Position numbers and translations under genes: made by a program. A model generated the notes under the pieces. The model had not been told where the DNA came from. It was given only the letters and a program-made list of their open reading frames with translations, and made no database searches. From Pyrinomonadaceae bacterium (GTDB lineage Bacteria; Acidobacteriota; Blastocatellia; Pyrinomonadales; Pyrinomonadaceae), in contig JANWYH010000005.1 in assembly GCA_025054715.1 (NCBI GenBank), positions 96,335-160,334 of the forward strand: a stretch of 64,000 bases of DNA, given 5' to 3'. Shown one piece after another: positions 1 through 64,000 of this stretch; positions within the stretch are counted from its first letter, which is position 1, and every line of letters starts with the position of its first letter.

Positions 1-465
1 AGAGCTACCGTGATTATGCAGCTTTTCGTCATTGTGGGCAGGCATGTCTCTGCCTGGAAACAACGATTCTATGTGTTTTAGAAATTCAGCATCTATAGCC
101 ATCAGGTCTTCAAAATGTCCATGAATAGGACAATCCTTTATCATCCATATTTGACCATCGCGCTCAATTATCTGAGCCTTTATCTCTCCTACCTTCTCAT
201 TAAGAAGGCTGGAAATATCTCTCTTGCCGCTTAAAATTTCTTCTCTAGCCTCTATGACACACTTCGGGCAAAGAGAATCAGTAGTTCTTGGAAAACCCAA
301 AGTTGGCTTTGACTTTTCCCAAGACTTCAAAAGCGGCCTGTCTGCCCATTTTGGTGTAAAAGAAGGATTTGGACGATACTTGTTTACTGCCTTTATCGCG
401 TTAAACAAACCTCCTGCTATCAAGGTTAAACCTTTCTCGAAATGCTTTATCGGACGATGTTTCAT
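1..465 (-). CDS. Radical SAM protein, N-terminal part (cut by window edge)
   Basis: The reading frame is open for 155 codons from an ATG at 465 to the window edge, with GGAG about 6 bases upstream. The visible part carries a SLCPKC zinc-type motif near residue 65, a DCPIHGHFEDL stretch near residue 117, and ends in a DEKLHNHGSS segment. From memory, these are typical of the N-terminal region of radical SAM proteins related to the archaeal tetraether-lipid synthase family and their bacterial homologues implicated in membrane-spanning lipids. The radical SAM CxxxCxxC motif itself would lie outside the window, so the catalytic core is not seen. The family call rests on recognised resemblance of the leader region; the lipid role is inference. 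The gene stands alone and reads leftwards out of the window. Confidence 0.6.
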   Translation of the reverse strand, partial: MKHRPIKHFEKGLTLIAGGLFNAIKAVNKYRPNPSFTPKWADRPLLKSWEKSKPTLGFPRTTDSLCPKCVIEAREEILSGKRDISSLLNEKVGEIKAQIIERDGQIWMIKDCPIHGHFEDLMAIDAEFLKHIESLFPGRDMPAHNDEKLHNHGSS

Positions 466-949
466 ATTTTACTCCAAGATCTAGTTTTTAAGATTTGATA
501 TCCTGCGAATTGCTAGGCAATCTACATACCACAAACTGAGAATTCTCAAAAACCCTGTCATATCAATTATTTAGCTTTTACAAAAAACAAAAATATATGT
601 ATCATAATGACTCATAATTGCATTTCAAGCTCAATGTGAGCTATTTTGATACACGAGTTATTATCAGATTAACTTTAGTACTTTAAACTCATGCTTAAAA
701 GTTTTCCACATTGTTACAAATGTGGATAGAAAGAAATACGCAATAATAAAGCTCAAAACATCAGTTGCATTTTTTGCGGATTTTCGTTCGTTTTTTGTTC
801 GCTTTAAGCATTTAGATTAAATAAAACTTGAGATATTGCTTCATAAATTATTGAAAATAAAAGTATTAAAGAATGTAAAAAATCTCTTTACAAAACATGA
901 TAAGTGTGTTAATTTATACTCACTTTTGATTTTTGAGGGGGAAGTAGAA
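466..949. other. AT-rich intergenic region between divergent genes
   Basis: No convincing reading frame is present. The stretch separates the leftward radical SAM gene from the rightward ftsB-like gene. It contains a perfect 6-bp inverted repeat, AGCTCA/TGAGCT with a 3-base loop, at 628-642, and an inverted pair of DnaA-box-like sequences at 702-729. It probably also carries the two divergent promoters, but I could not place them confidently. Confidence 0.6.
702..729. promoter_or_regulatory. Inverted pair of DnaA-box-like sites
   Basis: TTTTCCACA lies at 702-710 on the plus strand. TGTGGATAG lies at 721-729 and is CTATCCACA on the minus strand. Each differs from the consensus TTATCCACA at one position. 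Together they form an 8-bp inverted repeat (705-712 and 719-726) with a 6-base loop. They may be a DnaA-responsive control site, an origin-linked site, or simply a hairpin. No dnaA, dnaN or further boxes were seen nearby. Confidence 0.35.
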
Positions 950-1321
950 ATGCTAAGAGCTGGTTACCTGCCAAGAACTAAAATAGCCGCGAATGAAACA
1001 ATAAGATTTCGCTATCAAACAAGAAAAAGTAGGAGCGTAGAAAGAAAAATCATGCACTCCTTCTGGCTTACGTTTTGCTTGATAGCACTTTATAGTTTTA
1101 TGTTCTGCTTAGCAGCAAACCTGCGAGCACACAGAGAACTAAAAGAGGAAGCTCAAAAATATGAGGTTTTAAGTAAAAGGGCAGAAGCTTTGCGTCAGGA
1201 AAATCAAATGCTAGAGGAGGAGATAAATAGACTCAAAAGTGATCCTGCTACTATAGCCAGAGAGGCAAGAAAATTAGGCATGAGTAAGCCGAATGAAAAA
1301 GTTTTTGTGTCGGTGGAGTAA
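950..1321 (+). CDS. Septum formation initiator (FtsB/DivIC-like)
   Basis: This is a 123-residue bitopic membrane protein. Residues 1-36 are basic and cytoplasmic, 37-58 form one hydrophobic helix, and 61-97 are a charged coiled coil. The tail DPATIAREARKLGMSKPNEKVF matches the usual end of FtsB/DivIC proteins, which join FtsL and FtsQ/DivIB in the division complex that activates septal wall synthesis. I chose the ATG at 950 because AGGGGGAAG lies just upstream; an in-frame ATG at 836 would add 38 AT-rich residues and lacks a ribosome site. In other bacteria the gene often follows eno, but here it stands alone and is convergent with lysC. Confidence 0.8.
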   Translation: MLRAGYLPRTKIAANETIRFRYQTRKSRSVERKIMHSFWLTFCLIALYSFMFCLAANLRAHRELKEEAQKYEVLSKRAEALRQENQMLEEEINRLKSDPATIAREARKLGMSKPNEKVFVSVE

Positions 1322-1420
1322 ATCTTGCGGAGGGTTCTTCACCGATACAATTAAGCCTGCTTTCAAGACCGCCTCTTGCCTGCCTACTCCGCAACGCCCG
1401 CAGCCCTTCTCCTGCCAACC

Positions 1421-1455
1421 TTTGCGGCTTGTGATTCCCGAACACAAGCCGCAAA
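1421..1455. terminator. Bidirectional hairpin terminator between ftsB-like gene and lysC
   Basis: TTTGCGGCTTGTG at 1421-1433 pairs perfectly with CACAAGCCGCAAA at 1443-1455 around a 9-base loop. This 13-bp stem sits just past the lysC stop codon and 100 bases after the ftsB-like stop. AAAA/TTTT flanks allow it to act for both convergent genes, although the U-tract is short in each direction. Confidence 0.7.
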
Positions 1456-1456
1456 A

Positions 1457-2821
1457 TCATTCTTCCTCGAAGAATTCTTTGTGAAGCTTCTTCACTACTT
1501 TATCAGCAACATCTTCTTTAACAACAAAGGTCAAATTGACGCTTGAAGAGCCATGTGAGATTAAGGAAATGTTAAAATCTGATATCGCCTTAAAGATTTG
1601 TGCGGCAACTCCGGCAGTTTCTCTCAACCCAGCTCCTACAACACAAACGACCGCATTTCCTTTCTCTACTTCGACCTTGCCTATTCTTTCCAGTTCTTTA
1701 ACGATCTTGTCCAAAGATTCCGTATTATCTAAAGTAAGAGAAACTGAAACTTCCGAAGTAGCCACTACATCTACAACAGTTCTATACTTTTCAAAGATTT
1801 GGAAAATGGCACTCATGAAACCGTATGCTCCGAGCATACGTGCAGAGATAATTCTCAAAACAGTTATTCCCTTCTTAAAGGCAATGGATTTCACCTTGCG
1901 AGGAGTTGACTGAGATGAATGTAAAATTAAAGTTCCATCTTCTTCAGGTCGAAGAGAATTGCAGACACGAACGGGAATTCGCAAATCTACCGCTGGCTGA
2001 ATTGTTTTTGGATGCAAAACCTTTGCTCCGAAGTATGCAAGTTCGGCTGCTTCTTCATAGGACAAAGTCTTTAAGGTTCTTGCTTTTGGGCAAACTCTCG
2101 GATCTGAGGTTAAGACTCCGCTTACATCTGTCCATATTTGAATCTCATCGGCTCGAATTGCAGCACCTATCAATGCTGCCGAATAATCCGAACCACCCCT
2201 TCCTAGGGTTGTTGTCTCTCCACTCCTATTTGCTGCAATAAATCCTCCCATTACGGGTATGTATCCTTCTTTTATGAGTGGCAATATCTCGAGGCAAACT
2301 AACTCCTTTGTTTCTTCCCATAATGGACAAGCTGCTCCAAATTCGTCATCCGTTACAATTAAACATCGAGCATCAACGTGATATGACCTTAAGCCTGCAG
2401 ACGAAAAAACTTCAGCCAATAACTTTGACGAAAGCTGTTCTCCGTAAGAAACTACTGCATCTTTTAGCATCAAAAGCGGAAGGCTTCGCCTCGAAACACG
2501 ATTTAGAAGGTCTTTTATATCTTCTTTTGCTAATTCCAACTCCTGAAGAAATCGCTTTTTACTGCTTTCATCGAGAAGCTTTTCTGACACCTTTTGATGA
2601 CGTTCAAAATGCACGTCTAAACTTTTAAAAGCTTGGTCTGTAGCCCCTTTTTTGGCTATCTCAAAAGCTTCGATGAGCGCATCCGTAACCCTTGCCATTG
2701 CAGAGGTTACAACTACAGGCCTTGCCTCGACACTTTTTTTTTCAACAATACTTAAAACTCTTTCAAAAGCTTCCGTATTCTCTACGGAAGTGCCTCCAAA
2801 CTTCATTACGATAGTTCTCAT
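1457..2821 (-). CDS. lysC: Aspartate kinase
   Basis: A 454-residue monofunctional aspartokinase. It phosphorylates L-aspartate in the first step of lysine/DAP, threonine and methionine synthesis. The amino-acid kinase domain opens with KFGGTSV at residues 7-13 and includes GRGGSDYSAAL in the nucleotide/aspartate site. The C-terminal third (about 310-450) is the ACT regulatory region, with the TSEVSVSLTLD segment of LysC-type lysine-sensitive enzymes. No homoserine dehydrogenase domain is fused. It is the last gene of the minus-strand run that begins with greA, starting 6 bases after the MM0924-like gene. lysA, for the last step of the pathway, is at 36.3 kb. Lysine feedback through the ACT domains is the expected control. 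Confidence 0.95.
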   Translation of the reverse strand: MRTIVMKFGGTSVENTEAFERVLSIVEKKSVEARPVVVTSAMARVTDALIEAFEIAKKGATDQAFKSLDVHFERHQKVSEKLLDESSKKRFLQELELAKEDIKDLLNRVSRRSLPLLMLKDAVVSYGEQLSSKLLAEVFSSAGLRSYHVDARCLIVTDDEFGAACPLWEETKELVCLEILPLIKEGYIPVMGGFIAANRSGETTTLGRGGSDYSAALIGAAIRADEIQIWTDVSGVLTSDPRVCPKARTLKTLSYEEAAELAYFGAKVLHPKTIQPAVDLRIPVRVCNSLRPEEDGTLILHSSQSTPRKVKSIAFKKGITVLRIISARMLGAYGFMSAIFQIFEKYRTVVDVVATSEVSVSLTLDNTESLDKIVKELERIGKVEVEKGNAVVCVVGAGLRETAGVAAQIFKAISDFNISLISHGSSSVNLTFVVKEDVADKVVKKLHKEFFEEE

Positions 2822-2827
2822 CCTAAA

Positions 2828-3049
2828 TTACTGACCTCTCCCACCTACAAGTCCGGGTCTTTGATGACTTTCTCTGATTTCCCAAACAGCAGCTATTTTG
2901 CTGACTGCAACATAAACGTTCCTGTCTTCTTCATCTTTTAAATGCAAAATACCATCTTTAATGGATACTATCTCGCCTCTTATAAAAGTGCTCTCACCAC
3001 AAGCAATATCCACCTTTCTACCTAACATTTGAAGTAAAAAGTTTTCCAT
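2828..3049 (-). CDS. Small MM0924-like protein with Sm-like fold
   Basis: A 73-residue protein with no signal or membrane segment. The pattern CGESTFIRGEIVSIKDGILHL followed by VYVAVSKIAAVWE resembles the small MM0924 family known from methanogens and scattered bacteria, whose beta-rich fold is Sm/Hfq-like. A function is not established. AGGAGA lies 8 bases before the ATG, so translation is well supported. It sits between accC (18 bases upstream) and lysC (6 bases downstream) in the same orientation and is very likely cotranscribed with them. The C-terminal RPGLVGGRGQ tail is glycine-rich and probably flexible. Confidence 0.6.
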   Translation of the reverse strand: MENFLLQMLGRKVDIACGESTFIRGEIVSIKDGILHLKDEEDRNVYVAVSKIAAVWEIRESHQRPGLVGGRGQ

Positions 3050-3067
3050 AGTTTTCTCCTGTTAAAA

Positions 3068-4570
3068 TCAGAGACGATTTGCAAAAGTAGCAAGTCTGCC
3101 TGCGATTTGCCATCGACTCTGAAATGCCTCTTGTTGAGGCTGAGACATTTTCTTTTTGCTAAATTTTAAGGCTGAAGCAATTATTGCCATATCTTTTTCG
3201 AGCTGAGAAGGTGCGAACCTTTTGCGTCTCTGCATCCAACGCGATATAAATCCTGTGTCAATCAAGCCTTCCTTAAATTCTTCATCCTCAATGATTTCTC
3301 TAAAAAACGGTAGTGTAGTTTTTATTCCGCCTATCTCGTACTCCTGCAAGGCACGTCTAAGTCTGCGAATAGCTTCTGCTCTGTCACGACCATAAACGCA
3401 AAACTTTGAGATCATCGGATCATAAAAAATAGACACTTCTGAACCTTCATAAACTCCGCTATCATCTCTTATGCCGTTTCCTTGCGGAACCTTTAAGCGC
3501 GTAATTTTGCCAGGCGAAGGCATAAAGTTATTTTCAAAATCTTCCGCATAGATTCTGCATTCGATAGCGTGACCAATCCATCTTATATCTTCTTGACTAA
3601 AGGAAAGCTTCTCTCCGGCCGCTACTTTTATTTGCTCAACTACAAGGTCTATACCGGTTACAAGCTCAGTTATGGGATGTTCAACTTGAAGACGCGTGTT
3701 CATCTCAAGAAAATAAAATTCTCTCGTTTCATCGGAAACTAAAAACTCTACAGTTCCCGCACCAACGTAATTTACTGCTTTTGCTATCCTAACGGCACAT
3801 TCACCCATTTTAAGGCGAAGCTCATGATCGTTTATCGGTGATGGGCATTCTTCTATTACTTTTTGATGTCTTCTCTGAATGGAGCATTCTCTTTCGCCTA
3901 AATGAACATGATTTCCGTGCTTATCCGAAAAGACCTGTATTTCGATGTGACGTGGCCTTACAATGGCTTTTTCAATATAAATAGAGTCATCACCAAAAGC
4001 TGAACGGGCTTCTCCTTGAGCCGTCTCAAAAGCAGACTTCAAATCTTCTTCTCTTTCGACCAGTCTCATTCCCTTGCCACCGCCGCCAGCCGAAGCTTTC
4101 AGCATTATCGGGAAACCGTATTTCATCGCCGTTTCTAACGCATCTTCAAATGACCTGACAGGCTCTGTCGTCCCAGGAACAACTGGAACTCCTGCCTGAA
4201 TCGCTATTTTTCTTGCAGATATCTTACCGCCCATTGCCTCCATGGCTTCAGGCGGCGGACCTATAAAGACAATACCGTTATTTTCTACTTCTCTTACAAA
4301 ATTTGCATTCTCAGACAAAAAACCATAGCCGGGATGAATTGCTTCAGCTCCGGATTTTTTTGCAGCTTCGATTATCTTGTCACCTCGAAGATAGCTCTCC
4401 GTAGAGGGCGATGGCCCTATGTGATATGCTTCATCTGCCATGCGAACATGAAGAGCATCTTTGTCAGCATCAGAAAAAACTACCACTGTTTTTATTTTCA
4501 AATCTCTACACGCACGAATAACTCTACAAGCTATCTCGCCACGATTTGCTATTAGTATCTTACTGAACAT
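3068..4570 (-). CDS. accC: Biotin carboxylase subunit
   Basis: This 500-residue ATP-grasp enzyme carboxylates the biotin of a carrier protein with bicarbonate and ATP, supplying the carboxyltransferase of acetyl-CoA carboxylase or a related acyl-CoA carboxylase. It begins with KILIANRGEIACRVIRA, has the GGGGKGMRLV nucleotide loop and the EMNTRLQVEHPITE active-site strand. The length is slightly over the 450 of E. coli AccC and there is no fused biotin domain. accB and carboxyltransferase genes are not in the window, so the exact acyl-CoA substrate is open. I chose the ATG at 4570; a TTG three codons earlier is possible, because the GGGGA ribosome site is unusually close to the ATG. Confidence 0.92.
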   Translation of the reverse strand: MFSKILIANRGEIACRVIRACRDLKIKTVVVFSDADKDALHVRMADEAYHIGPSPSTESYLRGDKIIEAAKKSGAEAIHPGYGFLSENANFVREVENNGIVFIGPPPEAMEAMGGKISARKIAIQAGVPVVPGTTEPVRSFEDALETAMKYGFPIMLKASAGGGGKGMRLVEREEDLKSAFETAQGEARSAFGDDSIYIEKAIVRPRHIEIQVFSDKHGNHVHLGERECSIQRRHQKVIEECPSPINDHELRLKMGECAVRIAKAVNYVGAGTVEFLVSDETREFYFLEMNTRLQVEHPITELVTGIDLVVEQIKVAAGEKLSFSQEDIRWIGHAIECRIYAEDFENNFMPSPGKITRLKVPQGNGIRDDSGVYEGSEVSIFYDPMISKFCVYGRDRAEAIRRLRRALQEYEIGGIKTTLPFFREIIEDEEFKEGLIDTGFISRWMQRRKRFAPSQLEKDMAIIASALKFSKKKMSQPQQEAFQSRWQIAGRLATFANRL

Positions 4571-4609
4571 AGTCCCCAACTTAAAAGGTTCAGGAAGCTC
4601 CTAAAGGTC

Positions 4610-4894
4610 CTATTCTAAAATAGAATTACCATGATTTTTTGGGTCATATCTAACACTGACTTTCGCACCTGGAGCATACTTTAATGGGTCTTTCAACCTA
4701 TCTTTGGTTAAAACCTCAGAACTTTCAAAATCAACTCCTTGAACGCTATAAGCATAGAAAACCAGTTCTCCTTGAGGCAAAGTTTGGCTATCTAGAATAG
4801 TTCCTTCAGTTACCCTGCCTCTTTCCATTAAATAACGTCTTCTTGCCTTTTCCGGTTCTTCCTTTTTTCTTGTAAAAATATCAAATATTCCCAT
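4610..4894 (-). CDS. DUF3592-like small protein
   Basis: A 94-residue soluble protein. The core, with QGELVFYAYSVQGVDFESSE and APGAKVSVRYDPKNHGNSIL, resembles the extracytoplasmic beta domain of DUF3592 proteins, but without their membrane helices. Function is unknown. The gene starts 2 bases after the stop of the PGPGW-like gene, so translation is probably coupled, and it lies 39 bases before accC. The lysine/arginine-rich N-terminus (RKKEEPEKARRR) could contact a membrane or nucleic acid, which is only a guess. Confidence 0.55.
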   Translation of the reverse strand: MGIFDIFTRKKEEPEKARRRYLMERGRVTEGTILDSQTLPQGELVFYAYSVQGVDFESSEVLTKDRLKDPLKYAPGAKVSVRYDPKNHGNSILE

Positions 4895-4896
4895 TT

Positions 4897-5322
4897 TTAG
4901 TCCAAGATCAAAGGAGGTTTTCCAAATCTTGCGCGCAACTTGTTTATTGCCGCTTTGATTGAAGGACGGTTTATTATTTTAGCCTCTATAGGGCGCTTCC
5001 CCGGTATATCAAGCATTATCAAACCCAAAAGAATAGTAAGCAACCCTTGACCAGGAATCCCTGGAAGAGAAAGCAAAACTCCCAAAAGTATCAAAAAGAC
5101 GCCTAGAAGGTTTTTCAAAATTACGGCTCCCCAACGAACAAAAAAAGGGCTATCCATCATAAATTCCTGCCGATAATGGGAGCTAAAATAATTTTCTGGT
5201 ATTTTAACCACCACTAAAACAATTGCAGCAAAACTTATTATCAGTGAAAGCATGAATAAGCCAACACCAATTAGAACTTCTTCCCATGAAAATTCCTGAA
5301 AAAAACTCCAAAGCCAATTCAT
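4897..5322 (-). CDS. PGPGW-like inner membrane protein
   Basis: A 141-residue integral membrane protein with two hydrophobic stretches, near residues 14-38 and 64-105. The loop LSLPGIPGQGLLTILLGLIML followed by DIPGKR resembles the PGPGW family of putative transmembrane proteins, whose function is unknown. Its ATG overlaps the stop of the upstream CDP-alcohol phosphatidyltransferase gene by 4 bases, implying coupled translation and perhaps a shared role in envelope lipids. That functional link is inference from position. Confidence 0.6.
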   Translation of the reverse strand: MNWLWSFFQEFSWEEVLIGVGLFMLSLIISFAAIVLVVVKIPENYFSSHYRQEFMMDSPFFVRWGAVILKNLLGVFLILLGVLLSLPGIPGQGLLTILLGLIMLDIPGKRPIEAKIINRPSIKAAINKLRARFGKPPLILD

Positions 5323-5942
5323 TTTTCCTGCTTCAGCTTAATCCAAGTAAAATACATCCGATGAATAAATGTCCAAAACGAGCCTATAGCCAAAATCCAT
5401 AGAACCTGTGGCATTCTATTGGCAAAAAAGTTATCTGACTCCCAGTGAGTAGATAAAGCTCCGAGTATCAAGAGAACTATTCTTTCTGGTCTCTGCAGAA
5501 AACCGACATTTGCTTTCACACCGACTGCCTCTGCTCTTGCCGTCGTGTAACTTACCATCACCGAACCCATCATAGCAACCAAAGCTAAAAATGCATTTAG
5601 AAGCGATCGCTGTGCAGTATTACTTGCATAAAAGAAAATTATTCCTGAGAAAATTACCATATCTGACAGCCGATCAAGCGAAGAATCAAGGAAGGCACCA
5701 AAGCGAGTAACATTACCCGTTACTCTAGCCACACTCCCATCAAGCATGTCAAAAAGATTGGCTCCGATAAGCACTACTCCTGCCCAGAAAAATTCGCCAA
5801 CTCCAAAAAGGATCCCACAACCGACATTTATGATAACACCCGTAGCCGTCAGGATATTTGGATGAATTTTAGCGGCAACAATGCCTTGCACCATCGCATT
5901 TATGATCCGCATTGCGCCGCGTCCAATACTTGCCCCAACCAT
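5319..5942 (-). CDS. CDP-alcohol phosphatidyltransferase
   Basis: A 207-residue multi-helix membrane enzyme that transfers a phosphatidyl group from CDP-diacylglycerol to an alcohol. The family signature D-x2-D-G-x2-A-R-x8-G-x3-D-x3-D is complete: DMLDGSVAR followed by G and the two aspartates in FGAFLDSSLDR. The acceptor cannot be told from sequence alone. Glycerol-3-phosphate (PgsA-like), inositol-phosphate or an archaetidyl-type acceptor are all possible. The gene follows greA by 3 bases with AGGAAA as ribosome site and overlaps the PGPGW-like gene by 4 bases. Confidence 0.85.
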   Translation of the reverse strand: MVGASIGRGAMRIINAMVQGIVAAKIHPNILTATGVIINVGCGILFGVGEFFWAGVVLIGANLFDMLDGSVARVTGNVTRFGAFLDSSLDRLSDMVIFSGIIFFYASNTAQRSLLNAFLALVAMMGSVMVSYTTARAEAVGVKANVGFLQRPERIVLLILGALSTHWESDNFFANRMPQVLWILAIGSFWTFIHRMYFTWIKLKQEK

Positions 5943-5945
5943 TCT

Positions 5946-6419
5946 TCAGCTTTCCTGTTGATCGTGAATCGTATAGATTCTCTTTATCTCAAAGTTTCTC
6001 CAGCCCTTCGGAGTCTTTACCTTAACGGTATCACCTTCTTCCTTACCCATCAAAGCTTGACCGATGGGCGAAACGGTAGAAATTAACCCCTTCTCTGGAT
6101 CGCTTTCCTCAGAAGTAACAAGTTTATAGGTTATCTCTTCATCGGTATCCAGATCGTAGAGAATGACTTTTGAACCATAAGCAATACGATCTTTTGGAAT
6201 CCTGGACAAGTCAATTGACTGAACTTCGACCAAGCGCTGTCTTATTTGCATGATACGTGCCTTTACTATTGATTGTCTTTCAAGTGCCGCTTTGTATTCG
6301 GCATTCTCCCGCAAATCACCGTATTCACGGGCCTTCTGAATCTCTTTCGGAAGTTTGTTATGTAGCTCTTCTTCTAATTGCTTCAATTCCTCTTGCAGTT
6401 TCTTTCTTATTGCTTCCAT
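5946..6419 (-). CDS. greA: Transcription elongation factor GreA
   Basis: A 157-residue protein of normal GreA length. Residues 1-75 form the antiparallel coiled coil that enters the RNA polymerase secondary channel, with the acidic tip in EYGDLRENAEYKAA. The C-terminal globular domain includes VSPIGQALMGKEEGDTV. GreA stimulates transcript cleavage in backtracked polymerase. I start it at the ATG at 6419 because the protein then aligns end to end with GreA; an earlier in-frame start at 6521 would add 34 residues with no family counterpart. It heads the minus-strand run that continues to lysC. No clear Shine-Dalgarno site precedes the chosen start. Confidence 0.93.
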   Translation of the reverse strand: MEAIRKKLQEELKQLEEELHNKLPKEIQKAREYGDLRENAEYKAALERQSIVKARIMQIRQRLVEVQSIDLSRIPKDRIAYGSKVILYDLDTDEEITYKLVTSEESDPEKGLISTVSPIGQALMGKEEGDTVKVKTPKGWRNFEIKRIYTIHDQQES

Positions 6420-6598
6420 AAAACTTGCCACATAGAAAAAACTGTTTTTCTTGTTATCCCAAAGCTCTGACCTTACAGTATCTCTATTTTGGAAAAATCT
6501 TTTTAAGTTTGCAATAAGCAATGCATACTTGACCTTAAACTAAAAGGGCAACAATTTTCATTATTCTCCACAAACTGATAAAATTAAGTTTTGTCAAA

Positions 6599-7933
6599 AT
6601 GACCGATCAATCTGGATTAAAAGAGATTCCTAAAGTCTTCAGCTTCTTAGGAAGAAAGTTCACAAACAATCCTTTAGGCTTCCTATCGGAAATATCCAGG
6701 GTTGGCGATGTAGTCAAATTTAGAATTGGAACTCAAGATATAATTTTTCTAAATCATCCTGATTTTATCAAGGATGTACTCGTAACAAATGCCCACAAGT
6801 TTATAAAGGGAAGAGTCTTGCAAAAAGCAAAAAAGGTGCTTAATGAAGGGCTTTTAACGAGCGAAGGCGAGATTCATCTAAAGCACAGAAAAATGATTCA
6901 ACCCGCTTTTCACCGTCAACGAATAGCCGAATACTCAAAAATTATGACCGAGTGTGCAGCAGAATGGGTTGAAAAAAGATTTGATGGAGAAATCCTTGAA
7001 ATTGACAAACAGATGAATCGACTAACCTTAAAAATTGTAGCTAAAGCACTTTTCAGTGCAGACGTAGATGACGAAGCCGATGAGGTAGGAAAAGCCTTAA
7101 CTTCTTTGGTTGAAATGTTTAAGTATGCACTTCTTCCCTTTTCTGAAATTCTAGAAAAACTACCTTTGCCTCAAGTGAAGAAAATGAAAAGAGCAAGAGA
7201 AACTCTCGACGAGGTTATTTATAAAATCATAAAAGAACGCCGCCAAGGCGGTCACCGCAAAGACGATCTTCTTTCGATACTATTGCAGACCCAAGATGAA
7301 GAAGATTCAACTAAACTAACCGATCAGCAAATTCGCGATGAAGCCTTAACACTTTTTCTCGCCGGTCATGAAACAACCGCAAATGCGCTGACGTTTACTT
7401 GGTATTTGCTTTCTCAAAATGCGGATAAAGAAGAAAAATTACACCAAGAATTGCAGGAAGTATTGAAAGGAAGAAAGCCATCGTTTGATGATTACAACAA
7501 GTTAAAGTACACAGAGGCTGTGTTTGCTGAAGCCATGAGACTATATCCCCCAGCATGGGCACTTGGAAGACTCGCAGTAGAAAGCCACGAAATAAACGGT
7601 TATCAAATACCAAAAGGTTCTCTCGTCCTAGTTTCAACGTTTATTACTCATCGTGACTCAAGATTTTGGGAAATGGCTGATGAGTTTCTACCCGAAAGAT
7701 GGGAAAAACTCTCCATCCGAGAAGTCTCGTCCCGATTTATCTATTTTCCTTTTGGAGGCGGCGTCAGACGCTGTATCGGGGAAAATTTTGCTTGGACAGA
7801 AGCGGTCATGCTAATTTCAACAATTGCTCAAAGTTGTAGATTTAGAACAATTGACCCCGAAGCGCTTAGGCTTAATCCTTTGATAACTTTAAGACCAAAA
7901 AATGCCGTTAAGATGAAAGTAGAAAAAAGATGA
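6599..7933 (+). CDS. Cytochrome P450
   Basis: A 444-residue soluble haem monooxygenase. It has the oxygen-binding I-helix motif AGHETTANA near residue 255, the ExxR pair in EAMRLYPP, and the haem loop FGGGVRRCIG with the thiolate ligand Cys392. The layout resembles CYP102-like and CYP4-like bacterial P450s that act on fatty acids or terpenoids, but the substrate is not known and no reductase or ferredoxin gene lies alongside. No Shine-Dalgarno site is visible; a TGaTAAAAT extended -10 ends at 6584, giving an mRNA leader of only a few bases. The stop overlaps the start of the DUF72 gene by 4 bases. Confidence 0.92.
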   Translation: MTDQSGLKEIPKVFSFLGRKFTNNPLGFLSEISRVGDVVKFRIGTQDIIFLNHPDFIKDVLVTNAHKFIKGRVLQKAKKVLNEGLLTSEGEIHLKHRKMIQPAFHRQRIAEYSKIMTECAAEWVEKRFDGEILEIDKQMNRLTLKIVAKALFSADVDDEADEVGKALTSLVEMFKYALLPFSEILEKLPLPQVKKMKRARETLDEVIYKIIKERRQGGHRKDDLLSILLQTQDEEDSTKLTDQQIRDEALTLFLAGHETTANALTFTWYLLSQNADKEEKLHQELQEVLKGRKPSFDDYNKLKYTEAVFAEAMRLYPPAWALGRLAVESHEINGYQIPKGSLVLVSTFITHRDSRFWEMADEFLPERWEKLSIREVSSRFIYFPFGGGVRRCIGENFAWTEAVMLISTIAQSCRFRTIDPEALRLNPLITLRPKNAVKMKVEKR

Positions 7934-8742
7934 AGCAGGTATTTATCGGCTGTCAAGGCTGGAATTACAAAGACTGGATAAGCACTAGCGAAACTATTTT
8001 TTATCCGCGTAACACCAACTCATCTCAGATGCTCAGTATTTATTCAGAAGCATTCGACTGTGTTGAAGTTGACTCTACCTTCTATGCTATTCCCTCTGAG
8101 ATGACCATTGAGGGCTGGTATCGTAAAACTCCTGATAACTTCAAGTTTGCGCTGAAACTACCTAGACAAATAACTCACGAAAACCTACTCTCCGAGGCTA
8201 GTTACGGAATACTTGATGAATTTTGTGAAAAAATATCGGCACTGAAAAACAAACTTCTAGCTGTGTTAATTCAACTGCCACCGCAATTTGAAGCAGATCA
8301 ACGTAATACAACAAGGTTGCGTCGGTTTCTATCAAGATTACCTAAAGATGTAAAGTTTGCGATCGAGTTCCGCCGTCGGGAATGGCTCGTTGACTCAATA
8401 TTCGAAGAATTAGAAAAGACAAACACAACCTTATGCCTAGTTGAAGGCGAATGGATAGCAAGAGATGTGATGTTTCAAGCAATTGAAAGGCTTATAGACG
8501 AATTTTCATACATTCGGTTTATGGGAAGGCGCGACCTTGTAGAATTCAAGCGCGTCGTTCGTCCGCAAGATGAAAATCTGAAAATCTGGAAGGAAAACCT
8601 AGATCGGCTAAAAGCAAATAAGATTTTCGTATCCTTCAGCAACTTTTATGAAGGCTTTGCTCCAGAAAGTGCAAATAAAATGCGAATTCTCTACAATCGC
8701 CCTCCTGGAGTGCCTTCAGAAAAACAGCTATCGCTCTTTTGA
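7930..8742 (+). CDS. DUF72 family TIM-barrel protein
   Basis: A 270-residue protein with the DUF72 landmarks FIGCQGWNYKDW at the N-terminus, a YSEAFDCVEVDSTFYAIP strand, FKFALKLPRQITHE and FSNFYEGFAPESA near the end. Structures of the family show a TIM barrel, but no reaction is established to my knowledge. The gene overlaps the P450 gene by 4 bases (ATGA) and precedes the permease gene by 13 bases, so the three are probably one transcript. The link to the P450 is only positional. Confidence 0.85.
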   Translation: MKQVFIGCQGWNYKDWISTSETIFYPRNTNSSQMLSIYSEAFDCVEVDSTFYAIPSEMTIEGWYRKTPDNFKFALKLPRQITHENLLSEASYGILDEFCEKISALKNKLLAVLIQLPPQFEADQRNTTRLRRFLSRLPKDVKFAIEFRRREWLVDSIFEELEKTNTTLCLVEGEWIARDVMFQAIERLIDEFSYIRFMGRRDLVEFKRVVRPQDENLKIWKENLDRLKANKIFVSFSNFYEGFAPESANKMRILYNRPPGVPSEKQLSLF

Positions 8743-8755
8743 CAGAAGGTTTTAT

Positions 8756-9511
8756 ATGACTTCATTTGAATTAGTAGCTTTGATACTTCTTTTCTTTATA
8801 ACAAGCCTCGTCGGTGTGGTAACAGGAAGCAATTCGCTTATAACCGTGCCTGTAATGTTTAGTTTCGGCATTGACCCAAAAGTAGCTGTGGCAACAAACA
8901 TGTTTGGACTTACCTTTATGAGCATCGGAGCGAGCATACCGTTTACGCGAAAGCAAATGATTGATTATCGAAAGGTTTTTCCTCTAATTCTTGTGACCTT
9001 GATCGCCTCGACACTTGGTGCAATCATTGTAATTTTAATTGAGCCTCAAAGCATAAAGTTTATTGTTTCGATCGCAATGATAGCAGTAGCCTCATTCATT
9101 CTGATTGACAGCAAAAGCAAGACTAATCATCAAAAGACTGTTTCGTCGAAAAAGACAGGATGGATTACAATCCTCTTAACTTTTTTGCTAGGAATTTACG
9201 GAGGAGTTTACAGCGGAGGATATGTTACGATTTTGACTGCTGTTTATGTCGCATTTTCAGGAATGAGTTTTTCGGAATCCGTAGCCACGACAAAACTTAT
9301 AAATGTATTTTCTTCCCTTGTTGCAACACTTGTCTTCATCTGGCAAGGCTTAGTTGATTACAAACTAGGAATTATACTGGCCTTAACGATGTTCATTGGT
9401 GCCTACATCGGTGCCCTCTTTGCAACGAAGTTAAACGAAAGCATACTGAAACGAATTTTTGTTGCTACAGTCTTCATTCTAGCTATAAAGACTTTCATTG
9501 ATGCTTTATGA
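8756..9511 (+). CDS. TauE/SafE family (TSUP) permease
   Basis: This is a 251-residue integral membrane protein with about eight hydrophobic helices in two related halves. [16 protein letters not shown] in the first half and [15 protein letters not shown] in the second match the glycine-rich repeats of sulfite/organosulfonate exporters of the TSUP family. The substrate is unknown. I use the ATG at 8756, preceded by AGAAGG; earlier in-frame starts would lie inside the DUF72 gene. The last four bases overlap the moxR start. Confidence 0.88.
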
Positions 9512-10467
9512 ATGAACTTAAATACACACCAGAAGTTATAGCTCACATATTTAACGAGATCCACAAAGTCATTGTCGGTCAGGATGAGGTAATCCTGCAA
9601 ATTTTGATTGCTTTACTTGCCGAAGGACACGTTCTCTTAGAAGGCATTCCTGGAACGGCAAAGACCCTTACGGTTAAAACCTTAGCAAAAATCATCGGAG
9701 CAAAGTTTACAAGAATCCAATTTACGCCAGACCTGATGCCTTCTGATATAACAGGAACAAATGTATTTAACATGCAAACGTCTCAATTTTCATTTCGTCA
9801 CGGTCCTATCTTCACTGATATTTTACTTGCAGACGAAATAAATCGAACGCCTCCCAAAACACAAGCAGCTCTTTTAGAAGCAATGGAAGAAAGACAAGTT
9901 ACAGTAGATGGAGAAAGCTATACATTATCACCACTTTTCACGGTTCTAGCAACAGAAAACCCTATAGAATATGAAGGCACTTATCCGTTGCCTGAAGCTC
10001 AACTTGATAGGTTTTTGCTCAAAGTTCTGATCGACTATCCTAACCAAGAAGAAGAACAGAAGATCATAGCTCGTTGGGACATGGGATTTAATCCAAGACA
10101 TCTCGAGCAGATTGATTTAGTTCCAATTGCAGACATTACGGCAATCCAACACTGCCGCCATGAAATCAAACAAATGCGCACTGAACTCGGCGTTCAACGA
10201 TATATTGTTGAGATAGTTCAAAAAACACGTAACCATCCTTTGATTCAATATGGAGCAAGCCCTAGAGCTTCAGTAGCACTTCTACTCTGCACTAAGGCAC
10301 TTGCTGCAATTAGAGGAAGAAACTTCCCAACTCCAGACGATGTGAGAGACGTTGCTCTTCCAGTTTTAAGACACAGAATTGCTTTACGAGCAGAAGCAGA
10401 ATTAGACGGCGTTAAAACCGACTCTGTAATATCAGACATAATTAAAAGCGTTGAAGTGCCAAGATAA
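9508..10467 (+). CDS. MoxR-type AAA+ ATPase
   Basis: A 319-residue AAA+ chaperone-like ATPase. The Walker A loop GIPGTAKT is near residue 48, Walker [10 protein letters not shown] near 108, and the sensor region [22 protein letters not shown] follows. MoxR ATPases usually act with a DUF58 and VWA protein to activate metalloenzymes or remodel envelope complexes. No DUF58 gene follows here; the gene ends the plus-strand chain and meets a convergent TPR gene 22 bases later. The nearest VWA gene is the secreted one at 14.4 kb, which is not an obvious partner. Start overlaps the permease stop by 4 bases. Confidence 0.92.
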
Positions 10468-10489
10468 GCCATTCTGAAGTAAAGGCTCT

Positions 10490-11866
10490 TTACCTTCTGT
10501 TGATAACTTCCAAGAGCCTTGCCGCTAAGTTTTGATCAATTCTAAGTAAAGCGTCATATTGTTCGCGCGCAAGCTGTTTATTCCCTGTAAGAACGTAAGC
10601 AATACCAAGATTGTAACGAGCTCTAGCAAAATTCGGCGAAAGTGCTAAAGACTTTTTGTAAGCCTCTATGGCTTTTTCCCGCTCATTTACAGCAAGATAA
10701 GCGTTTCCAAGTAAATAGAACCCGTCTGAATAATCAGGTCTTTCACGAGTAAATTCTATCAACCCCTCTACAGCCTTTTTATAAAGATCATCGGCCTTTT
10801 TTCTGTTTCCGAGAAAATCATAGGCTCTGGCAAGATAAAAGTTAGTCTCTCCGTCATTCGGTTTTATTTTTAACGCTTCGTTACAAGCTTGTATAGCCTG
10901 ATTGTACTGTTTTAGATCGTTGTAAGCGCGACAAAGATTAGTATAGCCCATGTATTCATTCGGCAGAAGCTGTGTCGCCCGCTGAGCTGCAGCTACAGCC
11001 TCGTCGTGTCTTTCAGCAAGACTATACATCCAGCTAAGATTTACGTAGAAGCTTCCGTCTTCAGGATAAAGGGCTAAGCCCTTTCTTAAAACTGCTATTG
11101 CTTCAGTAAAGTTATTCAAAATTCGATATATATCGGCAAGGTTAAAATAAATTTCCTTAAGTTCCGCCTTTTCATTGAGGGCATTTTGATACGCCCTTAT
11201 AGCATCATCGTATCTGCGAAAAAATTGAGCCGACTGACCGGCATAAGTCCAAGCTTCTGCCCTATAACGCGTTCCTTTTCTTAAAGCTTCAAGGGCAGCT
11301 TCACCTTGTTGAGCATACTCACCAAGCGCATTATGACAAACTGCCATGAAGAAATAAATTTCAGGGTTTTGTGGTTCAAGCTCAGAAGCTTGTTTGTAGG
11401 CTTGTAAAGCCTTGCGAAAATCTTGCTTTGCTCGATAAATGTCGCCTAAAGCCGTGTAAAAATAAGAACTCTTAGGCTGAATTTGCAAAGCGTTAAGCAC
11501 ATCCTTTTCAGCTGAATCGTAATCTTTTTTCCAATAGTATGCTTGCCATCTGACCGTATAAACATCTATGGGACGATAACCCTGCTCTAAAGCCGTAGAA
11601 AGGTCAATGATAGCTTGCTCAAGCTCTCCGAGATTATAATGAGAATAACCTTTTGAAAAATACGCATAAGGATTTACAGGCAAAACCGCAATAGCTTCCG
11701 AATACTTCTTTATAGCCTCTCGATAATTTTTTTGGCTGTAGAATTTGTCTCCTTCGGCTATCAGCTGCCTTGACTTTTCTATTTTTCTTCTCTCTTGCCT
11801 GCTCTGAGAGTAGCTAAAGTCGGCAAATACAAGAAAAAACAGCAAAATTACTGCTATTCTCCCCAT
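10490..11866 (-). CDS. Secreted TPR-repeat protein
   Basis: A 458-residue protein with a short hydrophobic N-terminal signal (RIAVILLFFLVFADFSYSQ). About twelve tetratricopeptide repeats run from residue 30 to near the end, shown by recurrent A-x-x-x-[YF]-x-x-A-[LI] and P-[NE]-x-x-x-[YF] spacing. TPR arrays are protein-binding scaffolds. AGGAGAGGTG precedes the ATG. The gene follows the Ser/Thr kinase gene by 10 bases on the same strand, so the two are likely cotranscribed and the TPR protein may work in the periplasm as a partner of that membrane kinase. That pairing is inference. Confidence 0.85.
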   Translation of the reverse strand: MGRIAVILLFFLVFADFSYSQSRQERRKIEKSRQLIAEGDKFYSQKNYREAIKKYSEAIAVLPVNPYAYFSKGYSHYNLGELEQAIIDLSTALEQGYRPIDVYTVRWQAYYWKKDYDSAEKDVLNALQIQPKSSYFYTALGDIYRAKQDFRKALQAYKQASELEPQNPEIYFFMAVCHNALGEYAQQGEAALEALRKGTRYRAEAWTYAGQSAQFFRRYDDAIRAYQNALNEKAELKEIYFNLADIYRILNNFTEAIAVLRKGLALYPEDGSFYVNLSWMYSLAERHDEAVAAAQRATQLLPNEYMGYTNLCRAYNDLKQYNQAIQACNEALKIKPNDGETNFYLARAYDFLGNRKKADDLYKKAVEGLIEFTRERPDYSDGFYLLGNAYLAVNEREKAIEAYKKSLALSPNFARARYNLGIAYVLTGNKQLAREQYDALLRIDQNLAARLLEVINRR

Positions 11867-11876
11867 ATCACCTCTC

Positions 11877-13790
11877 CTATTGCAGAATTTCTAATCTATC
11901 AGGCGCCTTAGCTGGTGTAGGCTTCGTAGTAGTATTTTTTGGTTCCTTCCTTGGCTTTTCCACTGATTCTTGGCGGGTTACAGTTCGAGTTCTGTCTTGC
12001 TGTTGTTGCCTTCTATCTATCTGCGACGGCGCCGAAGAGCTGCTTGAAGTATCCGTAATCTGGTTGGCATTCGAAGTATCTTGATTACCATTTCTCAAAT
12101 CAAGATTACCTTCAGTAGGCAGTTCCTCCTGACTTAGAATAGGCGTTTCACTAAGTTGTGGCGTAACTTCAGGTGTCGGTATAAAAACAGGAGTCGGAGC
12201 AGCAGTAGGAGTCGTAGATGAGAAAATCCTATCTCCCAAAACATACAAACCAAAACCGACAATCGTAGCTCCTAGAATAAAAACAACAAAAGCAGATAGC
12301 AAAATAACTAAGGCACTCGATCTTGATTTTACATTCTGCGATGAAGCTACAGGTGTTGCTTCAGTGTGTGGCTGATTATATGTTCCTGTAACGGAAACGG
12401 CTTCTTGACGGAAGTCTTTGTCTTCTAGCTGAGCTGCCTCAAGCTCGTTTCGCTCACTTACTTGAAAATCTGTAGTTTCAGTCTGAAAATCTACTCTGTA
12501 ACTTGTAGGTTGATTTTCAAAATCTCTTATTTCTTCTAGCTTAAGCTCCCCAGCTCTCTCTACTAGTTTTGCCTCCTCTGAGAACTCATCAAATCTAACA
12601 AGTGGAACAGTGAGTTCTTGCTTGTTCTGCAGTAGTTCTTCCTGTCCAACGAGTGGAACTGTTAACTCCTGCTTTTCCTGAAGTAGTTCCTCTTGTTGAA
12701 CGAGTGGAATCGTTAACTCCTGCTTTTCTCGAGGTAAATCCTGAGAAACGACCTTCGGGAAAATTTCTTCCGGAATAACACGTGTTTCCTTTTGTGACTG
12801 CGAAAAAGGTGTACTTTCAGTTAAAGTTCTATTGCTAAGCTGTAAATCTTCCAAAACTAAGGTTTTCTGCTCGGACTGTTTCCTCTTATTATCAACCGCT
12901 TCTACGTTTACTTTAGAGTGGCTTACGCCTCGGTTTTTTATAGTAAAAAATGCTTCTCGTAAAGCCTTCTGCATTTCTTTTGCCGAATCATAACGAAGAT
13001 TCGAAGCAACGCTCATCCCGCGCATTATTACATCTGAGATTTCTTCAGGAACTTCAGGGTTTAGCTTGTTTATTGGTTCTATTGGATCAGGCAAATTGTT
13101 CAGCAAACGATCGGCGCGAGTCACAGAATCAATCGGGTTTTGAGCAGTCAGAAGAAAGTAGATAGTAGCTGACAGCGAGTAAATATCGCTTCTCTCCGTT
13201 GTCCCCGACCTTCTTATCTGTTCTATCGGAGCATAGCTTGGTGTATAAGCTATTGTGCTGCCATCAGAAGATACACGTGTCTTTTCCCCTACAGAAAATT
13301 TAGCTAATCCAAAGTCTAGCAAAACGACGTTATTGTCAGGTGTCAGTTTTAGATTCTGAGGTTTAATGTCACGATGAATAATCGGCGGTCGTTGAGAGTG
13401 AAGATAATTTAGAACCTCCAGTAATTGATCGGCCCAGAAAAGCACCCAATCTAGAGTAAATGGTTTTCCGTTTTCCTTTACCATCCTGGCTAAATCACTG
13501 CCCGCAATATACTCCATGACCAAGTATTTCGCCCCGCCTTCTTCAAAATGGTCTATAACTTTCGGAAGATTCGGATGTTTCAACTGCGCTAAAATCTTAG
13601 CTTCTTTTTCAAAAGCTTGAGCTAACCTTTCTTCATCACCGAAAAAGGCTCTTTTTATAGCAACTTTATTGCCCAGTCTCTGATCCACGGCTAGGTAAAC
13701 TTCACCCATTCCTCCGCTTCCTATGAGACTGACTATCAGATAACGCCCTTGTAAAACCGTGTTTCTTTCCAATGCCTTCGCTTGTATCAT
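11877..13790 (-). CDS. Membrane-anchored Ser/Thr protein kinase (PknB-like)
   Basis: This 637-residue Hanks-type kinase has its catalytic domain at about residues 16-280: glycine loop GSGGMGEVY at 24-32, Lys46, HRDIKPQN with catalytic Asp141, and DFG at 159-161. A long acidic linker follows, containing three near-identical 17-residue repeats of the QELTVPLV type. One transmembrane helix (SALVILLSAFVVFILGATIV) precedes a short proline/threonine-rich outer segment, with no PASTA domain. The protein should sit in the inner membrane with the kinase inside. Ribosome site GAGGTG is 5 bases before the ATG. It lies between a zinc-motif membrane protein gene and the TPR gene, probably one operon. Confidence 0.93.
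   Translation of the reverse strand: MIQAKALERNTVLQGRYLIVSLIGSGGMGEVYLAVDQRLGNKVAIKRAFFGDEERLAQAFEKEAKILAQLKHPNLPKVIDHFEEGGAKYLVMEYIAGSDLARMVKENGKPFTLDWVLFWADQLLEVLNYLHSQRPPIIHRDIKPQNLKLTPDNNVVLLDFGLAKFSVGEKTRVSSDGSTIAYTPSYAPIEQIRRSGTTERSDIYSLSATIYFLLTAQNPIDSVTRADRLLNNLPDPIEPINKLNPEVPEEISDVIMRGMSVASNLRYDSAKEMQKALREAFFTIKNRGVSHSKVNVEAVDNKRKQSEQKTLVLEDLQLSNRTLTESTPFSQSQKETRVIPEEIFPKVVSQDLPREKQELTIPLVQQEELLQEKQELTVPLVGQEELLQNKQELTVPLVRFDEFSEEAKLVERAGELKLEEIRDFENQPTSYRVDFQTETTDFQVSERNELEAAQLEDKDFRQEAVSVTGTYNQPHTEATPVASSQNVKSRSSALVILLSAFVVFILGATIVGFGLYVLGDRIFSSTTPTAAPTPVFIPTPEVTPQLSETPILSQEELPTEGNLDLRNGNQDTSNANQITDTSSSSSAPSQIDRRQQQQDRTRTVTRQESVEKPRKEPKNTTTKPTPAKAPDRLEILQ
12597..12749. repeat. Three 51-bp tandem repeats inside the kinase gene
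   Basis: Units start at 12597, 12648 and 12699, each opening AAC(A/G)AGTGGAA on the plus strand. They encode three copies of a 17-residue motif around QELT(I/V)PLV-x-QEELL in the cytoplasmic linker of the kinase. The third copy decays at its far end. The unit is a whole number of codons, so copy number can change without breaking the frame. Confidence 0.8.
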
Positions 13791-13799
13791 AAATGCACC

Positions 13800-14324
13800 T
13801 CAAGGAATCTTGCTAACGAGTAGTTCTTTTTGTGAAAGCATAGCCGGCTGACCTCTATGTTGCCAGCATCTTTCTGTTCCTTTAACCTTACGCCTGCATG
13901 GCGTTCCCCTCTTAGTCATTGCACCACAGAAGTAAATTTCCTCTTCAATTTCTAATGAGTTTTTTCTCGATTCAGTCACTAAACCACTACTGGCATTCGT
14001 AACTTTCGTTGCTTCTATAGACGCTTTATTCTGAAGCTGAATTTGTCCGTCTTTTTTTAGCTGTTCAAACTGCTTTTCAGTTGCAAGATCTGATTTCAAA
14101 ACAAAGCTTTTGGGCTTTTCCGGTTCTTTTCCACTCCAAAAAAAGCCTCCTATTCCAACAAATCCAATCAACAGAATTGCCGTAAAAGTGCCTTTAACAA
14201 AGAATTCATGAGTTTTATTTTCAATCTCACAAATCTCACAAAAACGGCGACTGGTCCATAACTTCCACTCTTTTCTGAAAATCCTATTTCCGCATTCGCA
14301 ACAAAAGTTCGGTTTATAGAGCAT
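13800..14324 (-). CDS. Membrane protein with two zinc-type cysteine motifs
   Basis: A 174-residue protein. Residues 8-33 hold CCECG and CEIC, a zinc-ribbon-like pair. One membrane helix follows (FTAILLIGFVGIGGFFW). The tail carries CGAMTKRGTPCRRKV and CWQHRG, a short Cys/His motif of the DUF5763 type seen in many small bacterial proteins. The function is unknown; the motifs suggest metal binding on both sides of the membrane. It is the first gene of the kinase-TPR cluster, 9 bases before the kinase start. There is no clear ribosome site. Confidence 0.6.
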   Translation of the reverse strand: MLYKPNFCCECGNRIFRKEWKLWTSRRFCEICEIENKTHEFFVKGTFTAILLIGFVGIGGFFWSGKEPEKPKSFVLKSDLATEKQFEQLKKDGQIQLQNKASIEATKVTNASSGLVTESRKNSLEIEEEIYFCGAMTKRGTPCRRKVKGTERCWQHRGQPAMLSQKELLVSKIP

Positions 14325-14414
14325 CGTTTGCAGCCAGCCGCCTCATCTGAAATTTTTCTGACTGAAATTATACACCAAACGAGTTTGATTTGTTAACATT
14401 TCAATTAGAATCTT

Positions 14415-15395
14415 ATGAGGCTCGTTGTCATCGTTTTTACTTTAATGCTTCCAATTTTGCAAGTATTTGCCCAAAATGATGAAGTTATTAGAGTAAAGAC
14501 GGCATTAGTAAGGCTAAATGTCGGTGTAGTTGATCAAAAAGGAAGGCCAGTTTTTAATCTCAGCAAGGAAGACTTCTCAGTTTATGAAGACGGCGTCAAA
14601 CAGTCAATTTTAAGATTTGAGCCAACAGAATCTCCTTTTTCAATCGTTCTTCTTCTTGATATGTCAGGCTCAACAATAAGCATTCGACAAACCATCAAAA
14701 CAGCCGCAATTCGTTTTATCAACGCACTTTCTGCCGAAGATCGAGTTGCCGTGGTAGAGTTCTACGACAAAATAAACTTAAGAAATAATTTCACAACAGA
14801 TCGAAAAGTTATCTTTAATTCGATCAACGTAGCAAACGGAAGAGGTAAAACGCAGCTTTACAAAGCGATTGACTTTGCTTTAGACAAGCTAGAGAAAGAA
14901 AAATCTTCACGCAAAGCCATTATCGTGTTGACTGACGGAGTTGATACAGATTTAAGAAATAATGACCGCGAGATGTTATCTAAACTTCCTGAAGATAGTC
15001 TTCCTGAAGTAATAGAAATTGAGAAAGACCAAGTCCTAAGTAGAATAGTTACAAAAGCACAACAACAAGGTGTAACCATTTATCCACTTGCACTTCCAAC
15101 GGGCGATCCTTCACGTTTGCCTGATCCTTCGCCACTTCAAATCGCACTATACAAAATCGCACGTAACAGACTCGAAGCTTTGGCTAAAAATACCGGGACC
15201 TCCCTTATAAGCATAAACCGCATTGAAGAACTTGGCAAAATATACGCGTCTGTAGCTGCAGAAATTCGCACACTTTACACGATAGAATACCAACCAACGA
15301 ATGACAAATTCGATGGCAAGTGGCGAAGTATAAAAATTCAAGTAAGTGACCCAAGCCTAACAGCCCGAACTAAGCCCGGCTATTACGCAAAATAA
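14415..15395 (+). CDS. Secreted VWA-domain protein, acidobacterial type
   Basis: A 326-residue exported protein with signal peptide (VVIVFTLMLPILQVFAQ). It follows the pattern of the 'VWFA-related Acidobacterial domain' family: an N-terminal beta segment (VRLNVGVVDQKGRPVFNLSK, then DFSVYEDG) and a VWA domain with an intact MIDAS, DMSGS near residue 84 and LTDGVDT near 174. VWA domains bind partners through a metal ion; the partners are unknown. A second family member is at 45.0 kb. A TAGAAT -10 element ends 3 bases before the ATG and there is no ribosome site, so the mRNA may be leaderless. It is convergent with the SucD-like gene, with one base between. Confidence 0.85.
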   Translation: MRLVVIVFTLMLPILQVFAQNDEVIRVKTALVRLNVGVVDQKGRPVFNLSKEDFSVYEDGVKQSILRFEPTESPFSIVLLLDMSGSTISIRQTIKTAAIRFINALSAEDRVAVVEFYDKINLRNNFTTDRKVIFNSINVANGRGKTQLYKAIDFALDKLEKEKSSRKAIIVLTDGVDTDLRNNDREMLSKLPEDSLPEVIEIEKDQVLSRIVTKAQQQGVTIYPLALPTGDPSRLPDPSPLQIALYKIARNRLEALAKNTGTSLISINRIEELGKIYASVAAEIRTLYTIEYQPTNDKFDGKWRSIKIQVSDPSLTARTKPGYYAK

Positions 15396-15396
15396 A

Positions 15397-16296
15397 TCAA
15401 CTGGCCTTAAGCATTTTTCTTGCTTTTTCCGGAATTTCGCCAATTTGTTCTACGACTTCTACGCCTGCAGACCTAAGCCTTCCAACCTTGCTTTGCCATG
15501 TTCCTTGCCCTGCTTCGATTATCGCTCCTGCGTGCGAATAGCGAGTCCCTGTTTGTGCAGACCTTCCGCCGATATAAGCCAAAATAGGTTTTTTAATCTT
15601 CCCCCTTTCTACTAGATCTGCAATTTGTTCTTCTTGCAATCCTCCGATCTCTCCAATAACAACTATCAATTCCGTCTGATCGTCTAGCTCAAACATCTCG
15701 ACTACTTGAGGCATGGTCAGCCCAACAACTGCATCTCCCCCGACATGACAAATTGTTGAAACGCCTAAACCAGTTTGACTAATATAATAACCAGTTGAAG
15801 CTGAAAGCCCGCCGCTCCGAGAAACTATACCAACGCAACCGGTTCGAAACCAACTACGCGCCGCTTCGGCACTTCCTCCTATCATTCCTAATACGGCCTT
15901 GCCAGGAGAAATGATACCAACCGTGTTCGGACCGACAAATTTCGCTCCTTTCTCGTCAGCCACTTCGCAAATTTCTAAGACGTCATACAGAGGAACTCTA
16001 TCGGCAATCAAAGCTAAAAGCGGAATTCCTGCTCCGATCGCTTCCATTGCAGCTTCCTTAACTTTAGGAGCAGGAACGAAAATTACGCTAACATCAACTC
16101 TACCCAAATTCCTTACGGCTTCCTCGACCGTATCAAACACTGGAAGTCCGTGAACTTGGGCTCCACCACGCCCGGGCGTACAACCTCCTATAACCCGTGT
16201 TCCATATTCAAGCATTAGTTTAGTTCTAGCAGAACCTTCTCTACCAGTTATTCCCTGCACGATTACTGACTTGGTCTCATCAATTAGAATTGCCAT
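15397..16296 (-). CDS. SucD-like acyl-CoA synthetase alpha subunit
   Basis: This 299-residue CoA-binding subunit resembles succinyl-CoA synthetase alpha. It has the Rossmann-type CoA site (VIVQGITGREGSART, TPGRGGAQVHGLPVF) and the phosphohistidine region SHAGAIIEAGQGTW with the active histidine kept. With the adjacent SucC-like subunit it should form an acid-CoA ligase. Citryl-CoA synthetase (CcsB) and malate-CoA ligase alpha subunits are built the same way, so the acid is not fixed by family. I use the ATG at 16296, preceded by AAGGA with 7-base spacing; it lies inside the end of the upstream gene. It is the last gene of the seven-gene operon. Confidence 0.85.
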   Translation of the reverse strand: MAILIDETKSVIVQGITGREGSARTKLMLEYGTRVIGGCTPGRGGAQVHGLPVFDTVEEAVRNLGRVDVSVIFVPAPKVKEAAMEAIGAGIPLLALIADRVPLYDVLEICEVADEKGAKFVGPNTVGIISPGKAVLGMIGGSAEAARSWFRTGCVGIVSRSGGLSASTGYYISQTGLGVSTICHVGGDAVVGLTMPQVVEMFELDDQTELIVVIGEIGGLQEEQIADLVERGKIKKPILAYIGGRSAQTGTRYSHAGAIIEAGQGTWQSKVGRLRSAGVEVVEQIGEIPEKARKMLKAS

Positions 16297-17782
16297 CTTC
16301 AAGTCCTTCAATAGGAAATTCGACTTTCACACCACCAAAACCTTTTTCCCAGCTAGCAAATTCACAGGCTAAACACTCTATACATTTCCCGCGTTCAGCA
16401 TCCGCAGGGTCAATCGCAAGAATCGGTAAACCTTGCTCGTCCTTTTTTAAAATCTTCACAGGACACGCCTCCACTACATAAGAAGCATCCACCTTTTCAA
16501 AAATCGAATGATTAAAAATTATCCTTCCCGTTTTGGTCTTAAACTCATAAAGTTTTCCTTCGAAGCTAAAAGCTGGAAGCTCTTCAAAGTTTGAATTTTC
16601 ATTTGCTTCTTCTATTAAGCTTCTCAATCTTGAAGCACAAAAGTCTGCTGAATGATTCTTTTGATAAGCTTCAATAGGCATCGGTAAGAATTTGCCAAAA
16701 TTTTCTACTATCTGTTTAGCAACTTCTTCACCATTGCCGCCAAGTCTCAATACAGCCGGTATTTTCGGCCTTTCTTCCAAGAAAGCCTTCAAAACTCCCC
16801 TTGCCAGAATAAACTGCTCCTGGCTAGCAACGCCTGATCCAGAAAGAAAATAACCTCGAATGCCTTTTATGGAAAGAATTATTCGAGCAGCGCGATAAAT
16901 TTTCGATGCCGGCGGATTTCCACTAGTATCAACATAACATGCCGGTCTTAAGCCATTCCTCTCTGCAGCATCAAGCGATGCCATTGAACCTCCACCACCA
17001 GCCCCATGAAAACCTATTTTTATCCCCGGTTTAAACTCATCATCAATTTCAACAAAGTAAAAGGTCCCCCTATAGTCATTTTTTTCAACCTGCCAAGCCA
17101 ACTTCTCAAGTCTTGTCGGCGTGTGACCAAGTTCGCGCGCTACTTCTATGTCCAAATCTTCGTGCCTGAAAACCGCGTAATCATCAACCGAAATTCTGCA
17201 ATCAAGAGCAACAAAACTTCTATTACCTGAAAGCACTAAAGGATTTATTTCCGCACTTCTTGCTTCGTACTCTCTAGCTAATCTGTAAAGCTTTTGCAAG
17301 ATAGCAGCAACTCCTTCATCTGAACAGATCGTCTTTATCTGCTCAATCGTAGGCTCATGACGAACCGAGCAAACAAGTCTCTTGGTCGTCTCAGCCCTAT
17401 CCTCTATTCCACTTCCGCCAAATTCAGAAAAAAGAAGAACAGGTCTTTTTAAAACTGTGTCAATTATAAATCCCAAATAAAACTCCTTTTCGATCTCAAC
17501 TTTTTCCTCAACAAGCAAAGCTTCACAGAGATTATTGTCAATGCGGCTACCCAAAATTTCTGATGCTATCTTTCGAGCTTCTTCAGCCGTTTTGGCAAAT
17601 TTTATGCCGCCTTTTGACGCTCTCGAAGTCGAGTGAATTTGCGCTTTTATGACACATTTTCCACCTAGTCTTTCCGCAACATTGAAGGCTGATTCAGCAT
17701 TGTAAACGACTTCGCCTTTCGGAATCTCTATGCCGTAGCGAGCAAGAATTTGTTTAGCCTTGTATTCATGTAACTTTGCCAT
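16280..17782 (-). CDS. SucC-like CoA ligase beta subunit fused to a ferredoxin-like domain
   Basis: Residues 1 to about 390 match the beta subunit of succinyl-CoA synthetase: ATP-grasp start MAKLHEYKAKQILARYG, the KAQIHSTSRASKGGIKFAK strand, and GFHGAGGGGSMASLDAAE near the nucleotide site. The protein is 500 residues, about 110 longer than SucC. The extra C-terminus holds Cys440-Pro, then Cys467, Cys470 and Cys473 in a CxxCxxC pattern, as in FixX/ETF-QO-like ferredoxin domains that bind one [4Fe-4S] cluster. A ferredoxin module on a CoA ligase is unusual and its role is unknown. It precedes the SucD-like gene with a 17-base overlap and follows leuD by 7 bases. The substrate is not determined. 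Confidence 0.8.
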   Translation of the reverse strand: MAKLHEYKAKQILARYGIEIPKGEVVYNAESAFNVAERLGGKCVIKAQIHSTSRASKGGIKFAKTAEEARKIASEILGSRIDNNLCEALLVEEKVEIEKEFYLGFIIDTVLKRPVLLFSEFGGSGIEDRAETTKRLVCSVRHEPTIEQIKTICSDEGVAAILQKLYRLAREYEARSAEINPLVLSGNRSFVALDCRISVDDYAVFRHEDLDIEVARELGHTPTRLEKLAWQVEKNDYRGTFYFVEIDDEFKPGIKIGFHGAGGGGSMASLDAAERNGLRPACYVDTSGNPPASKIYRAARIILSIKGIRGYFLSGSGVASQEQFILARGVLKAFLEERPKIPAVLRLGGNGEEVAKQIVENFGKFLPMPIEAYQKNHSADFCASRLRSLIEEANENSNFEELPAFSFEGKLYEFKTKTGRIIFNHSIFEKVDASYVVEACPVKILKKDEQGLPILAIDPADAERGKCIECLACEFASWEKGFGGVKVEFPIEGLEDGNSN

Positions 17783-17789
17783 ATCAAAC

Positions 17790-18395
17790 TTAAACTTTCG
17801 GCATCCAAGCGGGACGCTTTTTTTCGTAATTCCTTATCTCTTTTTCGAATCGCAGTATCATGTCTATATCGTCCCAACCGTTTAGGAGCTTTTCGCGTCT
17901 GAAGTCCTCTATCTCAAAGTCAATCGACAAACCGAAGTCGTCAGAAACTTTCTTTTTCAACAAGCTTACAACTAGTTCGTAGTTTTGGATTTCTTCATTC
18001 TTCCTGACAAGTTCTTCAACCGTTTTCTCTGGCAAATTTATCGGCAAAAGTCCAACGTTGAAGCAGTTGTTGTAAAAGATTTCACCAAAGGAAGGAGCAA
18101 TGACAACTCTGAAACCATAATCACGCAAAGCCCAAACAGCATGTTCGCGTGAGCTACCACTGCCAAAATTTTTACCCGCCAGAAGAATCGAAGCATGCTT
18201 AAACTGCGGTTGATTTAACACAAATTCCTTATTTTGATTTCCGTTTTCGTCAAATCGCCAATCATAAAATAAAAAATCACCAAAACCAGTTTTTTCAATT
18301 CTCTTTAAAAATTGCTTCGGTAGAATTTGATCCGTATCGATATTTGGCTGAAAAAGTGCGACCGTTTTACCTCGATGCTCGATAAATTTTTCCAT
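17790..18395 (-). CDS. leuD: 3-Isopropylmalate dehydratase small subunit (LeuD-like)
   Basis: A 201-residue swivel-domain subunit of the aconitase superfamily. NIDTDQILPKQFLKRI, the GKNFGSGSSREHAVWAL loop that binds the substrate carboxylate, and IFYNNCFNVGLLPI are all typical of proteobacterial-type LeuD, and length matches. With LeuC it isomerises 2- and 3-isopropylmalate in leucine synthesis. Here leuA and leuB are absent and the neighbours handle tricarboxylate-like chemistry, so the pair may instead, or also, hydrate aconitate-like or citraconate-like acids. The ATG follows the leuC stop directly. Confidence 0.88.
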   Translation of the reverse strand: MEKFIEHRGKTVALFQPNIDTDQILPKQFLKRIEKTGFGDFLFYDWRFDENGNQNKEFVLNQPQFKHASILLAGKNFGSGSSREHAVWALRDYGFRVVIAPSFGEIFYNNCFNVGLLPINLPEKTVEELVRKNEEIQNYELVVSLLKKKVSDDFGLSIDFEIEDFRREKLLNGWDDIDMILRFEKEIRNYEKKRPAWMPKV

Positions 18396-19793
18396 TTACC
18401 GAAACCTCCAATCCCTAACGTCAACAAAATGCCCAGCTATGGCGGCCGCTGCAACCATTGCTGGTGATGCTAGATGAGTCCTTCCTCCTCGTCCTTGCCT
18501 TCCCTCAAAATTTCTGTTCGAAGTTGATGCGCATCTTTCTAGAGGTAAAAGGCGATCATCATTCATTGCAATACACATAGAGCAACCAGGATTACGCCAC
18601 TCAAAACCTGCTTCAACAAAAATTCTCGCAAGTCCTTCTGCTTCGGCTTGTCTTTTTACCGTTTGTGAACCAGGAACTACCATAGCCTTGACTTTAGGAT
18701 TAACGCGATAGCCCTTTACTACTTTCGCTGCCATTCTCAAATCTTCTATCCGCGAATTTGTGCACGAACCGATGAAAGCTCTATCAATCTTTATGCTTGT
18801 AATCTTCTGCATCGGCTCTAAACCCATGTATCGGAGCGCTCTTTCATAAGAGCTTTTTTCCAAATCATTTTTCGCCTCTGAAGGATCAGGAACAAAGCCG
18901 TTTACGGCGGTGACCATGGCAGGAGTTGTTCCCCAAGTAACCTGCGGTTCAATTTCAGAAGCATCAAAAGACAGAACAACATCAAAAGCCTTATCTGAGT
19001 CGCTTTTCAAATCCTCCCAAAATTTCAAAGCTAAATCCCAAGTCTTCCCTTTCGGAGAATAAGCTCTATCTTTTAGATACTCAAAAGTTACCTCGTCAGG
19101 TGAAATAAGTCCCGCACGAGCTCCAGCTTCGATGCTCATGTTGCAAACCGTCATTCTACCCTCCATTGAAAGATTGCGTATCGCCTCACCGTCATATTCG
19201 ACAACGTATCCACTTGCACCTTCCGTTCCTATCCTGCCAATAACAAACAAAATTAAATCCTTCGCCGTGACACTATTAGATAATCTTTTTTCAACTTTTA
19301 TCAATAAATTTTTCGACTTGATCTGACGAATACACTGAGTAGCCAGGACTTGCTCCACCTCGCTTGTTCCAATTCCAAAGGAAAGCGCCCCAAAGGCTCC
19401 ATGCGTGGAAGTATGAGAGTCTCCACAAACAATGATCATACCAGGCTGAACTAGACCCATCTCAGGAGCGAATACATGAACTATTCCTTGATTCTGAGTA
19501 CCTAGATCAAAAAACTTTACACCAAATTTATTGCAATTTTCTCTAAAAACTTGAACTTGCTTAGCCGCAAATTCATCTTCAATGAGAGTATCTTTAGTTG
19601 GAACGGAATGATCCAGCGTCCCTATTGTTAAATCTGTCCGCCTTATCTTTCTACCTCTTTTCATTAAGCCATCGTACGCTTGCGGCGTTGTCACTTCATG
19701 AATAAGATGTAAGTCAACATAAAGTAGAGCAACTTTCTCCGACTCGTATGCAACAACGTGAGATTCCCAGATTTTGTCATACAATGTTTTCAT
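18396..19793 (-). CDS. leuC: 3-Isopropylmalate dehydratase large subunit (LeuC-like)
   Basis: A 465-residue [4Fe-4S] hydro-lyase of the aconitase superfamily, equal in length to E. coli LeuC. It starts [12 protein letters not shown], keeps [20 protein letters not shown], and has the cluster cysteines in GSCTNSR and NPGCSMC. The reaction is dehydration/rehydration of a hydroxy di- or tricarboxylic acid. Sequence alone favours isopropylmalate; the operon context suggests a possible role with other acids. It overlaps the MmgE/PrpD gene by 4 bases (ATGA) and abuts leuD, so LeuC and LeuD are made together. Confidence 0.88.
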
Positions 19794-21181
19794 GCTTTCA
19801 TAGCAATTTCGTCCCTTACAAGAAGCTTCATCAAATCGGAAATTTTCTCGACTGATTCAAGATTGTAAATCGTCTCAAAAATTCGCTCCTGCTGTTTTTC
19901 ACCCAGTGTCCAGTTGGCTAAATGTCTAAATTTTTCCTTTAGCTCTTCGACGGTCAGCTTATCTCTAGGATCACCTTTTGGAAAGCGCCGTTCTTGTTGC
20001 AAAATGCGCCCGTCGAAAGTTTTTATAACAACTCTACAAGGCTGCTCCAAAGGAAATCTTGATTCAAAACTAGGCTCTAAAACAGCTTTTATCTTTTGAA
20101 TATTACTTAAAATTTTCTCGTCTCTGAGGGCTTCAGGACTAAATTCTTCGGTAGTCAATCTTCTACGCACAATAGCTGCTGCAATGCAATATGGCAAGCT
20201 GTGATCGGCAGTTTCTCTAGAATCTATCACGTATTTTTTTTCATCAGCAAGGATTTCAGCCGCACGTTTGAGAGTATAGATCTCTACAGACTCGATTTCT
20301 TCAGGCTTTAAGTTATGCTCGAAAACCAAGTCCAGAACAGCAGAGATCGGAGCATGTGTTAGAGCTTCTGATGGAAAGGGCTTTATTGAGCATTCCGCAA
20401 TTTTAAATCCTTCGCCCAGGCCTTTCGTAAGCACTTCTGGATTCCATTGCTCGCCAATGGACTCGAAAAGCCCTTCACGCCCCTCAAAAATTTCTTTCGG
20501 AGCTTTGTAACCCTTCTTAGCTAGCAAAGCTGCGAAAACACCTGCTTCTGTTGCCATCGGATCAACTGTATTTTTCATCATCGTAAGCGCACCAGCCGTG
20601 ACAGCACCTAAAGTAATTGAGTGCGATCCACTGATTCCTATAGCATTAGTCATCTGCTCAGGTGTCAATCTAAGCATCTTGCCAGCAACTACAGGCGAAA
20701 CAAAAGCCGTAAGAGTAGCATGGTGAATGCCCAGCTCACGAAGACCTGGAAAAGCCGCTTCCATCAAGCGCATTTCAAGCTCATACGCAAGCACTATAGC
20801 TGTTAAAAGTTCCTTTCCGTTTCTACCCTCCCTTTCGCCAACGCAGAATGCTGCCGGTAAAAGATCGCTCGGATGACTCGGGTCTTGCTTCCAGTAAACA
20901 TCATTGTAATCAAGCGCACGAATCGCAACCGCATTGATCAAGGATGCACTCCGAACATCTGTTTTAAGGCTGGAGCCTATGACAGAACATTCTGCCGGAC
21001 CACCTATTTCCCTAAAAGTTTCTTCTAAAACACGAAAATCTTCGGTCCTGGCTCCACCCAAAGCACATCCTATGCTGTCGTAAAGAAACATCTTCGCAGC
21101 ACTGATAGCTTCAGCCGATAGATCTTCGAATTTTAGCTCGTATGCATACTCAGCCCAAATTTGCGAAATTGTTTTTTTCAT
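19790..21181 (-). CDS. MmgE/PrpD family protein
   Basis: A 463-residue member of the MmgE/PrpD fold, which includes 2-methylcitrate dehydratase and cis-aconitate decarboxylase. Family landmarks are [11 protein letters not shown] near residue 33, [23 protein letters not shown] near 110, and [23 protein letters not shown] near 200. Length is normal. It presumably dehydrates or decarboxylates a citrate-like acid. Which of the two cannot be told from sequence by eye. It is the third gene of the operon, 4 bases after the HD gene and overlapping leuC. Other methylcitrate-cycle genes such as prpB are not present here. Confidence 0.88.
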
Positions 21182-21185
21182 AAAA

Positions 21186-21752
21186 TCAAAACGGTCTCTT
21201 CTTACTTACAAGATCAAAATCAATAAAATCAGCGTGATGAAAAATCACAGACTCATTCGAACGAGTCATGATATCACCTTCTTTAGAATGAGTGGCAATA
21301 ATGTGCTGAATCTCTAGCGGGATACCTCTTAAATGACTCATCGCAACTCCTATGAACGGATGCCTCAGATGCCTGCCACGCCCCGTTCGGATTATTTTTC
21401 CATCCTGCTCCTCGTATTCAATCAGTTTTCCAACATCGGCAAGCAAAGCCCCGGCTATTAAATAGTCTCGATTCAGCTTAATTCTATCGCCATAAGAGTC
21501 TTTCAAAACGTCAGCTACTGCTATGCACATTTTACAGACGGTCCGAACGTGCTCAATAAAAGTTATGTTGCAGTCTTCAACATGCAAAGAAAACGGCATC
21601 TTTTTGATTTTCTCAATTGTCCAACCACCCTGACTGATAGCGTCTTGCCAAACGTTGATGGTTTTTTCCCTTAATTCTTCATCCGCTATCAAATTAAACT
21701 CAGGTATCAACTGAATTATCTCGTTCTTCAAACCAACCGCACTGCTCATCAT
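21186..21752 (-). CDS. HD-domain protein with altered HD motif
   Basis: A 188-residue protein with an HD phosphohydrolase layout: first histidine in FIEHVRTVC (His68), the doublet region GALLADVGKL, then His150/His155 and a late FHHADFIDFD. The central doublet, normally His-Asp, reads Ala105-Asp106. Metal binding may therefore be weakened, or the protein may have become a binding or structural partner. GAGGAAAA precedes the ATG. It lies between the citrate-synthase-like gene (28 bases) and the MmgE/PrpD gene (4 bases), so it belongs to the operon, but its job there is unknown. A second ATG one codon later is equally possible. Confidence 0.75.
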   Translation of the reverse strand: MMSSAVGLKNEIIQLIPEFNLIADEELREKTINVWQDAISQGGWTIEKIKKMPFSLHVEDCNITFIEHVRTVCKMCIAVADVLKDSYGDRIKLNRDYLIAGALLADVGKLIEYEEQDGKIIRTGRGRHLRHPFIGVAMSHLRGIPLEIQHIIATHSKEGDIMTRSNESVIFHHADFIDFDLVSKKRPF

Positions 21753-21780
21753 TTTTCCTCACTTTGTCATAATCATAAGA

Positions 21781-22602
21781 CTATTTAGTTTTCAAAATTT
21801 GACCCGAGTTTGTCAAATCCACTAGTTCGTCTAATTTCTTATCAAGCTCGCCTTCATATTCGTATTCTTCGACATTAACGGTTCGCATTGGCAAATTTCG
21901 CTCCTTTTCTTCAATAACATGAGCTATTAGTCCAACGATTCGAGAAGCCATAAATAGCCCATTTGCCGCTACAGGCGGAAACTTAAGCTCACAAAGAATT
22001 GCAGCTATTGCTCCATCGGCATTCATCGGTAACTTCTTGTTAAATCTTTCAACAAAAACTCGTTCTATTGCTCTAGCTTGAGATACATATTTACCTGCTA
22101 TTTTCAAGCTTTCAGCTATCTCGAAAAGCTTTGTAACTCGCGGATCAGATGAATGAAAACGATGCCCGAAGCCAGAAACCCTTTTGCCCTCCTTTCTGTA
22201 GGCTCTGATAATTGCCTCTGCGGCCTCATCTTCGGTCAAAGATTCAGATTGCCGTAAATCAACAGCTCGAGAGATTGCGTGCATTGCACTCTCGATAGCT
22301 CCGCCATGATACTCATTTATGGCAAGTATGCCGGCAGCTACGGCACTGCTCAATCCCGCTCCCGTATTCGCAACGGTAACTGCCGCAACTGTAGAAGGAG
22401 GACGAACACCGTGATCTACGACCGAAACCATTATCGCTTCTATCATCCGAGCTTCTTGCTCTGCTGGAAATCTTCCGGCGAGAACTAAAAATATTGCTTC
22501 TCCCCAAGAAACTCTGCCTATCAAATCCTCAATCCTGTAACCACGAATATAAATTCTTTCTGCCTCTACCCAAGAAATTGAAGTTTTTCTTTTTTCGTTC
22601 AT
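21781..22602 (-). CDS. Short citrate-synthase-like protein (citryl-CoA lyase type)
   Basis: A 273-residue protein, much shorter than citrate synthase (about 430) but close to citryl-CoA lyase (about 260). It opens TSISWVEAERIYIRGYRIEDLIGR and keeps the fold's catalytic positions: His in YHGGAIESAM, His in GFGHRFHSSDPR, and Asp in MNADGAIAAIL. It should catalyse Claisen condensation or cleavage between an acyl-CoA and an oxo-acid. The SucC/SucD-like ligase in the same operon could supply the CoA ester for cleavage. I chose the ATG at 22602, where family similarity begins; an in-frame ATG at 22626 lies within tandem repeats. Neither has a Shine-Dalgarno site. First gene of the operon. Confidence 0.82.
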   Translation of the reverse strand: MNEKRKTSISWVEAERIYIRGYRIEDLIGRVSWGEAIFLVLAGRFPAEQEARMIEAIMVSVVDHGVRPPSTVAAVTVANTGAGLSSAVAAGILAINEYHGGAIESAMHAISRAVDLRQSESLTEDEAAEAIIRAYRKEGKRVSGFGHRFHSSDPRVTKLFEIAESLKIAGKYVSQARAIERVFVERFNKKLPMNADGAIAAILCELKFPPVAANGLFMASRIVGLIAHVIEEKERNLPMRTVNVEEYEYEGELDKKLDELVDLTNSGQILKTK

Positions 22603-22635
22603 ATTTTGTTGACATTTTGTTGACATTTTGTTGAC
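22603..22635. repeat. Three perfect 11-bp tandem repeats in a divergent regulatory region
   Basis: ATTTTGTTGAC occurs at 22603-22613, 22614-22624 and 22625-22635 without a mismatch. Each copy, with its flanking A, contains the near-palindrome TGTTGACA. The spacing is about one helical turn, as expected for cooperative binding of a regulator on one DNA face. The copies lie directly before the citrate-synthase-like gene and overlap the -35 element of the divergent receptor promoter. Confidence 0.8.
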
Positions 22636-22659
22636 AAAAGTTTGTTATTAGATTATAAC
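22631..22659 (+). promoter_or_regulatory. Sigma70-type promoter for the TonB-dependent receptor gene
   Basis: A perfect -35 TTGACA at 22631-22636 and a -10 TATAAC at 22654-22659 are separated by exactly 17 bases. Transcription would start near 22666, giving a leader of about 105 bases before the receptor ATG at 22773. The -35 hexamer is part of the third 11-bp repeat, so a repeat-binding protein should affect this promoter. Confidence 0.7.
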
Positions 22660-22678
22660 TTTTTGATGTAATAATCAA
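22652..22678 (-). promoter_or_regulatory. Candidate promoter for the seven-gene operon
   Basis: On the minus strand TATAAT occupies 22657-22652, overlapping the -10 of the divergent promoter. TTGATT at 22678-22673 lies 15 bases upstream, a short spacing. Transcription would start near 22645 and run through the 11-bp repeats into the citrate-synthase-like gene. Overlap of the two -10 elements means both promoters probably cannot be occupied at once. Confidence 0.45.
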
Positions 22679-22772
22679 TTCATTACAATCAAATTGTCGT
22701 AGATTGAAAAGAATAATTCAAAGCAATCAAGTTATTGTTATTTTCATAACACAAATTGAAAGGAGATGAAAT

Positions 22773-25685
22773 ATGTTCTGCAAGCTAAGAAAAATCTTTC
22801 CGATAGTGCTCGTTATAGTTCTCTTCGGAAAGATTTTCGGACAAAACGGAGGGACCGTAAGCGGGACGGTAACTGACAATGCTGGAGCCGTGATTGTTGG
22901 AGGTATCGTAAAAGCATTAGACCTTGCAACAAATCGCGAGATAACTGCAGTAACAGATGGCACAGGCAGGTATCAGCTTAAAGGGTTAAGGCCTGGAACT
23001 TATAGAATATCTGCGACAGCTCAAGGTTTTGCCACTTTGTCAAGAAACGTTCTAGTAACTGAAGGATCATCGATAACTGAAGATTTCTCGTTAAGTCCAG
23101 GAGCGATACAAGATGTTGTCACAGTAACTGCCGCAAGAGGAAACATACGAGTTGCTTCAGAGGTTCCTCAGACGGTCTCAGTAACTACGGCTGAAGACAT
23201 TGAGCGTCGGGTTCCACGCTCTTCTTTTGAAGCCATAGAGAGGACTCCAAACATAATTGTCCGCGAAACCAACCCATCCAGAGAAAGACCTCGTCTTAGA
23301 GGACTAGATTCTAGTCGTGTTTTGATAGTAATTGACGGTGAGCGTCTTAATAACGTTCGCACTGACCTTCAAACAGGTCTGTCACCTTCTATCATTGACA
23401 TAACGCAACTCGAAGTAGCTGAAGTAGTTTCAGGCGCCGGTTCTTCTATTTATGGCTCAGACAGTTTAGCTGGAACAATCAACTTCGTAACTAAAAGACC
23501 ACAGCTCTCTGATAAGGGATTAATGCTTAGCCTTAGATTCGACGGTAACTACAGCACGAATGGCAAGGTTCGACGTGGAAATGGAGTAATAAACCTATCG
23601 AATGAAAAGGTGGCTTTGCGACTTTCAGGTTCTCTATTTAGGCTCAAAAATTACACCATCGGTAATCGCGCAATTACCTTAGAAGAAGTCATAAACTTCG
23701 GGAACTTCTTCAAAAGTGTTCCGGCTGGACGTCGTCCAGATGGAACAGTCACTTTTAACGGTCCTGGCAGCTATGCCATCTTCAGCGTTCCTGCGGGTGG
23801 AGAAGTTCTATTCGGAGCCGGTCACGGATACAACGCACAAATGGACTTTTGGGTTTTCCCAAATGAGCAAAATAGTTTTCGGTTAAGATACATCAGAAGC
23901 GACCACTCAAACCTGCAAGATGCATTTTCAGGACCCCCATATGAAAGCCAGCAAAGATTTAATCCATTTCGTAACTACGACAAGATAAGCTTGAGATATG
24001 AGGGCGTTGATTTCTCAAGATTCTTGACAAGGGTTGCCGCTAATTTCTACCATCAGAAACTTAGCTTTCCGCAAGGTCAATACGACTATACTAATCAGGC
24101 TGTAAGTACTGCTTTCCCAAATGGAAGCTGGAGCGGAACCAATTTTACAGGCAATCCATCGGTTTTCACGCTTAGTACTTTTACGAACAACAAAAACACA
24201 ATTACTACTTTGAATTTCGATGGTCAAGCTAACATACAGCCCTTTAGCGGTCTACTAATAACGATAGGTGCTCAGAGACTGAAAGACAGCTCAAGAGATG
24301 AATTCCTAAATCATGGATTTTTCTTCTTTGACGTTAATCAACCAAACTATACTCCTAATCCTGTAACCTTTAGCTTCAGAGGGCAAAACTTTACAGCCGC
24401 TGGGCTTCAATCAGGAGCAAGTTCACCTAACACAAACTATGAAGACCGAGCATTCTTCTTGCAAGCTGAGCTTGATAGATTCAGATGGATCAGAATATCG
24501 TCCGGATTTAGGATTGATAATTGGCGAACGAAAGCCATGCCTTCAGATACTTTTCCTTTAAGATTTGAATTCGGAGTCCTAAATGCTGCCTATCCGTCAC
24601 TTCAAGCAAATCCTGGGCCACTAGCCTCTCAAGTAGCTGCAATTCCTCAACTTCTTAATCTCGCTGGAAGAACAGGCGAAGCAAGAACAAGCAAAACTTC
24701 ATACACAGGAAACATAGGCTTAGTTTTCAGGCTACCATTCGGAATCAATCCTTACTTCCGATATGGCAATAGCTATCGAGAACCTTCCATAACCGAACGC
24801 TACATAATCCGAAACTTTCCAGCTTTCCCCGGACTTGTTGCAATCGTTGTCGGGAACCCAAACCTTGAACCTGAAAGAGGAAGGAATTTTGATGTTGGAC
24901 TAAAGGCACGTGGCGGATTCTACAATGCTAGTTTCGGCTACTTCTATAATGACTTGAGAAACCTAATAATTTTCCAAATACCACCATTCGGCAACATTTG
25001 TGTAGCTCCAAATCCTTCGATAGGACTGCTGCCGCTTTCGGCTATCTTTGCACCAAGCGCACCTCCTTGCGCCGTAGGACAATCTGCCATTAGCTTCAAC
25101 GGTAGAATAAATCAGGCTCGCAACGTAATAAAGGGTTTTGAAGGAACCGGTGAAGTATCAATACCAATTGGAGATCTAGGCAGTATCAATCCATTTGTCA
25201 GCTTCGGAACTCTACACGGCACAAACAAATCACCAACAGAACTGGATATCTTCAGACTCCAGTATCTGCAAAACCTTCAAAACAAGCCGATAGAAATAGG
25301 CGGTTCCGCAACTGACTTTCCGCTGGCAAATATCACGCCTTATCGAGTGATGGGAGGGGCACAATTCTTTGACAAATCCGGTTCTCTCTTTATCGAATAT
25401 GCCTTTCGCCATCAAGGAAAAGTTAGAAGAGTTCCTCCAGGGTTTTTGACCGGAACAACTCTTGTCAACTATGGAACCTATGCAAGCCTTAACTCGTTTA
25501 CACGCCACGACATAAGAGGCGGCTATACGTGGCGAACCGATAAGGGTCGCATCTCGCTTAACCTCGGAATTACTAACATAGCTGACAGACTTTATTGGGA
25601 GCACTTTCAAACAGCTCCTGCTCCAGGCAGAAGCTTTGTCTTCGGCGTAACAACTGAAATCTTCAACGTCTTCAATTTGAGATAA
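22773..25685 (+). CDS. TonB-dependent outer membrane receptor
   Basis: A 970-residue outer membrane protein. A signal peptide (IVLVIVLFGKIFGQ) is followed by a carboxypeptidase-regulatory-like beta domain (VSGTVTDNAGAVIVGGIVKA to about residue 110), a plug domain (PRLRGLDSSRVLIVIDGERL, then GAGSSIYGSDSLAGTINF) and a 22-strand-type barrel to the C-terminus. It would take up a substrate with energy from TonB; the substrate is unknown. AAGGAG is 7 bases before the ATG. The gene is divergent from the tricarboxylate-type operon and shares its control region, which suggests, but does not show, that the receptor imports that operon's substrate, for example a metal-carboxylate complex. Confidence 0.9.
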   Translation: MFCKLRKIFPIVLVIVLFGKIFGQNGGTVSGTVTDNAGAVIVGGIVKALDLATNREITAVTDGTGRYQLKGLRPGTYRISATAQGFATLSRNVLVTEGSSITEDFSLSPGAIQDVVTVTAARGNIRVASEVPQTVSVTTAEDIERRVPRSSFEAIERTPNIIVRETNPSRERPRLRGLDSSRVLIVIDGERLNNVRTDLQTGLSPSIIDITQLEVAEVVSGAGSSIYGSDSLAGTINFVTKRPQLSDKGLMLSLRFDGNYSTNGKVRRGNGVINLSNEKVALRLSGSLFRLKNYTIGNRAITLEEVINFGNFFKSVPAGRRPDGTVTFNGPGSYAIFSVPAGGEVLFGAGHGYNAQMDFWVFPNEQNSFRLRYIRSDHSNLQDAFSGPPYESQQRFNPFRNYDKISLRYEGVDFSRFLTRVAANFYHQKLSFPQGQYDYTNQAVSTAFPNGSWSGTNFTGNPSVFTLSTFTNNKNTITTLNFDGQANIQPFSGLLITIGAQRLKDSSRDEFLNHGFFFFDVNQPNYTPNPVTFSFRGQNFTAAGLQSGASSPNTNYEDRAFFLQAELDRFRWIRISSGFRIDNWRTKAMPSDTFPLRFEFGVLNAAYPSLQANPGPLASQVAAIPQLLNLAGRTGEARTSKTSYTGNIGLVFRLPFGINPYFRYGNSYREPSITERYIIRNFPAFPGLVAIVVGNPNLEPERGRNFDVGLKARGGFYNASFGYFYNDLRNLIIFQIPPFGNICVAPNPSIGLLPLSAIFAPSAPPCAVGQSAISFNGRINQARNVIKGFEGTGEVSIPIGDLGSINPFVSFGTLHGTNKSPTELDIFRLQYLQNLQNKPIEIGGSATDFPLANITPYRVMGGAQFFDKSGSLFIEYAFRHQGKVRRVPPGFLTGTTLVNYGTYASLNSFTRHDIRGGYTWRTDKGRISLNLGITNIADRLYWEHFQTAPAPGRSFVFGVTTEIFNVFNLR

Positions 25686-25694
25686 CTAAAGAAG

Positions 25695-25730
25695 AAGGCT
25701 CTTCACTTTACGAAGAGCCTTTTTAGTTTT
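25695..25730 (+). terminator. Rho-independent terminator after the receptor gene
   Basis: AAGGCTCTTC at 25695-25704 pairs perfectly with GAAGAGCCTT at 25712-25721 around a 7-base loop and is followed by a T-rich run. The start codon of the next gene (25732) comes directly after the T-run. Confidence 0.88.
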
Positions 25731-25731
25731 T

Positions 25732-27156
25732 ATGAAAAGACGAGAATTCTTAGGTCTAGCCACCGCGTTCTTTCTTCAGCCAACTTCTGCGCTTATCTCG
25801 AGAACAAAAAAAGTTGTTGTCTTAGGTGCAGGGTTATCAGGTCTCGCCTGCGCCTACGAACTAGCAACACGAGGGTTTGAGGTAAAAGTCATCGAAGCGC
25901 GTTCACGACCTGGCGGCAGAGTTTTTACCTTACGCCACCCTTTCCTTGAAAACCAATATGTCGAACTTGGAGGAGAACTCATAGGTAATGGCTACAAACG
26001 ACTATTAAATTATGCCCGAAGATTCAATGTGTCTTTTGCCGAAACGAGTTCTCAAATTCAAACAGGCGGAAGCATAGCAAAACTACAAGACGGAATACCG
26101 ACCTCAGCTATTTTGAAAGGAAAACTTTATCCCGCTGGCTCAAAATTGATCGAAAATCCTTATCGCCTTCCCTCAACAGAAGCTGCGGAGCTTCCGCCTT
26201 CCATTCTTTCTAAACACATAGCCTCAATTCTCAAACAGCAAAATGCTTATTCAGACTACGATAATCTTTCACTAGCAGACACACTAAGAAGTCGTGGCGT
26301 CTCTGAACAGATGATAAAATTAATCGACATATCTCTTAATTACAATTCGATAGAAACAGTCTCAACGGCCTGCGTCTTATGGGATACTTTGCGCAGACTC
26401 AACGCAGGAAACATTCCAATCAAAATAATTGGTGGAAACGATACCTTGATAGACGCGTTTCACAAAAACTTACTCAAACTAGGTGTAGAATTCGCTTTTA
26501 ATGCTGAAGTCAAGAAAATCTCACAAAATACAAATTACGCTTCCGTAAGCTTTCAAGATGGCAGAATAAATCAGATACAAGCTGACCGAATAATCTGCAC
26601 CATTCCCTTCTCCGTTTTAAGAGAAATTGAATTTGAGCCACCTTTACCTGAAGTTAAGATAGAAGCAATCAAAAATCTTGAATACACGCAAATAACCAAA
26701 GTGTTTTTCCAAGCTGAACGGCACGAATGGGATAAAAGAAACTTAGGTTCTTCGATCTGGACAGACACACCTTGTGAAAGAATTTTTGATGCTGCTGGCA
26801 AAAATGGCGATAAATTCGGCATTTTCACTGTTTGGACCGAAGGTAGCGGAGCGTCAAGACTCGAAAAAATGAGCGACCCAGATAGAATAAAATGGACTAA
26901 AAAAAATTTCATCATCGCACTACCATTCATGAAGAACAAAATTCATAGGGAAGCAACCAAATCTTGGACTCTTGATAAATACGCGCGTGGAGCTTATGCT
27001 CATTTTACCGTTGGAAAATTCAATAGACTACACCCAGTTACGAAAATACCAATCGGAAGAATCCACTTCGCTGGTGAACATACTGCAGAAAGATACCCAG
27101 GGATGGAAGGTGCTCTCGAATCGGCGGAAAGAGTAATAAACGAAATTTTAGATTAA
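25732..27156 (+). CDS. FAD-dependent amine oxidase, probably Tat-exported
   Basis: This 474-residue flavoprotein begins with a twin-arginine-type signal (KRREFLGLATAFFLQ). The FAD-binding GxGxxG motif GAGLSGLACAYELA is near residue 33, followed by the GGRVFTLRHPF segment. The end carries HFAGEHTAERYPGMEGALES, the second flavin-contact motif of the monoamine oxidase/L-amino acid oxidase family. Substrate is unknown. The ATG sits immediately behind the receptor terminator and lacks a Shine-Dalgarno site, so expression may depend on read-through or on a promoter hidden inside the hairpin region. No partner gene is evident; the next gene is convergent. Confidence 0.88.
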   Translation: MKRREFLGLATAFFLQPTSALISRTKKVVVLGAGLSGLACAYELATRGFEVKVIEARSRPGGRVFTLRHPFLENQYVELGGELIGNGYKRLLNYARRFNVSFAETSSQIQTGGSIAKLQDGIPTSAILKGKLYPAGSKLIENPYRLPSTEAAELPPSILSKHIASILKQQNAYSDYDNLSLADTLRSRGVSEQMIKLIDISLNYNSIETVSTACVLWDTLRRLNAGNIPIKIIGGNDTLIDAFHKNLLKLGVEFAFNAEVKKISQNTNYASVSFQDGRINQIQADRIICTIPFSVLREIEFEPPLPEVKIEAIKNLEYTQITKVFFQAERHEWDKRNLGSSIWTDTPCERIFDAAGKNGDKFGIFTVWTEGSGASRLEKMSDPDRIKWTKKNFIIALPFMKNKIHREATKSWTLDKYARGAYAHFTVGKFNRLHPVTKIPIGRIHFAGEHTAERYPGMEGALESAERVINEILD

Positions 27157-27285
27157 TCCGCGCTTTAGAAGCAGCACGCCTCTCGATTAAGACTTCCCCA
27201 CAATCAGCTATCTTAAATAGCCAAACCTTTATATTTTTATCGTCCGAACGAGCTTGAGGACTACTTGCTTGAATTTAAGTCAAAG

Positions 27286-29157
27286 CTACTTCCTTTTCAT
27301 GTATCTATCAAGAAAATCTACAACTAGCGGATAGAGCTCTAATCTATTTTTGAGCTTTGATATTCCATGACCCTCATCTTCATAGAGCTTATATTCTACG
27401 ATAGCGCCACGACTTCTCAGAGCTTCGACGATTTGCTCTGCTTCCGTGTATGGAACGCGCGGATCATTCTTGCCGTGAATCACGAAAAGCGGAGTTTTTA
27501 TTCTATCAACTTTGTTGATTGGAGAAATCGATCTTAGAAATTCCAGGTCTCTATCCAGAAATCCATACTCTACCTCTCTTTGACGCCTCCTATAACCACT
27601 CGTGTTTTTCAAGAAAGTCTCAAAGTTAACGATTCCTACCGTGTTAACTGCAGCCGCCCAAAGTTCAGGATAAAGTGTAATGGCTGCCATTGTCATGTAG
27701 CCGCCGTAGCTTCCACCCATTACGGCAATTCTTTTTTCATCGGCATTGCCATAGGATTTCAACCACTCTACAGCATAGGCAAGGTCTTTAACTGCATCTT
27801 CTCGCTTATAAATGTTGTCAAGATGAGCATAGGATTTCCCGTAGCCGGTCGAACCGCGAACATTCGGAGCAAAAACTGCATATCCCCTTGAAAGAAAATA
27901 CTGATAAAGTGAATTGAACACTGGTCTTTCCTGTGCTTCAGGACCGCCATGAACGCTTAGTATAACGGGAATCTTTCCGCTCGAGTTTTTTGGTCTATAA
28001 TACCACGCAGGGATTTCTCTACCGTCAAAAGTTTTGTACTTGACAAGTTCTGGTTCTATGAAACTTGCTCGATCTATGCCTGCACGATCGCTATTCGTAA
28101 CTTGTTTAAGAGACTCTTTTTCAATATCGTATAGCCAAATGTCCGAATTATATGTAGAAGCATTGAAGGTGAAAACCAGGAGCTTCCCATCTTTAGAAAA
28201 ATTCAATCCTCCAACTAACCCTTTTGTGGGCAATTTGATGACCTTTTGTTTGTTTAGAATTCTAGTTTGTTTTCCGCCTTGAAACTCTCTCAAACGAAGC
28301 TCAGAAAAGCCGTCTTTGTTGATCGTATAGGCGAAATACCTACCATTCTCGGGGAAAACGATGGTTTCTACATCAAAGTTCTCAACAGGTTCTATTACTG
28401 AAATTTTTTCGATATCGTTTAGCTTTATCTGCATTATAGCAGCAAACTCACGGTCTTTATTAGAAGTAAAAACGATAGAATCAGACAAAAAATTAACATC
28501 ACCAAATAGCGAAGCTTCCTTGTGTGGAGTTAGCAGAGTTTCTTTTTTTGTTTCGAGGTCATAAAGATAAAGGTTATTATCGAGACTGAACTCAACACCT
28601 GCACGAGAAACTACAAGAAAACGTCCATCATCTGAGATAGCCGCAAAGGAGTTGCTACCGTCTTGCTGATATATCAAATCCTCTTTGCCAGTCGTAAGTT
28701 CCATTGAGTAAATATCGAAAAAATTACGATTACGCTTATTAGATGCATAATAAATTTTCGTCCCATCCTTTAGCCATCCACCAAAATTGTGACGAATTCC
28801 AGGTGAATTGGTAAGTTGTTTTATTTGCTTACCGTCAACACTAACCCAAAACAATTGCGTATTCTCATCTCCGCCCCTAGCCTTTCCGAAAACCAAGCCA
28901 TCGCCTTTTGGAGAAAAACTCACAAAACTTACGTTGTCTTCATAGAAGGTAAGCTGTTGTACCTCACCCGTTGATAAATCTTTTATCCAGACTTGCGATG
29001 TCCCAGAAGCGTTGCTAAGATAAGCAAGCTTTCTTCCGTCAGGAGAAAGGCTCGGTGAGCTTGCCGAACGAATCGAGAGATACTGTTGAATTGTATATTG
29101 TCCAACTGCCGCACTAAACGAAAAGACAAGTAAAAACAATGCAGTTATACCTTTCAT
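27286..29157 (-). CDS. S9 family prolyl oligopeptidase-type peptidase, secreted
   Basis: A 623-residue exported serine peptidase with signal peptide (ALFLLVFSFSAAVGQ). Residues about 30-370 form a TolB/WD40-like beta-propeller starting with SPSLSPDGRKLAYLSN. The alpha/beta hydrolase domain follows, with nucleophile GGSYGGYMT near residue 480, acid HGKNDPRVPY and base DEGHGI. This layout fits acylaminoacyl- or dipeptidyl-peptidases that trim short peptides in the periplasm. It follows uvrA by 30 bases on the same strand, although the functions are unrelated. Confidence 0.92.
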   Translation of the reverse strand: MKGITALFLLVFSFSAAVGQYTIQQYLSIRSASSPSLSPDGRKLAYLSNASGTSQVWIKDLSTGEVQQLTFYEDNVSFVSFSPKGDGLVFGKARGGDENTQLFWVSVDGKQIKQLTNSPGIRHNFGGWLKDGTKIYYASNKRNRNFFDIYSMELTTGKEDLIYQQDGSNSFAAISDDGRFLVVSRAGVEFSLDNNLYLYDLETKKETLLTPHKEASLFGDVNFLSDSIVFTSNKDREFAAIMQIKLNDIEKISVIEPVENFDVETIVFPENGRYFAYTINKDGFSELRLREFQGGKQTRILNKQKVIKLPTKGLVGGLNFSKDGKLLVFTFNASTYNSDIWLYDIEKESLKQVTNSDRAGIDRASFIEPELVKYKTFDGREIPAWYYRPKNSSGKIPVILSVHGGPEAQERPVFNSLYQYFLSRGYAVFAPNVRGSTGYGKSYAHLDNIYKREDAVKDLAYAVEWLKSYGNADEKRIAVMGGSYGGYMTMAAITLYPELWAAAVNTVGIVNFETFLKNTSGYRRRQREVEYGFLDRDLEFLRSISPINKVDRIKTPLFVIHGKNDPRVPYTEAEQIVEALRSRGAIVEYKLYEDEGHGISKLKNRLELYPLVVDFLDRYMKRK

Positions 29158-29187
29158 AACACTTTTCAGAATATATTTTTTACTTTT

Positions 29188-32088
29188 CTAAAGCAAATTT
29201 TGCCCGTTCTTATCGAAAAGAGCCTTAAGAGCTTGTCCTGTATAAGACCTCTTAATTCTTGTAATCCTTTCAGGTGTGCCTTTTGCGACGATTCGACCAC
29301 CATCATCACCTCCTTCAGGTCCTAAATCAATAACGTAATCAGCCGATTTAATAACATCAAGGTTATGCTCAATAACTATCACGGTATTACCTGAGTCAAC
29401 GATTCTCTGAAGAACGTCAAGAAGCTTGTGAATGTCTGCAAAATGAAGTCCAGTTGTCGGCTCATCAAGAATGTAAATCGTCTTACCAGTAGCACGCTTT
29501 GATAACTCCTTCGCCAGTTTTATTCGCTGTGCTTCTCCGCCTGAAAGAGTTGTCGAAGGTTGACCAAGTTTTATGTAACCTAGACCAACATCAATTAACG
29601 TTTGAAGCTTCTGGCGTATCTGCGGTATGTTTTCTAAAAGCCTAAATGCCTCTTCAGCTGTAGTGTCAAGCATATCTGCGATAGAAAGACCTTTATAACG
29701 AACCGCAAGAGTCTCCTGATTGTAACGTTTTCCTCGACAAACGTCGCAGGTAACATACACATCTGGCAGAAAACTCATCTCTATACGCTTTACGCCTTCA
29801 CCTTCGCAAGCCTCACATCGTCCTCCCTTAACATTAAAAGAGAATCTTCCTGCCTTGTAGCCTCTCTCACGAGCTTGGGGAAGCATCGCATATAGATTCC
29901 TTATTAAGGTAAAAAGTCCCGTATATGTCGCTGGATTTGAACGAGGCGTTCTTCCGATAGGAGATTGATCAATCTGAATAACCTTATCAACAAACTCCAG
30001 TCCTTCTATGGACTCATGCTCGAGAGGTTCAATTGCTGAACCATAAATTTTACGTGCCAAAGCAGCATACAAAATACCGTGCACAAGCGTTGATTTTCCG
30101 CTGCCAGAAACGCCGGTAACCACAATAAAATTTCCGAGAGGGAACTCAACGTCAATGTTTTTAAGATTGCGTGCTCTTGCTCCTCTGATCTTTAGAAATT
30201 TCCCATTAGGCTTGCGGCGAGATTTCGGAATTTCAATCTTGAGTTTCCCTGAAAGATATTGACCAGTAAGCGAAGAATCTTGGCTTTTTATTTCTTGGGG
30301 AGTGCCCTTCGCCACTATGTAGCCCCCGTGATTACCAGCTCCAGGTCCTAAATCAACTACAAAATCTGCCTGTTCAATGGTCTCTTCATCGTGTTCAACG
30401 ACGATTACGGTGTTGCCCAAGTCCCGCAGCTTCCGCAATGTTTCAAGCAGCTTGTTGTTATCTCTAGGATGAAGTCCGATAGAAGGCTCGTCAAGAACGT
30501 AAAGAACCCCGCGAAGCTGCGAACCTATTTGCGCCGCAAGTCTGATCCTTTGACCTTCTCCGCCACTTAAAGTTGCTGACGGTCTGTCTAAGGTCAAATA
30601 TCCTAAGCCAACATTTTTTAAAAAACTGAGCCGCTCCCTTATTTCTTTTAATACAGTTCCGGCTATTTTTTCTTCCCTTTCCGTAAGCTTCAGCTTGTCA
30701 AAAATCTCACAAGCTTCGTTTATGGTCAAGCTTGTAAAATCAGCAATCCCCATTCCGGCCACTTTCACAGCAAGCGACTCAGGTCGAAGACGCTTGCCAT
30801 TACAGGCATCGCATTTGACGGGCAATATCAAAGTTTCAAGCGCCAGCTTTATCTTTTCAGAAGGAGGATTTTCAAGTCTATCTTCAAGAACCTGAATAGC
30901 TCCCTTCCAATCGGATTCATACTTGTAACTACCAAAGCTAAAAGTAAAGCGACCGTCTTCCCCGTAGAAAAATGCTTTTTGTATTTGCTCTGGAAGACAC
31001 GCAAAAGGTGTTTCAAGATACTCTCTTACCCTTCTTTCAAACTCAATGCTTTCTTCCTTACTTCTTGGCGAAGTGTCACACCTTCCTTCGCTTCTTTCAA
31101 CATACTTTTCAATGATTGCAATCAAAGCCGACTTTAGGTATCTTGCTGCTGCCTTATCAATATCCGCTAAAAAGCTAATCTCTTTAGCTGGCTTAGTTAC
31201 ATCTTCTATTATCTTCGACGGTTCTATTTTCATTATAACGCCAAGACCTTCACACTTTTGGCAAGCTCCATATCGAGAATTAAAAGAAAAGGAACGTGGC
31301 TCAAAATCAGGTAAATTCACGCCACAACTGATACAAGCCATCTTTTCAGAAAAAAGCTTCTCTTCACCATCCACCACCGAAACTAAAACTGCTCCGTCTG
31401 TCAATCTTAGAGCTGTTCGGACTGAATCTTCAAGCCTTTCCTTGACATCGTTTTTTATCAATAAACGATCCACGATTACCTCAATCGTGTGATTTTTTCT
31501 CTTGTCAAGCCTAATTTCTTCATCCAGCTGCCTAATTTCTCCATCAATTCTAGCCCTTAAGAAGCCCTGTTTGTGTAGCTTTTCTAGCTCTTTTCTAAAC
31601 TCTCCTTTTCGCCCCCTAACAATAGGAGCAAGAATCATCACTCGTTCCCCTTCTGGAAGTTGCAAAATTCTGTTAACTATCTGGCTTTGTGATTGCTTAG
31701 TTATCTTTTCCCCACAGATATGACAATGAGGCTGTCCTATAGAAGAAAAAAGCAAACGTAAATAGTCATAAATTTCTGTTACCGTTCCAACGGTTGATCG
31801 AGGAGACTTTGAAATGGTTTTTTGCTCGATTGAAATGGCTGGCGAAAGACCCTCAATAGAATCCACATCAGGTTTTTCTAATTGATCAAGAAATTGCCTT
31901 GCGTATGCTGATAAAGACTCGACATAACGACGCTGCCCTTCAGCGTAAATAGTATCAAACGCCAAAGAGGATTTACCTGAGCCGCTTAAACCTGTTATCA
32001 CGGTCAATTTGTTTCGCGGTATCTCAAGGCTTATATTCTTGAGGTTATGCTGGCGTGCTCCGCGAATAATTATCTCATTTATTGCCAT
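29188..32088 (-). CDS. uvrA: UvrABC excision nuclease subunit A
   Basis: A 966-residue DNA damage-recognition ATPase. It has two ABC-type ATPase halves: Walker [15 protein letters not shown] near residue 34 and [13 protein letters not shown] in the second half. Signature motifs are [14 protein letters not shown] and [15 protein letters not shown]. Zinc-finger cysteine pairs are at [18 protein letters not shown] and CDVCRG. It starts [18 protein letters not shown], typical for UvrA, and is of normal length. It loads UvrB at lesions in nucleotide excision repair. uvrB and uvrC are not in the window. Confidence 0.98.
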
Positions 32089-32193
32089 CTCACATTCAAA
32101 ACTTACGCCACGAGATAAAACTTTATTTTAACAGCTCAAAAATCGCTTTCAAAACAAGGCTAACAAACGTTTTTGTTCAAGAAGTCTTAGAGC

Positions 32194-32199
32194 TATAAT
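32194..32199 (+). promoter_or_regulatory. -10 element of a likely leaderless transcript
   Basis: A perfect TATAAT ends 8 bases before the ATG of the following small gene, placing transcription start at or next to the start codon. No Shine-Dalgarno sequence lies between. The -35 region is weak (TTGTTC at 32173-32178, 15-base spacing). Confidence 0.55.
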
Positions 32200-32207
32200 C
32201 TTTTCTT

Positions 32208-32576
32208 ATGAAACTCCGTATAAAAGGAAACTCTATAAGACTACGTGTCACGCAAAAAGAGCTTGAGCAGATCAAATCAGAAGGAATCTATGAAGAAAAA
32301 ACCGTCTTCCCAAATGGAGCTGTATTCACCTATTCGCTAGTCGTAGATGAAACAAAAGAGCCAACCGCTGAATTTGATGGCAAACAACTAAAAGTTAAAA
32401 TTCCGTCGGACAAAGCTAAAGAATGGTTAAACAACGAGAAGGAAGTAGGTATCTATAGCGACCGTGATGTAGCTTTGAAGATTGTCGTAGAGAAGGATTT
32501 TCGTTGTCTAGTGCCTAGAGGAGAAGATGACTCGGATGCCTTTCCACATCCGAAAGAAGGCATTGAATCTTGTTAA
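32208..32576 (+). CDS. Conserved hypothetical protein (DUF7009-like)
   Basis: A 122-residue soluble protein starting MKLRIKGNSIRLRVTQKELEQI. The charged beta-rich sequence, with DETKEPTAEFDGKQLKVKIPSDKA and a Cys at FRCLVPRGEDDSD, resembles small uncharacterised proteins that I recall as DUF7009. The function is not known. It appears to be monocistronic, with its own -10 element and a leaderless start. Divergent uvrA begins 119 bases away. Confidence 0.55.
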   Translation: MKLRIKGNSIRLRVTQKELEQIKSEGIYEEKTVFPNGAVFTYSLVVDETKEPTAEFDGKQLKVKIPSDKAKEWLNNEKEVGIYSDRDVALKIVVEKDFRCLVPRGEDDSDAFPHPKEGIESC

Positions 32577-32735
32577 ACTACCTCCTTCCTGATAACTTTT
32601 TTGCAAAAAAAACGCAGATACCAATGAACAAAAACGGTAAATTCAAAATGTAAAAAAGCAAAATCACCAGATATGATTTCAAACCATGTTTTCCTTTTGA
32701 TAATCTTCGACTGAAAGCTTGAAAATACTTCATAT

Positions 32736-34013
32736 ATGATAAATTTTGAAGCATCAAAAAGTTTTGCTCAAATGTTGGATGAAACGGACCCGCTAAAAAC
32801 TTTTCGCGACAAGTTTTATATCCCGAAAACCCCAGACGGCAAACAAGTTATTTACCTATGTGGCAATTCTTTAGGGCTGCAACCCAAAATAGCTCGAAGT
32901 TACATCGAACAAGAACTAGAAGATTGGGCAAAACTCGCCGTCGAAGGACATTTCAAAGCCAGAAATCCTTGGATGCCTTATCACGAACTTTTAACGAAGC
33001 AGATGGCTGAAATAGTTGGAGCAAAACCCATTGAGGTTGTAGTTATGAACTCCCTTACGGTTAATCTTCATCTCCTAATGGTTTCGTTTTATCGCCCAAA
33101 CAAGCAAAGATACAAGATAATCATTGAAAAGGGAGCTTTTCCGTCCGATCAGTATGCCGTAAAGTCGCAAATAAAGTTTCACGGATTAGCAGTCGAAGAT
33201 GCACTCGTAGAGCTTTGTCCAAGAAAGGGCGAAGTTTGTTTACAAACCGAAGACATAATCGAGAACATAAGAAAACATGCAGACACTACAGCTTTGATTC
33301 TTCTCGGCGGAGTGAACTACTACACAGGACAAGCCTTCAATTTTGAAGAAGTAACGAAAGCAGGTCACGAAGTAGGCGCAGTTGTAGGCTTTGACTTAGC
33401 TCATGCCGCCGGAAATCTGGAACTAAAACTACATGACTGGAATATTGATTTTGCAGTCTGGTGTAGTTATAAATATCTAAATGCCGGTCCGGGCGCTGTA
33501 GGTGGTGCTTTCGTCCACGAAAGGTATGCTCGCAGTTTCGATTTACCTCGCTTTGCCGGCTGGTGGGGACACAATAAAAACACAAGATTCAACATGCCAC
33601 CTGATTTCGATCCGATGCCTGGAGCAGAAGGCTGGCAAGTGTCAAATCCGCCTATTTTTCAAATGGCAGCTCTTAAAGCTAGTTTAGACATATTCTGCGA
33701 AGCCGGAATGCAAAATCTTCGCCAAAAGTCCGTAAAGCTTACAGGATACTTAGAATTTCTAATCGAGCAGATAGCCGACGAAAGAATTAAAATCATCACA
33801 CCACGCAACCCTGACGAACGCGGTTGTCAACTTTCAATACAGGTAAAGCAAAGCGATAAACGGCTTTTTGAGAAACTGCTGGCTAATGGAGTCATTGCCG
33901 ACTGGCGTGAGCCTGATGTTATAAGAGTTGCACCGGTTCCGCTTTATAATACTTTCGGTGAAATGTTTGAGTTTTACGAAATCTTAAAGAGGATACTCTC
34001 TAAAGATGTCTAA
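32736..34013 (+). CDS. kynU: Kynureninase
   Basis: A 425-residue PLP enzyme that cleaves kynurenine or 3-hydroxykynurenine to (hydroxy)anthranilate and alanine. It has IYLCGNSLGLQPK near residue 38, DLAHAAGNLELKLHDWNIDFAVW, and the PLP lysine in CSYKYLNAGPG. FAGWWGHNKNTRF is also typical of KynU. The length is normal. It overlaps the kmo gene by 8 bases, so the two are translated together. No Shine-Dalgarno site precedes the ATG at 32736. The pair fits the middle of tryptophan breakdown or of kynurenine-route quinolinate/NAD synthesis. Confidence 0.95.
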   Translation: MINFEASKSFAQMLDETDPLKTFRDKFYIPKTPDGKQVIYLCGNSLGLQPKIARSYIEQELEDWAKLAVEGHFKARNPWMPYHELLTKQMAEIVGAKPIEVVVMNSLTVNLHLLMVSFYRPNKQRYKIIIEKGAFPSDQYAVKSQIKFHGLAVEDALVELCPRKGEVCLQTEDIIENIRKHADTTALILLGGVNYYTGQAFNFEEVTKAGHEVGAVVGFDLAHAAGNLELKLHDWNIDFAVWCSYKYLNAGPGAVGGAFVHERYARSFDLPRFAGWWGHNKNTRFNMPPDFDPMPGAEGWQVSNPPIFQMAALKASLDIFCEAGMQNLRQKSVKLTGYLEFLIEQIADERIKIITPRNPDERGCQLSIQVKQSDKRLFEKLLANGVIADWREPDVIRVAPVPLYNTFGEMFEFYEILKRILSKDV

Positions 34014-35385
34014 GATCGTGATAATCGGCAGCGGTCTTGCTGGCTCGCTTCTTGCAATTTATCTAGCAAAGCGTGGCTTTAATGTTGAAGTCTATGAAGC
34101 TCGCCCCGACATGCGTAAAGTCAAAATCTCTGCTGGACGTTCCATAAATCTCGCACTTTCTGATAGAGGCATACTCGCCCTTAATCAAGTAGGTCTTGAC
34201 AATTACATCTTAAAAGAAGCAATCCCAATGTATGGAAGAATGGTGCACACCTTAGATGGGCAAAATAAATTCCTACCCTACTCTGGAAGAAAAGGCGAAT
34301 ACATAAATTCCATCTCAAGAGCAGGATTGAATTGCGCCTTAATGGATGAAGCTGAAAAATACGGCAATGTTAAAATCTTCTTTAACAGCAGATGCATCGG
34401 CTTTGACTGCCATACAGGAGAAGCCATAATCGAAAATCTCGAATCGGCAGAAAGAAAAATTGTAAAAGGCGAAACCCTGTTTGCCGCCGACGGAGCTGGT
34501 TCAGTCGTAAGAAATGCAATGCTTCATGGCTGCGTTCCGAGATTTAATTTTTCTCAGTCATGGCTCGAACATGGCTACAAAGAACTTCATATTCCGCCTG
34601 CTGAAGATGGTAGTTTCCGCATGGAAAAAAATGCTCTTCACATTTGGGCAAGGCACTCCTTCATGATGATAGCCCTGCCAAATCCCGATGGAAGCTTTAC
34701 TTGCACGTTGTTTCTAGCCCATGAAGGCGAAAAAGATAGCTTCGAATCACTTAAAGATGAAAACTTGCTCTTAAGCTTTTTTCATAAACACTTCGCTGAT
34801 GCCGTTCCATTGATGCCAACGCTCGTAGAAGACTTCTTCAAAAATCCAACAGGTAATCTCGGCTCAATAAGATGTTCGCCATGGTATATTGACGATAAAG
34901 CTCTTCTTCTAGGCGACGCTGCCCACGCAATTGTGCCTTTTTACGGACAAGGAATGAATTGTGCATTCGAAGATTGCAGAATCCTGAACGAACTAATCGA
35001 AGAACACGGAACAGACTGGAAAAAGATATTCAAAATTTTCACAGAAATACGTAAACCAAACACAGATGCAATTGCCGATATGGCAGAAGAAAACTTTTAT
35101 GAAATGCGAGATGCCGTTACTGACCCAGTATTTCAAAGAAAACGAGAGCTTGAAACTAAGCTCGAACAAACCTTCCCCGACTACTTTTCAAAATACTCAA
35201 TGGTAACCTTTCGCGAAGACCTGCCCTACAAAGTTGCAAAAGAAAAAGGCAATGCCCAAGATAAACTGCTTATGGAAATTTGCTCAAAAATCGAAAACAC
35301 CTCTGAAATTAATTTAAATGAAGTCATGGAAAAAATAAGAAAACTTAATCTTCAATCTGACAATACTTACCTCGAAAATAGATAA
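34006..35385 (+). CDS. kmo: Kynurenine 3-monooxygenase
   Basis: A 459-residue FAD- and NADPH-dependent aromatic hydroxylase. GSGLAGSLLAIYLAKRGFNVEVYEAR at residues 8-33 is the FAD Rossmann motif, INLALSDRG is the substrate-side motif, and LLLGDAAHAIVPFYGQGMN is the second flavin motif. It hydroxylates kynurenine before KynU acts, giving 3-hydroxyanthranilate. The enzyme is normally self-sufficient, so the neighbouring flavin reductase is not required for it. The stop lies 41 bases inside the convergent flavin reductase gene, with overlapping 3' ends. Confidence 0.94.
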   Translation: MSKIVIIGSGLAGSLLAIYLAKRGFNVEVYEARPDMRKVKISAGRSINLALSDRGILALNQVGLDNYILKEAIPMYGRMVHTLDGQNKFLPYSGRKGEYINSISRAGLNCALMDEAEKYGNVKIFFNSRCIGFDCHTGEAIIENLESAERKIVKGETLFAADGAGSVVRNAMLHGCVPRFNFSQSWLEHGYKELHIPPAEDGSFRMEKNALHIWARHSFMMIALPNPDGSFTCTLFLAHEGEKDSFESLKDENLLLSFFHKHFADAVPLMPTLVEDFFKNPTGNLGSIRCSPWYIDDKALLLGDAAHAIVPFYGQGMNCAFEDCRILNELIEEHGTDWKKIFKIFTEIRKPNTDAIADMAEENFYEMRDAVTDPVFQRKRELETKLEQTFPDYFSKYSMVTFREDLPYKVAKEKGNAQDKLLMEICSKIENTSEINLNEVMEKIRKLNLQSDNTYLENR

Positions 35386-35821
35386 GCGGATTTCCTTCGC
35401 TTACTTTAGTCTTTTCTACTTCACCAACAAAAATCGTGTGATCGCCGCCATCGTATGAATGAACAAGACGACATTCAAGAACTGCTAAAGCATTAGATAA
35501 AACTGGTAAACCACGCACATTTACGTAATGCTCAACGCTCAAAAATTTATCAGACGAAGGCGAGGCAAAGTGTTGTGAAAGCATACTCTGATCTTCTCGT
35601 AAAAAATTCACTACGAATGCCCCTGTTTCAATAAAAGCGTGATGACTACCCGTTTTTTTGTCAATGCAGATTAAGACCATTGGCGGCTCTAAAGACACAG
35701 AACAAAAGGCACTTACTGTTATTCCAAAAAGATTCCCGCTTCTGTCCTTAGTCGTTACAACCGTTACCCCACTTGCAAATCTCGACAAAGCCGACTTAAA
35801 TTCTTCCTTGCTAACCGACAT
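35345..35821 (-). CDS. Flavin reductase-like protein
   Basis: A 158-residue member of the flavin reductase domain family (HpaC/RutF-like). It has the pattern FKSALSRFASGVTVVTTKDRSGNLFGITVSAFCSVSLEPPMVLICIDKKTGSH, with C-terminal YDGGDHTIFVGEV. It reduces FMN or FAD with NAD(P)H for a two-component monooxygenase, or binds flavin itself. A matching oxygenase is not adjacent; kmo next door uses its own FAD. The 3' end overlaps kmo by 41 bases on the opposite strand. Confidence 0.88.
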   Translation of the reverse strand: MSVSKEEFKSALSRFASGVTVVTTKDRSGNLFGITVSAFCSVSLEPPMVLICIDKKTGSHHAFIETGAFVVNFLREDQSMLSQHFASPSSDKFLSVEHYVNVRGLPVLSNALAVLECRLVHSYDGGDHTIFVGEVEKTKVSEGNPLIYFRGKYCQIED

Positions 35822-36348
35822 GAATCTATTCTAGCCCAAACAAAACTAGAAATAAGGCAGATTTACTTCAGCACCCAGACAAAATTCTATAAACTCCATA
35901 ACCACCGATCAAAGATAACATTCGCAAGTAATAAGACCGCAAATGTGTTATAGCACAAATAACAGAAAGAATCTTAACTATGCAAAAATAAAAGAAGCTT
36001 GCAGCTGATAAGTAAACTGTTATTCAGTTGCAAAACTCCCACTTATCACGATCTATATCTATGGCGATTCAAGTCAACATTCTTGATTCCCTTTGAGTAA
36101 CCTGCGTCACTTGTCAGCCAGATAGAAGACTAAGCTAACATCTCTTTTACGAAGAGCGAAGAAAAATCTACCTCACTCTCACGTTTACGCAAGACTTAAT
36201 AGTTCTGTCCTCAAGTTACAGTTTTTGCTGGATTCGTTACAGTCTTCGTGATTTGCTCAAAAGTTTATTTTCTGACGGTCGCCGCGTAAAAAGCCTTTTT
36301 CCAGAAACTAAACAAGAGATTGCAACTTTAGAAGATAGATTTCTTGAC
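35822..36348. other. 527-bp intergenic region with a possible gene remnant
   Basis: No intact gene is visible. It must hold the promoter of the flavin reductase gene. A nested hairpin lies at 36007-36047: outer arms GATAAGT/ACTTATC and inner arms AACTG/CAGTT. From about 36130 the plus strand stays open to a TAG at 36367-36369, and the last part reads like coding sequence (RYSLRDLLKSLF, later FPETKQEIATLEDRF), but has no start codon with a ribosome site. It could be the decayed 3' end of a lost gene. Confidence 0.4.
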
Positions 36349-37749
36349 TCAACAGATCTCATTGAGTAGCAAGTCCTCAAAAGTATCTCTTTTGCGGATG
36401 ACCACTACCTCACCATTGCAAGTAAGTAAAACGACACAAGGAAGGAAACGCCCGTTGTATTGGAACATTTGAGAAATCGAGTATGCACCACAATTAAGCA
36501 AAGCTAGAACATCTCCTGGCCTGGTTCCTTCGGGTAAAAACCTATAATCAGGAAGCCTTTCCTTGCCTTCTATGTCAAAATAAACATCTCCACCATCGCA
36601 CAAAGGTCCGCCTAACTTATACGGCACCTTGTGCGGCTCACCCGCTCTTTCGGCATGAATTAAGTGATAATACCACTTATAGGTTTCCATCGATAGCAAT
36701 ATGTTAAAACCTGCATCCGTCAAAAGCCATGTGTCCTTTGGTCTGCTAGTTGATACTGATCTATGCTTTATGTTTCTCACGGTCGTTAAACAAATGCCTG
36801 CATCTGCGATGATGCTTCTACCAGGCTCAAAAATCAAGGTTATGTTTTCGAGTAGTTTAGCTCTATCGGCGAGATTTTTCCATGCATCTACCATAGCATC
36901 AAAAGGCTCGAAATCGGACGCAAAAACGCGTTTCACAGAAGGCGCAAATCCATCTTCCTGAAAGCCATAACGAAGGTAATTTACAGGAAAGCCACCTCCA
37001 AGATTAAGATGATGCAAATCCACGCCTACATCTTCTTTAACTTTCAAAAGAGTCTCTACTAGAAATTCGAGAGCTTCCGAATAAACCCTTTTATCAGGAT
37101 TTTGAGAACCTATGTGAACGTGTATTCCGTTAAGCTTCAAGTAAGGTGAGTTCTTGTAATCACAAAAAGCTTCTAGGGCTTCTTCAGGCATCATCCCGAA
37201 TTTCGAAGTTAAAAGCGCCGTCTGTAAGCCAGAGTAAGTTCCACTTTTAATATGCGGAACAATCCTAAGACTTACTCTAGCAGGTTTATTTAGCCTTCTT
37301 GCAGTTTGCTCGATAAGTGAAAGCTCATAAACGGAATCAACCTGAATTGAGTAAATCCCTGCCTCAATAGCATTTTCTATTTCCCAAATTTCCTTGCTAT
37401 TCCCATTAAAAATTATCTGTTCAGCAGTAAATCCAGCCTTTTGAACTTTCCATAATTCTCCGCCCGAATTCACCTCAACGTCACAACCAGCCTCTTTTAT
37501 TGCTCGCAAAATCCCAAGATTAGAGTTTGCTTTTGCTGCGTAGCAAATTTTAACCTCGCAATCAACTGCTTCACGGATACGGAATAACTTTTCGACATTA
37601 TGCCTTATACGACTTTCACTAAAAACAAAAAGCGGCGTTCCGAATCTACAAGCCAAATCTTTTGCAGTGAAATTGCCCAAAATTAGTTGGTTTTCCTCAA
37701 TCCTGAAGAATCCTTCTAGACCAATGGAACCGTAAACCATGTCTTTCAT
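36349..37749 (-). CDS. lysA: Diaminopimelate decarboxylase
   Basis: A 466-residue fold-III PLP decarboxylase. The PLP lysine is in CYAAKANSN near residue 70; NSGGELWKVQKAG, HVHIGSQ, LNLGGGFPVNY, EPGRSI and the late CDGGDVYF and NCGAYSISQMF follow in order. It should make lysine from meso-diaminopimelate. At 466 residues it is longer than E. coli LysA (420) and some features would also fit related diamino-acid decarboxylases. It overlaps the GH3 gene by 4 bases, so the two are coupled. lysC is at the far end of the window. Confidence 0.85.
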   Translation of the reverse strand: MKDMVYGSIGLEGFFRIEENQLILGNFTAKDLACRFGTPLFVFSESRIRHNVEKLFRIREAVDCEVKICYAAKANSNLGILRAIKEAGCDVEVNSGGELWKVQKAGFTAEQIIFNGNSKEIWEIENAIEAGIYSIQVDSVYELSLIEQTARRLNKPARVSLRIVPHIKSGTYSGLQTALLTSKFGMMPEEALEAFCDYKNSPYLKLNGIHVHIGSQNPDKRVYSEALEFLVETLLKVKEDVGVDLHHLNLGGGFPVNYLRYGFQEDGFAPSVKRVFASDFEPFDAMVDAWKNLADRAKLLENITLIFEPGRSIIADAGICLTTVRNIKHRSVSTSRPKDTWLLTDAGFNILLSMETYKWYYHLIHAERAGEPHKVPYKLGGPLCDGGDVYFDIEGKERLPDYRFLPEGTRPGDVLALLNCGAYSISQMFQYNGRFLPCVVLLTCNGEVVVIRKRDTFEDLLLNEIC

Positions 37750-39578
37750 TTTTTAATTGAAAGCCCTAATCCACTCGGATAACCGGGCATTATAGTTATA
37801 GGTAGTCTTCCTCTGAAATCAATCTCGCCAAATAGCGCCAAAGCTGTTGCCCTTTGAAGACTCGGCATGTCGCCATAGGCTACGATGTATGTTTTCATTT
37901 CTGGAAATTCCCTCAAAATATACGGATTTCCGAAACTTATCGCTATAAGCTTTTTATTTTCTATAATCTGCTTGACGATTTCCTTACCTGCCTCAGGCAC
38001 TTCAATAGAATTTTTTGCGCCCGATCGCACTCGGACAAAAAAACCAGCAATTACTACATCACTTGCTTCAATTCGTTTTCTTATGTCACTTATTTGGCTT
38101 GCGTTCGTATCTGGTTTTATCAAACCAAAATCAACACTTTCTAAGTCGCCCCTTACGCTGGTAGTAAGTTTTTTATTACGAAAAGTTCTGAAAAATATGG
38201 TGCTATCAGACTCTTCCGAATTCGTTATAGCCAAAAAGAAGAAACGCCGCTTGTCGTCAGCGGAAATAGGAAGGATACCGTCTTCATTCTTTACAAGCGT
38301 AATAGCGTTTTCAGCAATCTTGTCAGCAAAGTCCCGTGCCTCTTTGTTAGATACTATTTTGTCTATATCGTCTATTGAAACGGTTTTCTTTTTGTGAAGC
38401 CCTAAATGGTATTTCCAAGCTAACTGCTTTCGGACAGATTCATTTATCCTTTCTTCGCTAATTCTACCACTTGCGACGGCTTGACGGAGTCCTTTAAGGA
38501 CTTGATCTACATTTGCGGGCATTAATAAAACATCTACACCTGCTTCGATAGCACGAACTGCCGCTTCATCTTGATTAAAATAAATTGTTAGTCCGCTCAT
38601 ATTCATTGCGTCTGTAACTATCAGTCCATCAAACCCCATTTCCTTTTTCAAAATACCAGTAACTATCCTCCTTGAAAGGGTTGCTGGAATGGTTGTTCCT
38701 TCAGTTATAACCTCCACGTCGGTATAAGTCGGTTTATACCGCTCTTTAAGTGGTGAAACAGGAAAATCATCTATTCGAGGAAGCGATATGTGAGAAACCA
38801 TCACAGAAGCAACGCCTGCGCGGATCGCTTCACGAAATGGATAAAACTCGTATTCTTCTAACCTCTTCCTTGTCACGTTAATTACTGGCAAGCCGCGATG
38901 AGAATCAACGCTAGTATCGCCATGTCCCGGAAAATGTTTTGCCGTAGCTAATACTGCGCCACTTTGCAAACCCTCGATAAAGGCAACCGCAAATTTAGCA
39001 ACCATCTTTGGGTCTTCCCCGTAAGAGCGAACGTTTATTACAGGATTTTCCGGATTGTTATTCACATCGACAACAGGGGCAAAAACCTGATGCACGCCTA
39101 AAGCTTTTGACTCTCTAGCAATTATCTCACCTTGCTTTCTGGCAAAATCAGTGTTACCAGTCGCAGCTATCGCCATGTTCCAAGGAAAAACAAGCGTATT
39201 CTCAAGACGCATTCCAACGCCAGTTTCAAAATCTGCAGAAATCAGCAAAGGTATATCTGCCAATTCTTGCATACGGTTTATCAGGTGAACCGTATCATAG
39301 ACATTTCCCATAAAGAAAATAATGCCGCCTATTTTATTTTCAGTTACCTGTCGTTTCAAAGCGATAAATTCTGGACTATCCTGCGGTAAGAACTTAGCAT
39401 TTATGCCTATGTGAATCAATTGTCCAATCTTTTCATCAAGCGTCATCTGCTTGAGCTTTTCATCTGCCAATTGCCAGGCTTCTTTTGAAGGGCGAAATTT
39501 TATTCTTTCAGCCTCTAAGCCCATAGAACTCAAAAAGAAAATCAACAAAAGAGAAATTGTTACTGATCTTCTCACCAT
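37746..39578 (-). CDS. Glycoside hydrolase family 3, NagZ-like, exported
   Basis: A 610-residue exported enzyme with signal peptide (ISLLLIFFLSSMGLEA). The GH3 barrel contains DFETGVGMRLENT, the NagZ-type histidine-aspartate motif KHFPGHGDTSVDSHRGLP and the nucleophile region VTDAMNMSGL. Beyond residue 400 there is a GH3 C-terminal domain, so it is the two-domain form, larger than cytoplasmic NagZ of E. coli. It likely removes N-acetylglucosamine from peptidoglycan or chitin fragments. It lies between an aminotransferase gene (4 bases) and lysA (overlap), possibly a cell-wall recycling or amino-acid unit. Confidence 0.9.
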   Translation of the reverse strand: MVRRSVTISLLLIFFLSSMGLEAERIKFRPSKEAWQLADEKLKQMTLDEKIGQLIHIGINAKFLPQDSPEFIALKRQVTENKIGGIIFFMGNVYDTVHLINRMQELADIPLLISADFETGVGMRLENTLVFPWNMAIAATGNTDFARKQGEIIARESKALGVHQVFAPVVDVNNNPENPVINVRSYGEDPKMVAKFAVAFIEGLQSGAVLATAKHFPGHGDTSVDSHRGLPVINVTRKRLEEYEFYPFREAIRAGVASVMVSHISLPRIDDFPVSPLKERYKPTYTDVEVITEGTTIPATLSRRIVTGILKKEMGFDGLIVTDAMNMSGLTIYFNQDEAAVRAIEAGVDVLLMPANVDQVLKGLRQAVASGRISEERINESVRKQLAWKYHLGLHKKKTVSIDDIDKIVSNKEARDFADKIAENAITLVKNEDGILPISADDKRRFFFLAITNSEESDSTIFFRTFRNKKLTTSVRGDLESVDFGLIKPDTNASQISDIRKRIEASDVVIAGFFVRVRSGAKNSIEVPEAGKEIVKQIIENKKLIAISFGNPYILREFPEMKTYIVAYGDMPSLQRATALALFGEIDFRGRLPITIMPGYPSGLGLSIKK

Positions 39579-39582
39579 AATT

Positions 39583-40773
39583 TCACCATTTCACTACGCT
39601 TTTAATTTGCTCGACTGCCTTTTTCAGATTCTCGGTTGAAGTAGCATAAGAAAATCTTAGGAAACCTTCCGCACCGAAACCACTTCCGTCCGTAACAGCA
39701 ACATGTCCTTTCTCTAAAAGGTAAGAAGCCACGTCAGCCGAAGAGCTAAATCCATTCTTCCCCGTAAGTGCTCTTACGTCAACAAAAGCATAAAAAGCAC
39801 CTTGCGGCATTTTGCATTCAAAACCAGATATTCTTTGAAGTTCAAAAACTAAAAGCTCTCGTCTTTTCTTGTATTCATCCAGCATTTCGTTAACGACGTT
39901 CATTGATTCGTCAAACTTTTCTGTAATTGCCTTCGCACAAGCATACTGAACGAAGCTTGTCGGATGCGACGCAGAATGGCTTTGTAACCTCACAATTCCC
40001 TTTGTCCACTCTTCATTGGCAATGGAATAACCTATTCTCCAACCAGTCATTGAAAAGGTTTTTGAAAAACTACCAGCTATGCACACAAAATGTCTTAATT
40101 CAGCAGGTAAAGTCGCCACCGTAAAAACTTCCATCGGTGGATAGACAAAAAATAAGTAGCACTCATCTGCAATAACAAAAATTTTTCGATCGGCACAAAA
40201 CTCTATTATCTTCTTTATTTCTTCGGCTGAAGTCACTCTCCCGGTTGGATTATTCGGGGAATTCAAAATAAGCAGTTTCGATTTATCAGTAACAGCCCTT
40301 TTGACGCTCTCTAAACTCAAAATAAAATCGTTTTCTTCAGTCTCGATAAAAACCACTTTTCCGTTGCAAAAGTTTACTATCTCTGGAAAACTAACCCAGT
40401 AGGGCTTTGGAATCAAAACTTCATCGCCTGGATTTATCAAACTGCAAATAGCATTAAAAACTGCTTGCTTCGCTCCACAACTTGCAGCAATCTGGGAAGG
40501 CGAAACTTGTGCACCGAATCTCCTATAATAAAATTCCGAAATGGCTTCAGCATAAACTTTCAACCCTTTTGAAGGAGTGTATTTAGTATAGCCTTTACTT
40601 AGTCCTTCTATTGCAAGCTCGCAGATAAATCTAGGACTCGGAAAGTCAGGCTCTCCCACCGTCAAGTCAATCACTTCTATTCCTTGCTCGCGAAGCCTTA
40701 AAACATCTTGCATCGCCTTAAGAGTAGCTGAACCCTTCATCCTCGCTACATTTTGCGAAATCCTAAAGTCCAT
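39583..40773 (-). CDS. Class I aminotransferase (aspartate aminotransferase-like)
   Basis: A 396-residue PLP aminotransferase. LTVGEPDFPSP near residue 37, NSPNNPTGRV near 168, the PLP lysine in GSFSKTFSMTGWRIGY near 235 and the late GFLRFSYATS arginine identify the class I, subgroup I-gamma family, which includes thermophile aspartate aminotransferases. The donor/acceptor pair (aspartate or other) is not fixed. The gene heads a run aminotransferase-GH3-lysA with 4-base spacing and overlap. The order suggests common control with lysine/DAP metabolism, which is inference. Confidence 0.88.
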   Translation of the reverse strand: MDFRISQNVARMKGSATLKAMQDVLRLREQGIEVIDLTVGEPDFPSPRFICELAIEGLSKGYTKYTPSKGLKVYAEAISEFYYRRFGAQVSPSQIAASCGAKQAVFNAICSLINPGDEVLIPKPYWVSFPEIVNFCNGKVVFIETEENDFILSLESVKRAVTDKSKLLILNSPNNPTGRVTSAEEIKKIIEFCADRKIFVIADECYLFFVYPPMEVFTVATLPAELRHFVCIAGSFSKTFSMTGWRIGYSIANEEWTKGIVRLQSHSASHPTSFVQYACAKAITEKFDESMNVVNEMLDEYKKRRELLVFELQRISGFECKMPQGAFYAFVDVRALTGKNGFSSSADVASYLLEKGHVAVTDGSGFGAEGFLRFSYATSTENLKKAVEQIKSVVKW

Positions 40774-40938
40774 TGCATTCTATTTTGCCATAAGTTAGAC
40801 TGAACAAAAAAGTAGATAAAATAAGAAAATCTTAAGGACATCTGAAGTTTCCTTGTAACGTCTAAACGAAGTCTTCTGTTAGAGAGCGTTTGCACTAAAA
40901 GTCAGCCGAAAACTGTTTCGATTTTAGCAAAGCGTTTC

Positions 40939-40967
40939 TTGACTCAAGTTAAGTATAGTCGTATCAT
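40939..40967 (+). promoter_or_regulatory. Promoter of the ffh operon
   Basis: TTGACT at 40939-40944 and TATCAT at 40962-40967 are 17 bases apart. Transcription would begin near 40974, only about 8 bases before the ffh ATG at 40982. There is no room for a normal ribosome site, so the mRNA has a very short leader. Confidence 0.6.
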
Positions 40968-40981
40968 TAAAACTTTTGACT

Positions 40982-42436
40982 ATGTTCGAGGCGCTATCCG
41001 AAAAGATCAAAAAAAGTTTGGGAAGTTTGCGAGCAGGTCGTCAGCTTACTGCAGAGCAAGTAGATGCGGCTTTGCGTGAAATTCGGATAGCACTTCTCGA
41101 AGCAGATGTAAGCTACAAAGTTGCCAGAGATTTCGTCGAAAGAATACGCCAAAAGGCAGAAGGACAAGAAATCTGGAAAGGTCTGAAACCATACGAGCAA
41201 GTTGTAAAAATAGTCTATGACGAGCTAGTCGAGCTAATGGGTGGAGCCTCATCAAGGCTCATCTTTACTAGACAAATACCAAACGTAGTAATGATAGTAG
41301 GCCTTCAAGGTTCTGGAAAAACAACCTCAACCGGCAAGATTGCCTTATGGCTGAAGAATAATCAAGAAAGAAACCCAGTAGTTGTCTCGACTGACGTTTA
41401 TCGTCCTGCTGCACGTGAACAGTTAAAGATTGTCGCTGAAGCAGTTAAAGTGCCTTTCTATGAAACCGATAGTAATGAACCTCTAGAAATAGCCCGAAAT
41501 GCCGTCCGTTACTGCCAGCAACTCGGTTATGACACACTTCTCATTGATACTGCTGGAAGACTCCATATTGACGAAGACCTTATGGTCGAACTTGAGAAGA
41601 TAAAGGCTGAGACGAAGCCTATCGAGATATTATTCGTGGCTGACGCAATGACCGGACAAGATGCCGTGCGTTCTGCCGAAGAGTTTCATCGTCGAATTGG
41701 CATAACCGGCGTCATTCTAACCAAAATGGATGGCGATTCACGTGGTGGAGCAGCCCTTTCAATAAAAGCTGTTACAAATCAGCCTATAAAATTTGTCGGC
41801 GTAGGCGAAAAATATGACGCAATAGAGCCGTTTTATCCAGATCGTATTGCCCAAAGAATACTAGGAATGGGCGATATCTTAACGCTCATTGAAGAAGTTC
41901 AAACCAAGCTTGACGAAGAAGAAGCAGCAAAGCAACTAGAAAAAATCAGACGAAGCCAATTCACGCTCGATGATTTTCGCGAACAGATGAGACAATTTAA
42001 TAAACTCGGCTCAATGTCAAAAATTATAGACCTTCTGCCTGAGCAATTCTTCGGCGGAATTAAACCAAAAAAGGAAGACCTAGAAAAGATTGAATATCAG
42101 ATGAAGCGTGCGGCAGCCATAATTGACTCAATGACTCGACAGGAAAGACAAAATTACAAAATAATTGATGCAAGTCGAAAAAATAGAATAGCAAAAGGCT
42201 CCGGCACAACTATTTCAGAAGTTAACCAATTGCTACGCCAGTATGAAAAAACGCTTCAAATGATGAGCAAAATGAAGCGTAGCGGTTTACTTGGACAACT
42301 CACAGACAAGTTTATGGGAAGATTTGGCGGTGGATTGCCGCATGCCTTTCCTTTCGAGTCCGAAGATAACCAAGAAGATTCAAAGTCGTTTGCTAAAAAA
42401 CTAAAAAAGAAAAAAAGACACAAGAAAAAGAGGTGA
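40982..42436 (+). CDS. ffh: Signal recognition particle protein Ffh
   Basis: A 484-residue SRP GTPase. The N domain starts MFEALSEKIKKSLGSLRAG; the G domain has GLQGSGKTTSTGKIA, DVYRPAAREQL, DTAGRLHID and TKMDGDSRGGAALS. The methionine-rich M domain binds the SRP RNA and signal peptides. It delivers nascent membrane proteins to FtsY. I start at the ATG at 40982; a TTG two codons earlier is unlikely. The tail is very lysine-rich (KKLKKKKRHKKKR). First gene of the classic ffh-rpsP-rimM-trmD-rplS-rnhB order. Confidence 0.97.
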   Translation: MFEALSEKIKKSLGSLRAGRQLTAEQVDAALREIRIALLEADVSYKVARDFVERIRQKAEGQEIWKGLKPYEQVVKIVYDELVELMGGASSRLIFTRQIPNVVMIVGLQGSGKTTSTGKIALWLKNNQERNPVVVSTDVYRPAAREQLKIVAEAVKVPFYETDSNEPLEIARNAVRYCQQLGYDTLLIDTAGRLHIDEDLMVELEKIKAETKPIEILFVADAMTGQDAVRSAEEFHRRIGITGVILTKMDGDSRGGAALSIKAVTNQPIKFVGVGEKYDAIEPFYPDRIAQRILGMGDILTLIEEVQTKLDEEEAAKQLEKIRRSQFTLDDFREQMRQFNKLGSMSKIIDLLPEQFFGGIKPKKEDLEKIEYQMKRAAAIIDSMTRQERQNYKIIDASRKNRIAKGSGTTISEVNQLLRQYEKTLQMMSKMKRSGLLGQLTDKFMGRFGGGLPHAFPFESEDNQEDSKSFAKKLKKKKRHKKKR

Positions 42437-42442
42437 AGTGCT

Positions 42443-42718
42443 ATGTTATCAATAAGCTTGATGAGAATGGGTGCGAAAAAGAAACCATTTTATCGAATTG
42501 TGGTAAGAGAAAAGCGCACGAAAAGGGATGGTAAGTATATAGAAAATCTTGGCACTTACAATCCCATGACCGATCCGCCCGAAGTAAAACTCAATTATGA
42601 TAGAATAAAATATTGGATAAGCGTAGGTGCAAAACCAACGGAAACAGTAGCAAGCTTGATAAAACATAACGCACCGAAAGAAGATGCATCTGAAGAAAAG
42701 CTAGAAAATGTCAAGTAG
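42443..42718 (+). CDS. rpsP: 30S ribosomal protein S16
   Basis: A 91-residue ribosomal protein with the normal S16 core: [23 protein letters not shown] and [18 protein letters not shown]. It binds 16S rRNA early in 30S assembly. The ribosome site AGAGGTGAAG overlaps the end of ffh, 6 bases upstream, and the last 11 bases overlap rimM. The KH-domain gene (khpA) that often sits between rpsP and rimM is missing here. The first residues MLSISL are slightly longer than usual, and an in-frame ATG (MRMG) is the alternative start. Confidence 0.97.
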
Positions 42719-43244
42719 TCCGCAACAAAAGCGAGATGAATTAGTAGCCATTGCAAGAACAGTAAGAACTCGTGGACTTTGCGGAGAACTTGTTGCTGAA
42801 ATTCTAACGGATTTCCCAGAAAGATTTAATCATACAAAGGAAGTTTTCTGTATCAATTCAAATGGCAATATTTGCAACCTAGAACTCGAAAGATTTTGGT
42901 TTCATAAGGATAGAATCGTTTTGAAATTTTTTGGTGTTGACTCGATTGATGAAGCAAAAAGCCTAGTAAACTGCGAAATATGCGTTCACGAATCAGAAAC
43001 AGTCAAACTAAGTGAAGACGAGTTCTATGACTGGCAACTGATAGGTTGCAAGGTTGAAACTTTAGAGAAAGAAAATCTTGGTTGTGTGACTGACATTCTG
43101 AGAAATGGTGCAACTGAAATTTTAGTCGTTCAAGGCAAGAAAAAAGACTATCTAATACCATTTGTTAAAAGTATTTGCCAGATCGTTGATATAGACGAAA
43201 AGCTCATCCGTGTTGATTTACCAGAAGGATTGCTGGAGTTTTAG
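42708..43244 (+). CDS. rimM: 16S rRNA processing protein RimM
   Basis: A 178-residue assembly factor that acts on the 30S head. The N-terminal beta barrel opens [28 protein letters not shown] and the PRC-barrel half contains [15 protein letters not shown] and [24 protein letters not shown], ending in DLPEGLLEF as usual. The start overlaps rpsP by 11 bases. It sits directly before trmD as in most bacteria. Length is normal. Confidence 0.95.
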
Positions 43245-43249
43245 GAAAG

Positions 43250-43966
43250 ATGCAGCAGCCCCTAATAATAGACATTTTGACCATCTTTCCTGAGTTTTTC
43301 AGCTCAGTCTTTGACTGCGGAATTATAAGACGAGCAAAGGCAAAGCGTCTAGTTGAAATAAATATCTGGAACTTAAGAGACTTTACGGTTGACAAACATA
43401 AAAAGACAGACGATCGCCCCTTTGGTGGCGGAGAAGGAATGGTAATGAAGCCTGAGCCAATATTTAATGCAGTTGAGAAAATTCTAGGAACCTGTAATCG
43501 AGAAGAATACGCAGAAGGAACGAAAGTCATTCTTCTTTCACCACAAGGCTCAGTTTTTAAGCAGAAAATGGCAAGAGAACTAGCTGACAAAGCTAAGAGA
43601 TTGGTGTTGATATGCGGTAGATACGAGGGAGTTGACGAAAGAGTAAATGAAGCGCTCGTAACAGATGAGATCTCAATCGGCGATTACATCTTATCGGGTG
43701 GAGAGCCGGCTGCAGTAGTTATCGTTGATGCAATAGTTAGATTGCTACCAGACGCCTTGGGCTGTCCGATGTCATCTGTTCGTGAGTCTTTTACCGAAAA
43801 CTTGCTCGACTATCCGCAATACACACAACCAAGAGAATATCGCGGTATGCGTGTTCCAGAAATTCTGCTTAGTGGAAATCATGCCGAAATTGAAAAATGG
43901 CGAAGGCAAAAAGCAATTGAAAAAACTATCAAGGTAAGACGAGACCTCTTAGAAAAGGAGAGTTAG
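43250..43966 (+). CDS. trmD: tRNA (guanine-37-N1)-methyltransferase
   Basis: A 238-residue SPOUT methyltransferase that puts the m1G37 mark on tRNAs with G36-G37, preventing frameshifts. Motifs in order are [11 protein letters not shown], the [24 protein letters not shown] loop, [13 protein letters not shown] and the knotted SAM site [21 protein letters not shown] precedes the ATG by a few bases. Position between rimM and rplS is the conserved one. Length and motifs are intact. Confidence 0.97.
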
Positions 43967-43969
43967 TTT

Positions 43970-44389
43970 ATGATGAACAAGCTAATTGAACTAGTCGAAA
44001 AATCGAACCTGAGAAAAGATATACCCGACTTCAAACCGGGCGACACTGTAAGAGTTCATGTTCGAATAAAAGAAGGCAATAAGGAAAGAATCCAGGCTTT
44101 TGAAGGCATTTGCATAGCCCGCAAGCATGGCGGAGTGCGCGAAACATTTACCGTTCGCAAGGTAAGTTTTGGAGTTGGCGTTGAGAGAATTTTCCCACTT
44201 CATGCAACCGTTATAGATCGAATAGAAGTAGTCCGTCGCGGTCGTGTAAGAAGAGCCAAGCTTTATTACATGCGAAACCTGAAAGGTAAAGCGGCTAGAA
44301 TCCGTGAGCTTGATGCGAAAACAAAAGCCGTAACTGAAACTTCTGCTTCTAAACAAGAAAACAATGAAACAAAAGCTCAAGAAACTTAA
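43970..44389 (+). CDS. rplS: 50S ribosomal protein L19
   Basis: A 139-residue ribosomal protein at the 30S-50S interface. [77 protein letters not shown] are standard. A C-terminal extension of about 25 residues ([20 protein letters not shown]) is polar and probably disordered. The gene follows trmD by 3 bases, with GGAGAG just before that stop, and its final base is the first base of the rnhB start. Confidence 0.97.
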
Positions 44390-45003
44390 TGGCAGTTTCT
44401 TTTGAGTTAGAAAAACAAATCTGCCTCGAAGGGTTTCGACTAATAGCCGGCGTTGATGAAGTAGGTCGTGGCTGTCTAGCAGGTCCTGTCGTTGCAGCAG
44501 CTTGCATACTTGATCTTTCAAAGCCTTTTCCAGAAAGGCTAAATGACTCTAAAAAACTGTCCGTCAGAGAGCGTGAAATCTTGGAAAAATGGATAAAATC
44601 GGAAGCATTGTCTTATTCAATAGCCGAAATTGCACCAGAAGAGATTGATAACATAAACATTCTTCAAGCAACTAAAAAAGCCATGATAAAAGCGCTTGAA
44701 GCTTTGCAGCGTAAACCCGACTTCGTCTTGATAGATGCCATAAAACTTGAAGAGCTATCAAAACCACAAAAACCGGTCATTAAAGGCGATTCAATATCAG
44801 CTTCAATCGCTGCAGCTTCAATAATAGCTAAAACCTACCGAGATAGACTCATGAAAAAAATGCATGAACATTATCCGGAATACGGATTCGTGAGAAACGT
44901 AGGCTACCCGACAAAAGAGCACCTCGAGGCTTTGAGACTTTACGGACCTTGCCCAATTCACAGAAAATCCTTCCGCCCTGTCTGCCAGCAATTTCTTTTT
45001 TAG
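44389..45003 (+). CDS. rnhB: Ribonuclease HII
   Basis: A 204-residue RNase H2-type enzyme that removes ribonucleotides from DNA. GVDEVGRGCLAGPVVAAACI holds the first two acidic active-site residues, LNDSKKLS follows, FVLIDAIKL has the third, and GDSISASIAAASIIAKTYRDRLM the fourth. The Gly-Arg-Gly motif that senses the DNA-RNA junction is intact. It is the last gene of the ffh operon; the stop overlaps the stop of the convergent VWA gene. Confidence 0.96.
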   Translation: MAVSFELEKQICLEGFRLIAGVDEVGRGCLAGPVVAAACILDLSKPFPERLNDSKKLSVREREILEKWIKSEALSYSIAEIAPEEIDNINILQATKKAMIKALEALQRKPDFVLIDAIKLEELSKPQKPVIKGDSISASIAAASIIAKTYRDRLMKKMHEHYPEYGFVRNVGYPTKEHLEALRLYGPCPIHRKSFRPVCQQFLF

Positions 45004-46079
45004 TTACGAGACTGAACAAAATAACCCTTGCGAGCCTTTATTTGGAAAGCTCCGGGACGAGCTAAATTCACCTCCAGCTTAACAAATTTTCCTTCCGGGA
45101 AATCAGCTTCAGAATAATACTCAATAAGATACTGCTTTCTTAGTTCATTTGCAATGCGTAGGAAAATCGTTGCCAACATCTCTTTGTTAAGCCTTAAGTT
45201 TATCTGATTTTGGTAAACATCCTTTAGTTTTGTTGACTGAAAGGTAGAAAGATAGGCAGTTCCGCCGGTTTCCTCTGCAAGCTTTTCCAACGATTTTTGT
45301 CCGGCTTTGCTGATTTTATTTAACTTATAGGAACTGCCAGAAAGATTTATTGAATAGAAAACTACGTCTGCACTTTGCAGTAAACTCAACACTCTCGAAT
45401 TTTCTTTTGCTACAGCTTCATCTCTGAATTTCACGGTAAGCTCATAAAGAGATTTAGAATCGAGAGTATCAATCTTCGAACCTAGAATTTTATAGCCTTG
45501 CTGTATTGATTTTGCTACTTGCTTGCTGTTAGTGTCTTCTCCGTCTGTTATAGCGACTATTACCTTACGCACATGCGACGGAGCATGTAGTCTAAGATAC
45601 TCCGCCGCTAAAGCAACCGTATCGTAAAATGCTGTGTATTGCTTCGAAGGCTTAATTTTTTCTATAGCCTCAACTACCTCTTGAAGCTTAGCTCTCTTTT
45701 GAAGCAACACCGGCTCTTCTCCTATCAAAAAGACTGAGGCATAATCTTCAGGCCTTACGACTTCTTGAAGAAACTGTATCAAGGCTTCTCTTTGAAGCTC
45801 ATAAATTGATTCTGTGCTAGCAGAAACATCAAAAAGAATAGCGACTTCAAGAGGCGTCTGCTCTGCTCTTAGGACAGAATCTATCTTTTGTAACTTTCCC
45901 TCCTCTTTTAAGAGAAAATCGTTTTCAGTAAGCCCTTCGATAGGATTACCTTTTGAATCTAGAACTGATACCGGCACTAGAACAAGGCGCGATTCAACGC
46001 GGATAACTTCCTGTTCAGAATCTTGGGCAAAAACAGCAAGTCCAAACAATAACAACGTCAAAAGAGAAAGTTTCTTCAT
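45000..46079 (-). CDS. Secreted VWA-domain protein, acidobacterial type
   Basis: A 359-residue exported protein with signal peptide (LLTLLLFGLAVFAQ). It has the same plan as the protein at 14.4 kb: an N-terminal beta region (RLVLVPVSVLDSKGNPIEGL, then DFLLKEEGK) and a VWA domain with MIDAS residues in FDVSASTESIY and AITDGEDTNSK. In the first motif Ser-Ala-Ser replaces the usual Ser-Gly-Ser, keeping both serines. It is coupled to the OmpA-family gene by a 4-base overlap, which suggests the two work together at the outer envelope. Confidence 0.85.
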   Translation of the reverse strand: MKKLSLLTLLLFGLAVFAQDSEQEVIRVESRLVLVPVSVLDSKGNPIEGLTENDFLLKEEGKLQKIDSVLRAEQTPLEVAILFDVSASTESIYELQREALIQFLQEVVRPEDYASVFLIGEEPVLLQKRAKLQEVVEAIEKIKPSKQYTAFYDTVALAAEYLRLHAPSHVRKVIVAITDGEDTNSKQVAKSIQQGYKILGSKIDTLDSKSLYELTVKFRDEAVAKENSRVLSLLQSADVVFYSINLSGSSYKLNKISKAGQKSLEKLAEETGGTAYLSTFQSTKLKDVYQNQINLRLNKEMLATIFLRIANELRKQYLIEYYSEADFPEGKFVKLEVNLARPGAFQIKARKGYFVQSRN

Positions 46080-47032
46080 TGGACTCTTTGAGTATTCGGA
46101 AGTCGGACTTCAACATTCTGATTAAGACCACGGCTGACTAGAATCTTTACTTCCACCCTTCGATTCTGCGCACGCCCCGACGGAGTCGTATTGTCAGCTG
46201 CTGGTTGAAGCTCTCCGAAACCATAAGATTGACCTATTCTCCTAAGAGGTATGTTGTGAGTCTGAACTAGATAATCTATAACAGCTTTTGCGCGACGCTC
46301 ACTTAAAATTTTATTTGTTTTCTCATCCCCATCTGACGAAGCAAACCCAGTCACTTCGATAATGTAGCCTTTCAAAGTCATCGCCGTTTGGGCTATTTTA
46401 TCTAATTGAGCTTTTGCCTCAGGAGAAAGGGCTGCGCTTCCGACCTTAAAGTAAACTGTTGTGCTAGAATGAACGACATAATCATCAATCGCTGTTATTC
46501 TTGCATTTGTAGCGTTTACACCTTCAACAGCAGCATCCGCCGTCTCTTGTGCCGCTTTTGCACCACCGCGCGCAGCATTTGATATTGCCATTAACTCGTC
46601 TATTTGACCCGACAGCCGCTCAGCATTTTGCTCTACTTGAGAAAGGCGCTCTTCTGTAGGAGTTACCCGACTATCAACAGTTCTAGCTACTTCGAGATCG
46701 TCCTTATCAAACCTGATTTTGTTAGCTATTAGATTCTCTCCGTCTCCAATTCCTTCAACTTCAAGATTCAAGCCCCGAACTATCTGAGTAGAACCTATCT
46801 TCTCTCCACTTCTAAATAGACTGGATTTTGTCTTAATGCTTGTCGATCCAGTAATTACAACGGAAGTATCAACTCCTAAAGCGTCACGCACAATCAGTCT
46901 ATCTTTGTCTCGGGCTATCACTACGCCCTTAACTTTCATCTTCTGGCCCGCAGGTACTTTCCTTATGGCATCCTGCGCTAACACACTTAAACTTAAAGCC
47001 ACCCCAAGAACCACTAGAAAAATCTTCTTCAC
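46076..47032 (-). CDS. OmpA-family protein
   Basis: A 318-residue exported protein. The N-terminal half after the signal (IFLVVLGVALSLSVLAQ) is a small beta domain (KVKGVVIARDKDRLIVRD, similar in style to DUF5666), then a helical stretch, then a C-terminal OmpA-like peptidoglycan-binding domain: VYFKVGSAALSPEAKAQLD, VTGFASSDGDEKTNKILSERRAKAV and GRAQNRRVEVKIL. I start it at the GTG at 47032, which has AAAGGAG with 8-base spacing; an ATG six codons earlier would overlap that site. It would tether the outer layer to the cell wall, and is coupled to the VWA gene. Confidence 0.87.
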   Translation of the reverse strand: MKKIFLVVLGVALSLSVLAQDAIRKVPAGQKMKVKGVVIARDKDRLIVRDALGVDTSVVITGSTSIKTKSSLFRSGEKIGSTQIVRGLNLEVEGIGDGENLIANKIRFDKDDLEVARTVDSRVTPTEERLSQVEQNAERLSGQIDELMAISNAARGGAKAAQETADAAVEGVNATNARITAIDDYVVHSSTTVYFKVGSAALSPEAKAQLDKIAQTAMTLKGYIIEVTGFASSDGDEKTNKILSERRAKAVIDYLVQTHNIPLRRIGQSYGFGELQPAADNTTPSGRAQNRRVEVKILVSRGLNQNVEVRLPNTQRVQ

Positions 47033-47153
47033 TTTTGTCACTCCTTTCATTCAAACAAATAATGATCAAATCTTTGAGAAGTTTTTGCGGTTGACAAGGT
47101 TGTCAATCAAGAAGATTTTACATCAAAAACTAATGTTTTTGAATGTTTTTCAA

Positions 47154-47546
47154 TTAAAAGGAATCCTCAATTTCGTAGGTGGCTATACTTGTTGGTGTTT
47201 CATAACATCTGACCTTATAAACCTGAACGCGCGGATCATCAATTCTAGAAGCTACGTATTCAAGAATAAACCTAGCTATATTTTCTGCCGATGGATTAAG
47301 CTCTTCGTCAAATGGCGAAAGCTCATTTAGATTTCTGTGATCAAGATATTTCACAACTTCATCGGCAGCTTTTTTCAGATCGCCAAAATCAATCAAAAGT
47401 CCTATGTCATTAAGCTCTCTGCCGCGGGCATAAATTTCAACTTTGTAATTATGCCCATGTAAGTTTTCACACTTTCCTTTATAACCTCTAAGCTGATGAG
47501 CGCTTGAAAATTCTCTCTCTATCATCACTTCGTAAAATGCTCGCAT
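47154..47546 (-). CDS. queD: 6-Carboxytetrahydropterin synthase (QueD)
   Basis: A 130-residue pterin synthase-fold enzyme. Zinc ligands are in SSAHQL and NLHGHNY, with the catalytic Cys in GKCENLHGH. YLDHRNLNEL and a late glutamate in CYETPTSIA complete the site. It converts dihydroneopterin triphosphate in the queuosine (7-deazaguanine) pathway; a 6-pyruvoyl-tetrahydropterin role is the family alternative. Other que genes are not in the window. Its start lies 22 bases inside the end of the upstream helicase gene. Confidence 0.9.
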   Translation of the reverse strand: MRAFYEVMIEREFSSAHQLRGYKGKCENLHGHNYKVEIYARGRELNDIGLLIDFGDLKKAADEVVKYLDHRNLNELSPFDEELNPSAENIARFILEYVASRIDDPRVQVYKVRCYETPTSIATYEIEDSF

Positions 47547-49543
47547 ACGCCCAAGAACTGTTTTAAATCCTCCAATCTAGAAGTAATTTTCATTTCTGGA
47601 AGAGAGTTTATGAATTTTTTCCCATAAGACTTTGTTCTAATCCTTGGATCGAGGATTGCAACTACACCTTTATCGCGCTTACTTCTTATAAGTCTTCCGA
47701 CTCCTTGTCTTAAAAGTATAATCGCTTGCGGCAAGAAGTATTCATTAAAAGCATCACCACCTTGTCTTTTGATAAACTCAGCTCTTGCTTTAAGAAGCGG
47801 ATCGGTTGGAACAGCAAACGGAAGTTTATCAATAATTACGCAAGAAAGCTGATCGCCTACCACATCCACTCCCTGCCAGAAACTAGAAGTAGCAAAAAGA
47901 ACAGAATTTGGAGTTTGCTTGAAAGTATCTAGAAGAGTCGCTCTACTACTCTGCCCTTGAACAAAACATTGAAAACTTACTTGCCCTTTCACAAGCTCAT
48001 AAAGAGCATTCATAGATTGATTACTGGTGCAAAGAACAAATGCCCTTCCTTGAGTTACCTGTAGAATCTTTACTATTTCTTTTGCCATCTGCTGAATATA
48101 GTCCGAAGAATTAGGCTCGGGCATATCTTCAGGTAAATACAGGAGTGCCTGCTTACGATAATCAAAGCCAGAACCAAGCAAAAGCGTTTCGCAAGAATCG
48201 TCAAAAAGGCCTAACCTTTTTTTAATGTAGTCAAAACTTCCCTCAGAAGAAAGCGTTGCTGAAGTCAATATGACGGTAGAGTTTTCAAAGATTCTTTCCC
48301 TTAGCAAATGCGATACACTTATAGGCGAAGCATGTAGAGTCAAACTCCCGTTCTGTCTTTCAGCCCAATACACAAAATTCTCATCAGAGCAATTTAATAT
48401 TCTTTGCAAAGCAAGCCGAATTTGCTTGAGATAACGCAAGAAAGTTTCCTTTTCTGCATCTTCTTCACCTTTTTCTACCATGATTGAAAATGATAATCCG
48501 CAATCAGGATTTTCTAAAACAACTGAACTTTCTTTAATGCCGTTCTCAAGACTTTCAAGTGCTTTATCAAGAAAAGTTAGCGCTTCTCCTAAAACAGTAA
48601 AACCTTCTTGCAAATAAAGATCCGATCGCAAAATTTGCTTTTTCACTTCGTTTCCGATGAATTGTGATACCTTTTCAAAAGACTCATTTGCAGCTTTGTG
48701 AACATTTTTTAAGATTTCTGCGATTCTGTTATCATATTCAAAATTTGCTAGCTCAATAAGCTCTTCTATCTGATACTTTGAAACCTCAAAACCAAAGTAA
48801 TTCGCAGCGACATCTTCTATAAGATGCGCTTCGTCGAAAATAACAACGTCGTAATCCGGCAAAACCTTTCCATACTCATTTTCACGGACCATTAAATCAG
48901 CAAATAGAAGATGATGATTAACAACAATAATCTGAGCCGACTCTGCCTCTTTACGCATTTTCGTAATAAAGCATCTATCAAAATCTGCACATTGTTGCCC
49001 CAAACAGGTTTCGCTTCTTGCGCTTATGTATTTTAAGAAAGGAGCGTTTTCAGGTATCAAAAGCTCAGCAAAATCTCCTGTTTGCGTTTCTTCTGACCAA
49101 GATTCCAAATCTCTGAATGCATCTACTTCTTCAAGGTTTTGCAGAATAGGCTGATTGCTTAGTCTCTTCATTCGATTTAAGCATAAATAGTTAGAGCGCC
49201 CTTTAATACAAACAGCCTTGAATTTTAAAATCTGCAAAAGAAATGGTATGTCCTTTTTAATTAGCTGATCCTGAAGATTCTTCGTTCCAGTAGAAATGAT
49301 TACTCTTTTCTTGTTTCTAAGCGCATAATCCACTGCCGAAACTAGATAGGCTAAAGTCTTGCCGGTCCCTGTGCCTGCTTCTACAATCAAATGTCTTTTT
49401 TCCAAAAGAGCTTTACTGACCGCCTCGGCCATTTTGATTTGAGACGGACGAAATTCGTAAGCTCTCCCTAACCCTTGAGCTATTATTCCATTAACACCAA
49501 AAATTTCCTCAGAACTAAACAACCTACCTATAGTATAGAACAC
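47525..49543 (-). CDS. DinG/XPD-type ATP-dependent helicase
   Basis: A 672-residue superfamily 2 helicase. Motif I is EAGTGTGKTLAY, motif II FDEAHLIED, and the late GVGRLIRSKRDKGVVAILDPR is the last helicase motif. Four cysteines between motifs I and II (NYLC, then TCLGQQCADFDRCF) fit the iron-sulfur cluster of DinG/XPD/YoaA proteins. Such enzymes unwind damaged or structured DNA 5' to 3'. The GTG at 49543 is used; a TTG at 49522 with GGTAGG before it is possible. It precedes queD with a 22-base overlap. Confidence 0.9.
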   Translation of the reverse strand: MFYTIGRLFSSEEIFGVNGIIAQGLGRAYEFRPSQIKMAEAVSKALLEKRHLIVEAGTGTGKTLAYLVSAVDYALRNKKRVIISTGTKNLQDQLIKKDIPFLLQILKFKAVCIKGRSNYLCLNRMKRLSNQPILQNLEEVDAFRDLESWSEETQTGDFAELLIPENAPFLKYISARSETCLGQQCADFDRCFITKMRKEAESAQIIVVNHHLLFADLMVRENEYGKVLPDYDVVIFDEAHLIEDVAANYFGFEVSKYQIEELIELANFEYDNRIAEILKNVHKAANESFEKVSQFIGNEVKKQILRSDLYLQEGFTVLGEALTFLDKALESLENGIKESSVVLENPDCGLSFSIMVEKGEEDAEKETFLRYLKQIRLALQRILNCSDENFVYWAERQNGSLTLHASPISVSHLLRERIFENSTVILTSATLSSEGSFDYIKKRLGLFDDSCETLLLGSGFDYRKQALLYLPEDMPEPNSSDYIQQMAKEIVKILQVTQGRAFVLCTSNQSMNALYELVKGQVSFQCFVQGQSSRATLLDTFKQTPNSVLFATSSFWQGVDVVGDQLSCVIIDKLPFAVPTDPLLKARAEFIKRQGGDAFNEYFLPQAIILLRQGVGRLIRSKRDKGVVAILDPRIRTKSYGKKFINSLPEMKITSRLEDLKQFLGVCEHFTK

Positions 49544-49908
49544 AACCTTTATGTATGCAGCAAGAAAGCCCTTTAAGTTTTTTAGAAAAACTTACGTAAC
49601 CCAACGACAGAAACTTTCATAAGCCTTTCTAAAAAACTCTTTCGTATCCCTCGCATGCTTAATTTGAGGTTGATTCATGAAATATTATTAACCCGAGAGT
49701 AGAGATAGGTAGTGCATGTTGATAGACAAAACGTTGGAAAAGGAGGCAGAGATAATCTGTTATTTTCGGTCTCTCCCTCTTTCTGCGTTATGTTATGTCT
49801 TATACTGCAATCATATCCGAACCAGAAATAAAGATTCACCTTCAAAAAGAGCAAAAGGAGTAAAAAGATTCGTCTCGACTTTTAGAACATCAGCCAAAGG
49901 AGAAAAAC
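49544..49908. other. Intergenic region upstream of the SH3-like gene
   Basis: These 365 bases separate two divergent genes. One open frame from 49716 (95 codons) crosses into the next gene in another frame and shows no protein-like composition. AAAGGAGG at about 49739 is not followed by a good start. Presumably the two promoters lie here; I could not place them. No RNA gene was recognised. Confidence 0.5.
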
Positions 49909-50652
49909 ATGAAAAGATTCGCATTCTTTTTGCTGTTTTCTTTCGTAACTTCAACCGTTTCAGCGCAACAAAAAAGCGTAGCTTTGCAGAAACGTTCGGA
50001 TAAGAAGACAAAAGAAGAAGCAGTCTTTGTAGTTATAGACGAAAGACTTGCCGTAGTTAGAACCGATGCCAGTCTTTACGCTACGCCAATCCAAAGAATA
50101 AGAAGAGGAAGAATCGTAACTGTATCCGCGACAAAACAAGACGAAAACGGAATAAAGTTTTATCTGATTCAGCTTCCAAACTTAAAAGGCTGGATTCAAG
50201 CCGAAGCACTTGCCTTCACTAAATCGAAAACAGATGATAGAAGACTCGTAATGCTAATACAGGGTTCAAGCGGATTTGATAAGATCGAACGCGTAGCCAT
50301 ATTCTTAAAACACTATCCTAATTCGGAATTCAGACCTGCTGTTTTGCTTCTTTTTGGAGACTTACTGGAAGAAGCTGCCTACAATTTAAGCAGAGATGCA
50401 AATAGAAGACTAGACGAAAAAGAAATGAAAGCCTCAGGAGCACCTATCAAAAGTTTTTATCTGAGCTACAGCGGTCTAGACAGATACAGAAAACTAGGAG
50501 TAGTCTTCCTCTTCAACGAGAACACGAGAAGCTTTCATTACGACGGTCAAGCATGGAAAGAAATTATTAACCGTTACCCAAATACCTTTGAAGCAACCGA
50601 AGCGAAAAAAAGATTGGAAAATTTAGAATTAAAAATGCAGCAAACGAAATAG
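49909..50652 (+). CDS. Secreted protein with SH3-like and helical repeat regions
   Basis: A 247-residue exported protein with signal peptide (FAFFLLFSFVTSTVSAQ). Residues 45-105 read like a bacterial SH3 domain (LAVVRTDASLYATPIQRIRRGRIVTVSA to LPNLKGWIQAEAL). The rest is helical and TPR-like (VAIFLKHYPNSEFRPAVLLLFGDLLEEA; WKEIINRYPNTFEATEAKKRL). Function is unknown; SH3-like domains often bind cell wall or peptides. AAAGGAG lies 7 bases before the ATG. It appears monocistronic and faces the mscS gene. Confidence 0.6.
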   Translation: MKRFAFFLLFSFVTSTVSAQQKSVALQKRSDKKTKEEAVFVVIDERLAVVRTDASLYATPIQRIRRGRIVTVSATKQDENGIKFYLIQLPNLKGWIQAEALAFTKSKTDDRRLVMLIQGSSGFDKIERVAIFLKHYPNSEFRPAVLLLFGDLLEEAAYNLSRDANRRLDEKEMKASGAPIKSFYLSYSGLDRYRKLGVVFLFNENTRSFHYDGQAWKEIINRYPNTFEATEAKKRLENLELKMQQTK

Positions 50653-50751
50653 TCGCCGTGTTTTACGAAGGATGTAGCCCCTAGAAGAAGCTAACCCTCT
50701 CTATCGTGAAAAGTTTCCTAAACCAAAGTTAAATTCAAGTCATTTACAAAT

Positions 50752-51603
50752 TCACTGCTTAGGAAAAATCTCTATACCCACAGCTTCGAGATTTTCTTTT
50801 ACTCTAACCGCACATTCGTCAAAAACCTGTAATGTACTGAAAACCTCAGTTCTAACCCAGAAGAAAGCGGTAATCTCAACTCCTTCCGATAAAAAACTAG
50901 TCACGAAGACCTTAACTGCTCTTTCCTTGCTAACACCTTCAACACCAGACACGGCTTGCTCCGTGATTTTTTTGGCTTTCAGCAAATCAGCATCGTAAGA
51001 AATCACAAGTTTCAAAACCATTCTTTTTTCAGTTCCAGCACTTCTTATCGTAAGTGCCGTCGAATACATATCCCCATTTGGTATTAAAACCAACTCGCCA
51101 TCGTCTTTTTTCAACTGAGTAGCTCTAATTCCTATGTATTCTACTTTCCCTTGATTACTACCAACCGCGACGTAATCGCCTATTTTGAATGGCTGCCGCC
51201 ATAGAATCAAAATCCCAGATAATAAATTGTTTAGAATATCCTTCGTTGCAAAACCAACAATAAAAGAGGTAAAACCAAGACCAGTTATCAAATCGCCGAA
51301 TCTAAGAGTTGGCACTACGACTACCAAAGCAGTTAAAAAACCTACCGAAAAAATAGTAAGAAATATCAACCTACTAAAAAGTAACCTAAGCCTGTAATCA
51401 AGCTTTGTTCTTGAAGAAAAAGACCAAAAAAGTTTTTTCAAAACCTTCGAAAAAAGCCAGAATATAACTAAAATCAGAAAACCTGCTAATATATTGGGAA
51501 GACGCTCTATTATTGAATTTAGAACTTCATTTATGGTCTTTATAGCTATATCACCTACAGTAAAAGCGTTTTCAGCAATGACTGATGGTGATGGAATTTG
51601 CAT
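50752..51603 (-). CDS. Small-conductance mechanosensitive channel (MscS family)
   Basis: A 283-residue inner membrane channel. Three hydrophobic helices occupy about residues 35-130, the last being the pore helix in LGFTSFIVGFATKDILNNLLSGILIL. The cytoplasmic beta domain begins PFKIGDYVAVGSNQGKVEYIGIRATQLKKDDGELVLIPNG, typical of MscS. It releases solutes on osmotic downshock. It is short, with no extra N-terminal domain. Divergent dps starts about 100 bases away. Confidence 0.9.
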   Translation of the reverse strand: MQIPSPSVIAENAFTVGDIAIKTINEVLNSIIERLPNILAGFLILVIFWLFSKVLKKLFWSFSSRTKLDYRLRLLFSRLIFLTIFSVGFLTALVVVVPTLRFGDLITGLGFTSFIVGFATKDILNNLLSGILILWRQPFKIGDYVAVGSNQGKVEYIGIRATQLKKDDGELVLIPNGDMYSTALTIRSAGTEKRMVLKLVISYDADLLKAKKITEQAVSGVEGVSKERAVKVFVTSFLSEGVEITAFFWVRTEVFSTLQVFDECAVRVKENLEAVGIEIFPKQ

Positions 51604-51647
51604 ATCGAAGAATTTTAGACGAAAGGTGCTAAATTATCAAAATTCAT

Positions 51648-51684
51648 TTGACTTTGACAGAATTTAGAATTAGAATAATTCTAA
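51648..51684 (+). promoter_or_regulatory. dps promoter overlapped by a PerR/Fur-type operator
   Basis: TTGACT at 51648-51653 and TAGAAT at 51671-51676 form a promoter with 17-base spacing. A perfect 7-1-7 inverted repeat, TTAGAATAATTCTAA, covers 51670-51684. It matches the Bacillus PerR box TTATAATNATTATAA at 12 of the 14 defined positions. It hides the -10 element, so a bound repressor would block dps. Confidence 0.7.
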
Positions 51685-51700
51685 ATTGGAGGAAAAGACT

Positions 51701-52183
51701 ATGCAAATGCATAAAACAAAGAACGACATACCAGCAGAAAAACGCGAAAAGGTGATTGCGATTTTGAATCAGAGACTCTCAGATGCGATAGATTTGAAAT
51801 CACAAGCTAAGCAGGCTCATTGGAACGTGAAAGGAATGCAATTTTTCTCGCTTCATGAACTTTTCGATCATGTAGCAACAGAAATAGAAGGTCATATAGA
51901 CACGATAGCCGAGAGAGTTACCACACTTGGTGGAACTGCTCTAGGAACAGTTAGAATAGCAGCACAAAATTCATCACTTAAGGAATATCCGCATGAAATA
52001 ACTGACGGCAGTGCGCATGTCGAAGCGCTCGCGTCTGTGCTTGCTGATTTTGGAGCAAAGGTAAGAAAAAACATTGATGATGCAGAAGAGCTTGGCGACG
52101 CTGACACAGCGGATTTATTCACAGAAGTCTCTCGTTCGATTGATAAGCTCTTATGGCTCGTCGAAGCACACAATCAAGCCTAA
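51701..52183 (+). CDS. dps: Dps-type ferritin
   Basis: A 160-residue ferritin-like protein that oxidises and stores iron with peroxide and coats DNA. AHWNVKGMQFFSLHELFDHV and the later HIDTIAERVTTLGGTA hold the inter-subunit di-iron ligands. TADLFTEVSRSIDKLLWLVEAH closes the bundle. I use the ATG at 51701, with GGAGG 8 bases upstream; a TTG at 51686 lies in that ribosome site. The operator over its promoter suggests peroxide- or iron-dependent control. Strong terminator behind; gene is monocistronic. Confidence 0.93.
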   Translation: MQMHKTKNDIPAEKREKVIAILNQRLSDAIDLKSQAKQAHWNVKGMQFFSLHELFDHVATEIEGHIDTIAERVTTLGGTALGTVRIAAQNSSLKEYPHEITDGSAHVEALASVLADFGAKVRKNIDDAEELGDADTADLFTEVSRSIDKLLWLVEAHNQA

Positions 52184-52188
52184 AAACC

Positions 52189-52234
52189 CCTGTTAAGTCC
52201 TTTCCTTCGCGAAAGGGCTTAACAGGTTTTCTTC
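52189..52234 (+). terminator. Rho-independent terminator after dps
   Basis: CCTGTTAAGTCCTTTC at 52189-52204 pairs with GAAAGGGCTTAACAGG at 52211-52226 (16 bp, one T-G pair, 6-base loop) and is followed by TTTTCTTC. A run of A before the stem makes it potentially active on both strands. Confidence 0.92.
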
Positions 52235-52319
52235 TCTAAAAAAATTCACATTCCAAACCTGTTCTTCTTTCTTAACACCAAAAATATTCATTATGTTAAT
52301 CTAATAAGTTGTGGTTACT

Positions 52320-53390
52320 ATGAAACCATTTAGGATTCGCAATATAGAGATAAATCCGCCACTGATACTTTCTCCGATGGCTGGAGTAACGGACTATACT
52401 TTTCGGAGGCTAATAAAAAGGCGTGGCGGAGTTGGTTTAGTGGTTTCTGAGTTTATTTCGGTAGAAGGACTAACGAGAAGTAACCCGAAGTCATGGCGTC
52501 AGATGAAATTTGATGAATTCGAGCGCCCGATTGCAATTCAGATATTCGGAGCTCAACCAGAACGAATGGCAATGGCAGCTGAGATGGTTGAAGAAGCTGG
52601 GGCTGACATTGTCGACATAAATTGTGGCTGCCCTGCTCCAAAGGTTGTAAAACACGGTGGAGGAAGTGCTCTTTTAAGAGATTTGCCAAGGTTAGAGCAG
52701 ATTTTAAAAGCCGTTAAAAAGGCGATTTCCATTCCGCTTACTTTGAAGATGCGCATTGGCTACAGTGACAATGAAATAAACGCTGTAGAAGTTGCAAAGC
52801 TGGCTCAAGATTGTGGAGTAGAACATATCGCCGTTCATGGAAGAACAAGAGAGCAAGGTTACAAGGGTTTGGCCAATTGGGACGTTATAAGACAAGTAAA
52901 AGAAGCTGTTTCAATTCCTGTCTCTGGCAATGGCGACATAACCACAATCGAATATGGTCTTAGAAAATGGCGCGAGTCGGGCGTTGACGGAATTTTAATT
53001 GGTAGAGGCGCAATGCAAAATCCTTGGATTTTTCGACAATTTCAAGACGTTTTAGAAGGCAGGACTCCTTATCAACCTTCTCTAGAGGAGAAAAAAAAGG
53101 TTTTGCTTGAATTTTTTGAGATGCTTCGCGAGGAAATGCCAGAATTTGCTGCATTAGGCAAGATGAAACAGCTTGCCGGTCAGTTTACAAAGGGTCTTGT
53201 CGGTGGTGCTCAATTTCGACAAAAACTTTATCATTCTCAATCGGCTCAAGAGATCCTAGATAACATAACCATTTATTTTGAAACGATAAGCAAGGAAAAG
53301 ACCTACGGTGATGGATTGATCGAGGCAGACCCTGAGCTTGAAATTACTTCTTGTGATGCTTTTTCGATGGAAGCTGCTTGTGAGGCGTAA
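52320..53390 (+). CDS. dusB: tRNA-dihydrouridine synthase
   Basis: A 356-residue FMN enzyme that reduces uridines in the tRNA D-loop region. LSPMAGVTDYTFRRL opens the TIM barrel, the catalytic Cys is in DINCGCPAPKVVKHGGGSAL, and TLKMRIGY, AVHGRTREQGY and SGNGDI bind flavin and tRNA. The sequence is closest in style to DusB. ATG 52320 is preferred; GTG 52311 is the alternative, and neither has a ribosome site. It is followed by a coiled-coil gene and purN almost without gaps, so the three are likely one operon. Confidence 0.93.
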   Translation: MKPFRIRNIEINPPLILSPMAGVTDYTFRRLIKRRGGVGLVVSEFISVEGLTRSNPKSWRQMKFDEFERPIAIQIFGAQPERMAMAAEMVEEAGADIVDINCGCPAPKVVKHGGGSALLRDLPRLEQILKAVKKAISIPLTLKMRIGYSDNEINAVEVAKLAQDCGVEHIAVHGRTREQGYKGLANWDVIRQVKEAVSIPVSGNGDITTIEYGLRKWRESGVDGILIGRGAMQNPWIFRQFQDVLEGRTPYQPSLEEKKKVLLEFFEMLREEMPEFAALGKMKQLAGQFTKGLVGGAQFRQKLYHSQSAQEILDNITIYFETISKEKTYGDGLIEADPELEITSCDAFSMEAACEA

Positions 53391-53391
53391 G

Positions 53392-53835
53392 ATGGAGAAA
53401 ATAATAAACGCTTTTATTCTAACAACTTTTTGCTTTTGCTTTGCCTTTTCTCAAAAAGAATCGAGAAAGCCCTCTCAAGACGAAGCTATAAAATCTTCGC
53501 CAGCATACGCCGAAGTGCTGTTAAGAAAAGTCGAACTAGAAGCTGAACTTGAAGACCTGCTCATGGCTTACACAGAAAATCATCCTAAAATTCAGCAAAC
53601 AAAATACGAAGTTAGCAAGCTAAATCAAGAGCTGGAAAAATTTCGCGCCTTTGAGCCTAACAAAATTCAGAAGATGAGCCTATCGCTCGGCAAACTAGTA
53701 GTTCGCAAGGTGCAGATAGAAGTTGACCTTTGGCTTCTACTGCAAAAATATACAGAAGAAGAGGAGATAGTTAAAAGAACTCGAAAGAAATTAACCGTTT
53801 TTGAAAATGCCATAAAAGAGATTTTGAATAATTAA
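53392..53835 (+). CDS. Secreted coiled-coil protein
   Basis: A 147-residue exported protein with signal peptide (AFILTTFCFCFAFSQ). The rest is mostly one charged helix. The segment YTENHPKIQQTKYEVSKLNQEL resembles the coiled-coil part of GNVR-type chain-length proteins (Wzz/GumC), but no membrane helices or kinase follow. Function is unknown. The ATG at 53392 is one base after the dusB stop, and the stop is one base before purN. It is therefore cotranslated with housekeeping genes, which does not explain its role. Confidence 0.6.
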   Translation: MEKIINAFILTTFCFCFAFSQKESRKPSQDEAIKSSPAYAEVLLRKVELEAELEDLLMAYTENHPKIQQTKYEVSKLNQELEKFRAFEPNKIQKMSLSLGKLVVRKVQIEVDLWLLLQKYTEEEEIVKRTRKKLTVFENAIKEILNN

Positions 53836-53836
53836 G

Positions 53837-54439
53837 ATGAGGTTGGGAATTTTGATTTCAGGACGCGGCTCAAACATGGCTGCGATAATAGAAGCAGTTA
53901 GAAGCGGCAAGATACCTAAAAGCGAAGTTTCTATTGTAATAAGCAACAACCCACAAGCAAAAGGATTAGAAAAGGCTAGGGCCTACGGGATTGAGACTTT
54001 AGTTATCAGTCACAAAGGAATTAAGCGTGAAGAACACGAAGAAAGAATCATTACGGAACTGAGAAAAAGAAAAGTGGATTTTGTGTGCCTTGCCGGCTAT
54101 ATGAGACTTCTTTCGGAAGGCTTTATAAAAGCTTTTCCGAATAGAATTGTTAACATTCATCCGAGTCTTTTGCCCGCTTTTCCGGGACTCAATGCTCAAA
54201 AGCAAGCCCTCGAATATGGTGTTAAAATCACTGGCTGCACTGTGCATTTCGTTGACGAACAACTCGATCACGGTCCTATCATCTTGCAAAGATCTGTCGA
54301 AGTAAAAGAAGACGATACAGAGCAAACTCTGTCAGAAAGAATACTTCAGCAAGAACACAGTGCTTACGTAGAAGCGCTGAAACTAATAGCAGACGACAGA
54401 ATAAGAATCTGTGGAAGAAGAGTGATTTTGAAGAACTGA
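53837..54439 (+). CDS. purN: Phosphoribosylglycinamide formyltransferase
   Basis: A 200-residue enzyme of purine synthesis that transfers a formyl group from 10-formyl-THF to GAR. LGILISGRGSNMAAIIEA is the phosphate loop, VNIHPSLLPAFPG holds the catalytic asparagine/histidine, and GCTVHFVDEQLDHGPII the catalytic aspartate. Length is normal. Other pur genes are not adjacent. It follows the coiled-coil gene by one base. Confidence 0.96.
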   Translation: MRLGILISGRGSNMAAIIEAVRSGKIPKSEVSIVISNNPQAKGLEKARAYGIETLVISHKGIKREEHEERIITELRKRKVDFVCLAGYMRLLSEGFIKAFPNRIVNIHPSLLPAFPGLNAQKQALEYGVKITGCTVHFVDEQLDHGPIILQRSVEVKEDDTEQTLSERILQQEHSAYVEALKLIADDRIRICGRRVILKN

Positions 54440-54513
54440 AGGATTTGACTTTTTAAGCGTTTCAATTAACCTAATAGTTTTGAAAAAATTTTTTAAGGGA
54501 GTTCACAAGAGCA

Positions 54514-55263
54514 TTGAGCCTTTTGCTGGAAGGAAAAAGAGCCTTTGTATCAGGCGGAACAAGAGGAATCGGAGCGGCGATTTGTGAGGTTTTTGCGCGT
54601 GAAGGTGCTGATGTAGCTTTTAATTACTTTTCTTCTGATGAGCTAGCAGCACGGGTAAAGGCAAAAATAGAGTCATATGGCCGTCGTGCGATGGCATTTA
54701 AGGTTTCGGTGACAGATAGAATCGGAATGAAAAGAGTCGCTCGTGAAATAAAAGAAGCATGGGGTGCTATAAACGTTCTCGTTAACAATGCGGCGGTTAA
54801 CAAGGCTGATAATTTTGCAACCACAACTGATAAATCTTGGGACTGGGTGATCGATACAAACGTTAACAGCCTATTTGCTGTAACAAAGCCTTTCTACAAG
54901 CAAATGATAAGAGAGCGAATGGGAGCTATTTTGAATATCACTTCTGTCGGAGCAATAAGATCGCTTCCCACATCGGTTCACTATGCAACCTCGAAAGCAG
55001 CTATGATAGGGTTTACTAAATGCCTTGCCAGAGAAGCGGCTAATTTTGGAATCACCGTTAATGCAATTGCGGCCGGAATTTTTGATACCGATCTAGCACA
55101 TGCCCTTCCAAAAAGACTCCTTCAAATGCACGACTTCTGGGTATCAAAAGGAAGAATGGGGAATCCTTTTGAACTTGCAGAACTAGCTGCATTTCTGGTA
55201 AGCGATCGAAATTCTTTCATGAACGGCGAAGTCGTCATAGTTGACGGTGGAGCAGTTACTTAG
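54514..55263 (+). CDS. Short-chain dehydrogenase/reductase (FabG-like)
   Basis: A 249-residue SDR oxidoreductase. The cofactor loop is SGGTRGIGAA near residue 14, followed by NNAA, the catalytic Ser in NITSVGAI and the Tyr-x3-Lys pair in HYATSKAA. It closely resembles 3-oxoacyl-ACP reductases, but the FabG name would need the substrate shown. It starts at a TTG (54514), with AAGGGAG 12 bases upstream; no closer ATG exists in frame. Its 3' end overlaps the convergent protease gene by 8 bases. Confidence 0.88.
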   Translation: MSLLLEGKRAFVSGGTRGIGAAICEVFAREGADVAFNYFSSDELAARVKAKIESYGRRAMAFKVSVTDRIGMKRVAREIKEAWGAINVLVNNAAVNKADNFATTTDKSWDWVIDTNVNSLFAVTKPFYKQMIRERMGAILNITSVGAIRSLPTSVHYATSKAAMIGFTKCLAREAANFGITVNAIAAGIFDTDLAHALPKRLLQMHDFWVSKGRMGNPFELAELAAFLVSDRNSFMNGEVVIVDGGAVT

Positions 55264-56020
55264 TTTTCATAAAGTCTTGAACAACTAACGCAATTACCTG
55301 AATGAAATTATGAAACATATGAATAAGAACGCAAGGAAGAAGGCTTCCTGAATAAGCCCTAACAAAGGTTAAAAGCAGACTAAGAGTAAAAATAAGTGAA
55401 ATCGTAATGTAACTTGGAAAATACTGCGGAACGTGAATGATAGCGAAAAGAATTGTAACAAACAAGATTGCAGGCGCTATGCCAAACTTTCGCTGAAAAA
55501 CTGGATACAAAATACCCCGATAAACTACCTCTTCCACAATCGGAGCCGTAGAAATAGCAAGAAAAGCTGTAAGATAAAGAGCTTGCGAAGAACTGCGAAG
55601 TATCCTAATTAGATCATTTTCCGGCTCTGGAAATAGATAAAGAAGTAAAAGTGCAATCACATTGAAGGCTATGACAGCAATTACCGCCCAAGATAAATTT
55701 ACCTTTTCCAAACTCCAACCTAAAGTTTGACGAAAGGAGTATCTCCCAAAACCCGTTACAATGAACCAGCAAACCACTAAAGTCATAATGTGAGCCGGAA
55801 AAACGGCCACCAGATTTAGAATTATTGCGGTTGGATCGTTTTTTATGAATTCTTCTATGACCGCCGTTTCCTTTGTCACGCCCTTTAAGTTGAGATAAGG
55901 CACTACGAAAATGTAGGGCATTAAAGCTATCAGGAAAACGCTTAGAAGCCAAACAGAAATCGCAGCAGGCAACCCCCAAGGCGGATTGTCAGGCGTTGGT
56001 AAATCAATCCTTTCTCGCAC
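55256..56020 (-). CDS. CPBP-family intramembrane metalloprotease
   Basis: A 254-residue membrane protein with about seven helices. Motif 1 EEVVYRG, motif 2 FAIIHVPQ and motif 3 HMFHN are the CAAX/Abi (CPBP) protease signature. In eukaryotes relatives process prenylated proteins; in bacteria some give bacteriocin immunity or cleave membrane substrates. The substrate here is unknown. It is convergent with the SDR gene and divergent from the M20 gene, so appears monocistronic. Confidence 0.9.
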   Translation of the reverse strand: MRERIDLPTPDNPPWGLPAAISVWLLSVFLIALMPYIFVVPYLNLKGVTKETAVIEEFIKNDPTAIILNLVAVFPAHIMTLVVCWFIVTGFGRYSFRQTLGWSLEKVNLSWAVIAVIAFNVIALLLLYLFPEPENDLIRILRSSSQALYLTAFLAISTAPIVEEVVYRGILYPVFQRKFGIAPAILFVTILFAIIHVPQYFPSYITISLIFTLSLLLTFVRAYSGSLLPCVLIHMFHNFIQVIALVVQDFMKTK

Positions 56021-56146
56021 TAGAAAAGTTTAGCTAGGAAGCATTGTATTTTGCAAACTCCCAAATCTCGTTACAAGATTCGAATTATCCCGTGCTATTA
56101 TTTACCAGAAGAAGTTTCAAAAAATTAAATCGGAGTGACGAAGATT

Positions 56147-57454
56147 ATGAAAAAGCTCTTGCTTTTTTCAATCGCAGTAGCTTTCCTGATAAACCAACAG
56201 TTAGCAAGCGAAACGGATGTTGCTGAACAAATAAATAAAGCAGTAGAAAAGATAATGCCGAAAGTTATTGAATGGCGGCGGCATATTCATCAGTATCCGG
56301 AATTATCAAATCGGGAATACAAAACCGCCAAATATGTTGAAGAGCATCTAAGAAGAATCGGTCTTGACGAGGTAAGACCAGGGATTGCGAAAACAGGCGT
56401 CGTTGGTATCTTGCGTGGTGGGAAACCGGGTCCGACCATTGCCCTTCGAGCAGATATGGATGCCTTACCCGTGAAGGAAAGAGTTAACGTTCCGTTTGCT
56501 TCAAAAGAAACTGCTGAATACAACGGTCAGATCGTTCCAGTTATGCATGCCTGCGGTCATGACGCCCACGTAGCAATTCTTATGGGAACAGCTGAGGTCT
56601 TAGCTCAGATGAAAGATAAAATCCGTGGCACAGTCGTATTCATTTTCCAGCCTGCTGAAGAAGGGCCACCTGCTGGTGAAGAAGGCGGAGCAAGCTTGAT
56701 GATCAAAGAAGGGGTGATGGACAATCCCAAAGTTGATGCAATCTTCGGGCTTCATATAAACTCTCAAACCGAAATCGGCAAAATAAAATACAAATCAGGT
56801 GCAGTAATGGCTTCTTCTGATTGGTTTTCTATTAAAGTCAAAGGAAAGCAAACTCATGGTTCTCAACCATGGAATGGAATTGATCCTATTGCAGTCGCTT
56901 CTCAGATAATCAACGGCTTACAAATGATCGTATCTCGTCAATCGGAGCTTACTAAAGCTCCAGTAGTGATAACCGTCGGAAAAATAAGCGCCGGTGTTCG
57001 CGAAAACATAATCCCAGAAGAGTTAACAATGGCTGGAACTATCCGCACTCTTGATTCGCAGATGCAACGAGAAGTTCACGAACGAATTAGACTTGTTGCC
57101 ACAAAAACCGCCGAAAGCTTTGGAGCCACAGCAGAAGTCAACATCGAAACGAAGACTCTAGTAACATACAACACACCCGAGCTAGTTCAAAAAGTATTGC
57201 CATCTCTTGAAAAGGCAGCAGGAAAAGAAAATCTTATTGAAACTGAATGGACGACAGGAGCTGAAGACTTCTCATTCTATGGCACAAAGGCACCAGCCTT
57301 CTTTTTCTTCATAGGCGGAATGCCGAAGGGCCAGAATCCTAAAGACGCTCCACCGCACCATACACCAGACTTTTACATCGATGATTCAAGGCTAGACGTA
57401 GGAATAAAAGCCTTCTGTCACATCGTTTTCGACATTGCAGATAAGCTAAAATGA
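56147..57454 (+). CDS. M20 family amidohydrolase, exported
   Basis: A 435-residue metallohydrolase with signal peptide (LLLFSIAVAFLINQQLA). Metal-site motifs are MHACGHDAHVAILMG near residue 128 and FQPAEEGPPAGEEGG; PHHTPDFYIDDSRL near the end is also standard. Members hydrolyse N-acyl amino acids such as hippurate, or small peptides. Export suggests it acts on peptides in the periplasm. I use the ATG at 56147 (GGAG 11 bases upstream); a GTG at 56135 lies too close to that site. Confidence 0.9.
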   Translation: MKKLLLFSIAVAFLINQQLASETDVAEQINKAVEKIMPKVIEWRRHIHQYPELSNREYKTAKYVEEHLRRIGLDEVRPGIAKTGVVGILRGGKPGPTIALRADMDALPVKERVNVPFASKETAEYNGQIVPVMHACGHDAHVAILMGTAEVLAQMKDKIRGTVVFIFQPAEEGPPAGEEGGASLMIKEGVMDNPKVDAIFGLHINSQTEIGKIKYKSGAVMASSDWFSIKVKGKQTHGSQPWNGIDPIAVASQIINGLQMIVSRQSELTKAPVVITVGKISAGVRENIIPEELTMAGTIRTLDSQMQREVHERIRLVATKTAESFGATAEVNIETKTLVTYNTPELVQKVLPSLEKAAGKENLIETEWTTGAEDFSFYGTKAPAFFFFIGGMPKGQNPKDAPPHHTPDFYIDDSRLDVGIKAFCHIVFDIADKLK

Positions 57455-57457
57455 TAA

Positions 57458-57485
57458 AGAGGTCGGCAAGTTAGCGCCGACCTTT
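57458..57485. terminator. Bidirectional terminator between M20 and PDZ genes
   Basis: AGGTCGGC at 57460-57467 pairs with GCCGACCT at 57476-57483 around an 8-base loop, with an A-rich left flank and TTTATTTT to the right. It can end both convergent transcripts. Confidence 0.8.
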
Positions 57486-57489
57486 ATTT

Positions 57490-58338
57490 TCAAAAAACTA
57501 TTTGACCCTTGCCTACGTCAAGATCGAAAAAGCTCTCATTCTTAATAGTTTCAGGGGTTAAAACAACGCTTTGCCTCATCTTGTCACGAACGATAGTCAA
57601 AGTAACGCTACCTTCTTTCTTGCTGTTTATTATCTTTGAAAGTTCAAAAACATTTCGGATAGCCTTTCCATCAACTTCGATTATTACGTCCCCAGCCTTT
57701 AATCCAGCCTTTGCTGCTGGTGAATCAGCAATTACGTTTATTATTAAAAGCCCATTACCATCAGGCACGCCAAAATAATCTCCGAGTTGCTTTGTCAAAG
57801 ACATTGTTTCAATGCCAATTCTTCGATTTGAAGTCCGCAGGATAAAGAAATTATCACCAGCTTCGGGAAACCTCTTCTCTAAATCTTCATAGAGTTTCTG
57901 TAGATTTTCAGGGAGTTTTTGTAGCCTGATAGACCGAAAGTCTGGTTTTGAGCGTCTTCCCATCTTAACGTTAACTTCCCTTTCTTTACCGTCTCGCAAG
58001 AGCTTGATTCTTACTTGATGATCGGGCGCAACCTCAGAAATCAGACGAATGAGTTTGCGGACGCTAGTCACTTGCTCTCCATTAAATTGAACTATAACAT
58101 CGCCCGCTTGAAGACCTGCCTGAGCCGCCGGTGAACCCTCAAAAACTTTTTCTATGGCAACTCCTTGAACCGAACTCAACTTATAGTCTTTGTAGTTATT
58201 TTCGGTTATCTCCTGTAAGCGAACTCCTAGATAACTTTCACTACCAAAAGCATAAAGCTCTACCGTTGCCTGTTGAGCAAAAAGTTGATAAGAAAGAGCT
58301 AAGACGGCAAACAAGATAAGAATCAATTTTCTTCTCAT
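57490..58338 (-). CDS. Secreted protein with two PDZ domains
   Basis: A 282-residue exported protein with signal peptide (LILILFAVLALSYQLFAQ). PDZ domain 1 covers about residues 35-125 (GSPAAQAGLQAGDVIVQFNGEQV) and PDZ domain 2 about 190-270 (DSPAAKAGLKAGDVIIEVDGKAI). No protease domain is present, so it is not a DegP enzyme. It probably binds C-termini of envelope proteins. The ATG is preceded by AAGGAGG, an excellent ribosome site. It may share a transcript with the propeller gene 88 bases upstream. Confidence 0.88.
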   Translation of the reverse strand: MRRKLILILFAVLALSYQLFAQQATVELYAFGSESYLGVRLQEITENNYKDYKLSSVQGVAIEKVFEGSPAAQAGLQAGDVIVQFNGEQVTSVRKLIRLISEVAPDHQVRIKLLRDGKEREVNVKMGRRSKPDFRSIRLQKLPENLQKLYEDLEKRFPEAGDNFFILRTSNRRIGIETMSLTKQLGDYFGVPDGNGLLIINVIADSPAAKAGLKAGDVIIEVDGKAIRNVFELSKIINSKKEGSVTLTIVRDKMRQSVVLTPETIKNESFFDLDVGKGQIVF

Positions 58339-58426
58339 TTTTGCCTCCTTTTACTGCAAAATTTGTAGCTTCATAACTTTTGAAGCGCCTCAAGCAAGAA
58401 ATGGTTGTAGAAGGCAAAAATTTTCT

Positions 58427-59425
58427 CTAAATATGCACGCTAAACACTTTATCGCTAGTTGCTACTATCATTTCGTCTTTACTGGCAAAGCAGAGTCCGA
58501 CGACGTTCGTACCGGATAAAATTAGCTCGGCTTGACCTTTTTCCATAGAAATTCTAACTATGCCGCGCCTTCCTCTTAAGCAAGCCGCTACATAAAGATC
58601 ACCTTTTTCATCAAAAGCAATCCCTTGCGGTCTCCCAAGACCTCGGTAAAAAGCTTCCACGAGTCCCCTTCTATCAATCTTCCAAACAGTATCAAAACTT
58701 GCAAGGCTTGGTGCAGTCACGAAAAGATTATCTTCTTTGTCGAAAGCAATATGATAGGCCGCAACGGAAGGTTCCAGATTTGCAAAAATTTCTGATTCTC
58801 CGTTCTCGCTAATTTTATAAATGTTACCACTTCTATCACCTACAAAAAGTTCACCTTTACTATTGAAAGCTATCCCTGTTGCAATTCCTAAGTTGCTACT
58901 AAATGTGTAGTAACTTCCATCTTTTTCTATTTTTACAACTTCGCCACTTGCTCGATTTGTTACAAAAAGGTTTCCGCTTTTATCAAAAGCTAACCCTGTC
59001 GGATTCATTATGTCAACAGGTACTTCTTCGAGCTCTCTTTCAGGGTTCAATTTGAAAAGTGTAGAAGACAGTTTTTCGCCTCTAGCACCGGAGCGTGTTA
59101 TAACGATTGAGCCATCAATAGGGCTAACGGCGGGGTTTGCTACTATGTGCATCCCTTCCGTAAGTAATTCCCCAATATGCAAACGCGTTGATGAGCTTTC
59201 ACCATTTTCACTTTCGACTGTAAGTTCAACTTCACCGTATATTAAGGTGTCAGGAACGGCAACAATTATTCGATTCGAAGACGCTCCAATGATTCTACCT
59301 CTTATGCCATCAAAATAAACTCCGTAGTTTGAGCCATAACTAAACCTAAAGTTTTTGCACGTGATTATAACCTCAGCACCAGGTATAGCATAAAAAGGAC
59401 TTACTTTGATTTCCTTGTCTACCAT
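58427..59425 (-). CDS. IPT/TIG plus NHL-type beta-propeller protein
   Basis: A 332-residue protein. Residues 1-80 form an IPT/TIG-like immunoglobulin domain (VSPFYAIPGAEVIITCKNFRF to GEVELTVESENGE). The remainder is a propeller with repeats such as NPTGLAFDKSGNLFVTNRASG, GIAFNSKGELFVGDRSG and GIAFDEKGDLYVAACLRG, as in NHL or SMP-30-like proteins. No signal peptide is seen with the chosen ATG at 59425; earlier in-frame starts to 59548 give no clear signal either. Role unknown, perhaps binding. No ribosome site. Confidence 0.65.
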   Translation of the reverse strand: MVDKEIKVSPFYAIPGAEVIITCKNFRFSYGSNYGVYFDGIRGRIIGASSNRIIVAVPDTLIYGEVELTVESENGESSSTRLHIGELLTEGMHIVANPAVSPIDGSIVITRSGARGEKLSSTLFKLNPERELEEVPVDIMNPTGLAFDKSGNLFVTNRASGEVVKIEKDGSYYTFSSNLGIATGIAFNSKGELFVGDRSGNIYKISENGESEIFANLEPSVAAYHIAFDKEDNLFVTAPSLASFDTVWKIDRRGLVEAFYRGLGRPQGIAFDEKGDLYVAACLRGRRGIVRISMEKGQAELILSGTNVVGLCFASKDEMIVATSDKVFSVHI

Positions 59426-59483
59426 AAGCTTAAATTTTATCTTTTTTACTATCGTGAGCAATTCAAAAAGGTAAAGTTTATGA

Positions 59484-59514
59484 TATAATTTGACCTTAGA
59501 GTAGTTTAAGGAGG
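59484..59514 (+). promoter_or_regulatory. -10 element and ribosome site of hflX
   Basis: A perfect TATAAT at 59484-59489 places transcription start near 59496. AAGGAGG at 59508-59514 is a strong Shine-Dalgarno sequence inside the short leader. The next in-frame codons of hflX contain no ATG, GTG or TTG until 59616, about 100 bases later. Confidence 0.6.
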
Positions 59515-59525
59515 GAAAAGAGCAC

Positions 59526-61247
59526 ATAGGAAACGTCAAAGGTTTCACAAAAGGTTTAAAACCCAGCCAACTTAAGAGGATCGAAAAGCTAGCAACTCGC
59601 CGTATACAGCCAGAAATGATAATCTCACCAGAGCTTGCTCGTCAGATTTCAGAAATTTCTCACGAAACTGGAAGGCAAATTGGAGTCTTGATCAACCGAA
59701 AAGGACAGGTCGAGTATGTAATGGTCGGAGATGCAAAGAAGATTGAGCTACCTGATTTCGGAAGAATTAGAACTTCGCAAGAAAGATTCCGCGGTCTTCG
59801 CTGCATACATACACATCTAAACGGTGAGGCTCTTACTCAAGACGATCTTACAGACCTAGCTCTTCTGCGTCTTGATTTAATGGCTGTAATAAAAGTAAAT
59901 AAGCAAACAGGACTACCTGACTCGATACATGCAGCACATCTAATACCTACCACTGCAGAAAAACTGACAGATGAAATGGCTTATCAATTCCTACCGCCTT
60001 GTCCACCATCTCAAATAGACATTAACTTTTTAACTCTCATAAACTCACTTGAAGAAGAAGTCGCAAGAACCCGTCAAAACCTCTTCAAACAGTCGGAAAA
60101 AGATAGAGCCATTCTCGTAGGAGTAACAGATGGTCACATTTCGCAGGCAGAAGAATCAATGAAAGAGCTAGAAGAACTAGCTCGCTCGGCAGAAGTTTTG
60201 GTTTTAGACAAAATCATACAAAAACGCTCGCAGATTGACCCTCGAACAGTATTGGGTAAAGGAAAACTTGAGGAGCTTCTGATTCGAGCGATGCGCCTTA
60301 GCGCCGACCTCATAATTTTTGATACAGAACTTTCGCCCGCGCAAATTCGTTCAATCTCTGAAGCGACCGATCTGAAAGTAATAGATCGCCAACAGCTCAT
60401 TCTCGACATCTTTGCTCAAAGAGCAAAATCAAGGGAAGGAAAACTTCAAGTAGAGCTTGCTCAACTACGCTACATTCTTCCCCGGCTAGTCGCAGGACAA
60501 AATTCTGCATTTTCTCGCTTAGCAGGTGGAATAGGCGGTAGAGGACCCGGTGAAACGAAACTCGAAATAGATAGAAGGCGAGTTCGCGACCGCATAAACC
60601 GGCTAGAAAAAGAAATAGAGCGACTTAGTTACCAACGCGAACAAAGACGCAAGAACCGCAATAGACGTTCTATCCCAGTAGTTTCGCTTGTAGGCTACAC
60701 TAATGCAGGTAAATCCACTTTACTTAATACTCTCACAAAAAGCAAAGTCCATGCAGAGGAGAAAATGTTTGCAACTCTCGATCCTACATCAAGAAAACTT
60801 CGATTACCTCACGAACAAGAAGTCATAATAAATGATACCGTAGGGTTTATCAGAAACCTTCCTGAAACACTTATAAATGCATTTCGCGCTACGCTGGAAG
60901 AAATTTCAGAAAGTGACTTGCTACTTCACGTTGTTGACGCTTCTAATCCACTTTGTCTAAATCAAATAGAATCGGTCGAGAAAATTCTTACAGAACTCGG
61001 ATATAATCAAATTCCACGGATAATAGTGTTGAATAAGATCGATCTGATGCAAATGCGGGATGTTGAATCACTAAAACGTAAATTGGAGCTTGACAAGCAA
61101 ATAGAAGTAGCTACAGTATCTGCTATAAGACCGAATACATTGATTCCTTTGATTGAAAAAGTATCAGAGTCAATTAGAGTTGTCCCAAAAGTATATGAAA
61201 TCTCTGCTGGAAAAAAATCTTCGCAAGTTTTCTGGGAAAATCCTTGA
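59526..61247 (+). CDS. hflX: Ribosome-associated GTPase HflX
   Basis: A GTPase that splits stalled ribosomes. The GTPase domain has GYTNAGKSTLLNTL, DTVGFIRNLP and NKID; the N-terminal part includes GKGKLEELL, and the linker has GGIGGRGPGETKLEIDRRR. The first ATG is at 59616, but the in-frame sequence before it encodes GNVKGFTKGLKPSQLKRIEK and further residues typical of HflX N-termini. The frame is open back to a TAG at 59502 with no ATG, GTG or TTG. I therefore place the start at ATA 59526, 11 bases after AAGGAGG, with moderate certainty (573 residues). A lost start codon or sequence error is the alternative. It overlaps the next gene by 53 bases. Confidence 0.75.
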   Translation: MGNVKGFTKGLKPSQLKRIEKLATRRIQPEMIISPELARQISEISHETGRQIGVLINRKGQVEYVMVGDAKKIELPDFGRIRTSQERFRGLRCIHTHLNGEALTQDDLTDLALLRLDLMAVIKVNKQTGLPDSIHAAHLIPTTAEKLTDEMAYQFLPPCPPSQIDINFLTLINSLEEEVARTRQNLFKQSEKDRAILVGVTDGHISQAEESMKELEELARSAEVLVLDKIIQKRSQIDPRTVLGKGKLEELLIRAMRLSADLIIFDTELSPAQIRSISEATDLKVIDRQQLILDIFAQRAKSREGKLQVELAQLRYILPRLVAGQNSAFSRLAGGIGGRGPGETKLEIDRRRVRDRINRLEKEIERLSYQREQRRKNRNRRSIPVVSLVGYTNAGKSTLLNTLTKSKVHAEEKMFATLDPTSRKLRLPHEQEVIINDTVGFIRNLPETLINAFRATLEEISESDLLLHVVDASNPLCLNQIESVEKILTELGYNQIPRIIVLNKIDLMQMRDVESLKRKLELDKQIEVATVSAIRPNTLIPLIEKVSESIRVVPKVYEISAGKKSSQVFWENP

Positions 61248-63561
61248 GTTTTCCAGGGCAAACAAACTCAGTATTAGACAAAAATTCTGGATAGGATTTT
61301 TTGCTTTAACCCTTTTAAGTGCTATTTTAATTCAGAACCCTCTATGGCAGAGACTTAACAAATATCGAGAAGGTGAGGTTCTGCGCGAAAGTATCATCTC
61401 ACCATCGGACATAACCTTTACCGATGAAGCAGAAACTGAAAGATTAAGACAAGAAGCTCAAAGTAAGGTCAGACCGATTTTTGTCTTTGAAGCAAATCGC
61501 TCGGAAAATGCCGTTCAAAATTTCCGCTTATTCTGGGAAAAACTTTCAAAAAGAGAAGAAAATGCAAACGCAAATGCGAAGCCTCAGCAAGGAAAAACCG
61601 TTCAGAACACATTAAGCCTAGACCTCGAGGCTGAAAAGGTGCTACTTTTAAGAAAATTCAGCAACAATGAAGTAGAAGCTATCGTCAGAGCTTTAAGAGA
61701 AAGCACTGAAGGCTACATCTATAACGATAACGATCGAAGATACTTACAAAACGAGGTTATAGTCTTTGATCAACAAAGACCTTCTCAGCAATCCATCCAA
61801 ACTTTGCCCGAAACCAACTGGATAGCACTTTCAAAAGCAAGAGAAAAACTTAAGGAAAGAATTGAAAATATACGCACACTCAGCGAGAAGGAAAAACAAG
61901 CTTTTTACACAATCTTGGAAAAATTCGTTCAGCCTAGTGTATTCTACGATGCCGATGCAACCGAAAAAGCTCGCGAGGCTGCAGCTAAAGCCGTCCCTCC
62001 TGTTGTTGTCTCACTTAAACGACAGCAAAAAGTAGCAAGCGAAGGTGAAATAGTAACTTCCGAGATATTGTCAAAGATAAATGCAATTCAAGCCTATACA
62101 GAATCTCATAGACAATGGAATCGCTTTTTCGGAACTTTGATTCTCCTCGCTGCTCTCTACTGGGTAGCTTGGAAATACATAGAGCACAGAAGTCCACATC
62201 TTAAGTCCTTTCTTTCTGCAGAAAAGCTTTTCGCCGTATTTGCAAGTGTCGTTATCGTTCAACTAATTCTTACGACTGTATCTTTTCGCATAGCAGAATT
62301 TACTGCTCTTCAGAACATAAAAGCTCCACTGAATGATCCCACTATATGGTCCTTTGCAATCCCATTTGCATTTACAAGCCTATCATTGGTTTTATTAGCT
62401 GATCGTCGCTTAGCACTTTTTTCAGGAATCTTCGTTTCTCTGCTGGTCGGTTTAGTCGCTCCTAGACCCCTAGAATTTATACTTTACTCGGTGATTTCTT
62501 CTTCAGTAGCAGTCTATGGCATAAAGCATTATCGTTCCCGATCCTCGTTAACTTACGCTGGAATATTCACGGGATTTGCAAATGCCTTGATTTCACTATC
62601 CATAATTGCTTATTTACAACAGCCTTTTGTTTTTGACACGGTTATTCTTTCGGTTTGCTGCGGTCTTCTCGGTGGCGTAATCTCTTCTGCCGTCACTGCC
62701 GTCACATTGCCCGCGCTTGAATCTCTTTTTGGTATACTAACGGATGTAAAGCTACTAGAGCTTTCAAATGCAGAGCTACCGCTTCTTAAACAACTAGCTA
62801 TGAAAGCCCCTGGAACTAACCAGCATTCGCATGCAGTAGGACAAATTGCTGAAGAAGCTTGTCGAGCAATAGGTGCAAATGGACTTCTTGCAAAAATTGG
62901 AGCGCTGTATCATGACATCGGTAAAATTGCTGCTCCAGAACATTTTGTTGAAAATCAGCACGGCAAAAATCCTCACGATGTTCTCAACCCTCTTCAAAGC
63001 GCCAAAATCATAATCACTCATGTAACCTATGGAATGAAGCTTGCCAAAGAGCACAAACTACCCAAAATAATTGCCGATTTTATACCACAACATCACGGAA
63101 CTCGAACACTTCATTATTTCTTGCGTAAAGCCCAAGCTCAAAGCACAAACCCAGACGAAATCGAAGAAAATGACTTTCGCTACCCAGGACCGAAACCGCA
63201 AACTAAAGAAGCCGCAATAATGATGATTGCAGACAGCTGCGAAGCCGCTGCCCGATCGCTCGCAGAACCGACACCCGAAAATTTGCGCTTCATAGTAACA
63301 AAAATAATTGACGCAATCCTAGCTGACGATCAGCTAGACGAGTGTGACCTTACACTCAGAGAACTTACTGTCATTCGTGAATCAGTCATAAAATCCCTAA
63401 ACGCAATCTATCATTCGAGAGTAGAATACCCAGGATATACACCACCCAGTAAAGAAAAAAGATACGTAAGCCCGGCAGATATTCCTATCAGCAAAGGTGG
63501 AGAAGTTGAAGATGAAGCCGTTTCACCGTCTAAGCCGCAAATAAAAATAGCAAAAGAATAA
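61195..63561 (+). CDS. 7TM-HD phosphodiesterase (PgpH-like)
   Basis: A 788-residue membrane protein. One N-terminal helix near residue 30 (FWIGFFALTLLSAILIQ) is followed by a long extracytoplasmic domain, then a block of about seven helices (residues 305-510) and a cytoplasmic HD domain: HSHAVGQIAEEA, YHDIGKI with the His-Asp doublet, and PQHHGTRTLHYFL. This is the layout of PgpH, which degrades cyclic di-AMP. The activity is inferred from family. ATG 61195 lies within the end of hflX; a TTG at 61153 is an alternative. The usual neighbour ybeY does not follow. Confidence 0.88.
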   Translation: MKSLLEKNLRKFSGKILEFSRANKLSIRQKFWIGFFALTLLSAILIQNPLWQRLNKYREGEVLRESIISPSDITFTDEAETERLRQEAQSKVRPIFVFEANRSENAVQNFRLFWEKLSKREENANANAKPQQGKTVQNTLSLDLEAEKVLLLRKFSNNEVEAIVRALRESTEGYIYNDNDRRYLQNEVIVFDQQRPSQQSIQTLPETNWIALSKAREKLKERIENIRTLSEKEKQAFYTILEKFVQPSVFYDADATEKAREAAAKAVPPVVVSLKRQQKVASEGEIVTSEILSKINAIQAYTESHRQWNRFFGTLILLAALYWVAWKYIEHRSPHLKSFLSAEKLFAVFASVVIVQLILTTVSFRIAEFTALQNIKAPLNDPTIWSFAIPFAFTSLSLVLLADRRLALFSGIFVSLLVGLVAPRPLEFILYSVISSSVAVYGIKHYRSRSSLTYAGIFTGFANALISLSIIAYLQQPFVFDTVILSVCCGLLGGVISSAVTAVTLPALESLFGILTDVKLLELSNAELPLLKQLAMKAPGTNQHSHAVGQIAEEACRAIGANGLLAKIGALYHDIGKIAAPEHFVENQHGKNPHDVLNPLQSAKIIITHVTYGMKLAKEHKLPKIIADFIPQHHGTRTLHYFLRKAQAQSTNPDEIEENDFRYPGPKPQTKEAAIMMIADSCEAAARSLAEPTPENLRFIVTKIIDAILADDQLDECDLTLRELTVIRESVIKSLNAIYHSRVEYPGYTPPSKEKRYVSPADIPISKGGEVEDEAVSPSKPQIKIAKE

Positions 63562-63645
63562 ATCTTCACTTGCAAAAATTTAAGAAGTGTTCTATTTTTG
63601 TTATAAAGATATTACAAATCTATTAAACAAAAAAGGAGATAAAGT

Positions 63646-64000
63646 ATGTCTGCCGTAAAGGAAGCAAGACTAAAAGAATTTCCTGTGGTTGCCAAACATA
63701 TAGGTGTCTGGGAAGGAACATACACCAGAATGGATGCAAGAACCGGACAGATATTAGATCGTCATAGGAGTCGTTTAACCTGCAAAATTTTAGATGATGG
63801 AAGCTACTGGCAGCAGAATGAGTACTTTTGGGACGATGGAAGAACAGAAGTAAAGCAATTTCCCGGTGAGTTCAAAGGTAAGGCTTTACACTTCGACAAT
63901 GAAAGGTTGATCGGAGATGCTTATGAGGTTGACCCCAAAACTATTTGCCTTTTTTGGGAAAACAAGAATGAACCCGGCGTAAAATATGCTGAGATAATAT
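63646..64000 (+). CDS. DUF3598-like protein (cut by window edge)
   Basis: The first 118 codons of a gene with AAGGAG 7 bases before the ATG at 63646. The sequence VVAKHIGVWEGTYTRMDARTG, then GSYWQQNEYFW and FDNERLIGDAYEVD, resembles DUF3598 proteins. Those are calycin-like beta barrels known mainly from cyanobacteria and of unknown function. There is no signal peptide or membrane segment. The gene follows the 7TM-HD gene by 84 bases and has its own possible promoter; the rest is outside the window. Confidence 0.55.
   Translation, partial: MSAVKEARLKEFPVVAKHIGVWEGTYTRMDARTGQILDRHRSRLTCKILDDGSYWQQNEYFWDDGRTEVKQFPGEFKGKALHFDNERLIGDAYEVDPKTICLFWENKNEPGVKYAEII

Follow-up and report, generated by a model that had tools for sequence, protein, structure and literature searches.

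A ferredoxin-like domain fused to the β-subunit of a citryl-CoA-synthetase-like ligase in Acidobacteriota and Chloroflexota

Gene organization around the fused ligase

The sequence analysed here, referred to as the window, is a 64,000-nucleotide stretch of a Pyrinomonadaceae genome. Its minus strand carries an open reading frame that starts with ATG and runs for 500 codons with no internal stops, encoding a SucC-like protein with a C-terminal tail (Table 1). The preliminary description of this DNA had taken the tail for a ferredoxin-like [4Fe-4S] domain fused to a CoA ligase β-subunit, on the strength of Cys440-Pro and Cys467-x2-Cys-x2-Cys473, and these residues are present exactly as it reported.

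Table 1. Features of the ligase gene and its neighbours, in window coordinates.
Feature	Position	Strand	Remarks
SucD-like α-subunit	15397..16296	-	Catalytic-His motif RYSHAGAI; sequence, TIGR01019 E 3e-87
SucC-like/citryl-CoA-synthetase-like β-subunit with ferredoxin domain	16280..17782	-	500 aa, stop included; ORF/translation, Pfam, NCBIfam, AlphaFold
Ligase part, aa 1-392	16607..17782	-	ATP-grasp and carboxyl-ligase domain; loops DTSGNPPASK and GSGVASQEQF
Ferredoxin domain, aa 405-500 (~95 residues)	16283..16570	-	One [4Fe-4S] cluster predicted; pLDDT, Foldseek, profile match
F428, V431, V436 (former cluster-I ligand positions)	16475..16501	-	Cys in 31/31 outside the window's family
Cys440, followed by Pro441 (cluster-II ligand)	16463..16465	-	Cys in 35/35 homologues
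Cys467-x2-Cys470-x2-Cys473 (remaining three cluster-II ligands)	16364..16384	-	Motif CIECLACE; Cys in 35/35
Ser477 (former fourth cluster-I ligand)	16352..16354	-	Cys in 31/31 others
LeuC and LeuD	17790..19793	-	TIGR00170/TIGR00171 over cut-off
MmgE/PrpD-family dehydratase	19790..21181	-	PF03972 E 2.8e-69; operon-conserved in same-class genomes and Anaerolineae
HD-domain protein, constant lyase-gene neighbour	21186..21752	-	PF01966; neighbourhoods
Citryl-CoA-lyase-like protein, conserved ligase partner	21781..22626	-	NF004869 over cut-off; best solved match 6hxp, E 8.6e-53

The ATG of the SucD-like gene, at 16296, falls inside the end of the β gene, giving a 17-base overlap with the end of the ferredoxin domain. 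Of the 24 loci that contig ends leave intact, 22 have a lyase-like gene in the vicinity. In two f12 genomes no lyase accompanies the ligase, and in G001, a sister of the window genome, the SucD-like gene does not adjoin it. In the Chloroflexota genome G655 (L095:9867-11564), the SucD-like and lyase-like proteins form one 566-residue polypeptide, encoded directly after the SucC-ferredoxin gene and similar in make-up to the A subunit of ATP-citrate lyase.

Further genes recur around this core. An HD protein of about 180 residues is almost always found beside the lyase-like gene (window, L022-L025, L057, L059-L062, L064, L066, L068-L074 and L076). It is accompanied by either an MmgE/PrpD protein or LeuCD-like proteins with isocitrate/isopropylmalate-dehydrogenase-like enzymes, a gene content consistent with a citrate-like acid, without identifying it. 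Four operons (L064, L069, L070 and L073) each contain two different LeuCD-type pairs together with an isocitrate/isopropylmalate-dehydrogenase-like gene, suggesting a multi-step pathway acting on a citrate-like acid. In Anaerolineae L023 and L025, genes for KorDABC, HdrA-FlpD, HdrBC and EtfAB adjoin the ligase operon and are divergently transcribed. The window LeuC is over the leuC cut-off and is the sole isopropylmalate-isomerase candidate in its genome; we therefore regard LeuC and LeuD as probably leucine biosynthesis genes that happen to lie with the ligase. The earlier proposal that the tail helps to deliver a cluster to LeuC found no support; in three genomes (G017, G031 and G039, at L062, L059 and L057) the corresponding operon has no LeuCD.

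Kinship of the ligase to citryl-CoA synthetase and ATP-citrate lyase

The SucC-like stretch covers residues 3 to about 365, with a Pfam match to ATP-grasp_2 at E 2.9e-39, and residues K46, R54, E178-I-N-P, D194 and R346 are invariant in the 35-sequence alignment. The ligase resembles SucC in its overall fold (Foldseek matches 9a7l and 3ufx) and in its ATP-grasp catalytic residues; unlike SucC, it has a ferredoxin tail and another acid loop, and it falls below both SucC equivalog cut-offs, with 213 bits against about 375 for TIGR01016 and 211 bits against 370 for NF001913. A separate SucC homologue is present elsewhere in the window genome. The fused protein is a ligase other than ordinary SucC.

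For the carboxyl-ligase (C-terminal) half, the closest solved protein is the citryl-CoA synthetase of Hydrogenobacter (6hxq), with which it has GNPPAxKxY in common. The features of a citryl-CoA synthetase or ATP-citrate lyase are found together here: ATP-grasp residues in the β-subunit, the phosphohistidine motif RYSHAGAI in the α-subunit and a linked lyase. Hydrogenobacter thermophilus likewise combines a two-subunit ATP-grasp ligase, CcsA/CcsB, with a separate citrate-synthase-like lyase, Ccl (6hxq and 6hxp); its CcsA, however, is without a ferredoxin domain. In ATP-citrate lyase (AclA/AclB, ACLY), a β-subunit is accompanied by an α-subunit joined to a citryl-CoA-lyase domain, comparable to the fusion in G655, but the window-type ligase has the additional ferredoxin domain and in most genomes its lyase is separate. 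Because 6hxq and 6hxp are the nearest solved proteins and SucD is fused to the lyase in G655, we take the functional unit to be a ligase and a lyase working as a pair, in the manner of ATP-citrate lyase.

The acid itself may differ from citrate, since the ANNT loop of citryl-CoA synthetase reads VASQEQF in the window ligase. All 35 homologues have VASQEQ where 6hxq has GTANNT, and the citrate-contact loop (the ANNT/ANFT region) is not conserved. The Pfam family Citrate_bind scores 26.6 and 30.3 bits in eight-cysteine relatives, on either side of its cut-off of 26.8, and the window protein lies below that cut-off.

Cysteines, fold and descent of the ferredoxin tail

The tail contains ACPVKIL, with Cys440-Pro, followed by KCIECLACEFAS, with Cys467, Cys470 and Cys473. 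On a family search alone its Fe-S case would look weak, because as a single sequence it reaches no Pfam or NCBIfam cut-off, the best match being Fer4_7 at E 0.07. We therefore turned to homologues, assembling 35 full-length fusions, the window protein included, from Acidobacteriota and Chloroflexota. A profile built from 22 tails, leaving out every member of the window's family, recovered the window tail with E 9.8e-22. Across 396 genomes, no protein other than a fusion scored better than E 2e-6, and the non-fusions at that level or worse include KorD and a DmsB-like ferredoxin. Among PDB sequences, the one nearest to a tail profile is 8ys5_D (E 0.003), which a 2-oxoglutarate:acceptor oxidoreductase has as its ferredoxin subunit. 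As the four cysteines are invariant in 35/35 and the family-free profile finds the window tail, the pattern is not due to chance. Thus the family search suggested in the preliminary description came back empty for the tail by itself and positive once homologues were pooled. The outcome it had named as telling against the domain, no Fe-S family match together with unconserved cysteines, did not arise because the cysteines are fully conserved. Between the tail cysteines, residues E469, L471 and A472 are likewise invariant in alignments A2 and A3, which in sequence terms is compatible with a fixed protein interface.

Structure prediction agrees with the fused ferredoxin-like domain. AlphaFold, run on the window protein with a 35-row alignment, gave a mean pLDDT of 91.3 and a pTM of 0.85, with pLDDT of 94-98 across residues 411-490 and 88.7 for the isolated domain modelled alone. 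Foldseek matches to the isolated domain are mostly [4Fe-4S] ferredoxin folds, including HydB, PsaC, clostridial ferredoxins and a PFOR ferredoxin subunit; RNA-polymerase subunits with a ferredoxin-like domain take the top ranks, led by 8xmd_C. The distances are 2.4 Å to 1fca, 2.1 Å to 1fdn and 2.9 Å to 9bt4_G, and the E-values, from about 0.01 upwards, are weak, a level to be expected of so small a domain. On the model, the tail is predicted to have a ferredoxin fold.

Among the sampled genomes, 31 of 396 from Acidobacteriota, spread over 23 of 210 genera, and 2 of 301 from Chloroflexota carry the fusion, so that the survey called for at the outset did turn up further carriers. These two phyla make up the survey proper; a wider genome-wide scan consisted of one query with five close relatives, and a plasmid collection held no fused homologue among the best matches.

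All 31 fusions that do not belong to the window's family carry eight invariant tail cysteines, arranged as CxxCx4CxxxC and then CxxCxxCxxxC. In dicluster 2[4Fe-4S] domains, cluster I is held by cysteines 1-3 of the first motif and the last of the second, and cluster II by the last cysteine of the first motif and the first three of the second. The two motifs with crossed fourth ligands are thus seen in 31/31 fusions outside the family and are absent from the window protein. Within the window's family (four genomes, window included), the cluster-I positions are instead occupied by F/I/L, V/E/R/S, I/V and S/A: cluster-I cysteines are kept in 0/4 members versus 31/31 outside, and cluster-II cysteines in 35/35. 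As read from the alignment, exactly one whole cluster's ligands have been lost in this family and the other cluster's four kept. The window domain descends from a dicluster 2[4Fe-4S] ferredoxin with eight cysteines and, as predicted from them, two clusters, and, with only the cluster-II set remaining, the window tail is a reduced descendant of it. The four family sequences form one clade with 100/100 support and a long stem, so the loss is a single evolutionary event. We set aside a relation of cluster number to the number of oxidoreductases, as it is confounded by this single loss in one family.

Dicluster ferredoxins of the KorD/DmsB type have the same fold and give the best non-fusion profile matches, and the cysteine order of the eight-cysteine fusions is that of DmsB types. 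Those ferredoxins, however, serve oxidoreductases; the fused domain is part of a non-redox ligase and, in the window's family, has one cluster's ligands left.

In one genome, G411, the domain is encoded separately. Its two paralogous operons (L079:8347-10979 and L080:9146-11665) each have the ferredoxin in a gene of its own, flanked by the SucC-like β and SucD-like α genes, as far as can be read from a low-quality assembly with frameshifts. One of the split genes has its own Shine-Dalgarno sequence, AAAGGAGGAATGAGCATG; the other starts with GTG and overlaps the β stop by 4 bases. Each product is without one cluster-II cysteine (the first Cys changed to Gly, the second Cys to Asp), so a full second cluster is not kept in every copy. 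One operon adjoins genes for fumarase-like proteins and a CitE-like lyase and the other an HMG-CoA-reductase-like gene; the fumarase and HMG-CoA-reductase names are our presumed reading of the sequences. Since the neighbours of the two operons differ, the ferredoxin appears to be tied to the ligase and not to any one lyase or pathway. Beyond G411, no further split ferredoxin gene was found in 400 Chloroflexota or 396 Acidobacteriota genomes.

Possible roles of the ferredoxin domain

Few enzymes of central metabolism are as well studied as the ADP-forming acid-CoA ligases, which include succinyl-CoA synthetase, citryl-CoA synthetase and ATP-citrate lyase. We know of no such ligase with an iron-sulfur cluster. 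We propose that the β-subunit described here, together with the SucD-like α-subunit and its phosphohistidine site, would form an ATP-dependent acid-CoA ligase of the citryl-CoA-synthetase/ATP-citrate-lyase type. The ligase would pass its acyl-CoA to the citryl-CoA-lyase-like protein, yielding an acyl-CoA and a 2-oxo acid. The ferredoxin fold at the C-terminus of the β-subunit, with two [4Fe-4S] clusters ancestrally and probably one in the window lineage, would be a property of the ligase itself and not of an adjoining oxidoreductase. With the cluster present, the domain may fold onto the ligase and favour a productive α/β (and lyase) complex; with the cluster lost or oxidised, activity would fall, and ATP-spending acid cleavage would thereby be tied to the iron-sulfur and redox state of the cell. 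The sequences themselves show the fusion, the conserved ligands, the loss of exactly one cluster's set, the co-conservation with SucD and the lyase and the separate ferredoxin gene of the paralogous operons; we infer cluster binding, the interface, the control of assembly or activity and the acid, and reach a regulatory role by elimination. The whole reading, a ligase-lyase unit whose assembly or activity depends on a cluster in its own ferredoxin domain, is the explanation we tentatively prefer, at somewhat less than an even chance.

The nearest precedent with an experimental test is archaeal Rpo3, in which subunit assembly depends on a ferredoxin-like domain that carries one or two [4Fe-4S] clusters, the two clusters differing in importance (PMC5300874). 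Rpo3 resembles the ligase in bearing a cluster-carrying ferredoxin fold within a non-redox enzyme, and related RNA-polymerase subunits are the top structural matches to the tail; the host protein is unrelated, however, and the assembly role, tested in Rpo3, is only proposed for the ligase.

Two readings turn on how the four-cysteine pattern arose. FixX/ETF-QO domains have a four-cysteine spacing, and that of the tail (C-P ... CxxCxxC, at C440-P and C467/470/473) is identical to it, which had led to the assignment of the tail to this type. A FixX/ETF-QO-type domain fused to the ligase and docking electron-transfer flavoprotein partners is nevertheless scarcely credible, and we rejected this membership. 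Eight cysteines are found in same-class and Chloroflexota relatives, which makes the pattern a product of loss from a dicluster ancestor; the same four ligands remain once the other cluster is gone, and the likeness to FixX is therefore convergent. Over the whole window genome, PF05187 matched only the 585-residue ETF-QO, which has its own Fer4_ETF_QO domain, and not the window protein even at E 0.1, and no ETF-QO entry occurs among the 50 structural matches listed. The loss of four of the eight ancestral cysteines could also mean that the tail has degenerated in the window lineage to a relic that binds no cluster. This we consider very unlikely: the losses are exactly the ligands of one cluster, 4/4 family members retain the other four cysteines, and the predicted fold has the high pLDDT given above.

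The remaining alternatives accept a cluster and differ on what it does. Electron-transfer docking, in which the domain would exchange electrons with an oxidoreductase and so couple acid activation to ferredoxin-dependent 2-oxoacid metabolism (a reductive TCA-type segment), would account for the divergent KorDABC and HdrA/EtfAB genes beside the Anaerolineae operon, the two to six PF01558 copies in each eight-cysteine carrier and the kinship of the tail profile to 8ys5_D. We think it improbable. The window genome and G001 encode no PF01558 proteins, though both keep the domain; an oxidoreductase is absent near most Acidobacteriota loci, and the domain survived the loss of one cluster. In Anaerolineae, KorD is encoded within the KOR operon itself, so the fused domain is no stand-in for it. 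A domain shared with a 2-oxoacid:ferredoxin oxidoreductase was rejected, as the window genome has no such enzyme. A purely structural cluster, stapling the C-terminal extension without sensing, as in some DNA-repair enzymes, would fit the confident prediction of the tail, the packed interface suggested by E469, L471 and A472 and the dispensability of one cluster in the window's family. We rate it unlikely too, given that the separate gene in G411 implies that the domain is not needed merely for holding an extension, and that ordinary SucC and CcsA are without the domain. The preliminary description had offered redox sensing or docking of a partner, and either role may apply. Compared with our preferred reading of cluster-dependent assembly or activity control, a more specific version is doubtful, though conceivable: a redox-gated ATP-citrate-lyase-like enzyme, in which the ferredoxin domain or subunit would sense the low-potential electron pool or oxygen and gate the cleavage of a citrate-like acid at the expense of ATP; one lineage would have reduced a two-cluster sensor to one.

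We found no description of such a ligase-ferredoxin fusion in the literature. It is new as a variant of the citryl-CoA-synthetase/ATP-citrate-lyase kind and not a new kind of system. That the pairing is conserved in two phyla suggests that an iron-sulfur cluster directs the assembly of the enzyme or switches it; with such a conserved domain or subunit, the acid-CoA ligase family would gain an unrecognised layer of control or assembly, and the natural two-cluster and one-cluster forms make its role directly testable. The ligase-lyase pathway is also newly pointed out in Acidobacteriota and Anaerolineae, where automatic annotation of its genes is likely to be plain succinate--CoA ligase. In two same-class genomes (L057:3695-5155 and L059:15142-16584), a dihydropyrimidinase/allantoinase-like amidohydrolase gene follows the MmgE/PrpD gene. 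At L065 and L067, in f12 genomes of about 1.9 Mb, SucC-ferredoxin and SucD occur without the lyase, HD and dehydratase genes and a class II aldolase-family gene adjoins them; the substrate of the ligase may be different there from that at the other loci.
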